In this document: positions 1 through 64,000 of the stretch, piece after piece
Layout of the letters: the number at the start of each line of letters is the position of its first letter
Position numbering within the stretch: the first letter of the stretch is position 1
From: a bacterium
Lineage (GTDB): Bacteria > Bacillota > Bacilli > Lactobacillales > Streptococcaceae
Length of the DNA: 64,000 nt
NCBI GenBank assembly: GCA_905221145.1
Contig: CAJNCA010000004.1
Span: forward strand, 1 to 64,000
Reading direction: 5' to 3'
The notes under the pieces: generated by a model
Seen by the model: the letters and a program-made list of their open reading frames with translations, nothing else
Database searches by the model: none
Told to the model about the DNA's origin: nothing
Translations under genes and position numbers: made by a program

Positions 1-69
1 CTTCTCTATGCTATATCCTTGTTTTCTAAGTTCATAGATCTGAACTTTATCATCATAAGTTAATTTCAT
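1..69 (-). CDS. IS3-family transposase OrfA, N-terminal fragment at window edge
   Basis: Reading leftwards from the ATG at 67-69, 23 codons are open to the window edge. They begin MKLTYDDKVQIYELRKQG, the usual opening of helix-turn-helix OrfA proteins of IS3-family (IS150/IS861-like) elements in streptococci. The rest lies outside the window, so I cannot say whether the transposase is intact. The family assignment rests on this short recognisable N-terminus and on the adjoining terminal repeat. Confidence 0.7.
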   Translation of the reverse strand, partial: MKLTYDDKVQIYELRKQGYSIEK

Positions 70-79
70 AATAAAAAAA

Positions 80-125
80 CCCCAAAAGTTAGATTTTTTC
101 TGTCTAAATTTTGGGGCGCAGTTCA
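80..125 (-). mobile_element. Terminal end of an IS3-family element
   Basis: Read on the minus strand from 125 the sequence begins TGAACTGCGCCCCAAAA, a typical outer end of streptococcal IS3-family elements. It contains a near-perfect inverted repeat (80-93 with 103-116, CCCCAAAAGTTAGA against TCTAAATTTTGGGG), so the end itself can form a hairpin. The element end lies about 30 bp downstream of the ABC exporter stop codon. Confidence 0.65.
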
Positions 126-155
126 ATACTATGCGTTTTATTCTTTATAATTTAG

Positions 156-1667
156 CTATTTCAAAATTACAAGTTCTCCATTCTTAATTTCCCAAACTTG
201 GTCAAACTTACTTAATAATTCGTTTTGGCGATGTAAAGTAACAATGACGGCACTTGGTAGTTCCAGAACTCTTTCCAATTCCATTTTAAACTGATTAGTA
301 TCCAAGGCAGAGAAAGGTTCGTCTAGGATAAGCAATGGATTTTTACGATTTTTCTCACGATTTAAATACATTCGTTGTTGCTGACCACCTGACAGGGATT
401 GTGGTGGAATTTTTTCAAAATCTTCTTCTCTGAATTTTTCATTGAAACTATTGAATAGCGTTACATTATTTTCATAACTCGAAATAAATGTATGTTCTTG
501 TTGCAGAATCATACCGAATCTTCCCCAAAGATGGTCCAAAACAAGCTCATCTAGCACAATTTGTCCTTCAAAATCTTCATCTGTTCCATTTAAAATGTTG
601 AGCAGACTACTTTTTCCAGACCCATTCTTACCAATAAGCGCAATTTTATCCCCTTTTTGAATCGTAGCGGAAGTAATTATCAATTTTGATTCTCCCAGTT
701 GTTTGGAAATGTTTTTCAAAGTAATCGTATCAAAAGAATGTTGAGGTGCTTGAACTGAAACGGGTCTCCCAACAATGTTTTGAAAACTCTTGATTACAGG
801 CTTTACGGACTCTAACATTTGTAAATCATAAAGGATTTCCTGTATTGGTTCAGAAAAAGCATTAATATATCCGAAACTCGCCACCACCTCAGGAATACCG
901 AGTTGCTGGTAAGATAGAGAGTAGGCTAAATAAATAAACAGGACAAGACTAATGAATTCAAAAGAAACACCTGTCAATAAGATGCCTGTAATTTTTGTCA
1001 AACCATACTTAAAATACTTATCCTGCAAATTCTTTAGAGAAGTCTTTTGTTGATTCAAAAAATGCGACATAGTTAGTTTATTTACCAAATGATGTCCCAT
1101 GAGCAAATCCTCCAAAGTTCGATAGTAATCTCCTTGTTTTTTCAAGTAAACCTGTCTACGATTAGCGGTCAACTTCCCAACGATTTTAGGAATTTGAATA
1201 CTAATTCCAGTAGAAAAGATTAAAATCAGTGATACAATAGGATTAATTGTTCTGCTAATAATGAAAGCGTAAATGATGATACGTAAAATTTGTTTGATAA
1301 AACTCATCAATGGAGGAAGGTAATCCTTTTCCAACGAATCTAGGTCATTAGATTGATAGGAAATATACTCTGCTACTGTTTTCTGCTTGAAATCGTGGTG
1401 ACTGAGTCCCAGAAGTGAACGAAACCACTCATTTTTCAAAGTAGTCGAAAAGATAATCCCCTGCTTCCAATCAAGTATCATTTGGATATAGTTACAACTC
1501 AAATAGCCTGCCACTGACATAGAGTAACCATATAGAGCTACTTGATAATCCCCTTTGATTAATGCCTGCGTGAAATACGGTAACAAAGCTGTGCAGATAT
1601 TCGATACTACACCAAAAAGAAAATTAAAGAAGAGATACCATCTAATAGTTTTAAGATATGGTAGCAT
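156..1667 (-). CDS. ABC exporter, fused membrane and ATPase domains (peptide/bacteriocin type)
   Basis: This 503-residue half-transporter has a hydrophobic N-terminal half (about residues 1-290, five to six membrane spans) followed by an ATPase domain. Visible motifs are Walker A GKNGSGKSS, the signature LSGGQQQRM, Walker B LLILDEP and the switch His in TLHRQ. The ATPase domain is compact, with a short stretch between the Q-loop and the signature. Homodimeric exporters of this kind usually secrete peptides. The remnant of a radical SAM/SPASM maturase ends 16 bp upstream, so it probably once exported a ribosomally made, modified peptide. The frame looks intact, but with its biosynthetic partners broken it may now be orphaned. 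An IS end lies just downstream. Substrate unknown. Confidence 0.8.
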   Translation of the reverse strand: MLPYLKTIRWYLFFNFLFGVVSNICTALLPYFTQALIKGDYQVALYGYSMSVAGYLSCNYIQMILDWKQGIIFSTTLKNEWFRSLLGLSHHDFKQKTVAEYISYQSNDLDSLEKDYLPPLMSFIKQILRIIIYAFIISRTINPIVSLILIFSTGISIQIPKIVGKLTANRRQVYLKKQGDYYRTLEDLLMGHHLVNKLTMSHFLNQQKTSLKNLQDKYFKYGLTKITGILLTGVSFEFISLVLFIYLAYSLSYQQLGIPEVVASFGYINAFSEPIQEILYDLQMLESVKPVIKSFQNIVGRPVSVQAPQHSFDTITLKNISKQLGESKLIITSATIQKGDKIALIGKNGSGKSSLLNILNGTDEDFEGQIVLDELVLDHLWGRFGMILQQEHTFISSYENNVTLFNSFNEKFREEDFEKIPPQSLSGGQQQRMYLNREKNRKNPLLILDEPFSALDTNQFKMELERVLELPSAVIVTLHRQNELLSKFDQVWEIKNGELVILK

Positions 1668-1682
1668 ATACGATACTCCTTG

Positions 1683-1924
1683 CTAATGCGTTTTTTTACA
1701 TATCGCAGAACAATCTCTACTATTCCCTATTGCAGATAGTGCGATACTCGGACATTGAGTGCAATAATTGTAAATCACACAAGTACTGCAGTTTTTACTA
1801 TCATTCAAAATATAATTTGCTATTTTGTAAAATATAGGTCTATCCCATGTTTCTTTGATAGATGTAAAATGAATATTTCCAATACTTCTATTGAAAGTAA
1901 GCTTTTTCAGTTTTTCTAACGATT
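1683..1924 (-). pseudogene. Radical SAM/SPASM peptide maturase, C-terminal remnant
   Basis: The minus strand is open for about 80 codons ending at a TAG at 1683-1685. It encodes a cysteine-rich tail CSTCVIYNYCTQCP followed by GNSRDCSAIC, i.e. C-x2-C-x5-C-x2-C and a later C-x3-C. This is the SPASM auxiliary iron-sulfur cluster pattern of enzymes that crosslink or otherwise modify RiPP precursor peptides. The preceding text, roughly a glycine-asparagine-isoleucine turn then IKETWDRPIF, also fits SPASM proteins. The radical SAM core with its CxxxCxxC motif is absent, deleted together with the 3' part of the upstream regulator gene. The stop lies 16 bp before the exporter start. The enzyme subfamily cannot be told from this tail. 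Confidence 0.75.
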
Positions 1925-2017
1925 TAGGCTATTTCGTGACACACCCACAATCCGTGAAAATTCTGGTTATATCAGATTATGTGATTTTCGTAAGAATTTT
2001 ATATTGTCTCCAATCAT
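1916..2017 (-). pseudogene. XRE-type helix-turn-helix regulator, truncated remnant
   Basis: From the ATG at 2015-2017, preceded by AAGGAG (2024-2029), the minus strand reads MIGDNIKFLRKSHNLI, then a TAA, then PEFSRIVGVSRNSLNR. This is the start of a Cro/C1-type DNA-binding domain in which the codon expected to be Gln (CAA) has become TAA. The domain then stops at a junction near 1920, where the frame runs into the SPASM remnant. Both a nonsense change and a deletion therefore inactivate it. It was probably the regulator of the adjoining peptide locus. Confidence 0.7.
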
Positions 2018-2087
2018 GGCAGTCTCCTTATTAAAAATTCTATTATTGGTTTTGTAAAAAACAGTTTTCAAATATCCTGAAATATAG

Positions 2088-2122
2088 CAAAAAGAGATTG
2101 GGTAAAAACTCATTGTCTCTTC
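2088..2122 (-). terminator. Probable terminator of the two-component operon
   Basis: AAGAGA (2092-2097) pairs with TCTCTT (2116-2121). On the minus strand the stem is followed by a short T run. It sits immediately after the histidine kinase stop. Confidence 0.5.
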
Positions 2123-3097
2123 TCACTCAAGGACTAAGTTCACTTGAGCAAACTGAATCCGCACTGTCGTTCCTTTTCCGACCTCAGACTCGATACGAAT
2201 CTGATGACCCAGTTCTTCAGAAATTTTCTTAGATAGGTAAAGGCCAAGTCCAGAGGACTGCTGGGTTAGGCGACCATTGTAGCCTGAAAAGCCACGTTCA
2301 AAGACTCGGAGGACATCACTGTTTTTTATTCCAATTCCCGTATCCTTGATGCAGAGCTCTTGCCCGTCCATATAAATCTCAAGACCACCTTCCTTGGTGT
2401 ACTTGAGACTGTTGGAGATGATTTGCTCAATGACTACTAGCAGCCACTTTTTATCCGTCACAATCTCTTTATCAAGGTCATGTAGATTGACGCTCAAACC
2501 TTTTTGAATAAAGAAAAGAGCATATTTACGAAGTATTTCCTTAACCAAGTCCTCAATTTGAACCTGCTTTAAGACCAAATCATCATGGAAACTTTCTAAA
2601 CGCAGGTACTGCAAGACTAGATTAGTATAGGAGTCTATCTTGAAAATTTCCTGTTCTAGTTGCTGCTTCAGTTGGCGATCTGCTACTTCTGCAACCAACA
2701 ATTGACTAGCTGCAATGGGAGTTTTAATCTGATGAACCCACAAGGTATAGTAATCCAGCAAATCCGTCAGTTTTCTTTCTGCGTCTGACCTCTGCTGGTA
2801 GAGTTCCATCTCACGCGCTTCTAATTTTTCTGCTAAAGCTCTTTCCAATGGAGATTTGGCTTCCCTCTCCCCATAGAGAATTTCCTGACGATAGCCCTGC
2901 ATTTCCACCAATATGTCCCAAGCGAAAAATAAGATGGTTACAAAGCAACACAAGAGGAAAAAGTAGAGAAAGTAAATTCCTAAACTGGCAAATAAAAACT
3001 GAAAGAGCAAAACTAGAAATGCTAAAGCAAGCAGATAGACAAACAGACGACTACGAGAGCGCAGATAGGCTAGAAAAAATTGTTTCCAATCAAGCAT
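2123..3097 (-). CDS. BceS-like sensor histidine kinase (pneumococcal HK01 type)
   Basis: A 324-residue membrane kinase with two closely spaced N-terminal membrane spans (about residues 17-60) and almost no extracellular loop, the intramembrane-sensing layout of BceS kinases. The phospho-acceptor is His122 in WVHQIKTP. The catalytic domain shows the N box (SNSLKYT) and G boxes (DTGIGI, SGLGLYLSKKI). BceS kinases sense the activity of a BceAB-type exporter rather than the antimicrobial itself. No such exporter lies beside it. From memory, the pneumococcal counterpart controls a distant bacitracin-type BceAB pair. The start overlaps the regulator stop by 8 bp, so the pair is translationally coupled. 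Confidence 0.9.
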   Translation of the reverse strand: MLDWKQFFLAYLRSRSRLFVYLLALAFLVLLFQFLFASLGIYFLYFFLLCCFVTILFFAWDILVEMQGYRQEILYGEREAKSPLERALAEKLEAREMELYQQRSDAERKLTDLLDYYTLWVHQIKTPIAASQLLVAEVADRQLKQQLEQEIFKIDSYTNLVLQYLRLESFHDDLVLKQVQIEDLVKEILRKYALFFIQKGLSVNLHDLDKEIVTDKKWLLVVIEQIISNSLKYTKEGGLEIYMDGQELCIKDTGIGIKNSDVLRVFERGFSGYNGRLTQQSSGLGLYLSKKISEELGHQIRIESEVGKGTTVRIQFAQVNLVLE

Positions 3098-3767
3098 GCT
3101 TCAGTCCGTACCCTATCCCTTTCTTGGTCTCGATAAATCCTACCAAGCCCTGCTCTTCCAATTTTTTACGCAAACGAGCCACATTGACAGAGAGGGTATT
3201 GTCATCAATGAAAAAGTCACTGTTCCAAAGTTCCCGCATCAGGTCATCACGCGCTACGATATTGCCTGCATGCTCAAACAAAACGCGTAAAATCTGGAAT
3301 TCGTTCTTGGTCAAATTCAAGACTTGCCCTTGATAATGTAAATCCATGGATTTAGTATTAAGGATCACACCAGCATATTCCAGTAAACTCTCGTCTCGCC
3401 CAAACTCATAGGAACGACGCAACAAGCCCTGAACCTTGGCTAAAAGAACCTGCTGGTCAAAAGGCTTGGTCACAAAGTCATCCGCCCCCATATTAATCGC
3501 CATGACGATATCCATAGCTTGATCTCTGGAAGACAGAAACATGATGGGCACCTTGGAAATCTTGCGAATCTCCTGACACCAGTGATAGCCGTTAAACAAG
3601 GGTAGGCCAATATCCATAAGGACCAAATGAGGTTCCGACTGGACAAAAAGACTCAAAACTTCCATAAAGTCTTCTACCAAGACCACTTCAAATCCCCATT
3701 CAGAGAGCATTTTCCCGACCTGTTGACGAATAACCTGATCATCTTCTACTAGTAAAATCTTGTGCAT
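3090..3767 (-). CDS. OmpR/PhoB-family response regulator (pneumococcal RR01 type)
   Basis: A 225-residue regulator. The receiver domain carries the acidic pair in LLVEDD, phospho-acceptor Asp52 in LVLMDIGLP, and the Lys of FVTKPFD. A C-terminal winged helix follows (ILRVLFEHAG to KKGIGYGLK). The open frame extends further upstream, but the start at 3765-3767 is chosen because AAAAGGAGGAGC precedes it at ideal spacing and the protein then begins with the canonical MHKILLVEDD. It overlaps the kinase by 8 bp. A TATAAT with an upstream TG (minus strand, 3787-3792) is a likely promoter. Confidence 0.92.
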   Translation of the reverse strand: MHKILLVEDDQVIRQQVGKMLSEWGFEVVLVEDFMEVLSLFVQSEPHLVLMDIGLPLFNGYHWCQEIRKISKVPIMFLSSRDQAMDIVMAINMGADDFVTKPFDQQVLLAKVQGLLRRSYEFGRDESLLEYAGVILNTKSMDLHYQGQVLNLTKNEFQILRVLFEHAGNIVARDDLMRELWNSDFFIDDNTLSVNVARLRKKLEEQGLVGFIETKKGIGYGLKHA

Positions 3768-3786
3768 GCGCTCCTCCTTTTCTATT

Positions 3787-3792
3787 ATTATA
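3787..3792 (-). promoter_or_regulatory. Extended -10 promoter of the two-component operon
   Basis: TGTTATAAT on the minus strand, a TGn-extended -10 about 20 bp before the response regulator start. No convincing -35 is present. Confidence 0.5.
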
Positions 3793-3922
3793 ACAGATTT
3801 TTCCATGCTAGCAGGCATGAAACTGAATTTGAAAGAGCTTGTTTTTAGCCAACAAAGTGATGCAATCCTACTAGCTAATTTAAGGGAAATTTGATAAGAT
3901 AAATAAAAAGAAAGGAGCACTT

Positions 3923-4996
3923 ATGGCCAATATTTTTGACTACCTGAAAGATGTCGCATACGATTCCTTTTATGACCTTCCTTTAAATGAATTAGACATT
4001 CTAGCCTTAACAGAAACCACCTACCTCCCCTTTGATAATCTAGTATCCACAAGTCCTCAGCGACTTTTAGACTTGGCACCTCAGGTTCCAAGAGAGTCTA
4101 GCATGTTGACCAGCAAAAATCGCCTCCAGTTATTAGATGAACTAGCTCAACACAAGCGCTTCAAAAATTGCAAACTCTCCTATTTTATCAACGAAATCGA
4201 CCCTGAACTGCAAAAGCAATTTGCGGCTATGACCTACCGCCTCACTCTCGATACCTATCTGATTGTCTTTCGTGGGACAGATGACAGTATCATTGGCTGG
4301 AAGGAAGATTTCCACATGACCTATATGAAGGAAATTCCTGCTCAAAAGCACGCCCTATGCTATTTAGAGAACTTTTTTGTCCACCACCCTAGGAAAAAAG
4401 TCATTCTAGCTGGGCATTCCAAAGGAGGAAATCTAGCCATCTATGCTGCTAGCCAAATTGATCAAAGCTTGCAAGAGCAGATCACTGCAGTTTATACATT
4501 TGATGCACCTGGCCTCCATCAAGAATTGACACAGACCGAAGGTTATCAAAGGATAATGGATAGAACTAAGGTCTTCATTCCACAAGGTTCCATTATCGGT
4601 AGGATGCTGGAAATTCCTGCCCACCAAATCATCGTTCATAGTACTGCCTTAGGTGGCATCGCCCAGCATGATACATTTAGTTGGCAGATTGGGGACAAGC
4701 ATTTCGTCCAACTGGATAAGACCAACAGTGATAGCCAACAAGTAGACACAACCTTCAAGGAGTGGGTGGCCACAGTCCCTGACGAGGAACTCCAGCTCTA
4801 CTTCGATCTCTTCTTTGGCACCATTCTTGATTCTGGTATTACTTCTATCAATGACTTGTCTTCCTTAAAGGCGCTTGAACACATTCATCATCTCTTTATC
4901 CAAGCGCAATCCCTCACTCCAGAAGAAAGGGAAACTATGGGTCGCCTCACCCAATTATTGATTGATACCCGTTACCAAGCCTGGAAAAATAGATAG
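3923..4996 (+). CDS. Mbeg1-like/DUF2974 alpha/beta-hydrolase (lipase-like)
   Basis: A 357-residue cytoplasmic protein with no signal peptide. The central segment has a lipase-type nucleophile elbow, ILAGHSKGGNLAIYAA, with the likely catalytic Ser in GHSKG. An upstream YLIVFRGTDD segment resembles the oxyanion-hole region of class 3 lipases. The layout fits the Mbeg1-like family, whose substrate is not established. It starts after GAAAGGAGC and is transcribed divergently from the two-component system. A bidirectional terminator separates it from the convergent DUF218 gene. Confidence 0.8.
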   Translation: MANIFDYLKDVAYDSFYDLPLNELDILALTETTYLPFDNLVSTSPQRLLDLAPQVPRESSMLTSKNRLQLLDELAQHKRFKNCKLSYFINEIDPELQKQFAAMTYRLTLDTYLIVFRGTDDSIIGWKEDFHMTYMKEIPAQKHALCYLENFFVHHPRKKVILAGHSKGGNLAIYAASQIDQSLQEQITAVYTFDAPGLHQELTQTEGYQRIMDRTKVFIPQGSIIGRMLEIPAHQIIVHSTALGGIAQHDTFSWQIGDKHFVQLDKTNSDSQQVDTTFKEWVATVPDEELQLYFDLFFGTILDSGITSINDLSSLKALEHIHHLFIQAQSLTPEERETMGRLTQLLIDTRYQAWKNR

Positions 4997-5026
4997 TAGC
5001 TTTCAAAAATCAAATGTATATAAAAC

Positions 5027-5073
5027 AAAAGACCTAGAACACAGACTTTCATGTGCATTCTAAGTCTTTTTTA
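5027..5073. terminator. Bidirectional terminator between convergent genes
   Basis: AAAAGACCTAGAAC pairs imperfectly with ATTCTAAGTCTTTT, with A and T runs on the two sides. It serves the hydrolase gene (+) and the DUF218 gene (-). Confidence 0.7.
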
Positions 5074-5084
5074 ATAAAATCTAA

Positions 5085-6104
5085 CTACCAAATAACCCCT
5101 TTATAGGCTAACAAAATGATAACTAACAGCAGGACATACAAGGCAAGGAAGAGCCATTTCATCTTGACACAGAGCGCTACGTACTCCCGAATAAAAGCAG
5201 ATGGTATGTAGTAGCCTGCCGTCCTACATCCGAGGCCATCTCCCTTCATATTTAACTTACGCGCATAGGTACTGGTACGAAAAACATGATAGTCATTTGT
5301 AACAAAGAGGAATTGAGGTTTGGCTACCAGTTCCTCACCAAGTTCCTTAGAAAGGAGAAGGTTCTCGTAGGTAGTCCTTGATTGATCTTCCAGAATAATC
5401 GCATCTTGGGGAACATCTGTCTCTTCAAGAAGATAGTTTGTAATGGCCTGCGCTTCAGAAATCTTCTCATCTCCTCCTTGACCACCACTGGCAATGATTT
5501 TGATATGAGGATTCTTAGACTTGTGGTAAGCTTCCACTGCCTTATCAATTCTCCTCTTCAGCAAAGGTGTTACCTTTTCTCCGTCTAACAAACCTGCACC
5601 ATGAATGATAATAAAATCATAATGCTTCTTCTTAGGAATAAAGAGATACAAGATAGAGTACAGAATAAAAGCCACAAAAGCAAAACCAAAAATAAAGTAA
5701 GAATAAGCAATAAATGCAAATAAAATATTTAGAAAGTGATTGGTGTAAAATAATTCATGTCGTCCTCCCAATCGAAATGACATCAAAGCAAAAAATAGTA
5801 AAATGACTATTCCAAGGAGCATGGAGAGATAATTAGCCTTTGAACGTCCCTCTCGCTTCAACAAAATGACCCCATTATAGATTAGAAAGATGCCACTTAG
5901 AAAAAGCAAAAAAGGAAGTAAAATAAAGGGAAATATAAAAAAAGCGAAATGAATCTTCTCATACCCATTTTGATAAAAAAGGTAGCCTAGATAAAAATAA
6001 CTGGAAATGAGGGATAATAAGAATAATACTGGATTCCACAAACTTCTATTATCCTTCCAAAATGACACTATAAATGCTAATACAATTCCTATAACGAGAT
6101 ACAT
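5085..6104 (-). CDS. YdcF/SanA-like DUF218 membrane protein
   Basis: 339 residues. Five or so membrane spans cover about residues 1-165, and one more lies near the C-terminus. Between them lies a DUF218 domain opening DFIIIHGAGL with the ASGGQGGDE and ASYENLL-like (RTTYENLLLSKEL) segments typical of YdcF-family proteins. Relatives SanA and ElyC affect envelope integrity or lipid carrier use, but the biochemical activity is unknown. An AAAGGAGGAAG ribosome site precedes the ATG. It is transcribed alone, convergent with the hydrolase gene. Confidence 0.82.
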   Translation of the reverse strand: MYLVIGIVLAFIVSFWKDNRSLWNPVLFLLSLISSYFYLGYLFYQNGYEKIHFAFFIFPFILLPFLLFLSGIFLIYNGVILLKREGRSKANYLSMLLGIVILLFFALMSFRLGGRHELFYTNHFLNILFAFIAYSYFIFGFAFVAFILYSILYLFIPKKKHYDFIIIHGAGLLDGEKVTPLLKRRIDKAVEAYHKSKNPHIKIIASGGQGGDEKISEAQAITNYLLEETDVPQDAIILEDQSRTTYENLLLSKELGEELVAKPQFLFVTNDYHVFRTSTYARKLNMKGDGLGCRTAGYYIPSAFIREYVALCVKMKWLFLALYVLLLVIILLAYKGVIW

Positions 6105-6172
6105 TTCTTCCTCCTTTAATGATTCTATTTTATCACAATTTTACATAGAGAAAAAGAGGGCATCTATCCCTC

Positions 6173-6610
6173 TTACTCCTTCATTTGACTCTCTGCATCG
6201 GCCACAACTTGTTCTAGACTGGTCTGACCAAGTTCAGCCTCCATAGCCAGTTGGATTCTCTCCAATTTTTGATCCAAAACATCATGAATATGAGCTCCAA
6301 CTGGGCAATTTGGATTTGGATTGTCATGAAAACTAAAGAGTTGACCTGTTTTACCAAGACACTCAACCGCCTGATAGACATCTAAAAGACTAATGTCCTT
6401 AAGATCCTTGACAATCTCTGTCCCACCTGTTCCACGCGCTACTGAAATCAACTCTGCCTTCTTCAACTGGGACAAGGTCTTTCTGATAATGACAGGATTG
6501 ACCCCGACACTAGCAGCCAGAAAATCACTGGTCACCTTGCTTTCCTTCCCCTTGAGGGCAATGATTATCAGCATATGAGTCGCAATGGTAAATCTACTTG
6601 GAATTTGCAT
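6173..6610 (-). CDS. Rrf2-family transcriptional regulator
   Basis: A 145-residue Rrf2 protein. The N-terminal winged helix (MQIPSRFTIATHMLI through the recognition segment VNPVIIRKTLSQLKKA) is followed by the wing RGTGGTEI and the dimerisation helix. Only one Cys is obvious, in the NPNCPVGAHI segment. The three-Cys cluster of IscR/NsrR-type iron-sulfur sensors is absent, so it resembles the YwnA/CymR branch. A strong promoter and a dyad lie just upstream and suggest autoregulation. Its regulon is unknown. Confidence 0.88.
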   Translation of the reverse strand: MQIPSRFTIATHMLIIIALKGKESKVTSDFLAASVGVNPVIIRKTLSQLKKAELISVARGTGGTEIVKDLKDISLLDVYQAVECLGKTGQLFSFHDNPNPNCPVGAHIHDVLDQKLERIQLAMEAELGQTSLEQVVADAESQMKE

Positions 6611-6661
6611 CCTCTTCTCCTTTTTACGAGGCTACCCTGCCTCTACTCTTCTTTTTCTATT

Positions 6662-6696
6662 ATTATACCCTTTTTAGTTGTAATGTCAATTATTAC
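6662..6696 (-). promoter_or_regulatory. SigA promoter of the Rrf2 gene with overlapping dyad
   Basis: On the minus strand TTGACA (6684-6689), a 16-bp spacer and TATAAT (6662-6667). The dyad GTAAT-N7-ATTAC (6680-6696) covers the -35, the expected position of a repressor site, perhaps for Rrf2 itself. It lies partly inside the 3' end of the phosphodiesterase gene. Confidence 0.65.
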
Positions 6697-7528
6697 CACT
6701 TTTCAACCAAGCATCTAACTCCCTATCATAACCCTCTTTCTGGGCCAATTCACTCAGAAATTCCTGATGATGAGTATGGTGGATACCATTGACCAGACTT
6801 TCATAGTAAACCTCAAAATAGGGAAGTTTGAGGTCTTTAGCCAGCTGCAATTCAGCTGCCACATCGTAGTCTACCCGTCGGAAGTCCATATCTACCAAGC
6901 CCTTGCCATCAAACTCTAAAATCATATACTGGGCCCGCAAGTCCTTCCGCAACTGGGCATCTAGAAAGAAAGGTTGCCCAATCGAACCTGGATTGACAAT
7001 CAATTGCCCACCAGTCCCGTAACGAAGCAACTGCTGGTGAATATGACCATAAACAGCAATATCACAAGGCGGGTTGGTCACCAAGCGGTCAAAATCCTCT
7101 TGCGCTCCAGTATGAATCAACTCTCTCCCCCAGTTCTTATCAGGAAGATGGTGGCTAATTCCTACCGTCAAATCACCAAACTGACGATGACGCTGGAGAG
7201 GTTGATTGTGGAGCAGTTCAATTTCTTCTAGGGAAATTTCCTCTAAAACATACTGGCACTGGCGCAAGAGATAGCGTTGACTGGGGCGAGTACTATCCAA
7301 TTCCTTACGGACACCATGCCAAAGACTGTCTTCCCAGTTTCCCAAAACTCTAGCCGTAATCGGTAGTTGAGCCAACAAGTCCAAAATCCTTCTACGCCCT
7401 GTCCCTGGCATGAGAATGTCTCCCAAAAGCCAGTATTCATCCACTCCTCGCTGCCGAGCATCTGCCAAAACAGCCTCCAAGGCGGTGGTATTTCCATGAA
7501 TATCTGAAAGAAGAGCTATTTTCGTCAT
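6686..7528 (-). CDS. Calcineurin-like metallophosphoesterase
   Basis: A 280-residue protein with the metal-binding signatures of the YfcE/metallophosphatase family: LLSDIHGN near the N-terminus, GDILMPG, GNWED, then GISHH, and GHIHQ with NPGSIGQP. The substrate is probably a phosphomonoester or diester but cannot be read from sequence. Two in-frame ATGs are possible. The second (7526-7528) is preferred because AGGAG sits 6-7 bp before it, whereas it directly abuts the first at 7532-7534. A TGn-extended TATACT (7559-7564, minus) is the likely promoter. Confidence 0.87.
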   Translation of the reverse strand: MTKIALLSDIHGNTTALEAVLADARQRGVDEYWLLGDILMPGTGRRRILDLLAQLPITARVLGNWEDSLWHGVRKELDSTRPSQRYLLRQCQYVLEEISLEEIELLHNQPLQRHRQFGDLTVGISHHLPDKNWGRELIHTGAQEDFDRLVTNPPCDIAVYGHIHQQLLRYGTGGQLIVNPGSIGQPFFLDAQLRKDLRAQYMILEFDGKGLVDMDFRRVDYDVAAELQLAKDLKLPYFEVYYESLVNGIHHTHHQEFLSELAQKEGYDRELDAWLKSGNN

Positions 7529-7578
7529 ATCCATCTCCTCGTTTTTTCTCTTGCAATAAGTATAACATAAAAAGTCAT

Positions 7579-7602
7579 AGCTAGAGAAATCTAGCTTTTT
7601 TT
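7579..7602 (+). terminator. GAAA-loop intrinsic terminator in a divergent intergenic region
   Basis: AGCTAGA-GAAA-TCTAGCT followed by six Ts. The placement is odd: it lies between two divergent promoters and ends two bases before the psaR -10 element. Confidence 0.7.
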
Positions 7603-7604
7603 GA

Positions 7605-7610
7605 TATACT
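7605..7610 (+). promoter_or_regulatory. psaR -10 element
   Basis: TATACT about 30 bp before the psaR ATG. The -35 region coincides with the arm of the hairpin at 7579-7602, so no consensus -35 is visible. Confidence 0.5.
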
Positions 7611-7639
7611 AGATAGAGATATTAGACAAGAGGAAACGA

Positions 7640-8290
7640 ATGACCCCGAATAAAGAAGACTATCTAAAATGTATTTATGAAATCGGCATAGACCTGCATA
7701 AAATTACCAACAAGGAAATTGCTGCCCGCATGCAAGTCTCTCCCCCTGCCGTAACTGAAATGATTAAACGGATGAAGAGTGAAAACCTCATCCTCAAGGA
7801 CAAGGAATGTGGCTATCTACTGACTGACCTCGGCCTCAAACTGGTCTCTGAGCTCTACCGTAAACATCGCTTGATTGAAGTTTTTCTAGTTCATCATTTA
7901 GACTATACGAGTGACCAGATTCATGAAGAAGCTGAGGTCTTGGAACATACTGTCTCTGACCTGTTCGTGGAAAGACTGGATAAATTGCTAGGTTTCCCTA
8001 AAACCTGCCCCCACGGAGGTACTATTCCTGCAAAAGGAGAACTTCTGGTTGAAATCAATAACCTACCACTAGCTGACATCAAGGAAGCTGGCTCCTATCG
8101 CCTAACTCGGGTGCATGATAGTTTTGACATTCTCAATTATTTAGATAAGCACTCACTTCACATCGGTGATTCGCTCCAAGTCAAGCAGTTTGATGGCTTC
8201 AGCAATACCTTCACTATCCTTAGTAACGACGAGGATTTACAAGTAAGTATGGACATTGCACAACAACTCTATGTCGAAAAAATCGACTAA
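7640..8290 (+). CDS. psaR: PsaR, DtxR/MntR-family manganese-responsive repressor
   Basis: A 216-residue DtxR/MntR-type repressor. The N-terminal winged helix includes TNKEIAARMQVSPPAVTEMI. The metal-binding dimerisation domain (residues about 60-140) has the expected His, Glu and Cys ligands in KHRLIEVFLVHHL, HEEAEVLEH and the TCPHGG loop. The C-terminal third is an SH3-like FeoA domain. In pneumococcus this protein represses psaBCA and adhesin genes when manganese is ample, with zinc antagonising. A matching palindrome is present in front of psaB in this window. Length and position agree with the pneumococcal gene. Confidence 0.93.
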   Translation: MTPNKEDYLKCIYEIGIDLHKITNKEIAARMQVSPPAVTEMIKRMKSENLILKDKECGYLLTDLGLKLVSELYRKHRLIEVFLVHHLDYTSDQIHEEAEVLEHTVSDLFVERLDKLLGFPKTCPHGGTIPAKGELLVEINNLPLADIKEAGSYRLTRVHDSFDILNYLDKHSLHIGDSLQVKQFDGFSNTFTILSNDEDLQVSMDIAQQLYVEKID

Positions 8291-8308
8291 TTCCTCAAGT
8301 ACCATACC

Positions 8309-8337
8309 AACCCTGAAAGTTTTATTTTCAGGGTTTT
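8309..8337 (+). terminator. psaR terminator
   Basis: AACCCTGAAA pairs with TTTTCAGGGTT, followed by TTTATTT. Confidence 0.8.
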
Positions 8338-8348
8338 ATTTCTATCAT

Positions 8349-8377
8349 TTGATTTTGCTTTCATTTAGTTGTAGAAT
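8349..8377 (+). promoter_or_regulatory. pnuC promoter
   Basis: TTGATT, a 17-bp spacer and TAGAAT, ending about 30 bp before the pnuC ATG. Confidence 0.65.
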
Positions 8378-8409
8378 GTTTGTAAAAAACAAGAAAGATA
8401 GTTTAACCT

Positions 8410-9120
8410 ATGAAAAAATCACTAAAAATTTTTGCTACATCCAAATGGTTTGACCTCTTCGGGGTTGCTTTGGTCGTTGGGATTGCGATTGCATCTGGTT
8501 ACCTCAACTCCCGTCTCGACAAATTCGTAGACTGGGGTCCATGGACAGCTCTTGTTCCCTTTGGATTGATTTCCGTAACCAACGTTGGGATTTCCATGTT
8601 GTCCACTCGTTTCACGGGAAAATTAAGTAAATGGGGAAATTACTTTGGTATTGTTAATACCATTTTGTCCGGTACTATTGATTATATCCTTGGAAATAAG
8701 GCGGCCATTATCACCTATCCCGTCACCTTCCTCATTTATACCTTTGCTATTAAGAAATGGGAAGCTTCGCAAGAAGGCAGACCCAACCAAATGAGCCAAA
8801 AACAGGTAAAATTGGCGGCCATCATCATTTCAATCATCGCCTTCCTCTTTGCCTTTGCGACCAACTATATCGGCTATGGAGGAAAGATGAATCTCCTTGC
8901 CTACGTAACAACTATTGCCTTTGCACTGTCCCTCATTGCCAATGCTTTTAACGCATTGAAACTAACAACTCAGTGGGGCTTTTGGTTGATTTACAATTTC
9001 GTTCAGCTGACAAAGGCTGGCATTCAAGGAAATTTTGCCAATATCGGAAAATACATCTTTTATATCCTCAATGCAATCGGAGCTTTATTTGTCTGGAATG
9101 ATGAAGAGGTGGAACAATAA
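8410..9120 (+). CDS. pnuC: PnuC-type nicotinamide riboside transporter
   Basis: A 236-residue integral membrane protein with about seven spans. The PnuC signatures are visible in the central and C-terminal part, including NTILSGTIDYILGNKA and the tryptophan-rich WGFWLIYNFVQL. PnuC proteins carry nicotinamide riboside by facilitated diffusion, and cytoplasmic phosphorylation traps it for NAD synthesis. Streptococci depend on such salvage. No kinase gene lies next to it. It has its own promoter and is followed by two unrelated small membrane genes. Confidence 0.88.
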   Translation: MKKSLKIFATSKWFDLFGVALVVGIAIASGYLNSRLDKFVDWGPWTALVPFGLISVTNVGISMLSTRFTGKLSKWGNYFGIVNTILSGTIDYILGNKAAIITYPVTFLIYTFAIKKWEASQEGRPNQMSQKQVKLAAIIISIIAFLFAFATNYIGYGGKMNLLAYVTTIAFALSLIANAFNALKLTTQWGFWLIYNFVQLTKAGIQGNFANIGKYIFYILNAIGALFVWNDEEVEQ

Positions 9121-9181
9121 GAGGGAAATCAAATAAAGAAATCTAACAGAATCTCCTTACTAAAATTTTTTATCATTTTAG

Positions 9182-9210
9182 TTGTAACTTCCATTCTTTT
9201 GGAGTAGAAT
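9182..9210 (+). promoter_or_regulatory. Promoter of the small membrane protein pair
   Basis: TTGTAA, a 17-bp spacer and TAGAAT about 30 bp before the ATG at 9240. Confidence 0.6.
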
Positions 9211-9239
9211 GAAGATAGATAAAAGAGGGAGGTCTTGTC

Positions 9240-9653
9240 ATGAAAAAACTCTTTAGAATCCATTTTACAGCAATTGCAATCATTGATTTACTACTATTTG
9301 CATTTTTTATCACTAGACCCGAGACAGCTTTAGAATGGCTCTTGCTCTCTGGTTTTATTTTCCTCCTTGCTCAAGGACTCCTGCTATTTCGCTTGGTTGT
9401 CCGACTCAAACATCAATTCGCTGAGATTTATCCTAAAATCAATAAAAAGATTCGCTTCTACTATTTAGGGATTCTCTCCATTGATTTTCTATTTTTTCTC
9501 CTTTTAACCTTCGTTAGTTCTCAGCGTTTTCTCTCTCTTATGCCAATCATCACTGCCTGCCATTCTACTTTATATTATATGACGGCCGACTACCTAAGAG
9601 ACAACTATCCAGACTTTTACGACAAACATATCTCTTTATGGGAGTGTCTCTAA
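9240..9653 (+). CDS. Small four-span membrane protein, first of a tandem paralogous pair
   Basis: 137 residues with four predicted membrane spans in two pairs (about 9-27, 33-53, 75-95, 98-115), separated by a basic loop (RLKHQFAEIYPKINKKIR). It ends in YDKHISLWECL. The next gene encodes a protein of exactly the same length with the same pattern, so the two arose by duplication and may form a heteromer. I do not recognise a family with a known function. Ribosome site GAGGGAGG. Confidence 0.75.
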   Translation: MKKLFRIHFTAIAIIDLLLFAFFITRPETALEWLLLSGFIFLLAQGLLLFRLVVRLKHQFAEIYPKINKKIRFYYLGILSIDFLFFLLLTFVSSQRFLSLMPIITACHSTLYYMTADYLRDNYPDFYDKHISLWECL

Positions 9654-9671
9654 GGAAAAGGAGGGGTTATC

Positions 9672-10085
9672 ATGAAAAAAATCATCTTCATCAAAACCAC
9701 TCAACTCCTTGTCATTGATGGAATCATGCTGGCATTTTTGACATTTAAAGGGGTGCTTACTTGGGACTGGATTTTGATTTATAGCGGTTGGCTCATTTTC
9801 TTTCATCCTGTGCTATTGACCTATCTTTCCAACCAACTTTGTGACCACTTTAGTCAACTCTATTCTCAGATTAGACCGAGATTCTGGCGTTTTACCTTAC
9901 AGATTCTCCTATGGGATAGCCTGATCATTCTCTCCTTGATATGTTTAAGGGGTATTCCACTTTTCCTTCAGGGCACTCTCCTAATCCTAGGCCATCTCAT
10001 CCCTTCCTATCGCATAAGCCAAAGCCTGAAACAAGATTTCCCCAAGGCCTATCAGGAACAGATTTCATTTTGGAGTATTTTGTAA
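9672..10085 (+). CDS. Small four-span membrane protein, second of a tandem paralogous pair
   Basis: 137 residues with the same layout as the preceding protein: LLVIDGIMLAF against IAIIDLLLFAF near the N-terminus, a polar central loop (NQLCDHFSQLYSQIRP against LKHQFAEIYPKINK), and a C-terminus YQEQISFWSIL against YDKHISLWECL. The 18-bp gap and the AAAGGAGGGG ribosome site indicate one operon. Function unknown. The long palindromic terminator after it also serves dtd. Confidence 0.75.
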   Translation: MKKIIFIKTTQLLVIDGIMLAFLTFKGVLTWDWILIYSGWLIFFHPVLLTYLSNQLCDHFSQLYSQIRPRFWRFTLQILLWDSLIILSLICLRGIPLFLQGTLLILGHLIPSYRISQSLKQDFPKAYQEQISFWSIL

Positions 10086-10130
10086 TAGATAAGAAAGACC
10101 AAGCCGGCTGGGCTTGGTCTTTCTTATCTA
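10086..10130. terminator. 20-bp perfect-stem bidirectional terminator
   Basis: 10086-10105 is perfectly complementary to 10111-10130 around a 5-nt loop. The dtd stop codon lies in one arm and the last membrane gene stops one base before the other, so both convergent transcripts end here. Confidence 0.9.
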
Positions 10131-10567
10131 TTTTTAGTATCTAGGATAATGGTAACTGGTCCGTCATTGACCAGCTCAACCTGCATATCAGCTCCAAAGA
10201 TGCCTGTCTGAACGGGTACTTCTTGAGCTAATTTTTGATTGAAAGCATCATAGAAATCTGATGCCATATCAGGCTTGGCTGCACCTGTGAAAGCTGGACG
10301 ATTGCCTTTCTTAGTATCCGCAAAGAGGGTAAACTGAGAAATAGAAAGGATTTCCCCTTCAATATCTTTGACAGATAGATTCATCTTGCCTTCTGCATCT
10401 GAAAAAATCCGCATGTTGACCAGTTTTCTCACAGCATAGTCCAAATCTTCCTCTTGGTCCTCTGGTCCAACACCAACCAGCAATAAGAGTCCCTGATTGA
10501 TTTTGCCCTGAACCTGACCTTCAATGCTCACTTGGGCTTTTGTAACCCGTTGGATAATGATTTTCAT
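10124..10567 (-). CDS. dtd: D-aminoacyl-tRNA deacylase
   Basis: A 147-residue Dtd protein, the usual length. The catalytic-site motif SQFTLFAD (with the conserved Thr) and the second active-site motif NDGPVTIIL, the family's GPVT loop, are present. The enzyme hydrolyses D-amino acids and glycine from mischarged tRNA at the homodimer interface in the cytoplasm. It lies 29 bp after rel in the same direction, an arrangement common in Firmicutes. Its stop codon is inside the shared terminator. Confidence 0.95.
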
Positions 10568-10596
10568 AATAGCCTTTCTAGTAAGAACTAGGACAA

Positions 10597-12819
10597 TTAG
10601 CCATTGGTACGTTTAACAGAGTAAACTTCTGGCACACTCTTAATCTTGTCCACGACCGTAGTCAGCGTCGAGAGGTTGGCAATGCCGAAGGATACATGGA
10701 TATTAGCAAACTTCATATCCTTGGTTGGTTGGGCATTGACCGTTGAAATATTCTTGGTTGTGTTTGAAAGAACTTGCAGTACATCGTTCAATAGTCCTGT
10801 ACGGTTGAGGCCATAAATATCGATATGAGCCATATACTCCTTATTTGAGCTAGAGTATTGGTCTTCCCATTCCACATCAAGGAGACGTTGCTCGTAGTTT
10901 TCTTGGGCACGCAGATTCATACAGTCCACACGGTGAATAGCCACACCACGCCCCTTGGTGATATAGCCAACAATATCGTCACCAGGAACAGGATTACAGC
11001 ACTTGGCAATCCGCACTAGGAGACCAGAGGCTCCTTCAATGACCACACCACCCTCATGCTTGACCTTGAGGGTTTCTTTGTTTTCAACCTTGACCTCGCC
11101 ACCTTTGACAAGTTCTTCTGCCTCCGCCTTGGCCTTGGCACGTTCTTCTTCACGACGTTCCTTTTCAGTCAGACGGTTAAAGACGGTAATAGCTCCAATT
11201 TCTCCAAAACCAATAGCCGCAAAGAGGGATTCTTCTGTCTTGTAGCTGGTCTTTTGCAGAACTTGGTCCATATGACGCTTGTCCATGAATTTATTGGCCA
11301 CATAGCCATTTTCTTGGAACTGAGCCATCAGCATTTCACGACCCTTATTGACAGACAATTCCTTATCTTGATTTTTAAAGAACTGACGAATCTTGTTACG
11401 CGCCTTGCTGGTCTTGACCATATTGAGCCAGTCACGGCTCGGTCCAAAGGAGTTCGGGTTGGTGACAATTTCAACCTGATCCCCTGTCTTGAGCTTGGTT
11501 GTCAGCGGAACCATACGGCCATTGACCTTAGCACCCGTCGCTTTTTCACCGACTTTAGTATGGATTTCGTAGGCAAAGTCAATCGGTCCTGAATCTTTTG
11601 GAAGGGAACGGACAGCTCCATCTGGGGTAAAGACGTAAATCTCCTCAGCCAGATAGTTTTCCTTAACTGAATCGACAAATTCCTTGGCATCATCAGCCTG
11701 GTCTTGGAGTTCCATCATCTCCTTGATCCAGTTCATCCCAATAGCTGATTCCTTGCTGTTAACCTGCCCCTTGATGCCTTTCTTATAAGCCCAGTGAGCC
11801 GCAACCCCGTACTCAGCGACCTCGTGCATTTCCTTGGTCCGAATCTGGAACTCAATAGGTCCTTTTGGCCCATAAACCGTCGTATGTATAGACTGGTATC
11901 CATTAGCCTTGCGGTTCGCGATATAGTCTTTAAAGCGACCTGGCATGGGTTTCCAAAGCTCATGCACGTAACCAAGCATGGCATAAACATCACTTTGGGT
12001 ATCTAAAATACAGCGAATGGCAATCAGGTCATAGATTTCCTCAAAACGTTTTCTCTTATCCTGCATTTTGCGGAAAATCGAGTAAATATGCTTGGGACGA
12101 CCGTAAATCTTTCCTTTCAAGTGACGATCTGTCGTATAGTCTTCTAGTTTCGTAACTACCTCATCCACCAAGGCCTCACGCTCTCTGCGTTTTTCCTTCA
12201 TCATATGGGTAATCTTGTAAAACTCCGTTGGATTGAGATAACGGAAAGATAGGTCTTCCAATTCCCATTTAACACTGGAAATCCCCAAACGGTGGGCAAG
12301 CGGTGCATAGATTTCCATAGTTTCTTTGGAAATACGCTCCTGCTTGTCTTTGCGAAGGTGTTTCAGAGTTCGCATATTGTGCAAGCGGTCAGACAGTTTG
12401 ACCAAGATAACACGGATGTCCTCTGACATGGCCATGAGCATCTTACGATGGTTTTCAGCTAATTGCTCCTCGTGAGACTTGTATTTAACCTTACCAAGCT
12501 TAGTAACCCCATCTACGATTACCCGCACATCAGGACCAAACTCTCTTTCCAAATCATCCAAGGTCGCATCTGTATCTTCCACCACATCATGCAAGAATCC
12601 ACAAGCTACCGTTACGGCATCCAGCTTGAGCTTAGCTAAAATACCTGCCACTTGGATAGGGTGAATGATATAAGGCTCGCCTGATTTGCGGTATTGCCCA
12701 CTATGGCAATCCACCGCATAGACCAAGGCCTTATGGACAAAATGGACATCCTCTTCCGTTAAATATTCTTTGGTTAAAGCGACAACTTCTTCGCCTGTTA
12801 AATTCACTTCTTTCGGCAT
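10597..12819 (-). CDS. rel: Bifunctional (p)ppGpp synthetase/hydrolase
   Basis: A 740-residue long RSH protein. In order: the HD hydrolase domain ([10 protein letters not shown] near residue 77, Mn-dependent ppGpp breakdown), the synthetase domain ([20 protein letters not shown], pyrophosphate transfer from ATP to GDP/GTP), TGS ([22 protein letters not shown]), the zinc-finger/helical region ([17 protein letters not shown]) and a C-terminal ACT domain. It mediates the stringent response on stalled ribosomes and also clears the alarmone. The cell's main RSH protein. Co-directional with dtd. A TAAAAT element on the minus strand (12844-12849) is a likely -10. Confidence 0.96.
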
Positions 12820-12905
12820 TTCTACTCTCCAATTCTTCCTACCATTTTATCACTTTTTTAAGAATATGAAAACTAGAAAAGGAGGATTCTAAATACTTTG
12901 ATAAC

Positions 12906-13874
12906 TTAGAATAAATCAAAATATCTTGATGAAGTCACAGGTTCCTCAATTCCCAATTGACTTGGGTCTACAAAAATTGCAATTGAAGATAAAATATCAT
13001 CATGGAAAGTGAAAGAAACATATGAATCTTTTGATCCCTTAATTTTAGAATTTTTTTGTTGTAAATAATATTTAATATTAATTGATTTGTTCCTATCAAA
13101 ACTTTTTTTTTGAATATCCCCAACTATCTCCATTAAAGGATTATTTATTTTTACTTTTTCTAGAAATTGCATTCTAGTAATATTCATATTTATTCCCTCA
13201 TAAGCTATTCTTTCTCCATAATCTACTATAGATCCTGGCCAGAATTCTGGCCCCTGCCAAGCTCGTGAAAACCGAATGCCACAAACTAGAGTATTTCCTT
13301 TAGGCTCCTCTCTCCTATTCTTATTAATAGTGAGTACCTCTAGATTTAATTTTGACTCACGTAAGTTTATACGAACAAATTCGGTACCCAATCCTGGAGT
13401 ACCTTTACCCATTTCAGTCCCTATATCTTCATAGTTTTTTCCTGTTAAAATGTTAGATAATTTATCAAGTGTCAAGTCTTTAAAATTAAAATTATGACCA
13501 TCTATCGTAAAGTTGGTAGCAAGAGTTACATTCACTTTTTTTTGTTCGTGTACAGGGAAAATATTTTGTACTTCCTGATAAGTCATCGCATCATATACAG
13601 TATCATCTTTCTTTAAAAAATCATATCTATAGATTCCATTTTTATCAAGTACCCCCTTACTTGATTTCGTATTTTTAAATTTATTTACGTGGTCATAGGG
13701 AACCATTTTCCCATCTTTTATAGCTTTTTTTGAATCATCTTTAGATGATGACTGTGATAGTTCTACCTTACTTGACGCGTCTTTTCTCGTTTTGTCTCCT
13801 GTTTTAGTTGAAGAACCACAAGCAGTTAACAATAGACTAGCAGATAAAAGTAAAAATATAAATTTATTTTTCAT
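12906..13874 (-). CDS. Uncharacterised lipoprotein
   Basis: About 322 residues. The lipoprotein signal MMKNKFIFLLLSASLLLTAC ends in a clear lipobox (L-T-A-C), followed by a Lys/Ser-rich linker of some 40 residues and a globular domain with no motif I recognise. The start is placed at 13872-13874. Upstream ATGs exist in frame, but the likely -10 (TATAAT, 13931-13936 minus) would leave almost no leader for the first one, and GGTGAGG precedes the chosen start. Composition is more AT-rich than the flanking housekeeping genes. It sits between rel and a pair of zinc-ribbon genes and is divergent from them. I remember no pneumococcal counterpart here. Probably surface-anchored. Function unknown. Confidence 0.75.
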   Translation of the reverse strand: MKNKFIFLLLSASLLLTACGSSTKTGDKTRKDASSKVELSQSSSKDDSKKAIKDGKMVPYDHVNKFKNTKSSKGVLDKNGIYRYDFLKKDDTVYDAMTYQEVQNIFPVHEQKKVNVTLATNFTIDGHNFNFKDLTLDKLSNILTGKNYEDIGTEMGKGTPGLGTEFVRINLRESKLNLEVLTINKNRREEPKGNTLVCGIRFSRAWQGPEFWPGSIVDYGERIAYEGINMNITRMQFLEKVKINNPLMEIVGDIQKKSFDRNKSINIKYYLQQKNSKIKGSKDSYVSFTFHDDILSSIAIFVDPSQLGIEEPVTSSRYFDLF

Positions 13875-13930
13875 CATAAACCTCACCACTTTATTTAAAG
13901 TAAAATCTTTCATAATTCTATTTCACCTCT

Positions 13931-13936
13931 ATTATA
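13931..13936 (-). promoter_or_regulatory. Extended -10 of the lipoprotein gene
   Basis: TGTTATAAT on the minus strand. The 255 bp between the lipoprotein and the zinc-ribbon genes hold this and one divergent promoter. Nothing else is recognisable in this AT-rich gap. Confidence 0.5.
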
Positions 13937-14133
13937 ACATGTTTTTTAATATTACTATAAATTATTCTTGTATTTTTAAATTTTTTGTATCCTATTCAAA
14001 TTAATTAACTATAACTTTATTCCTATTTAAGTATCGATAGTTCAAATTATTCGTACACTTAAATGATTCAATATATAAAAGGATTTTGCTGATATTTTTG
14101 AAAGAAATTAACTTTAATTAAAACGATTTTATA

Positions 14134-14163
14134 TTGACACCTTCTCAAAAAAAGTGATAAAAT
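14134..14163 (+). promoter_or_regulatory. Promoter of the zinc-ribbon gene pair
   Basis: TTGACA (14134-14139), an 18-bp spacer and TAAAAT (14158-14163), leaving a leader of about 80 nt before the ATG at 14252. Confidence 0.6.
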
Positions 14164-14251
14164 AGTAACAAAGTATAATATACGTTTTCAATATTTAGTG
14201 CATATATCATGCTTTAAATAAAATATTTAATATAATTTTAGAGGATAAGAA

Positions 14252-14632
14252 ATGTATTGTTCAAAATGTGGAACTCAAAATAAAGAAGGAAGTAAATTTT
14301 GCCGTTCATGTGGTACATCACTACAAAAAAATAAACCAATCAATCAAGAACGAAAACAAATCAAGCAAAATAAAGTGAATCAAAAAGTTGTCAATAATTC
14401 TACTCAACGACTCGGCTCATCAAACGATTTTTATACTTACCTTACGGCTATACTGATTATAGTCTCTATGTTTTCTAGATTGATTGCAAACGAAGTAGCA
14501 GTTATAATGTTTATAATTTCATTTGTTTTTTGGATTATCGGCTTAACGAAAACCTCAAATCGTATATTACATTTTTCACTATTAATTCTGTTAATAGTTG
14601 TATTTTTAGGTACTATTATATTTTCTAATTAA
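14252..14632 (+). CDS. Zinc-ribbon membrane protein
   Basis: 126 residues. The N-terminal zinc ribbon CSKCGTQNKEGSKFCRSCG has two CxxC knuckles. A basic, Asn/Gln-rich linker (about residues 25-55) follows, then two or three membrane spans (about 62-77, 80-97, 105-122). Such proteins are common and poorly characterised in Firmicutes. The ribbon would face the cytoplasm. It is followed 37 bp later by a second zinc-ribbon gene in the same direction, so they probably act together. Function unknown. Confidence 0.75.
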   Translation: MYCSKCGTQNKEGSKFCRSCGTSLQKNKPINQERKQIKQNKVNQKVVNNSTQRLGSSNDFYTYLTAILIIVSMFSRLIANEVAVIMFIISFVFWIIGLTKTSNRILHFSLLILLIVVFLGTIIFSN

Positions 14633-14669
14633 TTAGTTTAGTTTTACAGTATAGACTTAGGAGATTCAA

Positions 14670-15233
14670 ATGACAAAAGAAGAATGGATTCAAATATTTG
14701 AAGAGATACATAACCGAAAGCCAACTACTTCCGAATTTTTAGAGGCTAAAAAATCAGGAGAATTTGTTGTTGAAGAAACATCAAAAGAAACTATTAGTGA
14801 AGAAGTATTACAAAAAGTAGCTCCTGAAAGTGTAAATGAAGTTGAAATGGACGACAATCTGACTATTTTCTGTACAAATTGTGGCTCTATCAATGAACAG
14901 GATTGTGCCTTTTGTGTATCATGTGGAGAAAATTTATCTGAGTCTTATGAGTATGATGAAGTATCAGAAGATAATAGTACTGGATTGAGAATAGATAGTT
15001 CTCTTCTTACAAATTTCTCTTCTAAGTTGAAAGATTTAACTCATAGTGCCCAAACCCAAACTCAAATTTTCAAATTAAAAAAACAGCGTGATAATTTGTT
15101 AAAATCATTAGGAAAAGCCTACTATGAAATGTATGCTTCCTCTCCAAACGAGGGCTTAGAGTCACTGATAGCAGACATTAACAGATGTGAACAAGAGATT
15201 CATTTATATTCTGAACAACTTAGTAAGAAATAG
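14670..15233 (+). CDS. Zinc-ribbon protein with coiled-coil tail
   Basis: 187 residues, soluble. An N-terminal motif of about 35 residues (EEWIQIFEEIHNRKPTTSEF then an AKKSG turn) recurs in other streptococcal zinc-ribbon proteins. It is followed by an acidic linker, a zinc ribbon CTNCGSINEQDCAFCVSCG (residues about 68-86), a second acidic linker, and a C-terminal helical region (about 125-187) with coiled-coil character. No enzymatic motif. It is in an operon with the preceding zinc-ribbon membrane protein and ends at a strong terminator. Confidence 0.75.
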   Translation: MTKEEWIQIFEEIHNRKPTTSEFLEAKKSGEFVVEETSKETISEEVLQKVAPESVNEVEMDDNLTIFCTNCGSINEQDCAFCVSCGENLSESYEYDEVSEDNSTGLRIDSSLLTNFSSKLKDLTHSAQTQTQIFKLKKQRDNLLKSLGKAYYEMYASSPNEGLESLIADINRCEQEIHLYSEQLSKK

Positions 15234-15266
15234 TTACTCTATAATAAATAGTATATTAGTATGTAC

Positions 15267-15295
15267 GAGAGAATCAGATAGGTTCTCTCTTTTTT
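15267..15295 (+). terminator. Terminator of the zinc-ribbon operon
   Basis: GAGAGAA pairs with TTCTCTC across a 9-nt loop, followed by six Ts. Confidence 0.85.
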
Positions 15296-15442
15296 GGCAT
15301 TTACGAATATTTTTGCTTATCAACACCATTAGTAATTTAAATCACTTAGATTCTTTTGAAAATCATTCCGCTTTTCCTTACTTTCTCCATCTTTTTTTAA
15401 AATAAGATTTGATATTTTGGTAATTTTCTAACTTTTTTAGTG

Positions 15443-15448
15443 TATAAT
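15443..15448 (+). promoter_or_regulatory. -10 element of the amidase gene
   Basis: Consensus TATAAT about 64 bp before the chosen start. The -35 region is weak. Confidence 0.5.
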
Positions 15449-15511
15449 GGTAATATGAACAGTTTTTTACGATCATTACTGAATTTTCATCTTTCTAGAA
15501 AGGCAAATCAC

Positions 15512-16957
15512 ATGAAAGCACACAAAAGACTTACATTTTTAGCTTTGGCTGCTCTTGGCTTATCTAGCCAAGTCGTTTTAGCTGACGACACAAGTCATTC
15601 TACTACTAATCCTATCACTAGTTTGACCAGCAGCTCAACGAGTAATTCTCTTAACAGTTCTACAAATACTTCTGCTAGTAGTTCTCAAACTAAAACAGAA
15701 ACTTCGTCAAGTACAGCTGGTTCGAGTGAGCAAGAAACCAAACCTTCTCTTTCTAGAGAAACCCAACCTAATCAACCTATACAGACTGGCTGGGTAAAAG
15801 AAGGGAACAAGTGGACTTTTTATAGTCAAACTGGTGTCAAATTTACAGATACCCTCTATGATGGTTATCTCTTTGATAGTCATGGCTACTTGCTTGAAAA
15901 CAGCTGGTATCAGATGGGAAATAATTGGTACTATATCAATGGGTCAGGTAAATATTTATCCAACCAATGGAGCCAAATCAATGGCAAGTGGTATGCTTTT
16001 GATGGCTACGGTAGAATGTTAGCCAATGTCTGGAAGGGCGATTACTACCTCAAATCCAGTGGTGCCATGGCAGATAGGGAATGGGTCTACGACCAAAACT
16101 ACTCTAGTTGGTTTTACCTCAAATCTGGCGGACGATACGCCCAAAAACAATGGATTGGTTCCTACTATCTTAAATCTGGTGGCTACATGGCCCATAAGGA
16201 ATGGATTTATGACCCAGACTATCAAGCCTGGTACTATCTTAAGGACGATGGTGTATATGTCACAGGAACCTATGCAGTGGATGGTAAAAACCAGCTCTTC
16301 CAAGGAAATGGAAAATGGGTTCGTGAATTAGCACAAGGTTTTCAAAAAGGACATTACTCTAAAACTATTTTTCTAGATCCAGGACACGGTGGTAAGGACC
16401 GCGGTGCTTATTACTATGGCATAGCTGAGAAAGAATTGAACCTACAAGTTTATCGTAAGCTACGTAAACGACTAGAAGGACTCGGCTATACTGTTCTAAC
16501 TTCTCGAGATAGCGATATAGACGTTGATTTTATTACCGAACGTTCTCGCATGGTTAATAAGACCAATGCAGACTTTTTCATCAGCCTTCATTTCAATGCA
16601 AAAGGAAATGATACAACCGTTAACCTAGGTATCCAGACCTATTCTTACAAGGATGAACCTGGTTTCCCTAGCAAGATTAACAAGGATTGGCACAACAATC
16701 CTGAACGGATGAGTGAAAGTAATCGTCTCGCAGCTGATATCCATTCTTCACTGCTAACTGAAACTGGAGCTAGGGATGCTGGGCTCTTGCAAGCAACCTT
16801 TGCTGTTCTACGTGAAACAGCTAAACCAGCTGTTTTGCTAGAGATGGGATATATGGATAATCCAGAAGAAAACAAAAAAATCCGTAGTAGTGAATACCAA
16901 GATAAACTGGTTGAAGGGATTGTCAAGGGAATCCAAAAATACTACGCTGGCAATTAA
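15512..16957 (+). CDS. Secreted choline-binding-type N-acetylmuramoyl-L-alanine amidase (Amidase_3)
   Basis: 481 residues. The signal peptide MKAHKRLTFLALAALGLSSQ is followed by cleavage near VLADD. A Ser/Thr-rich linker (about 25-95) comes next, then about eight aromatic cell-wall-binding repeats (about 95-275) with WYxxGxxWYYI-type signatures that bind choline on teichoic acids in this group. The C-terminal catalytic domain (about 285-481) is of Amidase_3 type: zinc ligands in LDPGHGG, EKELN and SLHFNA, and catalytic Glu in LLEMGYMDN. It cleaves the MurNAc-L-Ala bond. The binding domain precedes the catalytic one, opposite to LytA, which also uses a different amidase fold. The start is chosen for the signal peptide and AGAAAGG. 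Probably involved in cell separation or autolysis. Confidence 0.88.
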   Translation: MKAHKRLTFLALAALGLSSQVVLADDTSHSTTNPITSLTSSSTSNSLNSSTNTSASSSQTKTETSSSTAGSSEQETKPSLSRETQPNQPIQTGWVKEGNKWTFYSQTGVKFTDTLYDGYLFDSHGYLLENSWYQMGNNWYYINGSGKYLSNQWSQINGKWYAFDGYGRMLANVWKGDYYLKSSGAMADREWVYDQNYSSWFYLKSGGRYAQKQWIGSYYLKSGGYMAHKEWIYDPDYQAWYYLKDDGVYVTGTYAVDGKNQLFQGNGKWVRELAQGFQKGHYSKTIFLDPGHGGKDRGAYYYGIAEKELNLQVYRKLRKRLEGLGYTVLTSRDSDIDVDFITERSRMVNKTNADFFISLHFNAKGNDTTVNLGIQTYSYKDEPGFPSKINKDWHNNPERMSESNRLAADIHSSLLTETGARDAGLLQATFAVLRETAKPAVLLEMGYMDNPEENKKIRSSEYQDKLVEGIVKGIQKYYAGN

Positions 16958-16964
16958 AGAAGTT

Positions 16965-16996
16965 TAAGCCTCGAACTCACTCGGGGCTTATTTTTC
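16965..16996 (+). terminator. Amidase gene terminator
   Basis: AAGCCTCGA pairs with TCGGGGCTT, followed by a T-rich run. Confidence 0.8.
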
Positions 16997-17100
16997 TTAT
17001 CCAAATTGTGTTCTTCTTTCTAGGTCTATTTCCTTTTTCAGCTTATTCTCCCCAACTGTGCTATACTTATCTTAGTACATTCTTTGAGATTGGAGCTAGT

Positions 17101-17730
17101 ATGAAAATCCATAAAACTGTAAATCCTGTTGCCTATGAAAATACCTATTATCTAGAAGGTGAAAAGCACCTCATCGTTGTCGATCCTGGTAGCCATTGGG
17201 AAGCCATTCGTCAGACCATAGAGAAGATCAACAAACCAATCTGCGCCATTCTATTGACACACGCCCATTATGACCATATCATGAGCCTGGACTTGGTTCG
17301 TGAGACTTTTAGCAACCCTCCTGTCTATATCGCGGAGAGCGAAGCCAGCTGGCTCTACACTCCTGTCGATAATCTCTCTGGTCTCCCTCGTCACGATGAT
17401 ATGGCAGATGTGGTCGCAAAACCTGCAGAACACACCTTTGTCTTTCATGAGGAATATCAATTGGAGGAATTTCGTTTCACAGTCCTACCTACCCCAGGTC
17501 ACTCTATCGGTGGTGTTTCTATCGTCTTTCCTGATGCTCACCTAGTCTTGACAGGTGATGCTCTTTTCCGAGAAACCATCGGACGGACCGACCTTCCAAC
17601 TGGTAGTATGGAGCAACTCCTTCACAGTATCCAGACCCAACTTTTCACTCTACCAAACTACGATGTCTATCCAGGACATGGTCCAGCTACTACTATTGCT
17701 CATGAAAAGACCTTCAATCCCTTTTTCTAG
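17101..17730 (+). CDS. Metallo-beta-lactamase-fold hydrolase (glyoxalase II-like)
   Basis: 209 residues from the ATG at 17101, chosen for GGAG 7-8 bp upstream and the homologous beginning MKIHKTVNP. Zinc-binding motifs of the fold are in order: THAHYDH, TPGHSIGG, TGDALF and YPGHGPAT. The TGDALFRETIGRTDLP segment is typical of the YcbL/glyoxalase II-like subgroup, so a thioester such as S-lactoylglutathione is a possible substrate. This is inferred only. Cytoplasmic. It lies between the amidase and pepO. Confidence 0.88.
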   Translation: MKIHKTVNPVAYENTYYLEGEKHLIVVDPGSHWEAIRQTIEKINKPICAILLTHAHYDHIMSLDLVRETFSNPPVYIAESEASWLYTPVDNLSGLPRHDDMADVVAKPAEHTFVFHEEYQLEEFRFTVLPTPGHSIGGVSIVFPDAHLVLTGDALFRETIGRTDLPTGSMEQLLHSIQTQLFTLPNYDVYPGHGPATTIAHEKTFNPFF

Positions 17731-17790
17731 TAAGATAATGATAATGACTATCGCAATTTAAATAAACTATTCAGCAAGTCTTTCCACTAT

Positions 17791-17836
17791 AAAAGGCATC
17801 ATATCAAGGTTTTCACACCTGACAGGATGCCTTTTT
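17791..17836. terminator. Bidirectional terminator between convergent genes
   Basis: AAAAGGCATC (17791-17800) pairs with GGATGCCTTTTT (17825-17836), with a smaller internal hairpin. It separates the hydrolase gene from pepO. Confidence 0.85.
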
Positions 17837-17857
17837 CTGATGACTAGATTTTTTGCA

Positions 17858-19750
17858 TTACCATATAATCACGCGCTCTTCTGGTGAACGCCACATACCG
17901 TCGCCTTCTTTGATATCATAGGTTGTAAAGAAATCATCGAAGTTTGGTACTTGTACATTAACACGGAGCTTGGCTGGCGCGTGCACATCCACGCTAGCCA
18001 AGAGTTTCATATATTCTGGACGACCTTTCATGCGCCAGATGCGACCGAAGTTATGGAAGAACTCTTCTGCTGAGAAGTCTGGTTCTCTCTTGGCTGCTTC
18101 AAGCGCTGCAGCAATTCCTCCTAAGTCAGCTACGTTTTCTGACACCGTCAATTTACCGTTGATGGTTGCACCATAAGAATCCTGTCCATCAAACTGATCG
18201 ATAACTTTTTGTGTTTTCTCCTTGAAGGCAGCGTAGTCACTCTCTGTCCACCAATCCTTGAGACTACCATTTTCATCAAAGGAAGCTCCATTAGTATCAA
18301 AGGCGTGGGAAATTTCATGGGCAATAACCGCCCCAATACCACCGAAGTTAGCAGAAGATGACTGATGCAAGTCATAGAAAGGTGCCTGTAAAATAGCCGC
18401 TGGGAAGACAATCAGGTTCTTCTGTGGATTGTAGTAGGCGTTGACCATATGAGCAGGCATGCCCCACTCCTTGTAGTCTACAGGCTGGTTCCACTTGCTC
18501 CAACTGTGCTTGATTTCCACACGTGCAAAAGCTAGAGCGTTATCAAAAAGACTAGCAGTCTCATCCACTACCTTGTCCTTGTAGCGTTCTGGCAATTCTT
18601 CTGGGTAACCAATATAAGGCTTGATGACATTGAGTTTGACGATGGCCTTGTCACGAGTTTCTGGAGTCAGCCAGTCATTCTTGGCCAAGCGTTCCTTATA
18701 GACATCAATCATGGTTGCCACTTTTTTCTCCACATCTGCCTTGGCTTCTGGAGAAAATTTTTCATGGGCATACCAGAGACCCAAGGCTTGTTTGAATGGA
18801 CTTTGTGCTAACTGGTAGGCTGCCTTAACCTTGTCTTTGGCTTCTGGAACTCCAGAAAGCGCACGACTGTAGGCACCTGACAAGACACGGATTTCTTCCG
18901 TTAAATAGCTGGTTGAAAGATTGACAACACTCAAAATCAAGGTTGCCTTAAGGAGAGGCCAGGCTTCTTCACTATAGAATTGCTCTGCTGCTTGCCAGAA
19001 ACGTTCCTCGTCTACAATAACCTTGTCTGGCACTTGTCCAAGAACTGCTTGGAAGAAGTCATCCAAAGGTAGAGCAGGCGCGAATTTCTTGAAATTTTCA
19101 TAAGAATATGGATGGTAGAGTTTAGCATATTCTGAACTTTCTTCATTAGAAAGCACTACTGCCGCGATTCGACGGTCCAATTCTAGTCTTTTCTCAAGCA
19201 AGTCTTCAATTTCTTCATCAGAGAAATCATAATCCTTGAGGAGATTGGCGCTAGATTCTTTCCACAAAGTCAATAGCTCCTCGCGCTGAGGATGATCTTC
19301 AGCATAGTAGGTCGTATCTGGCAAAATCGTGCTTGGAGCACTAGCCCATAAAACGTTGATTCTGGCATCCATAAAGTCTGGCGATACACCAAAAGGAAGG
19401 AAGTTAGGTTTTCCAGCAAGCTCAAACTCTGCTAGTTTGGCAGTGAAATCTGCAAAAGTCTCCAATTCTTGGAACTCTTTAAGAAGAGGCAAAACAGGTG
19501 CGATACCGTCAGCTTCTCTCTTGTCAAAATCACGAACTAGGCGGTGGTATTTGACAAAGTTTGCCAAGATAGTATCCTCAGGCACCTCTTCACCTGCCAA
19601 CCACTTGTCTGTTGTCGCCAGCATCAGGTCTTCAATTTCCTGGTCTAAATCAACAAATCCTCCCGTTTGAGACTTATCTGCTGGGATTTCAGCTGTCTTC
19701 TGCCATTCCCCATTGATTGCATCATAAAAATCGTCTTGATAACGTGTCAT
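17858..19750 (-). CDS. pepO: PepO, M13-family (neprilysin-like) zinc endopeptidase
   Basis: 630 residues from the ATG at 19748-19750, matching the pneumococcal length. The start MTRYQDDFYDAINGEW is the conserved M13 opening. The catalytic motif is HEISH within VIAHEISHAFDTNG, and the third zinc ligand Glu is in ENVADLGG. The C-terminus RVIIW fits the family's terminal Trp. There is no signal peptide. In pneumococcus PepO is nevertheless found on the surface, where it binds plasminogen and fibronectin. It probably degrades peptides of up to about 30 residues. Divergent from psaBCA across a 177-bp gap. Confidence 0.95.
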   Translation of the reverse strand: MTRYQDDFYDAINGEWQKTAEIPADKSQTGGFVDLDQEIEDLMLATTDKWLAGEEVPEDTILANFVKYHRLVRDFDKREADGIAPVLPLLKEFQELETFADFTAKLAEFELAGKPNFLPFGVSPDFMDARINVLWASAPSTILPDTTYYAEDHPQREELLTLWKESSANLLKDYDFSDEEIEDLLEKRLELDRRIAAVVLSNEESSEYAKLYHPYSYENFKKFAPALPLDDFFQAVLGQVPDKVIVDEERFWQAAEQFYSEEAWPLLKATLILSVVNLSTSYLTEEIRVLSGAYSRALSGVPEAKDKVKAAYQLAQSPFKQALGLWYAHEKFSPEAKADVEKKVATMIDVYKERLAKNDWLTPETRDKAIVKLNVIKPYIGYPEELPERYKDKVVDETASLFDNALAFARVEIKHSWSKWNQPVDYKEWGMPAHMVNAYYNPQKNLIVFPAAILQAPFYDLHQSSSANFGGIGAVIAHEISHAFDTNGASFDENGSLKDWWTESDYAAFKEKTQKVIDQFDGQDSYGATINGKLTVSENVADLGGIAAALEAAKREPDFSAEEFFHNFGRIWRMKGRPEYMKLLASVDVHAPAKLRVNVQVPNFDDFFTTYDIKEGDGMWRSPEERVIIW

Positions 19751-19864
19751 CTTGTTCTCGCTTTCATTTGTACTTGTTTTTAGCTTAACAAAAAATACCT
19801 TGGAATGCAATTAAAAATGAACTGATATTTTCTATTGTTTTTCAGTTATTATTTTAATTTTTTC

Positions 19865-19903
19865 AAAAATTAACTTGACTTAATTTTTTTTTTAAGGTAT
19901 ATT
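19865..19903 (+). promoter_or_regulatory. psaBCA promoter with PsaR operator
   Basis: TTGACT (19875-19880), a 17-bp spacer and TATATT (19898-19903). The palindrome AAATTAA-CTTGAC-TTAATTT (19867-19886) covers the -35 exactly. This matches the PsaR box I remember from the pneumococcal psa promoter. It is the expected position for Mn-dependent repression. Confidence 0.85.
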
Positions 19904-19927
19904 AAGAGACAGGAGGAATACAACTGT

Positions 19928-20650
19928 ATGATACGTATCGAAAACCTCAGTGTCTCCTACAAAGAAACGTTGGCACTTAAGGATATTTCACTAGTGCTCC
20001 ATGGACCAACAATTACCGGTATCATTGGTCCAAACGGTGCTGGGAAATCAACATTATTAAAAGGGATGCTGGGAATTATCCCACATCAAGGTCAGGCATT
20101 TCTCGATGACAAGGAAGTGAAAAAATCCTTACATCGAATCGCTTATGTCGAACAAAAAATCAATATCGACTACAACTTTCCCATCAAGGTCAAGGAATGT
20201 GTCTCGCTAGGACTTTTTCCCTCTATCCCTCTCTTTCGAAGTTTAAATGCTAAACATTGGAAGAAAGTGCAAGAGGCCCTTGAAATCGTAGGCCTAGCTG
20301 ACTACGCTGAACGTCAAATCAGTCAATTGTCTGGAGGTCAGTTCCAGCGGGTCTTGATTGCCAGATGTTTGGTGCAGGAAGCTGACTATATCCTCTTGGA
20401 TGAACCCTTTGTTGGGATTGACTCTGTCAGTGAGGAAATCATCATGAATACGCTGAGAGATCTGAAAAAAGCTGGTAAGACGGTTCTCATCGTCCACCAC
20501 GACCTCAGCAAGGTTCCCCACTACTTCGATCAAGTCTTGCTTGTCAATCGAGAAGTGATTGCCTTTGGTCCAACCAAAGAAACCTTTACCGAAGCCAATC
20601 TCAAAGAAGCATACGGTAATCGACTCTTTTTCAATGGAGGTGACCTATGA
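19928..20650 (+). CDS. psaB: Manganese ABC transporter ATPase
   Basis: A 240-residue ABC ATPase with Walker [10 protein letters not shown], signature LSGGQFQRV, Walker B YILLDEP and switch His in IVHHD. It powers Mn(II) uptake with PsaC and PsaA. It follows the PsaR-controlled promoter with an AGGAGG site and overlaps psaC by 4 bp, so it is translationally coupled. Confidence 0.96.
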
Positions 20651-21495
20651 TTGCAGAATTTATCGATGGATTACAAAAATTCCATTTCTTACAAAATGCC
20701 TTGATAACAGCCATTGTCATCGGGGTCGTAGCTGGAGCTGTGGGATGTTTCATCATCCTACGCGGGATGTCACTCATGGGAGATGCCATTTCACATGCTG
20801 TCTTGCCAGGTGTAGCCCTCTCCTTTATCTTGGGCCTTGACTTCTTCATCGGAGCCATTGTCTTTGGATTGCTAGCTGCCATCATCATTACCTACATCAA
20901 GGGGAACTCGATTATCAAAAGCGATACCGCCATCGGCATTACCTTTTCTTCTTTCTTAGCCCTCGGTATCATCTTGATTAGTGTCGCTAAAAGTTCAACT
21001 GACCTCTTCCATATCCTTTTTGGTAATATTCTTGCTGTTCAGGATACAGATATGTTTATTACTATGGGTGTAGGAGCAGCCATTCTCTTGTTGATCTGGA
21101 TTTTCTTCAAGCAGCTCTTGATAACATCCTTTGATGAACTCTTGGCTAAAGCCATGGGAATGCCTGTCAATTTCTATCACTACTTACTCATGGTACTCCT
21201 AACTCTCGTGTCTGTTACAGCCATGCAAAGTGTCGGAACTATCCTGATTGTAGCCATGCTGATTACACCAGCTGCAACTGCTTATCTATATGCTAATAGC
21301 CTGAAAAGTATGATTTTCCTTTCCTCAACCTTTGGAGCTACAGCTTCAGTTTTGGGGCTCTTTATCGGCTATAGCTTTAACGTTGCGGCAGGTTCTAGTA
21401 TCGTGCTTACAGCTGCTAGTTTCTTTCTCATTAGCTTCTTTATCGCTCCAAAACAACGATATTTGAAACTGAAAAATAAACATTTGTTAAAATAA
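20647..21495 (+). CDS. psaC: Manganese ABC transporter permease
   Basis: A 282-residue membrane protein of the ABC-3 (ZnuB/MntB) family with about eight or nine spans. Typical elements are the [20 protein letters not shown] segment near the N-terminus and the conserved TPAATAYL in the second half. It forms the Mn(II) channel of PsaBCA. It overlaps psaB by ATGA-type coupling and is followed by a small hairpin before psaA. Confidence 0.96.
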
Positions 21496-21509
21496 GGGGC
21501 AAAACCCCA
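21496..21509 (+). other. Small intercistronic hairpin between psaC and psaA
   Basis: GGGG-CAAAA-CCCC lies directly after the psaC stop and before the psaA ribosome site GGAGG. There is no T run, so it is not a terminator. It could protect or demarcate the psaA message. Confidence 0.5.
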
Positions 21510-21526
21510 ATAAATTGGAGGATCTA

Positions 21527-22456
21527 ATGAAAAAATTAGGTACATTACTCGTTCTCTTTCTTTCCGTCATCGCTCTTGTAGCATGTGCTAGTGGAAAAAA
21601 AGATGCAGCTTCTGGTCAAAAGCTAAAAGTTGTTGCTACAAACTCAATCATCGCTGATATTACTAAAAATATTGCTGGTGACAAGATTGATCTTCACAGT
21701 ATCGTTCCTGTTGGTCAAGACCCACACGAATACGAACCACTTCCTGAAGACGTTAAGAAAACTTCTCAAGCTGATTTGATTTTCTATAACGGGATCAACC
21801 TTGAAACAGGTGGCAATGCTTGGTTTACAAAATTGGTAGAAAATGCCAAGAAAACTGAAAACAAAGACTACTTTGCAGTCAGCGAAGGTGTTGATGTTAT
21901 CTACCTTGAAGGCCAAAACGAAAAAGGCAAAGAAGACCCACACGCTTGGCTTAACCTTGAAAACGGTATGATCTTTGCTAAAAATATCGCCAAACAATTG
22001 AGCGCGAAAGACCCTAGCAATAAGGAATTCTACGAAAAAAATCTCAAAGAATATACTGATAAGCTAGACAAACTTGACAAGGAAGCTAAAGAGAAATTTA
22101 ACAACATCCCTGCTGAGAAAAAACTCATCGTAACCAGCGAAGGATGCTTCAAATACTTCTCTAAAGCTTACGGTGTCCCAAGTGCCTACATCTGGGAAAT
22201 CAACACTGAAGAAGAAGGAACACCTGACCAAATCAAGACCTTGGTTGAAAAACTTCGCCAAACAAAAACTCCTTCACTCTTTGTAGAATCAAGCGTGGAT
22301 GACCGTCCAATGAAAACTGTTTCTCAAGACACAAACATCCCAATCTACGCACAAATCTTTACTGACTCTATCGCAGAACAAGGTAAAGAAGGCGACAGCT
22401 ACTACAACATGATGAAATACAACCTTGATAAGATTGCTGAAGGATTGTCAAAATAA
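21527..22456 (+). CDS. psaA: Manganese-binding lipoprotein adhesin
   Basis: 309 residues from the ATG at 21527, which has GGAGG at good spacing. The first in-frame ATG at 21515 overlaps that site. Lipoprotein signal with lipobox LVAC. It is a cluster A-I binding protein. The four Mn ligands known for PsaA are recognisable: His in DPHEYEP, His in DPHAWLN, Glu in TSEGCFKYF and Asp in IFTDSIAEQ. It delivers Mn(II) to PsaBC at the outer membrane face. It was first described as an adhesin. Confidence 0.97.
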
Positions 22457-22463
22457 GCCTCTG

Positions 22464-22498
22464 AAAAACGTCATTCTTTTCCGAATTGACGTTTTTTC
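22464..22498 (+). terminator. psa operon terminator
   Basis: AAAAACGTCA pairs with TGACGTTTTTT across a 13-nt loop. Read-through to tpx is possible, since tpx follows closely. Confidence 0.8.
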
Positions 22499-22523
22499 TA
22501 TGCCCACATTTCCAGTCAAATCA

Positions 22524-22553
22524 TTGGAAAATTCTGACTGTTTCAGCTAAAAT
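22524..22553 (+). promoter_or_regulatory. Possible tpx promoter
   Basis: TTGGAA, an 18-bp spacer and TAAAAT, ending 25 bp before the ATG. Confidence 0.45.
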
Positions 22554-22578
22554 GGAAGAAAAAAGATTGGAGTATCTT

Positions 22579-23070
22579 ATGGTAACTTTCCTCGGAAATC
22601 CTGTGAGCTTTACAGGTAAACAACTACAAGTCGGCGACAAGGCACTTGATTTTTCACTCACTACAACAGATCTTTCTAAAAAATCTCTATCTGATTTTGA
22701 TGGTAAGAAAAAAGTCTTGAGTGTCGTGCCTTCTATCGATACAGGTATCTGCTCAACTCAAACGCGTCGTTTTAATGAAGAACTGGCTGGACTGGACAAC
22801 ACAGTCGTCTTGACTGTTTCCATGGACCTACCCTTTGCCCAAAAACGTTGGTGTGGTGCTGAAGGCATTGAAAATGCCATCATGCTCTCAGACTATTTCG
22901 ACCATTCCTTTGGACGTGACTATGCCCTCTTAATCAATGAATGGCACCTATTGGCACGCGCAGTCTTTGTCCTTGATACTGACAATACTATTCGCTACGT
23001 TGAATACGTAGACAATATCAACTCAGAACCAAACTTCGAAGCCGCAATTGCAGCTGCTAAAACCCTATAG
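22579..23070 (+). CDS. tpx: Thiol peroxidase (PsaD/TpxD)
   Basis: 163 residues from the ATG at 22579 (ATTGGAG upstream). The longer frame has no good ribosome site. It is an atypical 2-Cys peroxiredoxin. The peroxidatic Cys58 is in [12 protein letters not shown] and the resolving Cys92 is in [10 protein letters not shown]. It detoxifies H2O2 and organic peroxides in the cytoplasm, using thioredoxin as reductant. Its location behind psaBCA fits the link between manganese and peroxide defence in H2O2-producing streptococci. Confidence 0.95.
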
Positions 23071-23127
23071 CAAAAATCCTCTGTCACAAAGAGTTCACCA
23101 TGCTCTCTTTGAAACGGAGGATTTTTG
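23071..23127 (+). terminator. tpx terminator
   Basis: CAAAAATCCTC (23071-23081) pairs with GAGGATTTTTG (23117-23127), enclosing a second stem CAAAGAG/CTCTTTG. Confidence 0.85.
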
Positions 23128-23169
23128 TTTACGAGTAAATATAAGTTCAATCAGATAAAAACAATCGCC

Positions 23170-25878
23170 TTACTCTACAGATTTCAAGGCTTCTAACATA
23201 TCAACCTTTCTCAGATGATGATTGACAAAGAAACCAAGTAGGGTCAAAATGGTGCTTACTGCTGCCACTGGGATTACATAGACCTCCCAGCCTATCTGCG
23301 GATAAAAGAGAATAGTCGCAGGCGAAATCATTTGAATCAAAAATTGGTGTAAATAGAAACCAGCTACCAGACCAAGTACGATTCCCACAAGGGACAGCAC
23401 AATCGTCTCACGATAAATGTAGAGGGTGACTTCTTTATTATGAAAGCCGAGAACCTTGATAGTGGAGAGTTCACGGATTCTTTCAGCCACGTTGATATTG
23501 GTCAAATTATAGAGGATAACAATAGCCAACAGAACCGATACGATGACCAAGATGGTCATGGTCTGATTGAGTGAACTAGCGACGGAGTCAAAGAGTCGAA
23601 TGGCTGAAGCATTCTGGACGACGCTAGACACCGCAGCTTGATTCATAAGCAAGCCTGCCTGCCTTTCGATACTAGGCGCACTAGTATCCTTTAGCGTAAC
23701 CAGATAAGTGTTGGCTTGGGGTAGCTGTCCATAAAGTTGCTCATAATTAGCTTGGTTCATATAAATAAAATGACCAACGTAGTTCTCAGCAATGGCAGCA
23801 ACCTTTAGCTCCTTACCTTCAATTTCTAAAGTCTGTCCAACCTTGACACCTGCCAACTGGGCAAGTTTAGCTGTAATAACGACTCCATCTTTTAATGTCA
23901 GCTCCTGCTGATGATTTTGCAGATGGATAAAGGGTGTCAAATCCTCCTTCTCTGTCATCATAAGGGTAATGGTCTGAAGACCAGCCTTGCCTTTGAAATC
24001 CTTGTCTAGCGTCTTAGAATAAATTTTCTGGTAGGCTTGGATATCTTGACCTTTTAACACTTCTTCTAACTCTACCTTGTCTTGATTGGTCGCACTAGAA
24101 TTTTCAGAGACAATCATCTGATACTGTTGGATTTGTTGAAACTGTCTAGACGGAACTCCTGCTACAGAGGATTGGATTCCCAAGCCTGCAAAGAGCAGAG
24201 CGACTGAACCAGCCACACCAAAGATTGTCATCAACATTCGCTGTTTATAACGAAAGATATTGCGGGCTGTTACCTTATGGGTAAAACTGAGACGACGCCA
24301 GATAAAACCGATGCGCTTCAGTAAGATTTTAGCTCCTTTGACAGGTGGTTTAGGCAGTAAAAGTTGGGCTGCTTCATCATGAAGTTCCCTCCGAGCCACC
24401 AGGTAGGCTGGTAACACACTCGCTAACCAACTCAAAACAAGAGCTAGCATACTATAGCTCCAATAGAACTGAATCTGGGTTTCTCCCACCACCATATCTT
24501 TTGTAATAACACTTGAAATCACATTGGCTAGCAAATAATGGCCAAGTATACTACCTAGAGCCGTTCCGACCGTCCCAGCAACTAGACCGTAAAGGAGAAA
24601 CTTGGCGATAATATCCTTGCTACGATAGCCCAAAGCCTTAAAAATCCCTGCATGAGTTCGCTCCTCATCCACAAAGCGAGTCATGGTTGTAAAGGTCACC
24701 ATAGCTGCTACGGCATAAAGCACTACAGGAAAGATATTGCCCACTGCCCGAATACTGGCTGAAGCATTGCTGTACATGAGGTAGCCCTGACTACCTGGCA
24801 TGGTTTGACGATTATAGACTTGATACTTGGGCTCAGCCAAATCATCCAAAACTTTCTGATGTTTTTCTAATTTTTCCTTTTCTTGGGCTAGATTTTGTTC
24901 AGCTTGCTTTAGTTTATCTTCTTCCTTGTCCAATTCCTGCTTGGCTTGGGTAAATTGAGCACTGGCCTGCTCTCTCTGAGCTTGAGGTAGCAAGGATAAT
25001 TGACTTTCCTGAGCCTGTAAGCGAGCTTGAGCAGTTGCTAAACGACTCTTGCCTTCCTGTAAATTAGTCTCAGCCTTATCAAGGGTCTCTTGCCCTTTAT
25101 CGAGAGATTCTTGCCCTTCTTTTTTCAAGAGTTGCAGACGTGCCTTGCCATTATCTGATAAAGCTTGTTCAAGGTCTTCCTGATGTTGCTTGGATTTTTC
25201 TTCATAAGCTACTGAAAAGGCATTTAAGCCAGCTAAATCTTGATATTTCAAACGAGCTATATTGTAGACTTTCTGATCAAACTGGCTAGGCAAAATCACC
25301 CCGTAGGCTGTCAGAGTCCCACTTCCACTTCCTGCATAGCCCATATCTCGCTGAGAGAGGATTTCAGCCGAATCCACAAAACCAGTAATGGTATATGTAT
25401 GATTTTTTAAAGAGGAATGACTGCCTTCTTTTTCTTTAAAACTAATCTCCTGTCCCACGCTATATTGACTCTGCAGATGACTTGCCAAAGCAATTTCCTG
25501 GTCTGACTGCGGAAGTCGTCCCTCTCTTAGCTGAAAGGTTGAAATTCGCTCTGGTTTGGAATACAGCCGAATGGCATCCTGACCATTATCCATAGTCACA
25601 TCTGTCAAGTAGCCAAACTCGACCTCTGCGCCCTCTGTCTGTTCTAGTTCTTTTTGATCTGCTTGATCCAAGCCATAGTTAGACATGACTGCCAAATCCA
25701 AGGTTTTAGTAGTTGTTAAATAAGCATTGGCAGTCTCTTCCATATTGGGACTAGTCACTTTGAGACCTACTAAGGCTAGAGATCCCAACATCATCAGGGT
25801 CAAGATGGATAAAAAACGCCCCTTGGAGCCTGTGAAGGACTGAATTAAGTCCTTCCAATAAGTTTTTCGCTTGATCAT
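23170..25878 (-). CDS. FtsX/MacB-type ABC transporter permease
   Basis: About 902 residues from the ATG at 25876-25878, preceded by TTTGGAG. The upstream frame extension lacks a site. One N-terminal span is followed by a large extracellular region that includes a Glu/Gln/Lys-rich coiled coil (about residues 225-345). Then come three spans of a first FtsX domain, a second extracellular domain, and a second FtsX domain at the C-terminus. Transporters of this kind act on the envelope or on peptides rather than importing solutes. It starts 1 bp after the ATPase stop, forming an ATPase-permease pair. Substrate unknown. Confidence 0.88.
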   Translation of the reverse strand: MIKRKTYWKDLIQSFTGSKGRFLSILTLMMLGSLALVGLKVTSPNMEETANAYLTTTKTLDLAVMSNYGLDQADQKELEQTEGAEVEFGYLTDVTMDNGQDAIRLYSKPERISTFQLREGRLPQSDQEIALASHLQSQYSVGQEISFKEKEGSHSSLKNHTYTITGFVDSAEILSQRDMGYAGSGSGTLTAYGVILPSQFDQKVYNIARLKYQDLAGLNAFSVAYEEKSKQHQEDLEQALSDNGKARLQLLKKEGQESLDKGQETLDKAETNLQEGKSRLATAQARLQAQESQLSLLPQAQREQASAQFTQAKQELDKEEDKLKQAEQNLAQEKEKLEKHQKVLDDLAEPKYQVYNRQTMPGSQGYLMYSNASASIRAVGNIFPVVLYAVAAMVTFTTMTRFVDEERTHAGIFKALGYRSKDIIAKFLLYGLVAGTVGTALGSILGHYLLANVISSVITKDMVVGETQIQFYWSYSMLALVLSWLASVLPAYLVARRELHDEAAQLLLPKPPVKGAKILLKRIGFIWRRLSFTHKVTARNIFRYKQRMLMTIFGVAGSVALLFAGLGIQSSVAGVPSRQFQQIQQYQMIVSENSSATNQDKVELEEVLKGQDIQAYQKIYSKTLDKDFKGKAGLQTITLMMTEKEDLTPFIHLQNHQQELTLKDGVVITAKLAQLAGVKVGQTLEIEGKELKVAAIAENYVGHFIYMNQANYEQLYGQLPQANTYLVTLKDTSAPSIERQAGLLMNQAAVSSVVQNASAIRLFDSVASSLNQTMTILVIVSVLLAIVILYNLTNINVAERIRELSTIKVLGFHNKEVTLYIYRETIVLSLVGIVLGLVAGFYLHQFLIQMISPATILFYPQIGWEVYVIPVAAVSTILTLLGFFVNHHLRKVDMLEALKSVE

Positions 25879-25879
25879 G

Positions 25880-26581
25880 CTAGTACTCCAAACTGTCAAT
25901 ATCCTGAGGATGCTGATTGATCACCACATCCTTGACACTGGCATCATGCATATAAATCACGCGATCAGCAATGGGCGCCAAAGCTCCATTATGAGTCACG
26001 ATGATCACCGTCGTTCCCTTTTGACGAGACATATCTTGGAGAATTTTCAAGACTTGCTTGCCCGTCTGATAATCCAAGGCACCAGTCGGTTCATCACAAA
26101 GGAGGATTTTAGGATTTTTGGCTACTGCGCGTGCAATGGAGACTCGCTGTTGCTCCCCTCCAGAAAGCTGGGCTGGGAAATTATTAAGACGATGAGTCAG
26201 ACCTACATCTGTCAAGACCTGCTCAGGATCCAAGGCATCCGTCACAATTTCAGAAGCCAATTCCACATTTTCCTTAGCTGTCAGATTAGATACTAGATTG
26301 TAAAACTGAAAAACAAAACCGACATCATTGCGGCGGTAATTGGTTCTCTGGTGGGAATTGTAGTCTGCAATATTGACCCCATCAATCCAGATTTCCCCCT
26401 CGTCATTGGTGTCCATTCCCCCGAGAAGATTAAGAACTGTTGACTTGCCTGCACCTGATGCACCAAGGATAATCACCAGCTCCCCTTTTTCAATCTCAAA
26501 ATTCACATCACAATTGGCCACAATCTCCGTGTCCCCAACCTGATAACGCTTGTAACAGTGTTTCATCTCAATATAAGCCAT
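25880..26581 (-). CDS. ABC transporter ATPase (MacB/LolD type)
   Basis: 233 residues from the ATG at 26579-26581, which has GAGGG upstream; a GTG nine bases earlier is possible. Walker A is GASGAGKST, signature LSGGEQQRV and Walker B ILLCDEP, with switch His in IVTHN. The sequence has the [17 protein letters not shown] segment typical of LolD/MacB-type ATPases that drive FtsX permeases. It is co-transcribed with the permease. A consensus TATAAT and an operator-like palindrome lie upstream. Confidence 0.9.
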
Positions 26582-26620
26582 CAGACCCACCCTCTCTCAA
26601 ACAAATTACTTCCTACTACC

Positions 26621-26649
26621 ATTATAACGCTTTTTCAACTAGTTGGAAA
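26621..26649 (-). promoter_or_regulatory. Promoter of the FtsX-type ABC operon with palindrome in the spacer
   Basis: TATAAT on the minus strand (26621-26626). The -35 candidate TTTCCA lies at 26644-26649. The perfect palindrome CAACTAGTTG (26636-26645) lies between and overlaps the -35, a usual repressor position. The regulator is unknown. Confidence 0.5.
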
Positions 26650-26674
26650 CTGCTTACATTCTCAACCCCTTCAA

Positions 26675-26703
26675 AAAAGGCAGTCTCAAACCACTGCCTT
26701 TTA
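26675..26703. terminator. Terminator after the fucosidase gene
   Basis: AAAAGGCAGT pairs with ACTGCCTTTT across 8 nt. It lies downstream of the GH95 gene on the minus strand and upstream of the ABC operon promoter. Confidence 0.8.
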
Positions 26704-26711
26704 TCTTCTTC

Positions 26712-29123
26712 TTAAAAATAAAATTGAACCAGATCACCTTTTGCTGTCGCTACTGAAATACAATCTTTCCCCATGCATTTCACTTCTGCTTTTTCTTGAT
26801 TTACTTCAATCACACTATTTTCAATACCTGGATAAGAGACTCGCAAATCTCCTCCACTTCTTGATAAAATGGTCATCTGTAAGAGTTTTTTATCCTCCCA
26901 GCTCATGTTAACTTCAAAATGTCCACGTGCCATTAAACCTGAAACGGAACCTGATGACCATGCATCGGGTAGGGCAGCTAGAGGTACCAAATAAGCTGTA
27001 TGAGACTGAAGCAACATTTCTGCCATGCCACTAGTAGCACCAAAATTACCATCTATCTGAAAAGGAGGGTGGCTACACCAAAGATTGGGCAAGGTGGATG
27101 TCTTTAACTGCTCTGCTAATAATTTATGGGCTCGATTGCCATCTCCCAAACGTGCCCAGAGATTGATCTTATTAGCCTTGGACCAGCCTGTGCCCCCATC
27201 TCCACGATCATTAAGGCTAGCACGTGCCGCATCAAGATAGTCTTGCCCCTTATAGCTAAAGAGAGTTCCAGGATAGAGTCCCACCAGATGAGAAGCATGC
27301 CGATGTTGGGCCTCCACCTTCTCATTTTGAAAATACTGCTCTTCCTCCTCATACCACTCCCTGATTCGACCAGATTGAGTAATTTGCAGAGGATTAAGCA
27401 GGTCAAACTTCTCTTTGACTTCAGTCAATAAGTCCGCATCCAACTTCAGTTCTTGAGCAGCCTGAATAAAATCATGGAATAATTGCCAAATCAGGGATTG
27501 ATCATAGGTATTGCCAATCGAAATCGGCCCATGTTCTGGCGAATAAGAGGGAGAAGACACCCAACGCTGGGCCTCCTTATCCTCATGTAAAAAAGCATTC
27601 CAAAAACGAACCGTTTCCCTCAACATGGGATAAATTTTCTCCCTGAGATAGTCTTGGTCCCTGTAAAATGAATAGGCTTCATAAACTGTTTGCATCATCC
27701 ACGCATTGGCAGCTGGTGACCACCCCCAGTAATAATCCCAACCAGGTGCCGTCCAGCCAAAGGGAGTCGCTTGGGTATGGACTAACCAACCATTTTCCTC
27801 ACCTTTCTGAGAGACGATTCCTGCATACCTTGCAGCCGCTATGCGACCATAGACACGCAAATCATCGATATAGTTGATGACCGGAAAAGCCGTTTCTAAG
27901 AGGTTAGTCACATAGGCTGGCCAATAATTCATCTGCAAGTTGATATTCAGGTGATAGTCCGAATTCCAAGGAGGATTGTCGACCGCATTCCAGACCCCTT
28001 GCAAGTTAGCTGGTAGCGCATCTGGGCAATCTCTGGAAGAACTAATCAATAAATACCGCCCATACTGGAAGAACAGTTCCTCCAAAGCCTGCCCCTCTTG
28101 TGGCTTATAATTTCTTAGCAACTCATCTGTAGTGGATGCGTCAACCTCAGCCCCCAGATCCAATTGAAAACGCTGAAATAAGGCTTGGTAGTCCTGAATA
28201 TGTCTTGATTTCAATTGGTCATAGCCCTTTTCTTTAGCTGTCTCCACCAAGTCCTTTACATGCTGCTCTAAATCTATTTTCTTGCGATAATTGCTAGCAG
28301 GATTTTGAGCAAAATCTGTCTTAGCTGCCAAGAAGAGATTGGCATAACTAGCTCCTGATATCTGAACTTTATTCGACCAGACTCTGGTGTCTCCATCCGT
28401 TTGCCAAGCGAGACAGCCAGCAAACTGAAGATCATTATCCTTAACCCGTCCCTTCATCAAGATATGAGAATCAGTAATATTCAGCTGGCACTCCTTGTAA
28501 TCAGACTTTTTCTGCTCATACTTTCCATCAGAAGCCAAATCATTTGTCAAGTTCAGTTCTATAGTAAAATCTAGCGTTTCCGCCCCTTCCTTAGTAAAAT
28601 GCTGTACCAAGAGATCATCTGGAAAACTGGCAAAGACCTCTCGTTTAAACATAGTACCTTTATGTACATAAGAAGTCGTCGCAAGTGCCTTACTAATATT
28701 CAGCTGTCTCTGGTAATCTGTCACCTGAGACAAAGTCCTAGCTTGCTGGCTGAACTCAATGAAAATATCTCCAAAGGACAGATAGGTCCCATATTGACTC
28801 GTTTGGGGCCCGACCAAATGCTGCTCAGCCAATTCCTTAGCCCGATTGTAATCTCTCTTTTCCAAAGCCTGCCGAATCTCAGCTAAAAAGCTATGCTGAT
28901 CTTGAAGATTTCCACCCTGATAATCTGAACTATCAGGAAGTGGACCACCAGACCAGAGACTTTTTTCATTAAATTGAATCCGCTCAGCCCCTACAAGCCC
29001 AAAGACTTTAGCCCCTAAAGAACCATTACCTATCGGTAAAGCCTCTTCTTCCCACCCCTTGTAAGTGGTTGAAGCTGGTTGCTTGTAGGTCAGCACATAA
29101 TCTTGTTTTTTATTCCTTATCAT
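26712..29123 (-). CDS. GH95 alpha-L-fucosidase
   Basis: 803 residues, full length for the GH95 family. The N-terminal beta domain (EEEALPIGNGSLGAKVFG, FNEKSLWSGGP) is followed by an (alpha/alpha)6 barrel with family landmarks DCPDALPANLQGVWN, PPWNSDYHLNINLQMNYWP and GWSKANKINLWARLGDG. GH95 enzymes are inverting alpha-1,2-fucosidases acting on H-antigen-type host glycans. There is no signal peptide, so it would act on imported oligosaccharides. No fucose transporter lies beside it. The ABC pair downstream is not a sugar importer. The pneumococcus has a fucosidase at the equivalent place. Confidence 0.9.
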   Translation of the reverse strand: MIRNKKQDYVLTYKQPASTTYKGWEEEALPIGNGSLGAKVFGLVGAERIQFNEKSLWSGGPLPDSSDYQGGNLQDQHSFLAEIRQALEKRDYNRAKELAEQHLVGPQTSQYGTYLSFGDIFIEFSQQARTLSQVTDYQRQLNISKALATTSYVHKGTMFKREVFASFPDDLLVQHFTKEGAETLDFTIELNLTNDLASDGKYEQKKSDYKECQLNITDSHILMKGRVKDNDLQFAGCLAWQTDGDTRVWSNKVQISGASYANLFLAAKTDFAQNPASNYRKKIDLEQHVKDLVETAKEKGYDQLKSRHIQDYQALFQRFQLDLGAEVDASTTDELLRNYKPQEGQALEELFFQYGRYLLISSSRDCPDALPANLQGVWNAVDNPPWNSDYHLNINLQMNYWPAYVTNLLETAFPVINYIDDLRVYGRIAAARYAGIVSQKGEENGWLVHTQATPFGWTAPGWDYYWGWSPAANAWMMQTVYEAYSFYRDQDYLREKIYPMLRETVRFWNAFLHEDKEAQRWVSSPSYSPEHGPISIGNTYDQSLIWQLFHDFIQAAQELKLDADLLTEVKEKFDLLNPLQITQSGRIREWYEEEEQYFQNEKVEAQHRHASHLVGLYPGTLFSYKGQDYLDAARASLNDRGDGGTGWSKANKINLWARLGDGNRAHKLLAEQLKTSTLPNLWCSHPPFQIDGNFGATSGMAEMLLQSHTAYLVPLAALPDAWSSGSVSGLMARGHFEVNMSWEDKKLLQMTILSRSGGDLRVSYPGIENSVIEVNQEKAEVKCMGKDCISVATAKGDLVQFYF

Positions 29124-29142
29124 ACTACCATACTAACATAAA

Positions 29143-29164
29143 AAGCCTAGAAATCAATTCTAGA
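29143..29164 (-). terminator. gpmA terminator
   Basis: TCTAGAATTGATTTCTAGGC followed by five Ts on the minus strand. The stem is CTAGAA/TTCTAG. Confidence 0.7.
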
Positions 29165-29175
29165 CTTACAATTTT

Positions 29176-29868
29176 TTATTTTCCAAGGTAGTATTCAGAA
29201 ACTACGTTCAATTTTTCGTCGAATTCGAATACCAATGGTGGGAAGTTAGGGATTTCCACGTCCATGATTTCGTCATCTGACAAACCTTTGATGTGTTTTA
29301 CAAGGGCACGGATTGAGTTACCGTGAGCTCCTACGAATACGTTTTTACCATCTTTAAGAGCTGGAGCGATTTTATCTTCCCAGAAAGGAAGGGCACGTTC
29401 CAAAGTCACTTTCAAGTTTTCAGCATCTGGAATGACTGAGTCGTCAAGTGAAGCGTAACGACGGTCTGTGTGAGCTGAGTGCTCATCATCACGATCCATG
29501 TTTGGAGGCAATACATCGTATGAACGACGCCAGATGTGAACTTGCTCATCACCAAATTGTTCAGCTGCTTCAGCTTTGTTTTTACCAGTCAAACCACCGT
29601 AGTGACGTTCGTTCAAGCGCCATGATTTTTCAACTGGAACCCACAATTGGTCAGAAGCTTCAAGAGCCAAGTTTGTTGTTTTAATCGCACGTTTCAATAC
29701 TGAAGTGTAAGCTTGGTCAAATTCGATACCAGCTTCTTTGATCAATTTACCAGCGTCAATCGCTTGTTGTGTACCTTTTTCAGACAAATCAACATCAGCC
29801 CAACCAGTGAAAAGGTTAGCTTTGTTCCATTCAGACTCACCGTGGCGAGCAAAAACCAATTTTACCAT
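29176..29868 (-). CDS. gpmA: 2,3-bisphosphoglycerate-dependent phosphoglycerate mutase
   Basis: 230 residues, the normal dPGM length. The phosphohistidine motif is [10 protein letters not shown] (His9), with [13 protein letters not shown] and the second His in [11 protein letters not shown]. It interconverts 3- and 2-phosphoglycerate in glycolysis. It is monocistronic. A short leader hairpin CGAGG/CCTCG (29894-29908) lies just upstream, between TAAAAT and the ribosome site AAAGGAG. Confidence 0.97.
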
Positions 29869-29960
29869 TAGATGGATTCTCCTTTAAATTTTCCGAGGTT
29901 TCCCCTCGTTTATCTATTCTATTTTACACAATTTTTCACAAAAAAGCTAGTCAAAACCAA

Positions 29961-29999
29961 AAAGGAAAGGACTGTTTGGCAATCCTTTTCCTTATTTTT
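29961..29999 (-). terminator. Terminator of the small membrane protein gene
   Basis: AAAGGAAAGGA pairs with TCCTTTTCCTT. The minus-strand continuation is T-rich. Confidence 0.75.
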
Positions 30000-30397
30000 T
30001 ATCCTTCAACTTTGAATTTTTTGAGACTTCCTAAAAATAGCGAACCACCGATAATTGCTAGGATTCCTCCTACCCAGCCAAGGGCTGGAATCAAGCCAAC
30101 TGCTCCACCTACGATTAATAGGACAGAAGGAGCCGAACCAACACGACTTTCTCCCTTATAATATACAATCGCAACAATTCCTAAAACTAAAATTGCAATT
30201 TTTAAAACGGTTGGAAGTAAAACTCCTGCAATTCCTGCAACTGTTGTAGATGCAGTTAATTCAGGACTCTGTGTAGCTGTTGCTGTAGCAGCTGTACTCA
30301 CAACTGCTGCTAGTAAAAGAAACGGGGCAATAAGCAAGTAGAGTCCACCTACTAAACCAACAATACCACTATAAAGTGCTAAAGCTTTTGACTTCAT
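29999..30397 (-). CDS. Small four-span membrane protein of unknown function
   Basis: 132 residues with four hydrophobic segments (about 5-35, 52-80, 86-104, 105-123) rich in Ala, Gly, Ile and Val, and an Ala/Thr-rich loop (VSTAATATATQSPELTAST) between the first two. The C-terminal Gly-rich GWVGGILAIIGGSLFLG resembles DUF4064-like streptococcal membrane proteins, but I cannot assign a family firmly. AAAGGAG precedes the ATG. The 200-bp gap upstream is AT-rich and holds only the next gene's promoter. Confidence 0.7.
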   Translation of the reverse strand: MKSKALALYSGIVGLVGGLYLLIAPFLLLAAVVSTAATATATQSPELTASTTVAGIAGVLLPTVLKIAILVLGIVAIVYYKGESRVGSAPSVLLIVGGAVGLIPALGWVGGILAIIGGSLFLGSLKKFKVEG

Positions 30398-30543
30398 AAT
30401 AAATCTCCTTTTTTATTTTTTTCAAATAAAATTGTATCATATTTGCTAAAAAAAAAAAGCATTTTCTGAAATTATAAAATAAAAACTTGCATAATATGAA
30501 ATAAAATTAAGCAAATATGTGAAAAGAAATTTCCAGTTCACCC

Positions 30544-30572
30544 TTGCTAGTCTCCTTACTTTTTGTTAGAAT
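30544..30572 (+). promoter_or_regulatory. Promoter of the nucleotidyltransferase gene
   Basis: TTGCTA, a 17-bp spacer and TGT-TAGAAT (extended -10), ending 29 bp before the ATG. Confidence 0.65.
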
Positions 30573-30601
30573 GATGTCAAAAAATAAAGAAGGTTAACAT
30601 T

Positions 30602-31393
30602 ATGCCACAACATCTCTTTAAAGAATTGGCTCAACTAGAGCAAGTAGAGGCTCTAGCTCTAGGAGGATCACGGGCTGGACAAGATTTTGACAAAGACTCT
30701 GACTATGATGTATATGTCTACCTCAGTGCTCCTCTCTCACCAGACATACGAAAAGAAATCCTCAGTAAACACTGCACCTATATGGAAATCGGTAATCAAT
30801 TTTGGGAATTGGAAGATGATTGTGTTCTCAATAATGGTATCGAAATCGAGCTGATTTACCGCTCTTTGAACGAATTTGACAAAGATTTACAAGCCGTGGT
30901 TTTAGAGCACCAAGCCCAGAATTCTTACACTACTTGTATGTGGTACAATCTGCTCAACAGTAGGATTATCTACGATCGAGATGGTCACTATGCTGCTCTC
31001 CAGAAAAAATACAATCTTCCTTATCCAGCTGAACTGAAAAAGAATATCATAAACAAGCAGTTCCTGCTCCTCGACCAAGCTATGCCAGCTTTTTCAAGAC
31101 AAATCAAAAAAGCCCTCAAACGCCAAGATTTACTCAGCATCAATCACCGCACTAGCGAGTTTTTCGCCTCTTATTTCGATTTGCTCTTCGCCTTCAATGA
31201 GCAACTCCATCCAGGAGAAAAACGCATGCTCCAGTTCGCGAAAAACAATTGCTCTCATCTACCTCAAAATTTTGAAAACGATATTCAAGACTACTTTCAA
31301 AATCTCTACCAACTAGCTCACCAGCAGAAAACAGTCCTAACTTTGGAGCATCTCCTATCAAATCTTAAACACTTGATTGATGAATCCCTTTAG
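30602..31393 (+). CDS. Nucleotidyltransferase-fold protein (DUF4037/aminoglycoside-adenylyltransferase-like)
   Basis: 263 residues. The N-terminal minimal nucleotidyltransferase motif is GGSRAGQDFDKDSDYDVYV, i.e. GS followed by the D-x-D metal pair. A third acidic residue is likely in IEIELIY. The C-terminal half is helical, as in the substrate-binding domains of this superfamily. Many such proteins adenylylate small molecules, including aminoglycosides, but nothing here fixes the substrate, and calling it a resistance gene would be unsafe. It is transcribed alone with its own promoter and terminator. Confidence 0.78.
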   Translation: MPQHLFKELAQLEQVEALALGGSRAGQDFDKDSDYDVYVYLSAPLSPDIRKEILSKHCTYMEIGNQFWELEDDCVLNNGIEIELIYRSLNEFDKDLQAVVLEHQAQNSYTTCMWYNLLNSRIIYDRDGHYAALQKKYNLPYPAELKKNIINKQFLLLDQAMPAFSRQIKKALKRQDLLSINHRTSEFFASYFDLLFAFNEQLHPGEKRMLQFAKNNCSHLPQNFENDIQDYFQNLYQLAHQQKTVLTLEHLLSNLKHLIDESL

Positions 31394-31406
31394 AATGCCA
31401 ACAAAT

Positions 31407-31450
31407 AAAAGCTCATGAAATCTACTTTTCAGATGATTCATGAGCTTTTT
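31407..31450 (+). terminator. Nucleotidyltransferase gene terminator
   Basis: AAAAGCTCATGAA pairs with TTCATGAGCTTTTT. Confidence 0.88.
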
Positions 31451-31479
31451 GAAATTCAATAATATACAACGATGTAAAG

Positions 31480-31587
31480 TTATACTCAATGAAAATCAAA
31501 AAGCGAACTAGGAAGCTAGCCGCAAGCTGTACTTAAGTACGGTAAGGCGACGCTGACGTGGTTTGAAGAGATTTTCGAAGAGTATTA
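31480..31587 (-). repeat. BOX element, boxC-boxA form without boxB
   Basis: The right half contains GTACGGTAAGGCGACGCTGA, nearly identical to the well-known BOXA1R primer sequence, followed by the boxA tail ending in TTCGAAGAGTATTA. The left half starts TATACTCAATGAAAATCAAA, the boxC end. The outer ends are inverted repeats. About 108 bp in total, too short for a boxB unit. BOX elements are mobile, RNA-structured intergenic repeats of S. pneumoniae and relatives. Confidence 0.9.
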
Positions 31588-31626
31588 ATTGAGACAAGAA
31601 AACAACAATAAACTTCAAACATTATA

Positions 31627-31673
31627 AAAACGCATCGTATCAGGTACTCAAAAACCTTGATACAATGCGTTTT
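31627..31673 (-). terminator. ileS terminator
   Basis: On the minus strand AAAACGCATTGTATCAAGG pairs with CCTGATACGATGCGTTTTT. Confidence 0.85.
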
Positions 31674-31733
31674 ATAGACTATAAGATTAGTTGTCTTTTC
31701 TTCTCAGATTGAGGTTCCACGAACTTTTCAGAC

Positions 31734-34526
31734 TTATTTCTCTTCAAATCCTTCTGCTACTGCATCCGCAAAGTTTTCTTCTACGATGCTTGCACAGTGG
31801 TCACAGATGACTGCGTGGTAGCTGCGTTCTGCTGTTGTTGGGTCGATACGACGGCAACGGTCACATACTTCACCTGCAGCGCGTTCAACTGTAAAGGCTA
31901 CATCTTCGAAGCTAACGGCAGCTTCTGGAGCTGGTCCTTCTGCGATGGTCAATTCAGACACAATCAAAAGTTGAGCTACATTGCTGTTTACTGCTTCGAG
32001 TAGAGTTTTCACAACTTCGTTTGGATAAACTGTCAAGTGTGCTTCAAGTGATTTACCAATTACTTTAGCATTACGCGCTTCTTCCAAGGCTTTTTGAGCT
32101 TGTCCACGGAAGTCCATGAAGGCTGCCCAGGTATCCAAGATTTCTTCTTGGTTAGCAAATGACTCTGCTTCTGGCAATTCAGACAATTGAACGAAGTCTT
32201 CTGCTTCAAACTCAAGATATGACCAGATTTCTTCCGCAGTGTGAGGAAGGATTGGTGTCAAGAGTTTGGTGATTTTTACAAGAATGTCATAGAAGACAGT
32301 CTGCATTTGACGGCGTTCCAATGATTTGGCACCTTCGATATAAACAACATCTTTGGCAAAATCAAGGTAGAAGGCTGACAAGTCGACGTTGATAAAGTTC
32401 ACCAAGGCCTTGTAGATTGTCAAGAATTCAAAGTTTGCGTAAGCATCTCGAATGGTCTTAACAAGCTGGTTAAAGCGAATTGTCATGTACTTATCAACTG
32501 AACGAAGCTCATCGTAAGCTACTGCATCCTCAGCTGGGTTAAAGTCAGATGTATTAGCAATCAAGAAACGAAGAGTGTTACGAATCTTACGGTAAGTTTC
32601 AGAAACTTGGCTCAAGATATCCATAGAGATACGTACGTCGTTGCTTGAGTCAACACTTGTTACCCAGAGACGCAAGATTTCCGCACCAAATTGTTTTTCA
32701 ACATCGCTTGGAGCAATGGTATTTCCAAGAGATTTAGACATCTTCTCACCTTTACCGTCAAGGGCAAAACCTTGTGACAAGATTTGTTTGTAAGGTGCTA
32801 CGCCATGGTTGGCAACAGATGTGATAAGTGATGAGTTGAACCATCCACGGTATTGGTCAGAACCTTCAAGGTAAAGGTCTGCTGGGTAAGTCAACTCTGG
32901 ACGGTTTACTACAACCCCATTCCATGATGAACCTGAGTCAAACCAAACATCCATGATATCTGTTTCTTTCTTGAACTCGCCTTTTGGTGAACCTGGATGA
33001 GTAAATCCTTCTGGCAAGAGGTCCTTAGCATCACGTTCCCACCAGATGATAGAACCGTGTTCCTCAAATAGTTGAGCCACATGTTCAATGGTTTCAGCAG
33101 TCATGATCGCTGTACCATCTTCAGCATAAAAGATTGGAAGTGGAACACCCCAAGCACGTTGACGAGAGATAACCCAGTCGCCACGGTCACGAATCATATT
33201 GTAAAGACGGACTTTACCCCATTCTGAGTGGAATTTCACTTTTTCAATTTCATCCAAGATTTCTTGGCGGAATTTAGAAACTGAAGCAAACCATTGTGGA
33301 ACTGCACGCCAGATGATTGGTTTTTTCGTACGCCAGTCAAATGGGTATGAGTGAGAGATTTCTTCTTGGGCAAGAAGGAGGTTACCAAGTTTTTCAATAA
33401 CAGTTGGTACAACCTTTTCGTAGAACTGACCTTCAAACTCAGGACCAGCATTAGCCATCATAATTCCACGTTCATCAACAGTCACCGCAACTTCAAGGCC
33501 ATTAGCAACACCAACATTGTAGTCGTCCTCACCAAAACCAGGAGCTGTATGGACAATACCTGTACCAGAGTCAGTTGTAACGTGGTCACCAAGGATAACG
33601 AGCTCATCTACAGCTGTATCCCATGGGTGTTCTGTTACGATGTGGTTCAATTCTTGACCACGGTAAGTTGCCAATACTTGAACATCAGCCCAGTCAAATT
33701 TCTCAGACAAGCTAGTCAATAATTCTGCAGCTACGACAAACTTACGAGCTTCGCCAGCAGGTTGAACCAAAACGTAATCAATATCTGCACCAACAGTCAA
33801 ACCTCGAGAAGCTGTGATTGTAAATGGAGTAGTTGTCCAAACAACGATATAAGTATCTGTATCTAGAACACCTTTGCCATCTTTTACCTTGTTGGCATAG
33901 TAAAGGGAAGTTGAAACCAAATCATGGTATTCAATCTCTGCTTCCGCAAGGGCTGACTCAGATGACCAAGACCAGTAAACTGGTTTGGCACCACGGTAGA
34001 TATAGCCCTTGTTAGCCATCTCACCGAAGACACGGATTTGGGCTGCTTCATAGTCCGGAGTCAAGGTCACATATGGATTTTCCCAGTCACCAGAAACACC
34101 CAAACGTTTGAAGTCTTCGCGTTGTTTATCTACTTGAGAAAGAGCATATTCACGGCAAAGTTTCAAGTACTCAACCAAGTCCATTTCTTTACGTTTGACA
34201 CCTTGTTTTGCCAAAACTTGCTCGATTGGCAGACCATGTGTATCCCAACCTGGAATATATGGTGCATAAAATCCTGACATAGATTTTGAACGAACAATGA
34301 TATCTTTTGAAATCTTGTTCATTGCGTGTCCAACGTGGATATTTCCGTTCGCATATGGAGGGCCATCATGCAAGGTGAAATGAGGTTTTCCTTGGTTCAA
34401 TTCTTGACGACGTTGATAAAGTTTTGCATCTTCCCATTCCTTTTGCCAAACTGGCTCTTTGGTAGGAAGGCCTGCACGCATTGGGAAAGCTGTTTTCCCT
34501 AGGTTAAGGGTATCTTTGAGTTTCAT
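31734..34526 (-). CDS. ileS: Isoleucyl-tRNA synthetase
   Basis: 930 residues, a full-length bacterial class I enzyme. The HIGH-type motif is in [15 protein letters not shown] is in [10 protein letters not shown], and the editing domain between them includes [15 protein letters not shown]-terminal zinc finger is built from CDRCRR and CDHCAS. It charges tRNA-Ile. It is the last gene of the division cluster but has its own T-box leader. AAAGGAGATACC precedes the ATG. It resembles the common bacterial type rather than the mupirocin-resistant eukaryote-like type. Confidence 0.97.
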
Positions 34527-34549
34527 GGTATCTCCTTTATAAATAATAA

Positions 34550-34776
34550 CAAATTAAAAACCACGACTTCCAAAAAGGACGAAAATCGTGGTACCACCTT
34601 TATTCGAAAAAAGACTCAGCTTTTTTCCTCTTATCCCGTAACGTGGGGAACGTCAAATCTTACTCCATTCAGACTTGATAGTTTGAGAGGATAATCTTAT
34701 CATTAGGGAATGCAGGACTCACACCAACTCCTGCTCGCTGGAAATATAAGGATAAGATATTGTTCTCAGATCATTT
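34550..34776 (-). promoter_or_regulatory. T-box riboswitch of ileS
   Basis: On the minus strand the leader contains the conserved T-box GGTGGTACCACG (within 34580-34605) and an upstream stem I region with a GCAGGAGTTGGTGTGAGTCC apical part. It ends in a terminator CCACGATTTTCG...AAGTCGTGG followed by Ts (about 34552-34592) that competes with the antiterminator. Uncharged tRNA-Ile would favour read-through. I did not fix the specifier codon. The leader lies wholly in the divIVA-ileS gap. Confidence 0.9.
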
Positions 34777-34777
34777 C

Positions 34778-35653
34778 TTATAAAATTGTAACAGATTCTT
34801 GCGGTGCCGCAAAACCTGGTTCTGAGTTTACAGCTTCAGTAGCTGGTGTTGGTCCTGTGTAATGGCTTGGAGCTACTTCTGGCTCTTCATACATTGGACC
34901 AACTGGATGAGCTGGACTTTCTTCAGCAACCGGAGCTGGTGAAACCACTTGTTCTTGTTCAGCTCTTGCTTCGGCTTCCGCAAGTTCCTTATTAGCCGCT
35001 TCGATACGCGCTTGCAACTCTGCCATTTCCTCGGGAGAAAACTGACGAGTAATATCAATTGGTTCTTCCTCTTGATGTTGTTGTAAGACAGAGTCACCTA
35101 AGACTTCGCTTACTACTTCTTTGAAGGCTTCATCACTTGTCTGAAGATAAGTAGCTGTTGGACGAAGAATGTCTTCCCAATCTGAAGATTCAACAATTGC
35201 TAACTGGCTCTCAATTGTAGATTTGAGACGTTGATGGAAGACACGGCTCTTGTTTTTCAATTCTTCTGTTTCAACAGCAACTTTCTTGGCATTATCAGTT
35301 GCTTGACGAAGAATTTCATTCGCCTTGTACTTAGCTTCTTCCAACAAACGTTGTGCATCTTGTTCTGCTTGTTGGATAATATTGTTTGAGCGTTCAGTTG
35401 CAGCTTGTTTTACTCGTTCAGCTGTATCTTGTGCAATCAATACAGACTGGCTCAATGAATCTTTCATCTCATCAAAGTAAGACAAACGCTCTTCCAAACT
35501 CTTAATATGTAAATCCTTATCATGATTAGAGCGAACCAAATCTTCATAATCACGGACTACAATATCTAAAAATTCATCTACTTCTTCTTGATCAAACCCT
35601 CTAAAGCGTGTGCTAAAGGTTTTATCTTTGATTTCTAACGATGTAATTGGCAT
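34778..35653 (-). CDS. divIVA: Septal/polar cell division protein DivIVA
   Basis: 291 residues from the ATG at 35651-35653, chosen because the GTG 12 bases upstream lies inside the GAGG ribosome site. The N-terminal membrane-binding segment ITSLEIKDKTFSTRFRGFD and the EEVDEFLD helix are typical. Long coiled coils follow (about 30-170), then a Pro/Glu/Ala-rich tail (about 200-291). It marks curved membrane at septa and poles and helps peripheral wall synthesis. In pneumococcus it is phosphorylated by StkP. Last gene of the ftsA-ftsZ-yl cluster. Confidence 0.95.
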   Translation of the reverse strand: MPITSLEIKDKTFSTRFRGFDQEEVDEFLDIVVRDYEDLVRSNHDKDLHIKSLEERLSYFDEMKDSLSQSVLIAQDTAERVKQAATERSNNIIQQAEQDAQRLLEEAKYKANEILRQATDNAKKVAVETEELKNKSRVFHQRLKSTIESQLAIVESSDWEDILRPTATYLQTSDEAFKEVVSEVLGDSVLQQHQEEEPIDITRQFSPEEMAELQARIEAANKELAEAEARAEQEQVVSPAPVAEESPAHPVGPMYEEPEVAPSHYTGPTPATEAVNSEPGFAAPQESVTIL

Positions 35654-35661
35654 AATTTTCC

Positions 35662-36447
35662 TCACTTACTTAATAACAATTGGACCGTTAATTTCTTTTT
35701 ATCTTTTTTTGTGTGCCCATTATCCCTAACGAGTTTCAATCGACCAAATTTCCTTACACTAATCAAATCACCAACTTGAACTGTATAATCTGATTTTTCA
35801 ACTAAATGGTAATTGACTTGAACTGCCTGCTTTTCAATTAACTGATTTGCCTGATTTCTAGACAGCTTGAAGACCCCTGCTAGAAAAACATCTAATCTAG
35901 AACTAGCGATACAAATATCTAATTCTTGGTAGTCCTCCACTGTATCAATCTTCTCAGTAAAATCCCGTTCTTCTAGACGAACCGGTAAACGAGCAATTTT
36001 CGTAATGCCATCTTGGAAAAGGAGAGTAAACTGTCGATTAATAATAATCTGTGCTCTCTCTTCATTGACTAAGATATCACCAAATAGCTTCCTATCAATT
36101 CCCAGCTGATTTAAAACAGTCCCTAATATTTTTGAATGCGTTAAGCGTTCAAACTTATTAGGATAAACTATTTCTTGCAAGGATAGTTCAAAATCAGAAA
36201 ATTCGGGTTCAAAATAATCAGGATACAGGAGTACCCGTACATATTCAGTTTCAAGAAACTGCCGACTGCTCATATAGGAGATGTCGCTGGTTGATGCTAG
36301 AACCTTTAAAATCTTTTCTTGATGGGGATTTACAAAGGGTGTTAAAAAAGGAGAATAAGAATCTTCTACCTTTTTTATCCATTCTACTCCCTTATCAATA
36401 AAAGACGAATCATTCTTAGAAAAGTGTTGATAAATCATCTTGTTCAT
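35662..36447 (-). CDS. ylmH: YlmH, S4-domain RNA-binding protein
   Basis: 261 residues. The N-terminal region resembles RRM-like YlmH folds. A C-terminal S4 RNA-binding domain (about 180-255) is visible as LDVFLAGVFKLSRNQANQLI through QVGDLISVRKFGRLKL. YlmH is a conserved member of the Gram-positive division cluster, and recent work links it to rescue of stalled ribosomes. The start overlaps the ylmG stop by 4 bp. Confidence 0.92.
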   Translation of the reverse strand: MNKMIYQHFSKNDSSFIDKGVEWIKKVEDSYSPFLTPFVNPHQEKILKVLASTSDISYMSSRQFLETEYVRVLLYPDYFEPEFSDFELSLQEIVYPNKFERLTHSKILGTVLNQLGIDRKLFGDILVNEERAQIIINRQFTLLFQDGITKIARLPVRLEERDFTEKIDTVEDYQELDICIASSRLDVFLAGVFKLSRNQANQLIEKQAVQVNYHLVEKSDYTVQVGDLISVRKFGRLKLVRDNGHTKKDKKKLTVQLLLSK

Positions 36448-36707
36448 AGAAAGATCACTAAAAGTCGAATCAATTGTTCCCCTAGGAAATGAACTAGTAA
36501 TACCGCAATCCAGACAGACAAGTCAAGACCAGCAATCTGAAGGGGTAAACGTTGCAAAGGGGCAATTATCGGTTTCACTAAACTAATAATCAAGCGTCCC
36601 AGACGTGATTCATAAGCATTTGGGAACCAAGACATCAGAGCAAAAATGATTAAAATCAGTGAATAGATATCCACTGCATTTTGAATAAAACGAATGAGAA
36701 AGAGCAT
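36444..36707 (-). CDS. ylmG: YlmG/YggT-family membrane protein
   Basis: 87 residues with two hydrophobic hairpins (about 3-22 and 60-86) around a conserved YggT loop, SRLGRLIISLVKPIIAPLQR. Family members sit in the division cluster and affect septum or nucleoid organisation, with no defined activity. It overlaps sepF by 1 bp and ylmH by 4 bp, so tightly coupled translation is likely. Confidence 0.92.
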   Translation of the reverse strand: MLFLIRFIQNAVDIYSLILIIFALMSWFPNAYESRLGRLIISLVKPIIAPLQRLPLQIAGLDLSVWIAVLLVHFLGEQLIRLLVIFL

Positions 36708-37240
36708 TATCTCACTCTCGTACGTTTCATGTCAAAGCCAAATTCACCATTTTGTGATTCATCTGGGATTTTGATATCTTCAATATTAACGACAACATCA
36801 ACTGGTGTCAGCAGGTACATAGTAGATGCAACCTTTTTCATGTTACCAGCCAAAACGTGACGAGCCCCGTCCAGATAATCCAAACAACGACGTGCTTGAA
36901 CTTCTGTCATATATTGGAAATCAATCAAAATACTTTCGTTACCAGCTAATAAATCAACAATATCTGTGGCATCTTCGTATTTACGTGGATAACGAACATC
37001 AATTGTTACCTTATCAGTAGAACGTTGACTTTGCATAGCCAACTCTTGTTGACGGGCATGAAGACGGGTGATGTTTTTATCTTTAGATGGCGCGCTACCA
37101 GCTTGTTGAGGCAACTCTTGAACAGAAGGGACTGGAGTCACAATAGGCTCTTCAGCTTTAGGCTGATAAGTAGTACCAACATCTTCTCCATCTTCTGTAA
37201 AATAATCTATAAATTTATCAAATCTATCTTTTAAAGACAT
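36707..37240 (-). CDS. sepF: SepF, FtsZ membrane anchor and bundler
   Basis: 177 residues. An N-terminal amphipathic segment ([14 protein letters not shown]) suits membrane binding. A disordered Pro/Gln linker follows (about 25-80), then the conserved SepF domain (about 80-165) with [20 protein letters not shown] and [19 protein letters not shown]. It binds the FtsZ C-terminal peptide and bundles filaments at the Z ring. Confidence 0.95.
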
Positions 37241-37249
37241 ATTTCTTTC

Positions 37250-37921
37250 CTATTTAAAAAATGCTGTACCAATTCTGACAAAGGTTGAGCCAAATTCAAT
37301 CGCTTCCTTGTAGTCACGACTCATACCCATACTCAAGTCCATCATTGGCATATTGGGAATTTGTTTTTCTCTAATTTCTAGTTGCAAATCCTGCGTAGCT
37401 TTAAAAATTTCTTTCAACTCATCACTACTAGCTTCAAAAGGAGCCATGGTCATCAAGCCTACATATTCAATTTTATCTAAGGTGGCCAATTCTGGCAAGA
37501 GCTCCAATAGTTCTTCCTTTGAAAAACCATGTTTGCTCTCTTCCTTTGAGATATTTACTTGTAAGAAACACTTAACAACTCGGTCACTTCTTTTTTGAAT
37601 TTCTTCTGCTAACTTTAATGAATCCAAAGCGTGGAAATAATCAACATACTGAATGACATCTTTGACCTTGCGTCTTTGCAAAGTACCAATCAAATGCCAG
37701 GTAATATTCCGGTCTTTTAAAGCTTCATATTTCTCAAGAAATTTATCTACACGATTTTCACCAATATGATGCACACCTAGCGGAAGCAAAGCCTCCGCTG
37801 TCGGTACGTCTACATATTTTGTAACAGAAACAACCGAAACAGAATTGGCTTCTCTTCCTGACTGCTGACTTGCATCTTTTATTTGTTGAAAAACACGTTC
37901 TGTATTTTCTTTCAAATTCAT
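37250..37921 (-). CDS. ylmE: YggS/YlmE-type PLP homeostasis protein
   Basis: 223 residues forming a PLP-binding TIM barrel without a second domain. The PLP lysine is in VVSVTKYVD, and conserved segments are HHIGENRV, WHLIGTLQRRK and LSMGMSRDY. Family members control free pyridoxal phosphate and amino acid balance rather than catalysing a known reaction. Four bases separate it from ftsZ. Confidence 0.94.
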   Translation of the reverse strand: MNLKENTERVFQQIKDASQQSGREANSVSVVSVTKYVDVPTAEALLPLGVHHIGENRVDKFLEKYEALKDRNITWHLIGTLQRRKVKDVIQYVDYFHALDSLKLAEEIQKRSDRVVKCFLQVNISKEESKHGFSKEELLELLPELATLDKIEYVGLMTMAPFEASSDELKEIFKATQDLQLEIREKQIPNMPMMDLSMGMSRDYKEAIEFGSTFVRIGTAFFK

Positions 37922-37925
37922 TTAC

Positions 37926-39182
<1,257 letters not shown>

Positions 39183-39196
39183 TTATTTTTCCTCTT

Positions 39197-40576
39197 TTAT
39201 TCATCAAACATGCTTCCGATTAAGCCACGGAAACGATCTGCGATTTTTGGTTTATTTTGAGAAGATACTTTATCTTCTTTCGGAGCAACTACATTCGTAG
39301 AAGCTGATGGCTCTATCTCAGTATTTTGAACTGGTTGAATTGGGGTAGGTTGTGCTACCTGCGTAACACGTTGAATCATCCCGCCGAAATTAATTGGTTG
39401 GTGACGCAAGGTATCTTCACCCTTGACTGCTCGTTGTGCTAATAAATGCACTTCAGTCAATTGACCAGCAAATTCAGATAAGCTAATCACATGAGCAAAG
39501 GCAGGGTTACGGATTCCAACTTGATTTGGAACGTAAAGTTTGACACCAACACCAAAAACTTCCTGTGCAAGTTCTACAATACCTGGCAAAATAGCATTTC
39601 CACCAATCAGAACAATTCCACCTGGAAGATCCAACAAATGTCTTCTTTCCAACTCTTGTTTGATTTGTTCAAAAATGTGCTTAATGCGAGCTGAAATAAT
39701 CTCTGCTAGGTAGCTTTCTGTAACTTCTACAGGCTCTACTTCACCAATTACTTCAACTTGGAAGGTTTCATTACTTGCAAGTGAAGGATAGGCTTCACCA
39801 TAGTTTAATTTCAATCCTTCAGCTAGTTTTTGTGAAGTCTTCAAGACTTTCGAGATATCTTTCGTGACATAATCTCCACCTTCTTGAAGAATATTTGTAA
39901 ACTGGAGTTCTTGGTTACGGATTGTAGCAACAGTCGTTTGGCCTGCTCCCATATCAATCACAGTAGCTCCAAATTCACGCTCGCCTTCATTCAAGACTGA
40001 ACGAACCAAAGCCAATGGCGAAATAATAATATTTTCAACTTGAACACCTGAGCGCTCAACTGTCTTGCGTAAATTGTGAAGAATCGTACGTGGACCTGTG
40101 TAAAGCAAACCACGCATTTCAAGACGAACACCCATCATGCCACGTGGATCACGAATACCTTGGAAACCATCTACGATAAATTCTTCTGGAATAAAAGTAA
40201 TGACTTCACGATCGGGTGTCATACTCTTTGTCAAGGCTGATTTGACAACATTCTCGACATCTTGATCTGTAATTTCTTTTGTATCAGATGTAACTGGAAT
40301 CATTCCTTGAGTTGGTTCTACTTGCAAAAGATTTCCAGGCAAACCAACATTCACAGATTTAATTGAAATACCAGCCTTCTCTTCTGCTTGGGAAATAGCT
40401 GACTTGATAGCAGTTGCTGCTGCTTCAATATCAACGATAATCCCATCCTTTACACCTTTACTCTTGGCATTACTTACACCAATTACATTTAGTTCACCAT
40501 TTCTAAGCTCGGCAACCAATACCTTAATCGAATTAGTTCCGATATCTAAGCCTGTAAAAAAACCATCTCTAGCCAT
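39197..40576 (-). CDS. ftsA: Actin-like cell division protein FtsA
   Basis: 459 residues from the ATG at 40574-40576 (MARDGFFTGLDIGTNSIKV). The further upstream start has no better site. It has an actin fold with ATP-binding motifs TGLDIGTNS, VIDMGAGQTT and IVLIGGNAILPG, the 1C domain specific to FtsA, and a C-terminal amphipathic membrane helix ADRFRGLIGSMF. It tethers FtsZ to the membrane. The tail before the helix differs from the pneumococcal sequence I remember. A TGT-TATAAT lies 78 bp upstream. Confidence 0.96.
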   Translation of the reverse strand: MARDGFFTGLDIGTNSIKVLVAELRNGELNVIGVSNAKSKGVKDGIIVDIEAAATAIKSAISQAEEKAGISIKSVNVGLPGNLLQVEPTQGMIPVTSDTKEITDQDVENVVKSALTKSMTPDREVITFIPEEFIVDGFQGIRDPRGMMGVRLEMRGLLYTGPRTILHNLRKTVERSGVQVENIIISPLALVRSVLNEGEREFGATVIDMGAGQTTVATIRNQELQFTNILQEGGDYVTKDISKVLKTSQKLAEGLKLNYGEAYPSLASNETFQVEVIGEVEPVEVTESYLAEIISARIKHIFEQIKQELERRHLLDLPGGIVLIGGNAILPGIVELAQEVFGVGVKLYVPNQVGIRNPAFAHVISLSEFAGQLTEVHLLAQRAVKGEDTLRHQPINFGGMIQRVTQVAQPTPIQPVQNTEIEPSASTNVVAPKEDKVSSQNKPKIADRFRGLIGSMFDE

Positions 40577-40653
40577 TACATCGCATCCTCTCTCTTCCAA
40601 GTTTCAAACTTCTATTCAATATAGCTAAAATAGGGCATAGCTATTCACAGAAT

Positions 40654-40659
40654 ATTATA
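40654..40659 (-). promoter_or_regulatory. Extended -10 promoter of the ftsA cluster
   Basis: TGTTATAAT on the minus strand. The 214-bp gap between ftsA and the next gene otherwise holds only A/T-rich sequence and the terminator at 40776-40803. Confidence 0.6.
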
Positions 40660-40775
40660 ACACAAAAAATCCAATCGTGCTTAGTTTTTCCTAAATTTAC
40701 TTACCATTTTTTCATATTCCCTCATCAGCTTTTTTTCTCTTCCAAACAAGTTATAAAAAATCAGATTTATGAAAA

Positions 40776-40803
40776 AAAGAAAGCTCATTTCTAAGCTTTC
40801 TTT
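40776..40803 (-). terminator. Terminator of the TIGR02206 gene
   Basis: AAAGAAAGCT pairs with AGCTTTCTTT, with a seven-T run on the minus strand. The stop codon of the gene is in the loop. Confidence 0.85.
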
Positions 40804-41495
40804 GCAATCATTTTTTCTGCTTCTTGTTCTAAAAATAGTTCCAAGATTTTCTTGGTCAAAGTAATCGCTGCTGACAAGGCTACAGAAACGATTAAATAAT
40901 TAGCCACTAAGCCGTGATCTCCAACCAATGGCGGTTTTGTCAAGAATCCGTAATCTCCACCTGTTACCAAATTGACCACAAAAATCAAGGCATTTAATGC
41001 AAAAGTCATGAGAAAAATTCTTTTCACATCAAGCATTTTTGCGTCGTACTGTTTCAAGAGATAAACCAGTGAATTTCCCAAGAGAGCTAAGTGCCCAAAG
41101 ATAAAGGATAAAATCGCAATATGCGGGAATGGATAAGGATCTGGCACTGGATAAACAAAGGCTGCTAATGTCCCAAATGTTCCTAGTAATGCAAAATACT
41201 GCCGATATTTGGACTGACCAGGAAGCAAAAGCACCACAAACATAGCCATACGGCAATGGTAAAAGGGTAAGCTTTCTGACAGTGGCATATGATTAACCCA
41301 GTACCAACCATAAAGAAGGATTAACTGAACGGCCTGTAAAATCTGGAAAAATCGTTGATAAACCTTCTTTTCACGATAACGATAGGCTGTATAAAAGGTC
41401 AAGGCCAAGAGTGTAAATATACTGACATACCAAAAAAGATCAAACTTTGGTGGCTCTGTTGCTTGGGTCGTAAAGAAAATATCCCATAAATTCAT
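40791..41495 (-). CDS. TIGR02206/YwaF-family membrane protein
   Basis: 234 residues with about six or seven membrane spans. The motif LPFYHCRMAMFVVLLLPGQ and the later GDYGFLTKPP are typical of the YwaF/TIGR02206 family, distantly related to TMEM164. Function unknown in bacteria. A TGG-TATAAT promoter (minus strand, 41533-41538) precedes it, so it is its own transcription unit between ftsA and the nudix gene. Confidence 0.85.
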   Translation of the reverse strand: MNLWDIFFTTQATEPPKFDLFWYVSIFTLLALTFYTAYRYREKKVYQRFFQILQAVQLILLYGWYWVNHMPLSESLPFYHCRMAMFVVLLLPGQSKYRQYFALLGTFGTLAAFVYPVPDPYPFPHIAILSFIFGHLALLGNSLVYLLKQYDAKMLDVKRIFLMTFALNALIFVVNLVTGGDYGFLTKPPLVGDHGLVANYLIVSVALSAAITLTKKILELFLEQEAEKMIAKKA

Positions 41496-41532
41496 CTAGT
41501 CTTCCTCATTATTCAAAATTTTCCTGCATTTT

Positions 41533-41538
41533 ATTATA
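41533..41538 (-). promoter_or_regulatory. Extended -10 of the TIGR02206 gene
   Basis: TGGTATAAT on the minus strand, 38 bp before the ATG. Confidence 0.55.
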
Positions 41539-41585
41539 CCATGCTATTTAAGAAAAATGAATTTAGAAATACGATAATCATCTTC

Positions 41586-42197
41586 TTAGTCAAGATATTG
41601 CTCCTTCTGACCTTTATAAACCTGCCAAAGAATCTCTATCTGCTCCTTGGTAATGCGTTTTTCAGATAAAGCTGGCAGTTGGTCAATGGCAAAAAATTGA
41701 AGGTCAGCAATTTCTTGATTTTCTTGGAATTGTCCATCAAGAAGCTTACATTCAAAAACAAACTTTGCATATTGTTTGCTCTGTAGTTGGAAACAATTTG
41801 TATCAAAAACAGCTAGTAGTCTTTCAACTTTGGCTTTAAAACCGGTTTCTTCTTCAATTTCCTTGAGAATATTTTCGGTTGGAGAATAGCCGACTTCACC
41901 AAAGCCACCTGGCAGAGCCCAACTATCCTCTCCTTGTCCCCTAACCAGACAAATCTTCTCATCCTCAACAATCCAAGCACGGACGTCCATTAACGGAGTC
42001 GCATAAGCTGAAGTCGGTTTCAAGACTTCTGCCACTTCTTCGGCATCAAGGTCTGATGCTTGATTCAACATTTCAGATAAAAGGCTTCGCAAGTCCTCGT
42101 AGCGCTCACGGTCAAAAGGATCCTTTGTAAAGGTTAATCCAGTATCTGTAATGGCAATCATTCTTTGCAAATACTTGACAAAATCACTTGTCTTCAT
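41586..42197 (-). CDS. Nudix hydrolase with N-terminal NUDIX_N domain
   Basis: 203 residues. A helical N-terminal NUDIX_N-type domain (about 1-65) precedes the Nudix fold. The Nudix box reads GGFGEVGYSPTENILKEIEE then ETGF. It has the usual KE-EE core with Lys in place of the common Arg, and GYSP in place of GES, which is typical of this subfamily. Relatives hydrolyse ADP-ribose-like or other nucleoside diphosphate compounds. The substrate here is not known. Overlaps murF by 14 bp. Confidence 0.85.
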   Translation of the reverse strand: MKTSDFVKYLQRMIAITDTGLTFTKDPFDRERYEDLRSLLSEMLNQASDLDAEEVAEVLKPTSAYATPLMDVRAWIVEDEKICLVRGQGEDSWALPGGFGEVGYSPTENILKEIEEETGFKAKVERLLAVFDTNCFQLQSKQYAKFVFECKLLDGQFQENQEIADLQFFAIDQLPALSEKRITKEQIEILWQVYKGQKEQYLD

Positions 42198-43557
42198 GTT
42201 CTAAACTTTCTACCAACTTGGCTAGGTTCATGGAGTTAGAGCCTTTGAGCAAGATTTGGTCATTAGCTCCTAGACTTTCCTTGACCTGCTTAACTAGGTC
42301 TTCAAATTGGTCTTGGTCTTCTGTTTTCTTGAAGTAGTAAACATGGCCGATTGGGAACATTTGACTGGCCAGTTGGGCCAATTCAGCAATGTCTTCTCCG
42401 TAGAAAATCACGGTATCAAGTACATCTGGTGAGAGGCTCAAAATCATCTGGTTATGGAGTTGAACAGACTGGTCACCGAGTTCCTTCATGTCTGCCAAGA
42501 CAGCGATTTTTTTGCCATCTTCGTTGGCTGGAATGGCAGAGAAAGTCTCCAAAATTAACTTCATAGCAGTTGGATTGGCATTGTAAACATCTGATAAGAT
42601 ATCTGCTCCATTGGCTGCTTTCTTCCATTCGGTACGGTTACGCGTCAATTCAAGATTTTGGAAAGCCTTATGAATTTGCTCCTCTGAAACCCCTTCTTGT
42701 AGGGCAACATAAGACGCAATCATAGCATTGGTGGCATTGTACTTACCTGTCACTGGCAAATCAAGGGCTTGTTCCAAGAAATTAGCCTTAAAGGTCAGAC
42801 TGTCCTTGCGCTCAATCAAGTCTGTGATTTCTAGCTCTGCTTCTAGCCCAAAACGGACCACCTTTTTATCAGCTGGCAAGTAGGCCTCTACAATCGGGTC
42901 GGCTGGTGCCAAAAGCAAAGAACCCGATGCCATACCATCTGCAATTTGCAATTTCCCTTTAGCAATTTCAGAACGATCTTTGAAAAAGGCCAAATGGGCT
43001 TCTCCAACCAAGGTCACGATGGCTGTTTTTGGATGAGCCAATTCTGACAAGAGATGAATATCTCCCAAGTGATCCTGTCCCATCTCCAAGACCAACTTTT
43101 CTGTTCCTTCAGGCATATGGAGAACTGTGTAAGGAAGACCAATCTCATTATTGTAGTTGCCTTGTGTTTTGTAGGTCTTGTAAGTTGTTGATAGCAAGTG
43201 AGCTAACATATCCTTGGTCGTTGTCTTGCCATTTGAACCCGTAACCGCAAAGACATCAACAGTCGTTTTTTCAAGATAGTAGGCTGCTAGCTGCTGAAAG
43301 GCAGTCAGAACATCATCTACTAGAATATAGGGATGATTTGCGACCTTTTTCTCAGACAGGGTTACAGCAGCGCCATTTTCAAAAGCTGTTTCGATAAAGT
43401 CATGACCGTCACGCGCACCTTTGAGGGGCACAAACAAGTCCCCCGTCGCGATTAAGCGACTATCAAACTCAGCCTTCTCTAACTGGGTGTTCTCAAAGAT
43501 GCTGACATCATTTTTAGCTCCGACAACTTGGGCAACTTCATGGATTGTTAATTTCAT
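42184..43557 (-). CDS. murF: UDP-MurNAc-tripeptide:D-Ala-D-Ala ligase
   Basis: 457 residues with the three Mur ligase domains. The ATP loop is VTGSNGKTTTKDM (about residue 110), the central domain has NYNNEIGLPYT and LEMGQDHLGDI, and the C-terminal domain has LSDVYNANPTAM. It adds D-Ala-D-Ala to complete the peptidoglycan pentapeptide. It lies downstream of ddl, which makes the dipeptide, separated by a leader with a nested hairpin. Confidence 0.96.
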   Translation of the reverse strand: MKLTIHEVAQVVGAKNDVSIFENTQLEKAEFDSRLIATGDLFVPLKGARDGHDFIETAFENGAAVTLSEKKVANHPYILVDDVLTAFQQLAAYYLEKTTVDVFAVTGSNGKTTTKDMLAHLLSTTYKTYKTQGNYNNEIGLPYTVLHMPEGTEKLVLEMGQDHLGDIHLLSELAHPKTAIVTLVGEAHLAFFKDRSEIAKGKLQIADGMASGSLLLAPADPIVEAYLPADKKVVRFGLEAELEITDLIERKDSLTFKANFLEQALDLPVTGKYNATNAMIASYVALQEGVSEEQIHKAFQNLELTRNRTEWKKAANGADILSDVYNANPTAMKLILETFSAIPANEDGKKIAVLADMKELGDQSVQLHNQMILSLSPDVLDTVIFYGEDIAELAQLASQMFPIGHVYYFKKTEDQDQFEDLVKQVKESLGANDQILLKGSNSMNLAKLVESLEHEDK

Positions 43558-43573
43558 TTCTACTCCTTTAAAA

Positions 43574-43630
43574 AGGGTTGAAGTCCGAGAACTCTAGTCA
43601 CCTTGCAGTGATAGTTCTGGCTCCTACCCT
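43574..43630 (-). terminator. Nested hairpin between ddl and murF (terminator or attenuator)
   Basis: On the minus strand AGGGT pairs with ACCCT, AGAACT with AGTTCT and TCAC with GTGA in one nested structure, followed by TTTTT. murF begins 17 bp later. Confidence 0.6.
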
Positions 43631-43641
43631 CTCTTTCATTT

Positions 43642-44685
43642 TTATAGCAAATGTGCTTCGCGCTTGTCAAAACTTTCCTTAGCAAGTTCAACCAAACGCT
43701 CGATTAGTTCTGGGTAGCTGATTCCCATATTGTCCCAAAGTAGTGGGTACATAGACCACTGGGTGAAACCTGGCATGGTATTGAGCTCGTTGAGGAAAAC
43801 CTCTCCCTTATCTGTATAGAAGAAATCGCAACGAGATAGACCGAGCCCACCAATGGCACGGAAGGCTGTTTCTGCATTTTGGCGCATGACAGCTACCACA
43901 TCATTACTGATTTTGGCTGGGATGTCCATAGTAATCTTGTTGTCAATATACTTGGCATCGTAGTCATAAAAGGCAACATCCTTGACTACTTCCCCTGGAA
44001 GCGTGCTTTTGACATCGTAGTTGCCCAAGAGACCAACCTCGATTTCACGGGCATTCACCCCTTGCTCAACCAAGACACGGCTGTCATATTGGAAGGCAAG
44101 TTTCAAGGCTTGACGAAGTTCCTCTTGATTTTCAGATTTTGAAATACCGACACTTGAACCCATGTTTGATGGTTTTGTGAAGACTGGATAAGTCAATTTT
44201 TCTTCAACTTCAGCGATTTTAAAAGTCACATCATCGCCTTCAACGATGGCCACATAAGGAACTTGGGCTATACCAGCAGATTCTAAGACACGCTTGGTCG
44301 TGATTTTATCCATGGCAAGACTAGATGACAAGATGTTACAACCAACATATGGCATTTTCAAAACTTCCAAGAATCCTTGGACAGAGCCATCTTCTCCCAT
44401 CGGACCGTGAAGAACTGGAAAGACAACTACCCCTTCTTCGTAAATAGCACTTGGTGCAACCTGCTTATCCCAATCAATGGTTTCATTGGTCATGAGACGG
44501 TCTTCTTGCCCCGGAGTCTGACTAAATTCTTGCGTTTTGATAAAGTCACCTGACTGGCTGATGAAGAAAGTCTTGACTGTGAAACGGTCGTAATTGACCG
44601 CACGCATGACACTTTCCGCTGAAAGGACAGAGACTTCACGCTCTGCACTACGTCCACCGTATAAAAGAATAATCGTTTGTTTCAT
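43642..44685 (-). CDS. ddl: D-alanine--D-alanine ligase
   Basis: 347 residues from the ATG at 44683-44685 ([20 protein letters not shown]), the normal Ddl length. The longer frame would put 30 unrelated residues in front. ATP-grasp fold: [28 protein letters not shown] and, at the C-terminus, [10 protein letters not shown]. The presence of a Tyr-type active site (conventional D-Ala ligase) is assumed from the family. It has its own promoter (TATACT, 44723-44728 minus) after the recR terminator. Confidence 0.96.
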
Positions 44686-44722
44686 ATTATTTGTTCCAAT
44701 TCTAATAGAATACTCGTTCTTT

Positions 44723-44751
44723 AGTATATCATATTTGCTTCTTTTTTGAAA
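44723..44751 (-). promoter_or_regulatory. Probable ddl promoter
   Basis: TATACT (44723-44728, minus) with a weak -35 TTTCAA (44746-44751) at 17-bp spacing. Confidence 0.5.
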
Positions 44752-44782
44752 CTTGAACCTGATACTAGTCTTCAATAAATCT

Positions 44783-44813
44783 AAAAAAAGACCGATAAAA
44801 CAACTGTCGGTCT
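44783..44813 (-). terminator. recR terminator
   Basis: On the minus strand AGACCGA pairs with TCGGTCT, followed by seven Ts. Confidence 0.88.
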
Positions 44814-44859
44814 CCGTGATTTTTGTATAAATGAATTGAGTGTGTTAATTTGTCTAGAC

Positions 44860-45456
44860 TTACAACTCTGTTCGATTTTCAATGGCTCGTAAGAGCGTCA
44901 CTTCATCCGCAAACTCAATGTCCGCTCCGACAGCGAGACCTCGTGCTAGACGCGTAACCTTGATACCAGCTGGCTTGAGCAAACGAGAAAGATACATGGA
45001 TGTCGCTTCCCCATCTGCTGTAGCATTTGTTGCTACGATTACCTCTGAAACTTCACTATCCATAAGACGAGTCATAAGGCTCTTGAGATTGATATCATCT
45101 GGACTGATACCATTCATGGGAGAAATGAGACCATGTAAGACATGATAGAGTCCATGGTATTCTTGGATATTCTCCATGGCTGCCACATCGCGACTATCTT
45201 CTAGCACCAAAATCGTTGTCTGGTCACGACTTGGATCGGTACAGATAGAGCAAGGATCGTCATCAGTCAAACGACCGCAGATGGAACAGTAGGTCAGCTC
45301 TCTCTTCGCAGAAAGGAGATTTTTTGCAAATTCATTGACATCGTCATCAGACATCCCAATCGTATAAAAAGCCAGACGCGTAGCCGTCTTAATCCCGATA
45401 CCCGGTAACTTAGAATAACTGTCAATTAGCTTAGCAATAGGTGTTGGATAAAGCAT
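44860..45456 (-). CDS. recR: Recombination mediator RecR
   Basis: 198 residues, full length. Helix-hairpin-helix motif ([15 protein letters not shown]), four-Cys zinc finger ([16 protein letters not shown]), Toprim domain beginning ILVLEDSRD and C-terminal Walker-like region. With RecF and RecO it loads RecA on gapped DNA. It follows pbp2b after 10 bp, a conserved streptococcal pairing. Confidence 0.97.
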
Positions 45457-45466
45457 AAGTTCCTTT

Positions 45467-47509
45467 CTAATTCATTGGATGATGTTGGTTATAGAGGTTG
45501 ATAATGTCGCGCGCAATGGAAGGTCCGACACCATTTGTAAGGTTGGTATTATGAGGGAAGACAACAGCTACAGCGATTTGAGGATTATCTGATGGTGCAT
45601 AGGCCACAGCATTGGTATTGTTAGCTTTTTGACCTCCCGCAACATAACTTTCGGCAGTACCTGTTTTACCACTAATCGAAACTGCTGCGCCATTTGAAAA
45701 GGCACGACCGGTTGTCAAAGCACTACCACCATGTGAAACTTGATAAAATCCTTGTTGAAGGATGGAAACATCAGACTCAGAAATATTAATTTTATTCATT
45801 TCCTTGGTTTCAACAGATTGGATTAAGTTCCCTAAGCCACCTTGTTCGTTATTTCCATAAATCCCCTCGACAATGTGAGGTGCAATCCGAACACCGTTGT
45901 TGGCAATAGTTCCAACGTACTGGGCCAATTGCATTGGGGTGTAGTTATCAAACTGGCCAAATGCATTGGTAATGTAATTAGCAAAATTATACTCTTTTGG
46001 TATAAAACCAGTTGACTCATCTGGAAGGTCAATGCCTGTTGAGGCTCCAAGACCATATTCCGCAAATGTCGAACGAAGTTTCCCCATGGCGGATTCTAAA
46101 TTGTTAGTTAAAACAAACATATTGGGTTGATAGGTCTGACCCATAATGCCCAAAGCCGTTTGAACCATATAGGTATTAGAAGAATACTCCAAGGCTTCCA
46201 CAGCTGTAATCGGGAATGAACCGTAGGCTTGAGTATACCAAGAATTAATTGGAGCTGAACCTTGGAAGACAATCGGTTGGTCTGTCAAGGTCTGGTTCCC
46301 TGACAAGACTCCATTCTCCCAACCAGAGCTGATGGTCGCCGCCTTGACAACAGAACCCGGGACAAAGACATCGGTTACTGTTCCCAAGGAATCAGGTGTT
46401 AAATCTCCCGTTTTCAAGTCATGTTTGAGCCCTGACATAGACAAAACCGCACCTGTTTTTGGGTTTAGAGCAACTGCATACACACCTTCTGAATACTTGG
46501 CTCCTCCATTTCCTAGCTCGGAATTGAAATAACTCTTAAGCAGATTATCCACGCTATCTTGGAAGGCCAAATCGATAGTCAGTTTAATATTGTTTCCTTT
46601 GGTACCATCTTCAATATTTTCGACACTTTCCATATTGCCATACTTATCTAGATGGATTTCTTTCACCGAGCGTTTTCCTTGCAAGGTTTCTTCATATTGT
46701 TTTTCTAGATAAGAAGTCCCAACACGATCATTTAAAGAATAACCCTTTTTGATATAAGCATCTGCTTCTTCAGCTGGAAGACCAGCTTTTTCACTGGATA
46801 CACTTCCTACTATAGACGCAAGTGAAGTCTCTAGGACCTTTCGATCCCACGAAGTTGAAATACTGATACCAGGTAAATTCTTAGAGGCCGAGGCTATCAA
46901 GGCAATCTGAGTATCTGTCAAGGAATCTGTCGCAATGGTTCCTGTCGCAAAATTTTCAACTGCATTAAGTTGGCTAAAGAGGTAAATTTCTTTCTTTTCG
47001 TCATCAGAGTAGGTCAATTGACTTGGATCGATACTTTCAACAGTATTATTGTAAAGCTCGGATTCAGATAATTGATTGCCATCAGAATTAAGTCGCTTCT
47101 CACGTGGTAAACTTTCCACTGCTTTCTTATAGACATCTTGATCTGCTAGATAATAGTCTGCTAACTGTCGGTCAGTCAATGTTGGAGAAGAAACTTCCAC
47201 ATAAGCCAGCAACTTCTTGGCTGTTTCTTTTAAATCTGCAGCCGTCATTTTGTTGTTTCGAGTAAAGGAAACAACTTGTTTCACAGTATTTTCAACCAAA
47301 GGCTTGCCACTGGCATCATAAATTTCACCCCGAGCCGAGCTAGTAGTCACCTTTGTTTTACTAGCCGATGCAAGTTTTGTCTCATAAAAATCCTTGTTCA
47401 AAACCTGCATATAAAGCAGGCGACCAATGATGGCCATAAAGAGCAAAATGACAATCGAAAACAATAAATTAAGCCGAATCGGAATCGAATGGCTATCAAA
47501 TTTTCTCAT
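45467..47509 (-). CDS. pbp2b: Penicillin-binding protein 2B (class B transpeptidase)
   Basis: 680 residues from the ATG at 47507-47509, giving pneumococcal numbering; a start five residues earlier is also possible. One membrane span (about 12-34), a dimerisation domain, then the transpeptidase domain. The active-site motifs are S386-V-V-K, S443-S-N and K615-T-G. Thr446 and Ala619, positions changed in many resistant isolates, are unaltered. The residue at 476 is Gly, which I remember as an altered-PBP residue. It performs elongation-phase crosslinking with RodA. The sequence differs at many sites from the pneumococcal form, as expected for S. mitis-group alleles. Confidence 0.95.
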
Positions 47510-47547
47510 ACAAATCAGTCTCATTTCTATTTTAAATCTTACTCTTC

Positions 47548-47553
47548 ATTGTA
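47548..47553 (-). promoter_or_regulatory. Extended -10 of pbp2b-recR
   Basis: TGGTACAAT on the minus strand, about 39 bp before the start. Confidence 0.5.
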
Positions 47554-47644
47554 CCACAATTTGAGAAGAAAATTATGGAAAAGCAGGGAGCTTTTTCCTT
47601 TTTACTGGAAAAAGATTTTATTTATCTATCTCTATATTATATGA

Positions 47645-47650
47645 TATAAT
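47645..47650 (+). promoter_or_regulatory. nanR -10 element
   Basis: TATAAT in an AT-rich stretch, 63 bp before the ATG. The -35 is weak. Confidence 0.5.
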
Positions 47651-47712
47651 AAATGTAAAAGTTCGATGACCCAGTCTTTTTCCAATACGACTCATTTAAA
47701 GGAGCCTTCCCT

Positions 47713-48564
47713 ATGGACAAACCAGATATAGCGACCCTCATTGATTCCCACTTCGAAGAAATGACAGACCTTGAGCAAGAAATCGCTCACTATTTTTTAC
47801 AAACAGAAACCATCCAAGATGACCTTTCCTCCCAGCAGGTCACTCAAAAATTACATATTTCTCAGGCTGCTCTGACCCGCTTTTCTAAAAAGTGTGGTTT
47901 TACAGGTTATCGAGAATTTATTTTCCAATACCAACACCAAGCAGAGAAACAAGACACCCATTCTCACAAACATAGTCCACTGACAAAACGAGTCCTCAGA
48001 AGCTATAGCAATATGCGGGAACAAACACAGGACTTGATTGACGAAGAACAACTAGAACGAATTGCCCAATTAATCGAAGATGCTGAGCGTGTCTACTTCT
48101 TCGGAACAGGTAGTTCTGGCCTTGTCGCCCGTGAAATGAAATTGCGCTTCATGCGTCTGGGTGTGGTCTGCGAGGCCTTGACCGACCAAGACGGTTTTGC
48201 TTGGACGACCAGCATTATGGATGAGAATTGTCTCGTACTCGGTTTCTCCCTTTCTGGCACAACTCCTTCTATTTTAGACAGTTTATTAGATGCCAAGGAG
48301 ATGGGGGCAAAGACTGTACTCTTTTCAAGTGTTCCCAATAAAGATAGCCAGGTCTACACAGAGACTGTTCTTGTAGCCACCCACAGTCAGTCATCCTACA
48401 TCCAACGAATATCCGCTCAACTTCCTATGCTCTTCTTTATCGATTTGATTTATGCCTACTTTTTGGAAATCAATCGTGAAAGCAAGGAGAAAATCTTTAA
48501 TAGCTACTGGGAAAATAAAAAACTCAACGGCTATCGTAGACAAAAACGTATCAGAAAATCCTAG
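47713..48564 (+). CDS. nanR: RpiR-family regulator of sialic acid genes (NanR)
   Basis: 283 residues. The N-terminal RpiR helix-turn-helix (SSQQVTQKLHISQAALTRFS) is followed by a SIS sugar-phosphate-binding domain (about 110-245, with VYFFGTGSSGLVAREM and LGFSLSGTTPSILD). RpiR regulators sense phosphosugars. Its position beside nanK-nanA and, in pneumococcus, a reported activator role in sialic acid induction support NanR. Its last codons and stop lie inside a terminator that is duplicated beyond the neighbouring toxin-antitoxin genes. Its site may be the dyad found at three promoters here. Confidence 0.88.
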   Translation: MDKPDIATLIDSHFEEMTDLEQEIAHYFLQTETIQDDLSSQQVTQKLHISQAALTRFSKKCGFTGYREFIFQYQHQAEKQDTHSHKHSPLTKRVLRSYSNMREQTQDLIDEEQLERIAQLIEDAERVYFFGTGSSGLVAREMKLRFMRLGVVCEALTDQDGFAWTTSIMDENCLVLGFSLSGTTPSILDSLLDAKEMGAKTVLFSSVPNKDSQVYTETVLVATHSQSSYIQRISAQLPMLFFIDLIYAYFLEINRESKEKIFNSYWENKKLNGYRRQKRIRKS

Positions 48565-48590
48565 TTTGGTTGAACCAAACTAGGATTTTT
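48550..48590. terminator. nanR terminator, copy 1 of a duplicated hairpin
   Basis: AATCCTAGTTTGG-TTGA-ACCAAACTAGGATT followed by Ts. It contains the nanR stop. 48550-48587 is repeated at 49320-49357 with two differences. Confidence 0.92.
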
Positions 48591-48625
48591 ATTCATCACC
48601 AAACATCCCTCTTCTAGATTATGAA

Positions 48626-48976
48626 TTAGTCGTATCTTGACTTAGTCTTAAATAATTTCATATAATCACTTTTTGAAGGGAGTAAATAAGCAAGTCTGAC
48701 AGTATCCTCAACAATTGTATATAATACGATGTAATCCTTACTCAAGGTCAATCCTCGCGTTTGATAGTGAGGATCTAATTTCTTACCAAATTTTTCATCG
48801 GCATCAAATCCAGCTTGGGGGAAAATTTCTAGACGATTAATATCTTTTCTAATATTGGCTACTTTTCGTCTCGCAGCCTCTACAGAACCAATTTCCTCCG
48901 CTATATACTGATATATTTTATCCAGACTATCAATTACTCTAGGAGAATACAAAATCCTATATTTTTTATAATCCAT
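48626..48976 (-). CDS. RelE/ParE-family toxin
   Basis: 116 residues. The fold signature is ILYSPRVIDSLDKIYQYIAE then an NIRKDINRLEIFP segment and a C-terminal VLYTIVEDTVRLAYLL strand pair. RelE members cleave mRNA in the ribosome, whereas ParE members poison gyrase. The catalytic residues do not let me decide between the two. Its start overlaps the antitoxin gene end by 11 bp, the usual coupling that keeps antitoxin in excess. The cassette is inserted between nanR and nanK. Confidence 0.85.
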   Translation of the reverse strand: MDYKKYRILYSPRVIDSLDKIYQYIAEEIGSVEAARRKVANIRKDINRLEIFPQAGFDADEKFGKKLDPHYQTRGLTLSKDYIVLYTIVEDTVRLAYLLPSKSDYMKLFKTKSRYD

Positions 48977-49253
48977 AGCGTGTCACGACATCCTCATCTG
49001 TCAAGTAATTTCCAGCCTCAATCTTGGCATAACTTTCTTGAACTTCTGCTTGTAATTGCCTAAATAAATACTCCTTCTCCAATTCCTCTTCACTCAGTAA
49101 ATCTACTTCATTTGTTACGGCAACATTCTTTAAAAATAATCTGAGTGCCGATGAAAGAGAGAGATTTTTTTCTTTTAACACTTCCATTGCATCATTTACT
49201 AATTCTCTATTAGCTTGGAAGGTCACAACTTTACTTGAATTCGCTATAGCCAT
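48966..49253 (-). CDS. RelB/DinJ-family antitoxin
   Basis: 95 residues. The N-terminal ribbon-helix-helix region (VVTFQANRELVNDAMEVLKE then LSLSSALRLFLKNVA) is typical of RelB/DinJ antitoxins, followed by an acidic helical tail (EELEKEYLFRQLQAEVQESY) that would wrap the toxin. It should neutralise the downstream toxin and repress the operon. A dyad over its promoter supports autoregulation. Confidence 0.87.
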   Translation of the reverse strand: MAIANSSKVVTFQANRELVNDAMEVLKEKNLSLSSALRLFLKNVAVTNEVDLLSEEELEKEYLFRQLQAEVQESYAKIEAGNYLTDEDVVTRYGL

Positions 49254-49278
49254 TTTATATAATTCCTTTATATATTTT

Positions 49279-49310
49279 CTTTATTATCTCACAATTATAA
49301 AGAAAGTCAA
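49279..49310 (-). promoter_or_regulatory. Toxin-antitoxin promoter with operator dyad
   Basis: On the minus strand TTGACT (49305-49310), a 16-bp spacer and GATAAT (49283-49288). CTTTAT (49279-49284) and ATAAAG (49297-49302) form a dyad across the spacer, the expected site for the RelB-type repressor. Confidence 0.65.
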
Positions 49311-49319
49311 GAGGATTTG

Positions 49320-49357
49320 ATCAGAAAATCCTAGTTTGGCTGAGCCAAACTAGGATT
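49320..49357. terminator. nanK terminator, copy 2 of a duplicated hairpin
   Basis: The same 38-bp sequence as 48550-48587, with GGCTGAGCC at the loop where copy 1 has GGTTGAACC. It contains the nanK stop codon in its right arm (minus strand). Confidence 0.9.
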
Positions 49358-50234
49358 GTTTTGTTTTGAAATGATAATAAGCTCCCAACATCCCTGCTGT
49401 ATTTTGGTGATGAGCAAATTCTAATCGTGTTTTTTCAGCTAGGCTTGGTACCAAGGCATCTTTTAAGGCTGTGCGGATCTTGGGTTTGAGGATAGCCTCT
49501 TGTCCCATAATACCGCCACCGAGAATGACCACTTCTGGATTGGCAACATAGCAAATATTTGCCAGACCTTTTCCTAGATAATCTACCATGCGGTCAATAC
49601 CAGCCATACAGATCTTGTTTCCTTCGGTAGCTTCCTTGAAAATGCGTCGGCCATTCCACTGGTCAACTGGATCTCCATGAGCTGCTGCTACATACTCCAC
49701 CAAGGCTGTCGTAGAGGCCAAGTCTTGGAAAGCTCCATCCTGCATATGCATATAACCGACTTCACAAGCCGAATTGCTAAAACCATGGAAGATTTTCCCA
49801 TCCATAATCAAGCAACCACCGATACCTGTTCCGATAGTCAAGCAAAGAGTGACACTCGCTCCCTTGCCTGAACCAGATACCGCTTCAGCCAGACCTGCAC
49901 AATTGACATCATTTTCAATCTCGCAAGGGATTTCAAAGGTACTCTCAATTTCTTTTTTAAACTGAGTTCCTGCATAGTTGGGAATCTGAGGACCAGCGTA
50001 GAAAATCTCACCCTTATCAGGATCAACCATCCCAGCAGAAGAAATAGCAACACCCGCTATAGAACCTTTTTCTAAATAGCTAGCTACGATATCTTTTGTC
50101 TTTTGTAAGATATGAGGTCCACCTTTATGTGCCTCAGTTGGCATTTCATGGGATTCAACAAGTTGGCCTTCTTGGTCGATCAAACCATATTTGATATTAG
50201 TTCCACCGATATCAATTGCAACGTAGTGTGTCAT
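49350..50234 (-). CDS. nanK: ROK-family N-acetylmannosamine kinase
   Basis: 294 residues. N-terminal phosphate loop DIGGTNIKYG, catalytic region ENDVNCAGLAE, GTGIGGCLI and C-terminal ILGGGIMGQE. It probably phosphorylates ManNAc to ManNAc-6-P. The cysteine-rich zinc motif of classic ROK kinases (CxCGxxGCxE) is replaced here by YMHMQDGAFQDLAST. Such zinc-less ROK proteins exist, but substrate transfer by analogy is less certain. 17 bp after nanA. Confidence 0.85.
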   Translation of the reverse strand: MTHYVAIDIGGTNIKYGLIDQEGQLVESHEMPTEAHKGGPHILQKTKDIVASYLEKGSIAGVAISSAGMVDPDKGEIFYAGPQIPNYAGTQFKKEIESTFEIPCEIENDVNCAGLAEAVSGSGKGASVTLCLTIGTGIGGCLIMDGKIFHGFSNSACEVGYMHMQDGAFQDLASTTALVEYVAAAHGDPVDQWNGRRIFKEATEGNKICMAGIDRMVDYLGKGLANICYVANPEVVILGGGIMGQEAILKPKIRTALKDALVPSLAEKTRLEFAHHQNTAGMLGAYYHFKTKQS

Positions 50235-50251
50235 AAATACCTCCTTATGGA

Positions 50252-51169
50252 TTAGAGGAAGCGCTCCTTGGTTTCACGAATCAATTGAGCAGCTGCTTCT
50301 ACAACTGGACGATCTTCTTCAGTCACTGGTGTCAATGGAGAACGAACAGAACCAATATTCAAACCTTCATTGATTTTCAAGACTTCTTTAATCACACCGT
50401 ACATATTTCCATGTGCAGCAGTGAGTTTGCCAATGATTGCGTTGATAGCGTATTGCAATTCACGCGCTGTTTCCAAGTCTTTATCCGCAATCAATTGGTT
50501 GAGTTTCAAGAAGAGTTCTGGCATAGCCCCATAAGTACCACCGATACCAGCCTTAGCACCCATGAGACGGCCACCTAGGAATTGTTCATCTGGACCGTTA
50601 AAGACAATGTGGTCTTCTCCACCAAGACTGACAAAGGTTTGGATATCCTGAACTGGCATAGAAGAGTTCTTAACGCCGATAACACGTGGATTTTTCAACA
50701 TTTCAGTATAGAGACTTGGAGTCAAAGCAACACCTGCTAACTGAGGAATGTTGTAGATAACGTAGTCTGTGTTTGGAGCTGCAGAACTGATATCGTTCCA
50801 GTATTTAGCAACTGAGTATTCTGGCAGGCGGAAGTAAATCGGTGGAATCGTTGCAATGGCATCTACACCCAAACTTTCTGCGTGGCGAGCAAGTTCCATA
50901 CTATCTTTGGTATTGTTGCAAGCTACGTGAGCAATGATGGTCAATTTACCTTTGGCAACTGCCATGACTTCTTCCAAAATCAACTTACGGTCTTCAACGC
51001 TTTGGTAGATACATTCACCAGAAGAACCATTGACATAAAGACCTTGAACACCTTTATCAATGAAGTATTGAACCAAGGCACGCGTACGCTCTGGACTTAC
51101 TTCTCCTTGATCATCATAACATGCGTAGAAGGCTGGAATGACACCTTCGTATTTTTTTAAATCTGACAT
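50252..51169 (-). CDS. nanA: N-acetylneuraminate lyase
   Basis: 305 residues from the ATG at 51167-51169 (TTAGGAG upstream). The longer frame is not supported. It is a class I aldolase of the DapA fold: carboxylate-binding GSSGE in NGSSGECIYQ, catalytic Tyr in YVIYNIP and Schiff-base Lys in VIGVKNSS. It splits Neu5Ac into ManNAc and pyruvate. The name nanA here means the lyase and not the pneumococcal sialidase of the same name. It has its own promoter with cre-like and dyad elements and is co-transcribed with nanK. Confidence 0.93.
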   Translation of the reverse strand: MSDLKKYEGVIPAFYACYDDQGEVSPERTRALVQYFIDKGVQGLYVNGSSGECIYQSVEDRKLILEEVMAVAKGKLTIIAHVACNNTKDSMELARHAESLGVDAIATIPPIYFRLPEYSVAKYWNDISSAAPNTDYVIYNIPQLAGVALTPSLYTEMLKNPRVIGVKNSSMPVQDIQTFVSLGGEDHIVFNGPDEQFLGGRLMGAKAGIGGTYGAMPELFLKLNQLIADKDLETARELQYAINAIIGKLTAAHGNMYGVIKEVLKINEGLNIGSVRSPLTPVTEEDRPVVEAAAQLIRETKERFL

Positions 51170-51229
51170 AGATTTTCTCCTAAGATTTCTTTTTTTCTGC
51201 CAGAAGCAGAATTTATTCTTTACGTGTTT

Positions 51230-51258
51230 AGTATACACCTTGTGAAAAACGCTTTCAA
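51230..51258 (-). promoter_or_regulatory. nanA lyase promoter with overlapping cre-like site
   Basis: On the minus strand TTGAAA (51253-51258), a 17-bp spacer and TATACT (51230-51235). TTGAAAGCGTTTTTCAC across the -35 resembles a CcpA cre box with one extra base. Confidence 0.75.
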
Positions 51259-51313
51259 CATCTGGTGTACACTTAGATTTTAGTTTCGATATGAATTTTG
51301 AAATGTTTATGGC

Positions 51314-51333
51314 TTGAAAGTAGTTTCAGAAAC
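51314..51333. promoter_or_regulatory. Candidate NanR operator, copy 1
   Basis: TTGAAAGTAGTTTCAGAAAC. The core dyad GAAAGTAGTTTCAG (51316-51329) is centred exactly 67 bp upstream of the -35 centre. A second similar box AGATTTTAGTTTC (51275-51287) lies between. GGCTTG/CAAGCC around it also forms a hairpin that could end the upstream transcript. Confidence 0.6.
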
Positions 51334-51341
51334 AAGCCATC

Positions 51342-51986
51342 CTATTGATATTTTGCAAAAATTTTCTCCATCAATCCAGTCTGGATAAAGACCAATAGTC
51401 CAAATCCAAAAAGCAGGAAGGCTGAACCACCTAAAAGTAGACTGAAGGCTGACAGATAAAGAACCATCACAATGAGGATAAGAATGGCTAACATGAGGAA
51501 GAACCAAGGAAAGTTAAAACTTGCCAAGATCAGCCCTTTTTGTAACACTTCTTTCCAAGTTAAATCATAGCGCGCAGCGATTGGATAGCTAGCCAGCATC
51601 ACGATAGTGAGGAAGATAAGAATCCCTAGACAAATAGCTTTCACCATTTGGAAAGGCATAGCTGTCTGCCCCCAAAAGATATAGAGGTCTAGAAGACTCA
51701 ACAAAACAATGCCCAACTCAAGCAGACCTAGCTGAAGACCTAGTTTCAGATTTTGCTTGAAAGCTCTTAGATAGATTTTAAAGACAGGCACACGTCTACT
51801 CTTCTTAATCTCAAACATGGTCTCGTAGAGGCTGATTTTAGCCACTCCAATCGTTACGATGGGCAAGCAAGAGACAACAAAAAGAAGATTGGCTGTGACG
51901 ATATCCAAGACCTTTTCACTAAAACGCATGAGAAAGTTGTCTGTATCAAATGCTGCCTTGATAAGGCTTACTCCTTTTTGTACCAT
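51342..51986 (-). CDS. YesL-family (DUF624) membrane protein
   Basis: 214 residues from the ATG at 51984-51986, with AGGAGGAG at good spacing. About five membrane spans. The opening FLMRFSEKVLDIVTANLLFV, with its LPIVTIG turn, is the conserved DUF624 start. Such proteins accompany carbohydrate ABC importers across Firmicutes, but their role is unknown. It follows the yhcH/nanQ gene closely, in the sialic acid cluster. Confidence 0.85.
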   Translation of the reverse strand: MVQKGVSLIKAAFDTDNFLMRFSEKVLDIVTANLLFVVSCLPIVTIGVAKISLYETMFEIKKSRRVPVFKIYLRAFKQNLKLGLQLGLLELGIVLLSLLDLYIFWGQTAMPFQMVKAICLGILIFLTIVMLASYPIAARYDLTWKEVLQKGLILASFNFPWFFLMLAILILIVMVLYLSAFSLLLGGSAFLLFGFGLLVFIQTGLMEKIFAKYQ

Positions 51987-52005
51987 ATTTGCTCCTCCTG
52001 ATTTT

Positions 52006-52458
52006 TTAATCAATCAAAATTTTAAAGAGATATTTACGAACCTTCTCTTCCATACCTGCATAGCCATTTGGCTGGTGTGGTTCTCCTGGGAAGAAAATCG
52101 CAAAATTGTGATAACCCAACAAGAGTGGGTAGTCTTCATGACAATGAACAAAGCCAATGTCACTCGCTTCGTCGAATGCTATTGCTTCATCTTTGATACG
52201 TGAACCGTAGCTCGAATATTCATGTCCTTCTACCAGCAAATGCAAGTCTGCATAGTTCTTATGATGCTCAAATTGATCATTTTCAGCTTGATTGAGGACA
52301 TTTTCCTGAACAACTAGAAAGACCTTGTCCCCGTCAATCTCATACTTTCCTAACTCGAAAGAATCTTTACGATGTTGATAGAGATAGTCGATAGCCTTGT
52401 CTAGATTGGGATGAATTCCTTTGTAAAAGGTGATGTTTTTCAAATCGTCAAAAATCAT
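52006..52458 (-). CDS. YhcH/YjgK/YiaL-family protein, probable sialic acid anomerase (NanQ)
   Basis: 150 residues with the DUF386 cupin-like fold. Likely metal ligands are in the QFEHHKNYADLHLLVEGHE and FFPGEPHQPN segments. The E. coli homologue NanQ speeds opening and anomer exchange of Neu5Ac. The location between importer and lyase genes supports that role here. The ATG follows a GAAGGAAAGAG site. Confidence 0.85.
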   Translation of the reverse strand: MIFDDLKNITFYKGIHPNLDKAIDYLYQHRKDSFELGKYEIDGDKVFLVVQENVLNQAENDQFEHHKNYADLHLLVEGHEYSSYGSRIKDEAIAFDEASDIGFVHCHEDYPLLLGYHNFAIFFPGEPHQPNGYAGMEEKVRKYLFKILID

Positions 52459-52629
52459 ACTCTTTCCTTCGTTTCTGATAGTTAACTGAAATCATTCTTA
52501 AGTTGATAAGTGTCTAACAAAACTTCATAAAGTAACTGCATACCCTCCATTTTGTAGACACTTATAACTCTATATTTCCATAGTATGCCAAGACTACTTC
52601 CGCCATCTTGACACACCAGTTTACTTTTC
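52459..52629 (-). other. 171-bp gap with a long bulged hairpin upstream of yhcH
   Basis: 52506-52521 pairs with 52550-52565: sixteen base pairs with one bulge, ATAAGTGTCTA(A)CAAAA against TTTTGTAGACACTTAT, around a loop of about 28 nt. There is no T run. The minus strand includes a 19-codon frame (MQLLYEVLLDTYQLKNDFS) ending in TAA, with GGAGG too close to its ATG, so I do not call it a gene. Confidence 0.5.
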
Positions 52630-53469
52630 TTAACCTTTGACAGCTCCCATAGTAATACCTTGTGTGAAGGATTTTTGGAAGACAAGGAATACTGTTACGA
52701 TTGGCACAGCTGCAAGGGCTGCCCCTGCCATGATCAAACCATAGTTGGTTGCCATTTCGGCCTGCATGGTCGCAACCCCGAGTGAGATAGTCAAGTTGTT
52801 ACGTGAAGTCAACATTACCAACTGCATGAAGTAGTCGTTCCATGTATTGATGAAGGTAAAGATTGCAAGGGCTGCAAATCCTGGTTTCACAATTGGGAAT
52901 GCTACGCTCCAGAAAGTACGAATCTCACCACAACCGTCGATTTTAGCTGATTCAAGCAACTCTGTAGGGATGTTTTCGCTGAATTGTTTCATAAGGAAGA
53001 CACCGAATGGCCATCCAATCAAAGGCAAGATAACTGCCCAAAGAGTGTCATGGATTCCCATGAAGTTGACGATACGTACCAATGGCACAAGGACAACTTG
53101 TTTTGGAAGCGCCATGGCAGCGATGAAGATGGCAAATAGAATACGTTGACCATAGAAACGTTTTTTAGCCAATACATAACCTGCTAGAGAAGAGGTTGCA
53201 CAAACTAAGAACATGGTTACCAATGAGATAAACACAGAGTTCCACATCCACTGCATAGCAGGGTTTTGCACCATGAGTTGTTGGAAGTTTTCCATGGTCG
53301 GCATTTTAGGGAACCATTGTGGCGGAATCATAATGGTATCAGGTTGTGATTTGAAGGCACCTGTCAAAATCCAGTAGAACGGAAAGATGAACAGCACGGT
53401 CAACAAGAGCAAGATAATCGTTGAGATAACAGTGAAAGCTGTTAAGGGTTTCTTTTGTGTAGATTGCAT
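52630..53469 (-). CDS. Sialic acid ABC importer, inner-membrane permease (SatC type)
   Basis: 279 residues with six membrane spans of the CUT1 MalG type. The conserved cytoplasmic EAA-like loop is visible as ELLESAKIDGCGEIRTFWSV and P-rich AFPIVKPGFAALA. It pairs with the preceding permease. No ATPase gene lies here, so the pair probably uses a shared multitask ATPase such as MsmK encoded elsewhere, as in pneumococcus. Confidence 0.9.
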   Translation of the reverse strand: MQSTQKKPLTAFTVISTIILLLLTVLFIFPFYWILTGAFKSQPDTIMIPPQWFPKMPTMENFQQLMVQNPAMQWMWNSVFISLVTMFLVCATSSLAGYVLAKKRFYGQRILFAIFIAAMALPKQVVLVPLVRIVNFMGIHDTLWAVILPLIGWPFGVFLMKQFSENIPTELLESAKIDGCGEIRTFWSVAFPIVKPGFAALAIFTFINTWNDYFMQLVMLTSRNNLTISLGVATMQAEMATNYGLIMAGAALAAVPIVTVFLVFQKSFTQGITMGAVKG

Positions 53470-53484
53470 AGCTGTCTCCTTTCT

Positions 53485-54381
53485 TTAGTATTCTACGTCG
53501 TTTCCAAGTACTTTAAATTGAACAAAGCTTACGATAGCAATCATGACTGCCAAGAAGACACCGATGGTATTTGCATAGCCGTATTCTGTCAATTGGAAGG
53601 CTTTTTCGTAAAGGTAGTACATAAGTGTACTTGTTGAATAGTTTGGACCACCAGATGTCAACAACTGAATCAAGGCGAAACATTGGAATGAGTTAATTGT
53701 TGTAATAATTGCGATGTAAAGAGTTGTTGGAAGAAGGCTTGGCCATTTAATCTTCCAGAAAACTTGCAATTCAGTCGCACCATCAACACGTGCTGCTTCC
53801 ACCAGTGAATTATCAATATTCCCCATGGCCGCGATATAAAGGATAATTGGCTGACCAACAGATGTTGTCAAAAGGATAATCATAATCGCCATCAAAGCCC
53901 AGTTTTTATCTCCCAACCAAGAAATATTTTGGCTGATGATGTGGCTTGACTTAAGGACAAAGTTTAGAATCCCTGATAGTGGGTCATAAATCCATTTCCA
54001 TACAACCGTTACGGCAACACTACCTGTTACAACAGGAAGGAAGAAGACGAAACGGTAGAAAGAACGGGCAATGGCATTTTGATGATATGTCTGAGATGCT
54101 ACAAATAGTGAGAATAGAACAACAACTGGTACAGATCCAATAACCAGAATCACGGTATTGATCAAAGACTTCATAAAGACAGGGTCTTTAAACATGCGAA
54201 TGTAGTTGTCCAAGCCCACAAACTCAAATTTAGTCATTGAGTAGTTAAAGAAACTTGTAATGAATCCCATAATCATAGGAGCCAATACAAAGATGACAAA
54301 GAAAAATAATACTGGTGCTAGGAAAGCGTAGGAAATTACTGTTTCCCGCATACGAATTTTATTGACTTTCACAGTCGGCAC
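53485..54381 (-). CDS. Sialic acid ABC importer, permease (SatB type)
   Basis: 298 residues with six spans of the CUT1 MalF/UgpA type. The EAA loop is SLVEAARVDGATELQVFWKI followed by KWPSLLPTT. The first about 12 residues are polar. Sixteen bp separate it from the second permease gene. It is divided from the binding protein gene by a strong partial terminator. Confidence 0.9.
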   Translation of the reverse strand: MPTVKVNKIRMRETVISYAFLAPVLFFFVIFVLAPMIMGFITSFFNYSMTKFEFVGLDNYIRMFKDPVFMKSLINTVILVIGSVPVVVLFSLFVASQTYHQNAIARSFYRFVFFLPVVTGSVAVTVVWKWIYDPLSGILNFVLKSSHIISQNISWLGDKNWALMAIMIILLTTSVGQPIILYIAAMGNIDNSLVEAARVDGATELQVFWKIKWPSLLPTTLYIAIITTINSFQCFALIQLLTSGGPNYSTSTLMYYLYEKAFQLTEYGYANTIGVFLAVMIAIVSFVQFKVLGNDVEY

Positions 54382-54511
54382 CTCTCTTTCACTAATAGAA
54401 TATTTTGGATTTTATTGAACTGTTTTAAAATCAAAATGAAATTTTTTAAGATTCGCTTATGTAAGAACTTCATTTTAATTTCGTGACAGTTCCTACCATT
54501 TCAAACAAAAT

Positions 54512-54553
54512 CCTCCCTTTTCTTACATAGACTATGCACAGGGAAAAGGGAGG
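54512..54553 (-). terminator. Internal terminator between binding protein and permease genes
   Basis: CCTCCCTTTTC pairs with GAAAAGGGAGG on either side of a GCATAG/CTATG substem, then ATTTTG on the minus strand. Probably partial, allowing more binding protein than permease. The rest of the 191-bp gap is AT-rich without other features. Confidence 0.75.
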
Positions 54554-54572
54554 AGTCAATCTGATTTAGTGC

Positions 54573-55973
<1,401 letters not shown>

Positions 55974-56015
55974 TTATCCGACGCATCCACCACTCTCCTC
56001 TGTTTTTAGATTGTG

Positions 56016-56714
56016 TTATTTGAGACCAGCAACAAATCGTTCTGTAATCTCTTTTGGTCTAGTAATAGCGCCACCGACAACGATACCTCGCACTCCATAT
56101 CCCAGGATTTGTTTGGCTTGTTCAGGTGTATGAATTTTCCCTTCTGCAATGACATCTACACCGGCATCACAGAGTTTTTTGATTAATTCGAAATCGGGAC
56201 CATCCACTTTTGGACTGTAAGATGTATATCCTGATAAGGTTGTTCCGACAAAGTCAATTCCTGCTTCAACAGCTGCTAGTCCTTCTTCAAAAGTACTTGT
56301 ATCAGCCATCAAGAGTTGGTTGGGATATTTCTCCTTAACCTGACGAATGAACTCTTGAATCTCCAAACCATCGTAGCGTTCACGCTTGGTACAATCCAGA
56401 GCAATCACCTCGATGTCGAGTTCTGCCAATTCATCAACTTCTTTCATAGTAGCCGTGATGAAGGGTTCTTGTGGTGGATAATCTCGTTTAATTATCCCAA
56501 TGATTGGAAGTTTTGTAACCTCCTTGATTTCCTTGATATCGCGAACACTGTTTGCTCGGATACCGACTGCTCCACCTTGCTCAGCCGCTTTGACTAGCAA
56601 GGGAATGACTCCTCCCGCTTCTGTATAAAGCGGTTCGTGAGGAAGGGCCTGACAAGAAACGATGATTCCATCTTTAATTTGTGCAATCAAGGCTTCTTTA
56701 GTAATCTGTGGCAT
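56016..56714 (-). CDS. nanE: N-acetylmannosamine-6-phosphate 2-epimerase
   Basis: 232 residues forming a TIM barrel. Conserved segments are [14 protein letters not shown] at the N-terminus, IGIIKRDYP with the catalytic Lys, ALDCTKRER, and the phosphate-binding [14 protein letters not shown]. It converts ManNAc-6-P to GlcNAc-6-P, which NagA/NagB (not here) take into glycolysis. First gene of the operon, with a well-formed promoter. Its ribosome site is AAAGGAGGAAAGAGG. Confidence 0.95.
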
Positions 56715-56748
56715 CCTCTTTCCTCCTTTTCTTTGTTCTTATGGGTTC

Positions 56749-56777
56749 ATTATATATCATCTTTAAAGCGCTTTCAA
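56749..56777 (-). promoter_or_regulatory. nanE promoter with overlapping cre site
   Basis: On the minus strand TTGAAA (56772-56777), a 17-bp spacer and consensus TATAAT (56749-56754). TGAAAGCGCTTTAA (56763-56776) is a cre with one mismatch lying over the -35 and spacer. Confidence 0.82.
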
Positions 56778-56793
56778 TAGTTTGTGGTAGAAT

Positions 56794-56848
56794 AGATTTC
56801 AGTTTCAAAAGTATTTTATAGAACAGCCGTTTCTGAAAGTAGTTTCAG
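56794..56848. promoter_or_regulatory. Candidate NanR operator, copy 2 (two boxes)
   Basis: GAAAGTAGTTTCAG (56835-56848), identical to copy 1 and centred 67 bp upstream of the -35 centre, and AGATTTCAGTTTC (56794-56806), one base different from the second box of copy 1 and at the same distance. Confidence 0.6.
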
Positions 56849-56882
56849 AGCGGGATCTATTTTAAATCATATTTTTAAGACT

Positions 56883-56907
56883 GAAAAAGAGAGCTACTGG
56901 GCTCTCT
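56883..56907 (-). terminator. Terminator of the esterase gene
   Basis: On the minus strand AGAGAGC pairs with GCTCTCT, followed by TTTT. Confidence 0.85.
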
Positions 56908-56913
56908 CATCCA

Positions 56914-57894
56914 TCATTTTACATACTTAAAAGGAATCTCACTACCACATAGCCAGTTGAAGACTTGGTCATTGACAAAAACATTCATGGCTTCATGAGC
57001 ATACTCAGGCATGATACGATAGGCCTTATCACAGGTCAGACGATTATAAATCGCAAACTGGGTAATAGGATAGCAAACATCGTCGTCCAAGCCCGTAATC
57101 ATCTTGACCTCACCTTTGATACGATGGGCAAGATTTTTCACATCGATATAGGCAAGGGTCGCCATAATTTCCTCCTCGGTTTCATGGAAAGGATCGTGAA
57201 ACTTGAAATAACGGAAAAGTTCGTCATAGGCCTCGCTGGTATTCCCAATCTCAAGCACCCGTCTAAAGTCTGACAAGAAGGGATAGATGGCAACTGTTTT
57301 CTGAATCCGAGGATTGAGCGCTGCCGCAACCAAGGCTAGAGCACCACCTTGTGAGGCACCATAGCTAGAAAGCCTTTTCTCATCTACCTGAGGCAGACTA
57401 GCAATAATTTCAACCAACTGGTAAATGTCCAGATAAACATCCTTATAAAAGAGTTTCTCCCGACCTTCCACAGCACCACGGATGATATGCCCTTTCACCG
57501 TATTTCCAAGAGGAGAACGCAAGCCATCTTGTGAGTAACCTGACTGACCCCGCACATCCATGGAAACAACACCGTAACCAGCCACAGTATAGGCCAGCAT
57601 ATCTGCCCAGTCCCAGCCACGTCCCATATAACCATGAAAATGGAAGATTATTGGAACTTTCCCCTCAGTCTTTGGAAGAACGACACGTGCATAAACCTTG
57701 CCTGCATTAGTTCCTTCAAAAGTGATCTCAAAGAACTTGACTTGGGGAATATGGAAATCTCTTTCCTCCAACTGGTAGGCTGGAAGACTGGAAACTTTTT
57801 TCACTTCCTCATCCCAGAAAATATCAAAGTCTTCTGGAACCTCATCCCTTCCTAGATAGGTCTTAATTTCTTCTAATAAAGCTGGATTTTTCAT
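56914..57894 (-). CDS. axe1: Acetyl xylan esterase/cephalosporin-C deacetylase family esterase
   Basis: 326 residues from the ATG at 57892-57894, with AAAAGGAG upstream. The longer frame would run through a cre site. It is a CE7-type alpha/beta-hydrolase: nucleophile Ser in SSYGASQGGALAL, Asp in TGLDDDVC and His in PEYAHEAMN, with the family RGQSGYSQDG motif. No signal peptide, so it acts inside the cell on small acetylated sugars. Its promoter has the same layout as those of nanE and nanA, which suggests it removes acetyl groups from imported sialic acids or related glycans. Confidence 0.88.
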   Translation of the reverse strand: MKNPALLEEIKTYLGRDEVPEDFDIFWDEEVKKVSSLPAYQLEERDFHIPQVKFFEITFEGTNAGKVYARVVLPKTEGKVPIIFHFHGYMGRGWDWADMLAYTVAGYGVVSMDVRGQSGYSQDGLRSPLGNTVKGHIIRGAVEGREKLFYKDVYLDIYQLVEIIASLPQVDEKRLSSYGASQGGALALVAAALNPRIQKTVAIYPFLSDFRRVLEIGNTSEAYDELFRYFKFHDPFHETEEEIMATLAYIDVKNLAHRIKGEVKMITGLDDDVCYPITQFAIYNRLTCDKAYRIMPEYAHEAMNVFVNDQVFNWLCGSEIPFKYVK

Positions 57895-57912
57895 AGCATA
57901 CTCCTTTTGTTT

Positions 57913-57926
57913 TGTAATCGCTATCA
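57913..57926. promoter_or_regulatory. cre site at the esterase promoter
   Basis: TGTAATCGCTATCA matches all fixed positions of TGNAANCGNTNNCA. It lies at the expected transcription start, just downstream of the -10. Confidence 0.8.
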
Positions 57927-57928
57927 CA

Positions 57929-57957
57929 ACTGTAGCATATCTGAGAAATCAATGCAA
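57929..57957 (-). promoter_or_regulatory. Weak esterase promoter
   Basis: On the minus strand TTGCAT (57952-57957), a 17-bp spacer and TACAGT (57929-57934). Both hexamers are poor, as expected of an activator-dependent promoter. The pair was found by applying the geometry of the nanA and nanE promoters. Confidence 0.5.
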
Positions 57958-58014
57958 GGAAGAAGGATAAATAGAAAATGAATTTAGATTTTCTTACTTT
58001 TAGGATTGTGGATT

Positions 58015-58028
58015 GAAAGTAGTTTTAG
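58015..58028. promoter_or_regulatory. Candidate NanR operator, copy 3
   Basis: GAAAGTAGTTTTAG, one base different from copies 1 and 2, followed by AAAC as in copy 1. Centred 67 bp upstream of the -35 proposed above. Confidence 0.55.
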
Positions 58029-58033
58029 AAACG

Positions 58034-58058
58034 AAAAAAGAGCATTTTCGCTCTTTTT
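58034..58058 (-). terminator. Terminator after the 20-codon gene
   Basis: AAAAAGAGC pairs with GCTCTTTTT across a 6-nt loop. Confidence 0.8.
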
Positions 58059-58071
58059 ATCCTATTCAATC

Positions 58072-58134
58072 TTAGTTTTTTGCTTCTTTCTTTTGGAAAG
58101 TGGTTTGGTAATTTACTTTAATCGTTACTGTCAT
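58072..58134 (-). CDS. Putative 20-residue small protein
   Basis: ATG at 58132-58134, ending in TAA at 58072-58074, encoding MTVTIKVNYQTTFQKKEAKN. It is preceded by GAGG (58144-58147) at about 8 bp and followed 14 bp later by a strong intrinsic terminator, so the short frame has all parts of a gene. It is basic at the C-terminal end and has no membrane segment. The peptide could be an independent product or a leader. Conservation would decide. Confidence 0.55.
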   Translation of the reverse strand: MTVTIKVNYQTTFQKKEAKN

Positions 58135-58215
58135 ATGAGAGTCCTCGTTTCTTTTTGATGACTCTAGTATAAGGGTCAAACCTGAAAGCTAGCTTAAGTT
58201 TTCCCTAAAGAAAGC

Positions 58216-60231
58216 TTAATCTAAATGTTCTTTCTTTTCCAAATGAAGGGCAATCATGCGCCATTCTGGATCCTCTTGCCAGCCTTCTATCGAACTAATG
58301 TAGCTAGCAACCTTTCTGGCTTCTTCTAAAATCGGAAAATCTTCGATAATATCAGCTACCTGAAACTCTGGGAGCCCTGATTGTCTGGTTCCAAAAATCT
58401 CACCTGAACCCCGCATTTTCAAATCTTCCTCAGCTAGGACAAATCCATTAGTCGTTTCTGTCATGATGCGCATGCGGTCTTTCCCAGAATCCGTCTTGGG
58501 ATTGGCAACGAGAACAGCATAGGATTGCTTATCTCCCCGACCGACACGACCCCTGAGCTGGTGAAGCTGGCTGAGACCGAAGCGATCGGCATCCATGATA
58601 ATCATGACGGTCGCATTGGGCACATTGACCCCGACCTCGATAACCGTCGTTGAAACCAGAATATCCGTCTTTCTCTCTTTGAACTCCTGCATAATCTGGT
58701 CTTTTTCGTCACTCTTCATCTTACCATGTAACAGAGCAACCTCTGCCTTACCTGCAAAATGAGCCGTCAACTCCTCAGATAAAGCAATGGCATTTTTCAA
58801 ATCCAGAGCTTCTGATTCTTCAATCAAGGGAGAGATGACATAGGCTTGAGAACCTTTTTGGATTTCCCCCTCTAACCAAGTCAAAACCTGAGGCAGTTGC
58901 TCATGCTTAATCCAGCGCGTCACAATGGGCTTCCGCCCTGCCGGCATCTGGTCAATAATGGAAACATCCATATCGCCAAAGGCTGTGATGGCCAGCGTCC
59001 GTGGAATAGGAGTCGCCGTCATCATGAGGACATCTGGGTTGTCGCCTTTTTCTCTCAGAACACGCCTTTGCCCTACACCAAAGCGGTGCTGCTCATCGAT
59101 GATAATCAAGCCAAGGCGAGCATAATCCACCCCATCCTGAATCAGAGCGTGGGTTCCGATAATCAAATCAGCCTCACCCTTGGCAATGGTCTCCAAGACT
59201 TCTCTTTTTTCTGCAGCTTTTAAGGAACCTGTCAAGAGAGCCAGTTTCAAGTCTGGAAAAAGACCCTTCAAACTCTCAAAGTGTTGCTCTGCTAGAATCT
59301 CTGTTGGCACCATGAGGGCTGCTTGGTAGCCAGCCGTCACCGCTGCAAACATGGCCAAGCCAGCAACCACAGTTTTTCCACTCCCCACGTCCCCTTGTAG
59401 GAGACGATTCATGTGGTGGTCGGACTTCATATCTGTCAAAATTTCCTGCAAACTCTTTTCCTGAGCTTGTGTCAGGGCAAATGGCAGACTTTCTTTAACC
59501 GCCGACACTTTTTCCTGAGACCAATCCAGAACCAAACCACTTCCTTGAACTCTATTTTCAGACTTGAGCGTCTGCAATTGCATTTGGAAATAAAAGAGTT
59601 CCTCAAACTTGATACGGCGAAGGGCCTGCTTGTATTCTGCCAAATCCTTGGGGAAATGCATGGCGCGAACTGCCTGACAACGGGACATGAGTTTGTATTT
59701 GTCCATCAAAGACTGGGGCAGATTTTCCTCAATCAAGAGGTCCAACCCCTGATCAAAGGCCGTCTTAATAACCTTGACCAGACTGGCCTGACTGATTCCC
59801 TGAGCCAGACGATAGACAGGCTGGAGGTCATCTTCCACCTGAGCTAAGACCTTCATCCCTGTCAGACTAGCCTTGGCCCGGTCCCATTTCCCAAATACAG
59901 CCAAGGTTGCTCCCAACTCTATCTTATCAGCCAGATAGGGCTGGTTAAAGAAATTCACCGCAAAAACGACTTCTCCCTGCTTGAGGCTAAAGCGCAGACG
60001 ATTGCGCTTGAAACCATAATACTGGACACTGGCAGGAGTCACGACTTGACCAGACAAAACAGCCTTTTCTCCGTCTTCCAGCTCCAACACCTGCTTAGTT
60101 TTGAAATCTTCATAACGGAAAGGAAAGTAGAGCAAGAGGTCTTGCAAGTTTTCAATTCCTAGTTTGGCGTATTTCTCTGCTGACTTTGGTCCCACACCAG
60201 GTAAGACATGCAAGGGTTGATGTAGATTCAT
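58216..60231 (-). CDS. recG: ATP-dependent DNA helicase RecG
   Basis: 671 residues from the ATG at 60229-60231 (MNLHQPLHVLPGVGPKSAEK), the pneumococcal length. N-terminal wedge/OB domain (about 60-150), then superfamily 2 helicase motifs: GDVGSGKT (Walker A), IIDEQHRFG, TATPIPRT, and QLRGRVGRGD in the C-terminal lobe. It reverses stalled replication forks and processes branched DNA. Follows alr. Confidence 0.97.
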   Translation of the reverse strand: MNLHQPLHVLPGVGPKSAEKYAKLGIENLQDLLLYFPFRYEDFKTKQVLELEDGEKAVLSGQVVTPASVQYYGFKRNRLRFSLKQGEVVFAVNFFNQPYLADKIELGATLAVFGKWDRAKASLTGMKVLAQVEDDLQPVYRLAQGISQASLVKVIKTAFDQGLDLLIEENLPQSLMDKYKLMSRCQAVRAMHFPKDLAEYKQALRRIKFEELFYFQMQLQTLKSENRVQGSGLVLDWSQEKVSAVKESLPFALTQAQEKSLQEILTDMKSDHHMNRLLQGDVGSGKTVVAGLAMFAAVTAGYQAALMVPTEILAEQHFESLKGLFPDLKLALLTGSLKAAEKREVLETIAKGEADLIIGTHALIQDGVDYARLGLIIIDEQHRFGVGQRRVLREKGDNPDVLMMTATPIPRTLAITAFGDMDVSIIDQMPAGRKPIVTRWIKHEQLPQVLTWLEGEIQKGSQAYVISPLIEESEALDLKNAIALSEELTAHFAGKAEVALLHGKMKSDEKDQIMQEFKERKTDILVSTTVIEVGVNVPNATVMIIMDADRFGLSQLHQLRGRVGRGDKQSYAVLVANPKTDSGKDRMRIMTETTNGFVLAEEDLKMRGSGEIFGTRQSGLPEFQVADIIEDFPILEEARKVASYISSIEGWQEDPEWRMIALHLEKKEHLD

Positions 60232-60250
60232 GCTCACCCTCCTTTCTTTT

Positions 60251-61354
60251 CTAATAATATTCTCTCGGAATGCGGTCGCTGAGGAGACAAACCACCTCAT
60301 AGTTAATGGTTCCACGATAGGTCGCTACCTGAGTTGCTGTGATTTCCTTGTCTCCGTTAGTGCCGATCAGGGTAACTTTTGTTCCTAGCGGGTAAACCTT
60401 AGGCAGATGAATGGTAATTTGGTCCATAGAAACCCGCCCAACGATGGGGCAAGCTTGACCATCTACCAAGACAGAGAAATTTTGCATGTCTCGTGTCCAA
60501 CCATCCGCATAGCCGATTGGCACAGTCGCGATGACTTGCTCGCTGTCCGCTTGATAAGTTGCTCCGTAGCCCATGCAAGCCCCAGATTGAACTGTCTTGA
60601 CATGAACCAAGGCAGACTCCAAGGTCAAGGCTGGAATCAAGTCATAAGGCAAGTCCAAGACCTCTCCGCTTGGATTGAGACCATACATGGCATCTCCCAT
60701 ACGGACGGCGTTAAAAATGGTCTCTGCATGCCAAAGAGTCGTTGCCGAATTACTGGCGTGAACCAGGTCTGGAAGACCTTTCATACTGGCCAAAATAGTT
60801 TTAAAACGTTCTAACTGCTCATTAAAGTAGGTATCTGATTCCTCATCTGCAGTCGCAAAGTGGGTAAAGATTCCTTCAACGCGAGCACCATGTTGCTTGA
60901 GCAAGTCTTGAGCCTGATCAGCCTCACTGGCATCTCTAAAACCAATCCGTCCCATCCCTGAATCAATCTTGAGGTGGACTGTCAAACCTGTTAGGTCTGC
61001 TTCCTTAACTAAGAGTGCTTGAATCCACTCTAGCCCAGCCACTGTCAAGGTGATGTCGTATTCTTTAGCTAGAGCAACTGCTTCGATGTCAGAAACTCCT
61101 AAAATAAGGATTTTCTTACTGAGTCCAGCCTGTCTTAGTTCAATAGCCTCATCAATATTCGAAACGCAAAAACCATCGACATCATCTTGAATAGCTGTCG
61201 CAACGGCAACAGCCCCATGGCCATAAGCATTGGCCTTGACAACTGCAAATTTGAGCGTTCCTTCAGGGATATGAGCCCCCATTTGTTGAATATTTTGTCG
61301 AATAGCTCCCAGATGAATCAGAGCCTTGGTTGGTCTATGTGGACTAGCTTTCAT
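60251..61354 (-). CDS. alr: Alanine racemase
   Basis: 367 residues from the ATG at 61352-61354, the normal length. The PLP-binding Lys is in [14 protein letters not shown], the catalytic Tyr is in [10 protein letters not shown], and the C-terminal domain has [14 protein letters not shown]. It supplies D-Ala for peptidoglycan and teichoic acid. It overlaps the acpS stop by 11 bp. Confidence 0.97.
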
Positions 61355-61706
61355 GATTTTCCTCCAAAATGACACTGGCTGTCACAAACTGATCTGTATG
61401 GCTGATAGACAGCCAAATCTTTCCTGAAAAAGGTGACTGACTAAAATAAGGCGCCCCGCGTTCATTGTTCAAGACTTCCAAATCTTGAAAACCGAGCTTG
61501 CCAATACCTGTTCCCATAGCCTTGGAAAAGGCTTCTTTAGCCGACCAGCGACCAGCCAAATATTCGATTTGTCTGCGCCCTTTGAGACTGGTGAAGCGTT
61601 CCATTTCCTTAGCGGTCAGCACGCGCTTGGCAAATCCTTCATGTCGTGTAACTGCGCTTCCTATCGAAGCCAATTCTTCGATATCAATTCCGTGTCCAAC
61701 TATCAT
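61344..61706 (-). CDS. acpS: Holo-[acyl-carrier-protein] synthase
   Basis: 120 residues from the ATG at 61704-61706 ([16 protein letters not shown]), the pneumococcal length. Magnesium site residues are in GIDIEE and [12 protein letters not shown]. It transfers phosphopantetheine from CoA to ACP. The ribosome site is weak (GATGAG), and an ATG two codons earlier is possible. It lies just downstream of the second DAHP synthase. Confidence 0.95.
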
Positions 61707-61750
61707 TCTCATCAAAAGGAGTTGAGATTCCCCAACTCCATCCTTTTCAC

Positions 61751-62782
61751 TTATTTTGTCAAGGTAGCATAAAACTCTTCTACCAAAGCCTCTGTATTTT
61801 CCCAACCTAGGCAAGGGTCGGTAATAGAACATCCAAAGACCTCTGGTTGGTTTTGACGACCATCTGCTAGGTAAGATTCAATCATAAAGCCTCGAACTGT
61901 CTTTTTGATTTTCTCGTTCCAATCACGATTTTGCAAGGTCTGGCGAACAATTCGAATCTGCTCCATATATTGCTTGCCTGAATTATCATGGTTGGTATCG
62001 ATGAGAATAAAAGGATTTTCAAGTCCCATTGTCTCATAGCGTTCAATAGCATTTAGCAGAGTTTCGTAGTAAAAGTTAGGCTCATTTTTCCCATATTCAT
62101 TGACTGCGCCACGAAGAATAACGTGAGCCAAAGGATTTCCTGAAGTCTCAACTTCTTGGCCATGGAAGAGGAAGGTCTGTTTGTTCTGAGCGGCATAGAT
62201 ACCGTTAAACATAACACCAAGATTTCCAGAGGTTGGATTTTTCATCCCAACCGGTGCATCAATCCCTGAGGCCACAAAGCGGTGCTCTTGGTCTTCCACA
62301 GAACGAGCCCCTACAGCATGGTAGCTGACCAAATCATCTACCAATACCAGATTTGACGGATAAAGCATCTCATCTGCCGTTGTCAAACCAGTCTCTGTAA
62401 TCACGCGATAGTGCAACTGTCGCACAGCCTGCAAGCCATTAATCAGGCTTGGAGCCTTAGAAGTATCTGGCTGGTGTACCAAGCCTTTATAGCCATCTCC
62501 ATTGGTACGTGGTTTAGCAGTATAAACACGCATAACCATGAAAATCTTGTCCGCCACCTTCTTTTGCAAGGCAGATAAACGGCGGGCATATTCCAAGACA
62601 GCCTCTTCATTATCAGACGAGCAAGGACCAATCACCAAAAGGATACGGTCATCTTCCCCTGAAATAATGTCTGCCAATTCTCTGTCACGGCGCTCCTTTA
62701 GGCGCAATGCTTCCGCAGACAATTGGGTTTCTGCCTTGATTGCTTCAATATCGATTTCTTGACCTTTTTCAATAAATGCCAT
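61751..62782 (-). CDS. DAHP synthase (class I), second copy
   Basis: 343 residues. 3-deoxy-D-arabino-heptulosonate 7-phosphate synthase, catalysing the first shikimate step from PEP and erythrose 4-phosphate. Motifs [31 protein letters not shown], metal-site [11 protein letters not shown] and C-terminal SITDPCLGW are intact. It is one of two adjacent paralogues of identical length; pneumococcal annotations call the pair aroF/aroG in varying order. One bp separates the two genes. Confidence 0.94.
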
Positions 62783-62783
62783 C

Positions 62784-63815
62784 TTATTCTCCTAACGTTT
62801 GGTAGATTTCTCTGACAAGGGCTTCCGTATTTTCCCAGCCAAGGCAAGGGTCTGTGATAGACTTGCCAAATACTTCCGGTTCGTTTTGACGGCCGTCTTC
62901 TAGATAAGACTCAATCATAAAGCCACGAACGTACTGCTTGATTTTTTCATTCCAATCACGGTTAATCAAGGTCTGGCGGACAATTCGAATTTGGTCCATA
63001 TATTGCTTACCAGAATTGTCATGATTGGTGTCGACGATGATAAAGGGATTTTCCAAGCCCATTTTCTCATACTGGGCAATGGTATCTATCAAATTATCAT
63101 AGTAATAGTTAGGAATATTCTTACCATACTCATTAATCGCTCCACGAAGAATGGCGTGCGAAAGAGGATTACCAGTTGTTTCCACTTCTTTTCCTAGGAA
63201 AAGGAAGCTTTGTTTGTTTTGAGCAGCATAAATCCCATTAAACATAACATTGAGATTTCCTGAGGTTGGATTTTTAAAACCAGTCGCGAAATCTGCCCCA
63301 CTTGCCACAAAACGGTGTTGTTGGTCTTCAACTGAACGGGCACCAACAGCCATATAAGAAATCAAATCATCTACAAGCGGTAGATTTTCAGGATAAAGCA
63401 TTTCATCAGCTGTTGTCATACCAGTTTCCGTGATGACACGATAGTGAAGATGGCGCACAGCTTTGATCCCGTTGATGAGACTTGGCGCTTCTGCCGCATT
63501 AGGCTGGTGAATCAAGCCCTTATATCCATCCCCGTTGGTACGAGGTTTGGCAGTATAAACACGCATAACCATAAAGATACGGTCTGATACTTCTTCTTGC
63601 AAAGCTGCCAAACGCTTAGCGTACTCAAGGACAGCTTCTTCATTATCAGATGAGCATGGTCCGATTACCAAGAGAATCCGTTGGTCTTCTCCACGTATAA
63701 TGGCTTCTAGCTCTTGATCGCGCTGTGATTTTCTCTCCAAAGCTTGACCTTCCAATTTTGATAAGGCACGAACTTCTTCAATATTAATTTTAGGACTTTT
63801 TGCTGTAAATACCAT
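62784..63815 (-). CDS. DAHP synthase (class I), first copy
   Basis: 343 residues, strongly similar to the following gene throughout, with the same [40 protein letters not shown] and SITDPCLGW segments. The N-terminal 35 residues, where allosteric aromatic amino acids act in this class, differ most (EEVRALSKLEGQALERKSQR here against [20 protein letters not shown]). This suggests the copies differ in feedback sensitivity. AAGGAG precedes the ATG. Confidence 0.94.
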   Translation of the reverse strand: MVFTAKSPKINIEEVRALSKLEGQALERKSQRDQELEAIIRGEDQRILLVIGPCSSDNEEAVLEYAKRLAALQEEVSDRIFMVMRVYTAKPRTNGDGYKGLIHQPNAAEAPSLINGIKAVRHLHYRVITETGMTTADEMLYPENLPLVDDLISYMAVGARSVEDQQHRFVASGADFATGFKNPTSGNLNVMFNGIYAAQNKQSFLFLGKEVETTGNPLSHAILRGAINEYGKNIPNYYYDNLIDTIAQYEKMGLENPFIIVDTNHDNSGKQYMDQIRIVRQTLINRDWNEKIKQYVRGFMIESYLEDGRQNEPEVFGKSITDPCLGWENTEALVREIYQTLGE

Positions 63816-63838
63816 AACTCATCTCCTTATAAAGCAAA

Positions 63839-63877
63839 CGGATACCAAGTAAAAATTTACTTTTCACAAGGTATCCG
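63839..63877. other. Hairpin between secA and the DAHP synthase genes
   Basis: CGGATACC (63839-63846) pairs with GGTATCCG (63870-63877), and AAGTAAA with TTTACTT inside it. There is no clear T run in the direction of transcription. It could be a weak terminator for secA or part of the leader of the DAHP synthase genes. Confidence 0.5.
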
Positions 63878-63895
63878 CCTCTAAACTATCTCATT

Positions 63896-64000
63896 TTATT
63901 GTCTTTTACCGTGACAGTTTTTAAACTTCTTACCAGAACCACATGGGCAAAGTTCATTCCGTCCAATCTGGCTCAAATCCAAATCTTCTGGCATATTTGC
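63896..64000 (-). CDS. secA: SecA preprotein translocase ATPase, C-terminal end
   Basis: The last 34 codons, cut by the window edge. The tail reads [20 protein letters not shown] followed by KRQ and TAA. This is the zinc-binding C-terminal motif (C-x-C...C-H) that contacts SecB or the ribosome in SecA proteins. The preceding [10 protein letters not shown] fits the linker of streptococcal SecA. Confidence 0.92.

What the first reader, a model, noticed from the sequence alone, without database searches (positions are those of the whole stretch)
51230..58028. Three promoters of the sialic acid region share one layout with an undescribed-looking operator at a fixed distance
GAAAGTAGTTTCAG occurs at 51316-51329 and 56835-56848 and with one change at 58015-58028. 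In each case its centre is 67 bp upstream of the centre of a -35 hexamer: before nanA lyase (TTGAAA-17-TATACT), nanE (TTGAAA-17-TATAAT) and the esterase (TTGCAT-17-TACAGT). The first two also share a second box AGATTTYAGTTTC about 25 bp upstream of the -35, 41-42 bp (four turns) from the first. A cre or cre-like site lies at each promoter. Exact spacing in three unrelated genes argues for one activator, with NanR (RpiR type, same cluster) the obvious candidate.
Basis: partly seen in the sequence, partly recalled or inferred. Interest (0 to 1): 0.8.

Follow-up and report, generated by a model that had tools for sequence, protein, structure and literature searches.

The report
Known NanR operators, shared promoter layout
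The repeated DNA word in front of three sialic-acid genes is the already published binding site of the activator NanR, and comparison of relatives suggests that NanR promoters carry a second, weaker site at a nearly fixed distance.

Summary
GAAAGTAGTTTYAG occurs exactly three times in the window (0 in 100 shuffles), each 67.0 bp centre to centre from a -35 with a 17-bp spacer. The operator is not undescribed: it is the SpNanR site, TCTGAAASTACTTTCARA (quoted in PMC4509764), matched 17, 18 and 16 of 18. Preprint PMC12713135 has structures, the effector ManNAc-6-P, the placement, cre and a downstream half-site for nanE and siaA. NanR is the right guess; "undescribed" is wrong.

What I add: among promoters with an operator in 80 relatives plus the window, the second box sits 40 or 41 bp away at nanE (79 of 79), nanA lyase (59 of 60) and presumed sialidase genes (25 of 25), about as conserved as the operator. 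It is present at the nanA-lyase promoter, where the preprint says it is absent. Box 2 alone occurs 48 times in 20 chosen genomes, 45 times beside an operator. Pairs also precede nan operon-II and an unlinked sialidase. The window's esterase second site is weak. Binding and function were not tested.

The parts
47713..48564 (+). nanR, RpiR-type activator (HTH_6 + SIS)
   Evidence: Pfam HTH_6 and SIS; full-length match to PDB 8v4v, a SpNanR entry
51313..51330 (-). NanR operator of the nanA-lyase promoter, TCTGAAACTACTTTCAAG
   Evidence: 17 of 18 to TCTGAAASTACTTTCARA; operator present at 59 of 77 relative loci
51274..51289 (-). second site of the nanA-lyase promoter, TCGAAACTAAAATCTA, 40 bp from the operator
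51253..51258 (-). -35 TTGAAA (nanA lyase); weak cre-like match 51244-51258 over it
51230..51235 (-). -10 TATACT (nanA lyase)
56832..56849 (-). NanR operator of the nanE promoter, TCTGAAACTACTTTCAGA
   Evidence: 18 of 18 to the published consensus; operator at 78 of 80 relative loci
56793..56808 (-). second site of the nanE promoter, TTGAAACTGAAATCTA, 40 bp from the operator
56772..56777 (-). -35 TTGAAA (nanE), cre 56763-56777 over it
56749..56754 (-). -10 TATAAT (nanE)
58012..58029 (-). NanR operator of the esterase promoter, TCTAAAACTACTTTCAAT
   Evidence: 16 of 18; operator at 38 of 47 assessable relative loci
57973..57987 (-). degenerate second site of the esterase promoter, CTAAATTCATTTTCT at operator +41
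   Evidence: only 9 of 15 in the window; in 39 esterase promoters the best second match falls at operator +40 in 34
57952..57957 (-). -35 TTGCAT (esterase)
57929..57934 (-). -10 TACAGT (esterase)
57912..57926 (+). cre of the esterase, 0 mismatches
56914..57891 (-). esterase, AXE1 family (axe)
   Evidence: Pfam AXE1 1.2e-141
56016..56714 (-). nanE, ManNAc-6-P 2-epimerase
   Evidence: NCBIfam PRK01130, 320.8 bits, cutoff 189
50252..51172 (-). nanA, N-acetylneuraminate lyase
   Evidence: best NCBIfam models are N-acetylneuraminate lyase, below their cutoffs

Best explanation
The three sites are NanR operators, orthologous to the published pneumococcal ones. A NanR dimer occupies the strong near-palindrome centred about 98 bp upstream of the predicted start. 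ManNAc-6-P, made from sialic acid, stabilises the NanR tetramer. The second pair of DNA-binding domains then reaches a weaker site 40 or 41 bp further down, centred near -58, next to where the RNA polymerase alpha-CTD binds, and recruits polymerase. CcpA bound at cre over the -35 (nanE, perhaps nanA lyase) or just past the -10 (esterase) would shut the promoters off in glucose. Shown here: sequence, spacing, conservation and co-occurrence. Shown or reported by others for S. pneumoniae: NanR binding to the nanE, nanA-lyase and a cryptic site, effector-driven tetramer formation, NanR-dependent activation of nanE and siaA. Inferred: that all this holds in the window's strain, that the esterase is a target, and that the second site is bound at all.
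For: Published consensus matched 17, 18 and 16 of 18. NanR matches the solved SpNanR over its full length. Degenerate operator word in 30 genomes that I chose among those with close NanR: 131 of 132 match rows lie within 26.2 kb of nanR, 1 lies 285 kb away. Second box at operator +40 or +41 in 79 of 79 nanE, 59 of 60 nanA-lyase and 25 of 25 presumed-sialidase promoters that have an operator. In the 80 loci the exact pair occurs at gaps 27 (56), 28 (26) and 19 (1) out of 0-119 tested; the reversed box gives none. Pair pattern in 93 of 284 genus genomes, reversed-pattern control 0 of 284. Mean information in unique promoters: nanE operator 1.82 bits, second site 1.66, spacer between them 0.69; nanA lyase 1.90, 1.81, 0.78. 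Box 2 alone: 48 rows in 20 chosen genomes (reversed control 4), 45 of them the second half of a pair listed; the other 3 show no operator upstream and lie in open reading frames. The pair found by pattern alone led to an unlinked sialidase 456 kb from nanR.
Against: Promoters of one gene in related species are not independent, so the counts overstate the evidence; the independent part is that several promoter classes share the same offset. Some other stretches are conserved too: box 2 to -35 is 0.86 bits at nanE and 1.27 at nanA lyase, and in presumed-sialidase promoters operator, spacer and second site are 1.55, 1.18 and 1.70. The preprint, citing Afzal 2015, calls the nanA-lyase site non-functional. 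The right half of box 2 (AAATCTA) fits the operator poorly, so part of it may serve something else. The esterase second site in the window is weak (9 of 15). Operator missing at 18 of 77 nanA-lyase, 9 of 47 esterase and 2 of 80 nanE loci; one of the 2, L101, is a run of N with a pair beyond it. The strict pair is absent from 191 of 284 genus genomes, among them many that bear a NanR-like match. No transcription start was mapped.
Confidence: 0.9

Rival explanations
1. The main operator is NanR's, but box 2 is an UP element or the site of a second regulator, not a NanR contact.
For: Box 2 keeps AAATCTA, which does not match the right half of the operator (TACTTTCA); it lies near -58, close to the alpha-CTD zone; box 2 to -35 spacing is as rigid as operator to box 2.
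Against: In 20 chosen genomes box 2 is rarely found without a NanR operator (45 of 48 rows beside one), unlike a general UP element. Its left half is GAAAST as in the operator, it is in register at 40 or 41 bp, and it keeps positions G2 and C13 (76-100% in nanE, nanA lyase and presumed sialidase). Esterase promoters of relatives keep the other half (ACTTTC) at the same offset.
Confidence: 0.25
2. NanR tetramers bridge operators kilobases apart (looping) and the local second box is secondary.
For: The three operators lie within 7 kb; the preprint discusses looping.
Against: Does not explain a nearly fixed operator-promoter distance or box 2; one sialidase promoter has operator, box 2 and -10 in the same layout 456 kb from nanR.
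Confidence: 0.08
3. The repeats are RNA hairpins (terminators or attenuators), not DNA operators.
For: The nanA-lyase and nanE copies fold better than shuffles (z -2.8 and -3.3).
Against: The esterase copy does not fold (0 kcal/mol); two neighbouring hairpins with T runs (56878-56912 and 58030-58066) look like the terminators; the flanking arms differ between sites and species while the core stays.
Confidence: 0.02

Closest known systems
SpNanR regulon of S. pneumoniae (Afzal 2015, known to me only as quoted in PMC4509764 and PMC12713135; preprint PMC12713135)
   Same: Regulator, 18-bp operator, about 55 bp to the -35, half-site about 23 bp downstream, cre, ManNAc-6-P effector
   Different: Window: esterase directly under an operator with no sialidase behind it (199 bp to nanE); second site present at the nanA-lyase promoter, also in a record named S. 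pneumoniae; its conserved part is longer than a half-palindrome
Group B Streptococcus NanR site TCTGAAACTACTTTCACG upstream of the nan operon (PMC13343189, passages)
   Same: Same operator word before the nan operon
   Different: Different species; the passages read do not describe a second site
C. perfringens NanR (PMC4509764, passages)
   Same: RpiR-type regulator of sialic-acid genes; GAAA...TTTC palindrome
   Different: Candidate site GAAAAATATTTTC lies in the regions of the transcription starts
RpiR-family repressors VvNanR, EcMurR, PaRccR (as described in PMC12713135)
   Same: Fold, phosphosugar effectors; two adjacent sites in MurR and VvNanR
   Different: They repress; EcMurR sites overlap the promoter; here the sites lie upstream and activate
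E. coli nanS, sialate O-acetyl esterase in a NanR-coregulated operon (PMC3658417, passages)
   Same: An esterase related to Axe is co-regulated with sialic-acid genes; the review also draws Axe in streptococcal nan clusters
   Different: The E. coli gene lies in another operon type and species; the passages read give no operator for streptococcal axe

Membership tests
NanR (SpNanR-type) operators | Match to TCTGAAASTACTTTCARA | tested here: met
   17, 18, 16 of 18; consensus seen as a quotation in PMC4509764
NanR (SpNanR-type) operators | Cognate NanR in the same genome | tested here: met
   nanR at 47713-48564, full-length match to PDB 8v4v, a SpNanR entry
NanR (SpNanR-type) operators | DNA-contact residues conserved in the regulator | tested here: met
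   T18, L20, S50, A52, T55, R56, K59, Y66, R67 present, read by eye from the ORF
NanR (SpNanR-type) operators | Located about 55 bp upstream of a -35 | tested here: met
   Edge of the 14-mer to -35 is 57 bp in all three
NanR (SpNanR-type) operators | Half-site about 23 bp downstream | tested here: inconclusive
   Met at nanE and nanA lyase; weak at the window esterase
NanR (SpNanR-type) operators | Binding by NanR and induction by sialic acid | not testable with these tools
   Needs EMSA or footprint and expression data
CcpA-repressed promoters | cre at the promoter | tested here: inconclusive
   0 mismatches at the esterase, 1 at nanE, 2 at nanA lyase; matches with 2 mismatches are common by chance, 177 on the + strand of the window

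The most novel reading that the evidence does not exclude
NanR activation runs on a strict two-operator grammar: a strong site near -98 and a degenerate but nearly complete second site near -58, 40 or 41 bp apart. It is shared by five promoter classes (nanE, nanA lyase, sialidases including an unlinked one, nan operon-II, axe esterase). The ManNAc-6-P-stabilised tetramer would bridge the pair at every one of them, and the nanA-lyase and operon-II promoters, which the preprint regards as non-functional for NanR, would be live.
Probability: 0.5. Interest if true: 0.55.

Novelty: new member of a known kind. Interest (0 to 1): 0.4.

Why it matters
It settles that the word is the known NanR site. 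It also gives a sharper sequence rule for NanR-activated promoters, which makes the preprint's tetramer-bridging model directly testable by removing or moving the second site. It adds candidate regulon members (esterase, nan operon-II, an unlinked sialidase) in oral and respiratory streptococci.

Tried and rejected
Rejected: an undescribed operator (published consensus); an RNA hairpin role; enrichment by count alone (with up to 3 mismatches the word is not clearly enriched in the window; the degenerate word gives 132 rows in 30 genomes against 106 for its reversed control, my sum of the table, so location, not number, carries the evidence). Not resolved: whether the preprint's cryptic site 4 is the axe operator or the operator-like site just behind a long ORF in one genome (L136:11122); its text places it both downstream and upstream of the siaA operon. 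Afzal 2015 itself was not found in the library; I know its consensus only as quoted. Supplementary files of the preprint could not be looked up, so its Figure 17 and Table 10 were not seen. Rows dropped: 3 esterase loci (L065, L068, L073) whose upstream DNA was not in the locus; a yesL query translated out of frame. In one search the esterase -35 picks at offsets 75-76 and 58-64 come from a loose scoring rule or an inserted repeat; one search recounts them. The 25 sialidase promoters are defined by a long ORF between esterase and nanE, an operator of at least 12 of 15 and a TATAAT. Of the ORFs in those loci only L048, L097 and two of L045 were checked by Pfam: L048, L097 and the second L045 ORF are sialidases, the first long L045 ORF is a trypsin-like protease. 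The five ORFs come from other loci and are all sialidases. nan operon-II was named by ORF sizes and position, not by family search. The output was cut in the middle, so L070-L091 were seen only in part there; later calls rest on scripts over all 80 loci.
Full report
The observation. The 14-letter word is present at the three stated places and nowhere else in the window without mismatch. Read on the minus strand, the direction of the genes, it is CTGAAACTACTTTC (nanA lyase, nanE) and CTAAAACTACTTTC (esterase). The -35 hexamer starts 71 nt after the first base of the word in all three, giving 67.0 bp between centres, each with a 17-bp spacer to the -10. The second box is at the same offset at nanA lyase and nanE and is not recognisable as such at the esterase. 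cre matches are at each promoter, but the nanA-lyase one has two mismatches, a level reached 177 times by the + strand of the window, and the esterase one lies past the -10.

What it is. The word is the core of the published pneumococcal NanR site. PMC4509764 (passages) quotes the 2015 consensus TCTGAAASTACTTTCARA; the window sites match 17, 18 and 16 of 18. The 2025 preprint PMC12713135 (abstract, sections 3, 7, 13 and 30, and the first parts of sections 9, 10 and 32 read; further passages) gives crystal structures with this DNA, nanomolar binding, ManNAc-6-P as effector that drives dimers to tetramers, operators about 55 bp upstream of the -35 at nanE and siaA, cre over the -35, and a degenerate half-site about 23 bp downstream. 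The window's NanR aligns over its full length with that protein and keeps the contact residues named there (read by eye). NanR is also listed among Streptococcaceae regulons reconstructed in 2013 (PMC3616900, passages), and a GBS site is printed in PMC13343189 (passages).

Relatives. I took the 80 loci around nanE that one scan of named genomes returned (best 80 of 200; many S. mitis, oralis, infantis, pseudopneumoniae, cristatus and parasanguinis, one named S. pneumoniae). An operator of at least 12 of 15 precedes nanE in 78 of 80, nanA lyase in 59 of 77 and the esterase in 38 of 47 loci with the upstream DNA. The -35 offset is 70-72 at nanE and 71-72 at nanA lyase with one exception at 63 (L051, with a shorter spacer). 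In 39 esterase promoters it is 70 in 29, 71 in 3, other in 3, and 4 carry an inserted repeat. So the spacing is tight but not exact.

The second site. Scored over operator +16 to +89 without regard to position, the box TGAAASTNAAATCT is best at +41 or +42 in 79 of 79 nanE, 59 of 60 nanA-lyase and 25 of 25 presumed-sialidase promoters (window counted in the first two). That is the operator register moved by 40 or 41 bp. In the 80 loci, exact pairs occur at gap 27 (56), 28 (26) and 19 (1) of gaps 0-119, and the reversed box gives none. In nanE and nanA-lyase promoters its information content is close to that of the operator and more than twice that of the spacer between them. Laid on the operator, it keeps the left half GAAAST and positions 12-13 (TC) of the right half, so both positions equivalent to the Arg56-contacted base pairs named in the preprint are kept in 76-100% of promoters. 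I read it as a weakened complete site rather than only a half-palindrome; that is inference. The preprint states that the half-palindrome is absent from the nanA-lyase promoter. In my sample it is there in 59 of 60 nanA-lyase promoters with an operator, including the record named S. pneumoniae SMRU824 (L064) and L131 at 7930 (that L131 is the same genome is inferred from the equal contig length 232809). The preprint figure was not seen, so a difference of definition or of strain is possible.

Esterase. In the S. pneumoniae genome (L134:5780) and two more (L135, L136) the promoter keeps the operator and TTGCAT-17-TACAGT; in a fourth (L137) a repeat has replaced the -35 region. In 34 of 39 esterase promoters the best second full-site match (10-12 of 15) falls at operator +40. 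These are orthologues, so the coincidence with the other promoters is about one observation, with a chance that I put at 1 in 20 to 1 in 60. In the window it is only 9 of 15, at +41. PMC3509027 (passages and one section) already drew a promoter upstream of this gene as part of the locus. PMC3658417 (passages) draws Axe in streptococcal nan clusters and reports, as unpublished data, that streptococcal nanS homologues are sialate O-acetyl esterases. PMC5352144 (passages) reports axe 2.07-fold up on mucin against glucose and 6.5-fold up in nasopharynx against blood, which fits but does not prove NanR control; it also found no effect of an axe deletion on growth on mucin. The words axe and esterase do not occur in the preprint's main text, and the papers listed by two searches with NanR and axe (15 of 193 listed, 5 of 5) gave me no NanR operator for axe in the passages that I read; most of those papers were not opened. 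Most relatives have a long ORF between esterase and nanE, a sialidase in the three loci checked; the window has 199 bp there, as L056 and L094 have 203.

How specific. In 30 genomes chosen among those with close NanR the degenerate operator gives 132 match rows (87 distinct sites), 131 within 26.2 kb of nanR and one 285 kb away. The strict pair occurs in 93 of 284 Streptococcus genomes and its reversed control in 0 of 284. It is a lower bound: S. parasanguinis promoters, for example, differ by a base from the pattern. Box 2 alone gave 48 rows in 20 genomes chosen among those with pairs, reversed control 4: 45 belong to pairs; the 3 others have no operator upstream and lie in open reading frames. 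One pair in G109 lies 456 kb from nanR (coordinates) and stands 309 bp before a sialidase ORF. Pairs also precede what ORF sizes suggest is nan operon-II in L059, L064, L074, L101, L103, L138 and L139, the last two from genomes G158 and G159, with weaker ones in L054 and L055. The preprint saw only a divergent site past the promoter there and reports the operon as not upregulated on sialic acid. Earlier papers lean the other way: PMC3302838 (passages) says that the units with nanA and nanB appear regulated by this regulator, and PMC3509027 reports 52-fold induction of an operon-II transporter gene during growth on ManNAc, where relief of glucose-type repression may contribute. The relaxed pair search gives 0 hits in 80 shuffled loci against 199 rows in 85 real sources, some of which overlap (L139 and L064) or are the reverse reading of a palindrome.

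Mechanism. I accept the preprint's model with one extension: each promoter class seen here has a second site in register (weak at the window's esterase), so bridging by the tetramer is likely the general rule rather than a feature of two promoters. Placement near -98 and -58 assumes a start 7 bp past the -10, which was not mapped here. Evidence against is given under the best explanation.

Verdict. Observation confirmed; regulator guess right; novelty claim wrong for the operator. What remains new to me, with the reservations above, is the two-site rule across promoter classes, the disagreement about the nanA-lyase promoter, and the candidate targets.

Noticed in passing
58072-58134, minus strand: A 20-codon ORF (MTVTIKVNYQTTFQKKEAKN) between esterase operator and recG; a narrow search found 17 near-identical copies in 14 of 80 relative loci.
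   Followed up: partly
L056, L092, L096, L099, esterase promoters: A repeat that looks like the pneumococcal BOX element (name recalled) sits between operator and -35, putting the operator about 107 bp (L092 about 153 bp) further from the gene.
   Followed up: partly
L104 (S. cristatus DD08) and genome G020: L104 shows no sat, nanA, nanK or nanR match in its 20 kb but keeps operators before esterase and nanE; G020 has a pair but no NanR match.
   Followed up: partly
L136:11122: An exact operator about 110 bp behind a long ORF (980 aa, presumed sialidase), without the promoter layout.
   Followed up: no
L139:6907 and L138:554: NanR-type paired site about 660-670 bp before the first ORF of what looks like nan operon-II.
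   Followed up: partly
48626-49253: Two small overlapping ORFs between nanR and nanK that look like a RelE/ParE toxin with its antitoxin (recalled resemblance, not tested).
   Followed up: no
61751-63815: Two adjacent, similar ORFs of 343 aa that look like paralogous DAHP synthases (recalled).
   Followed up: no
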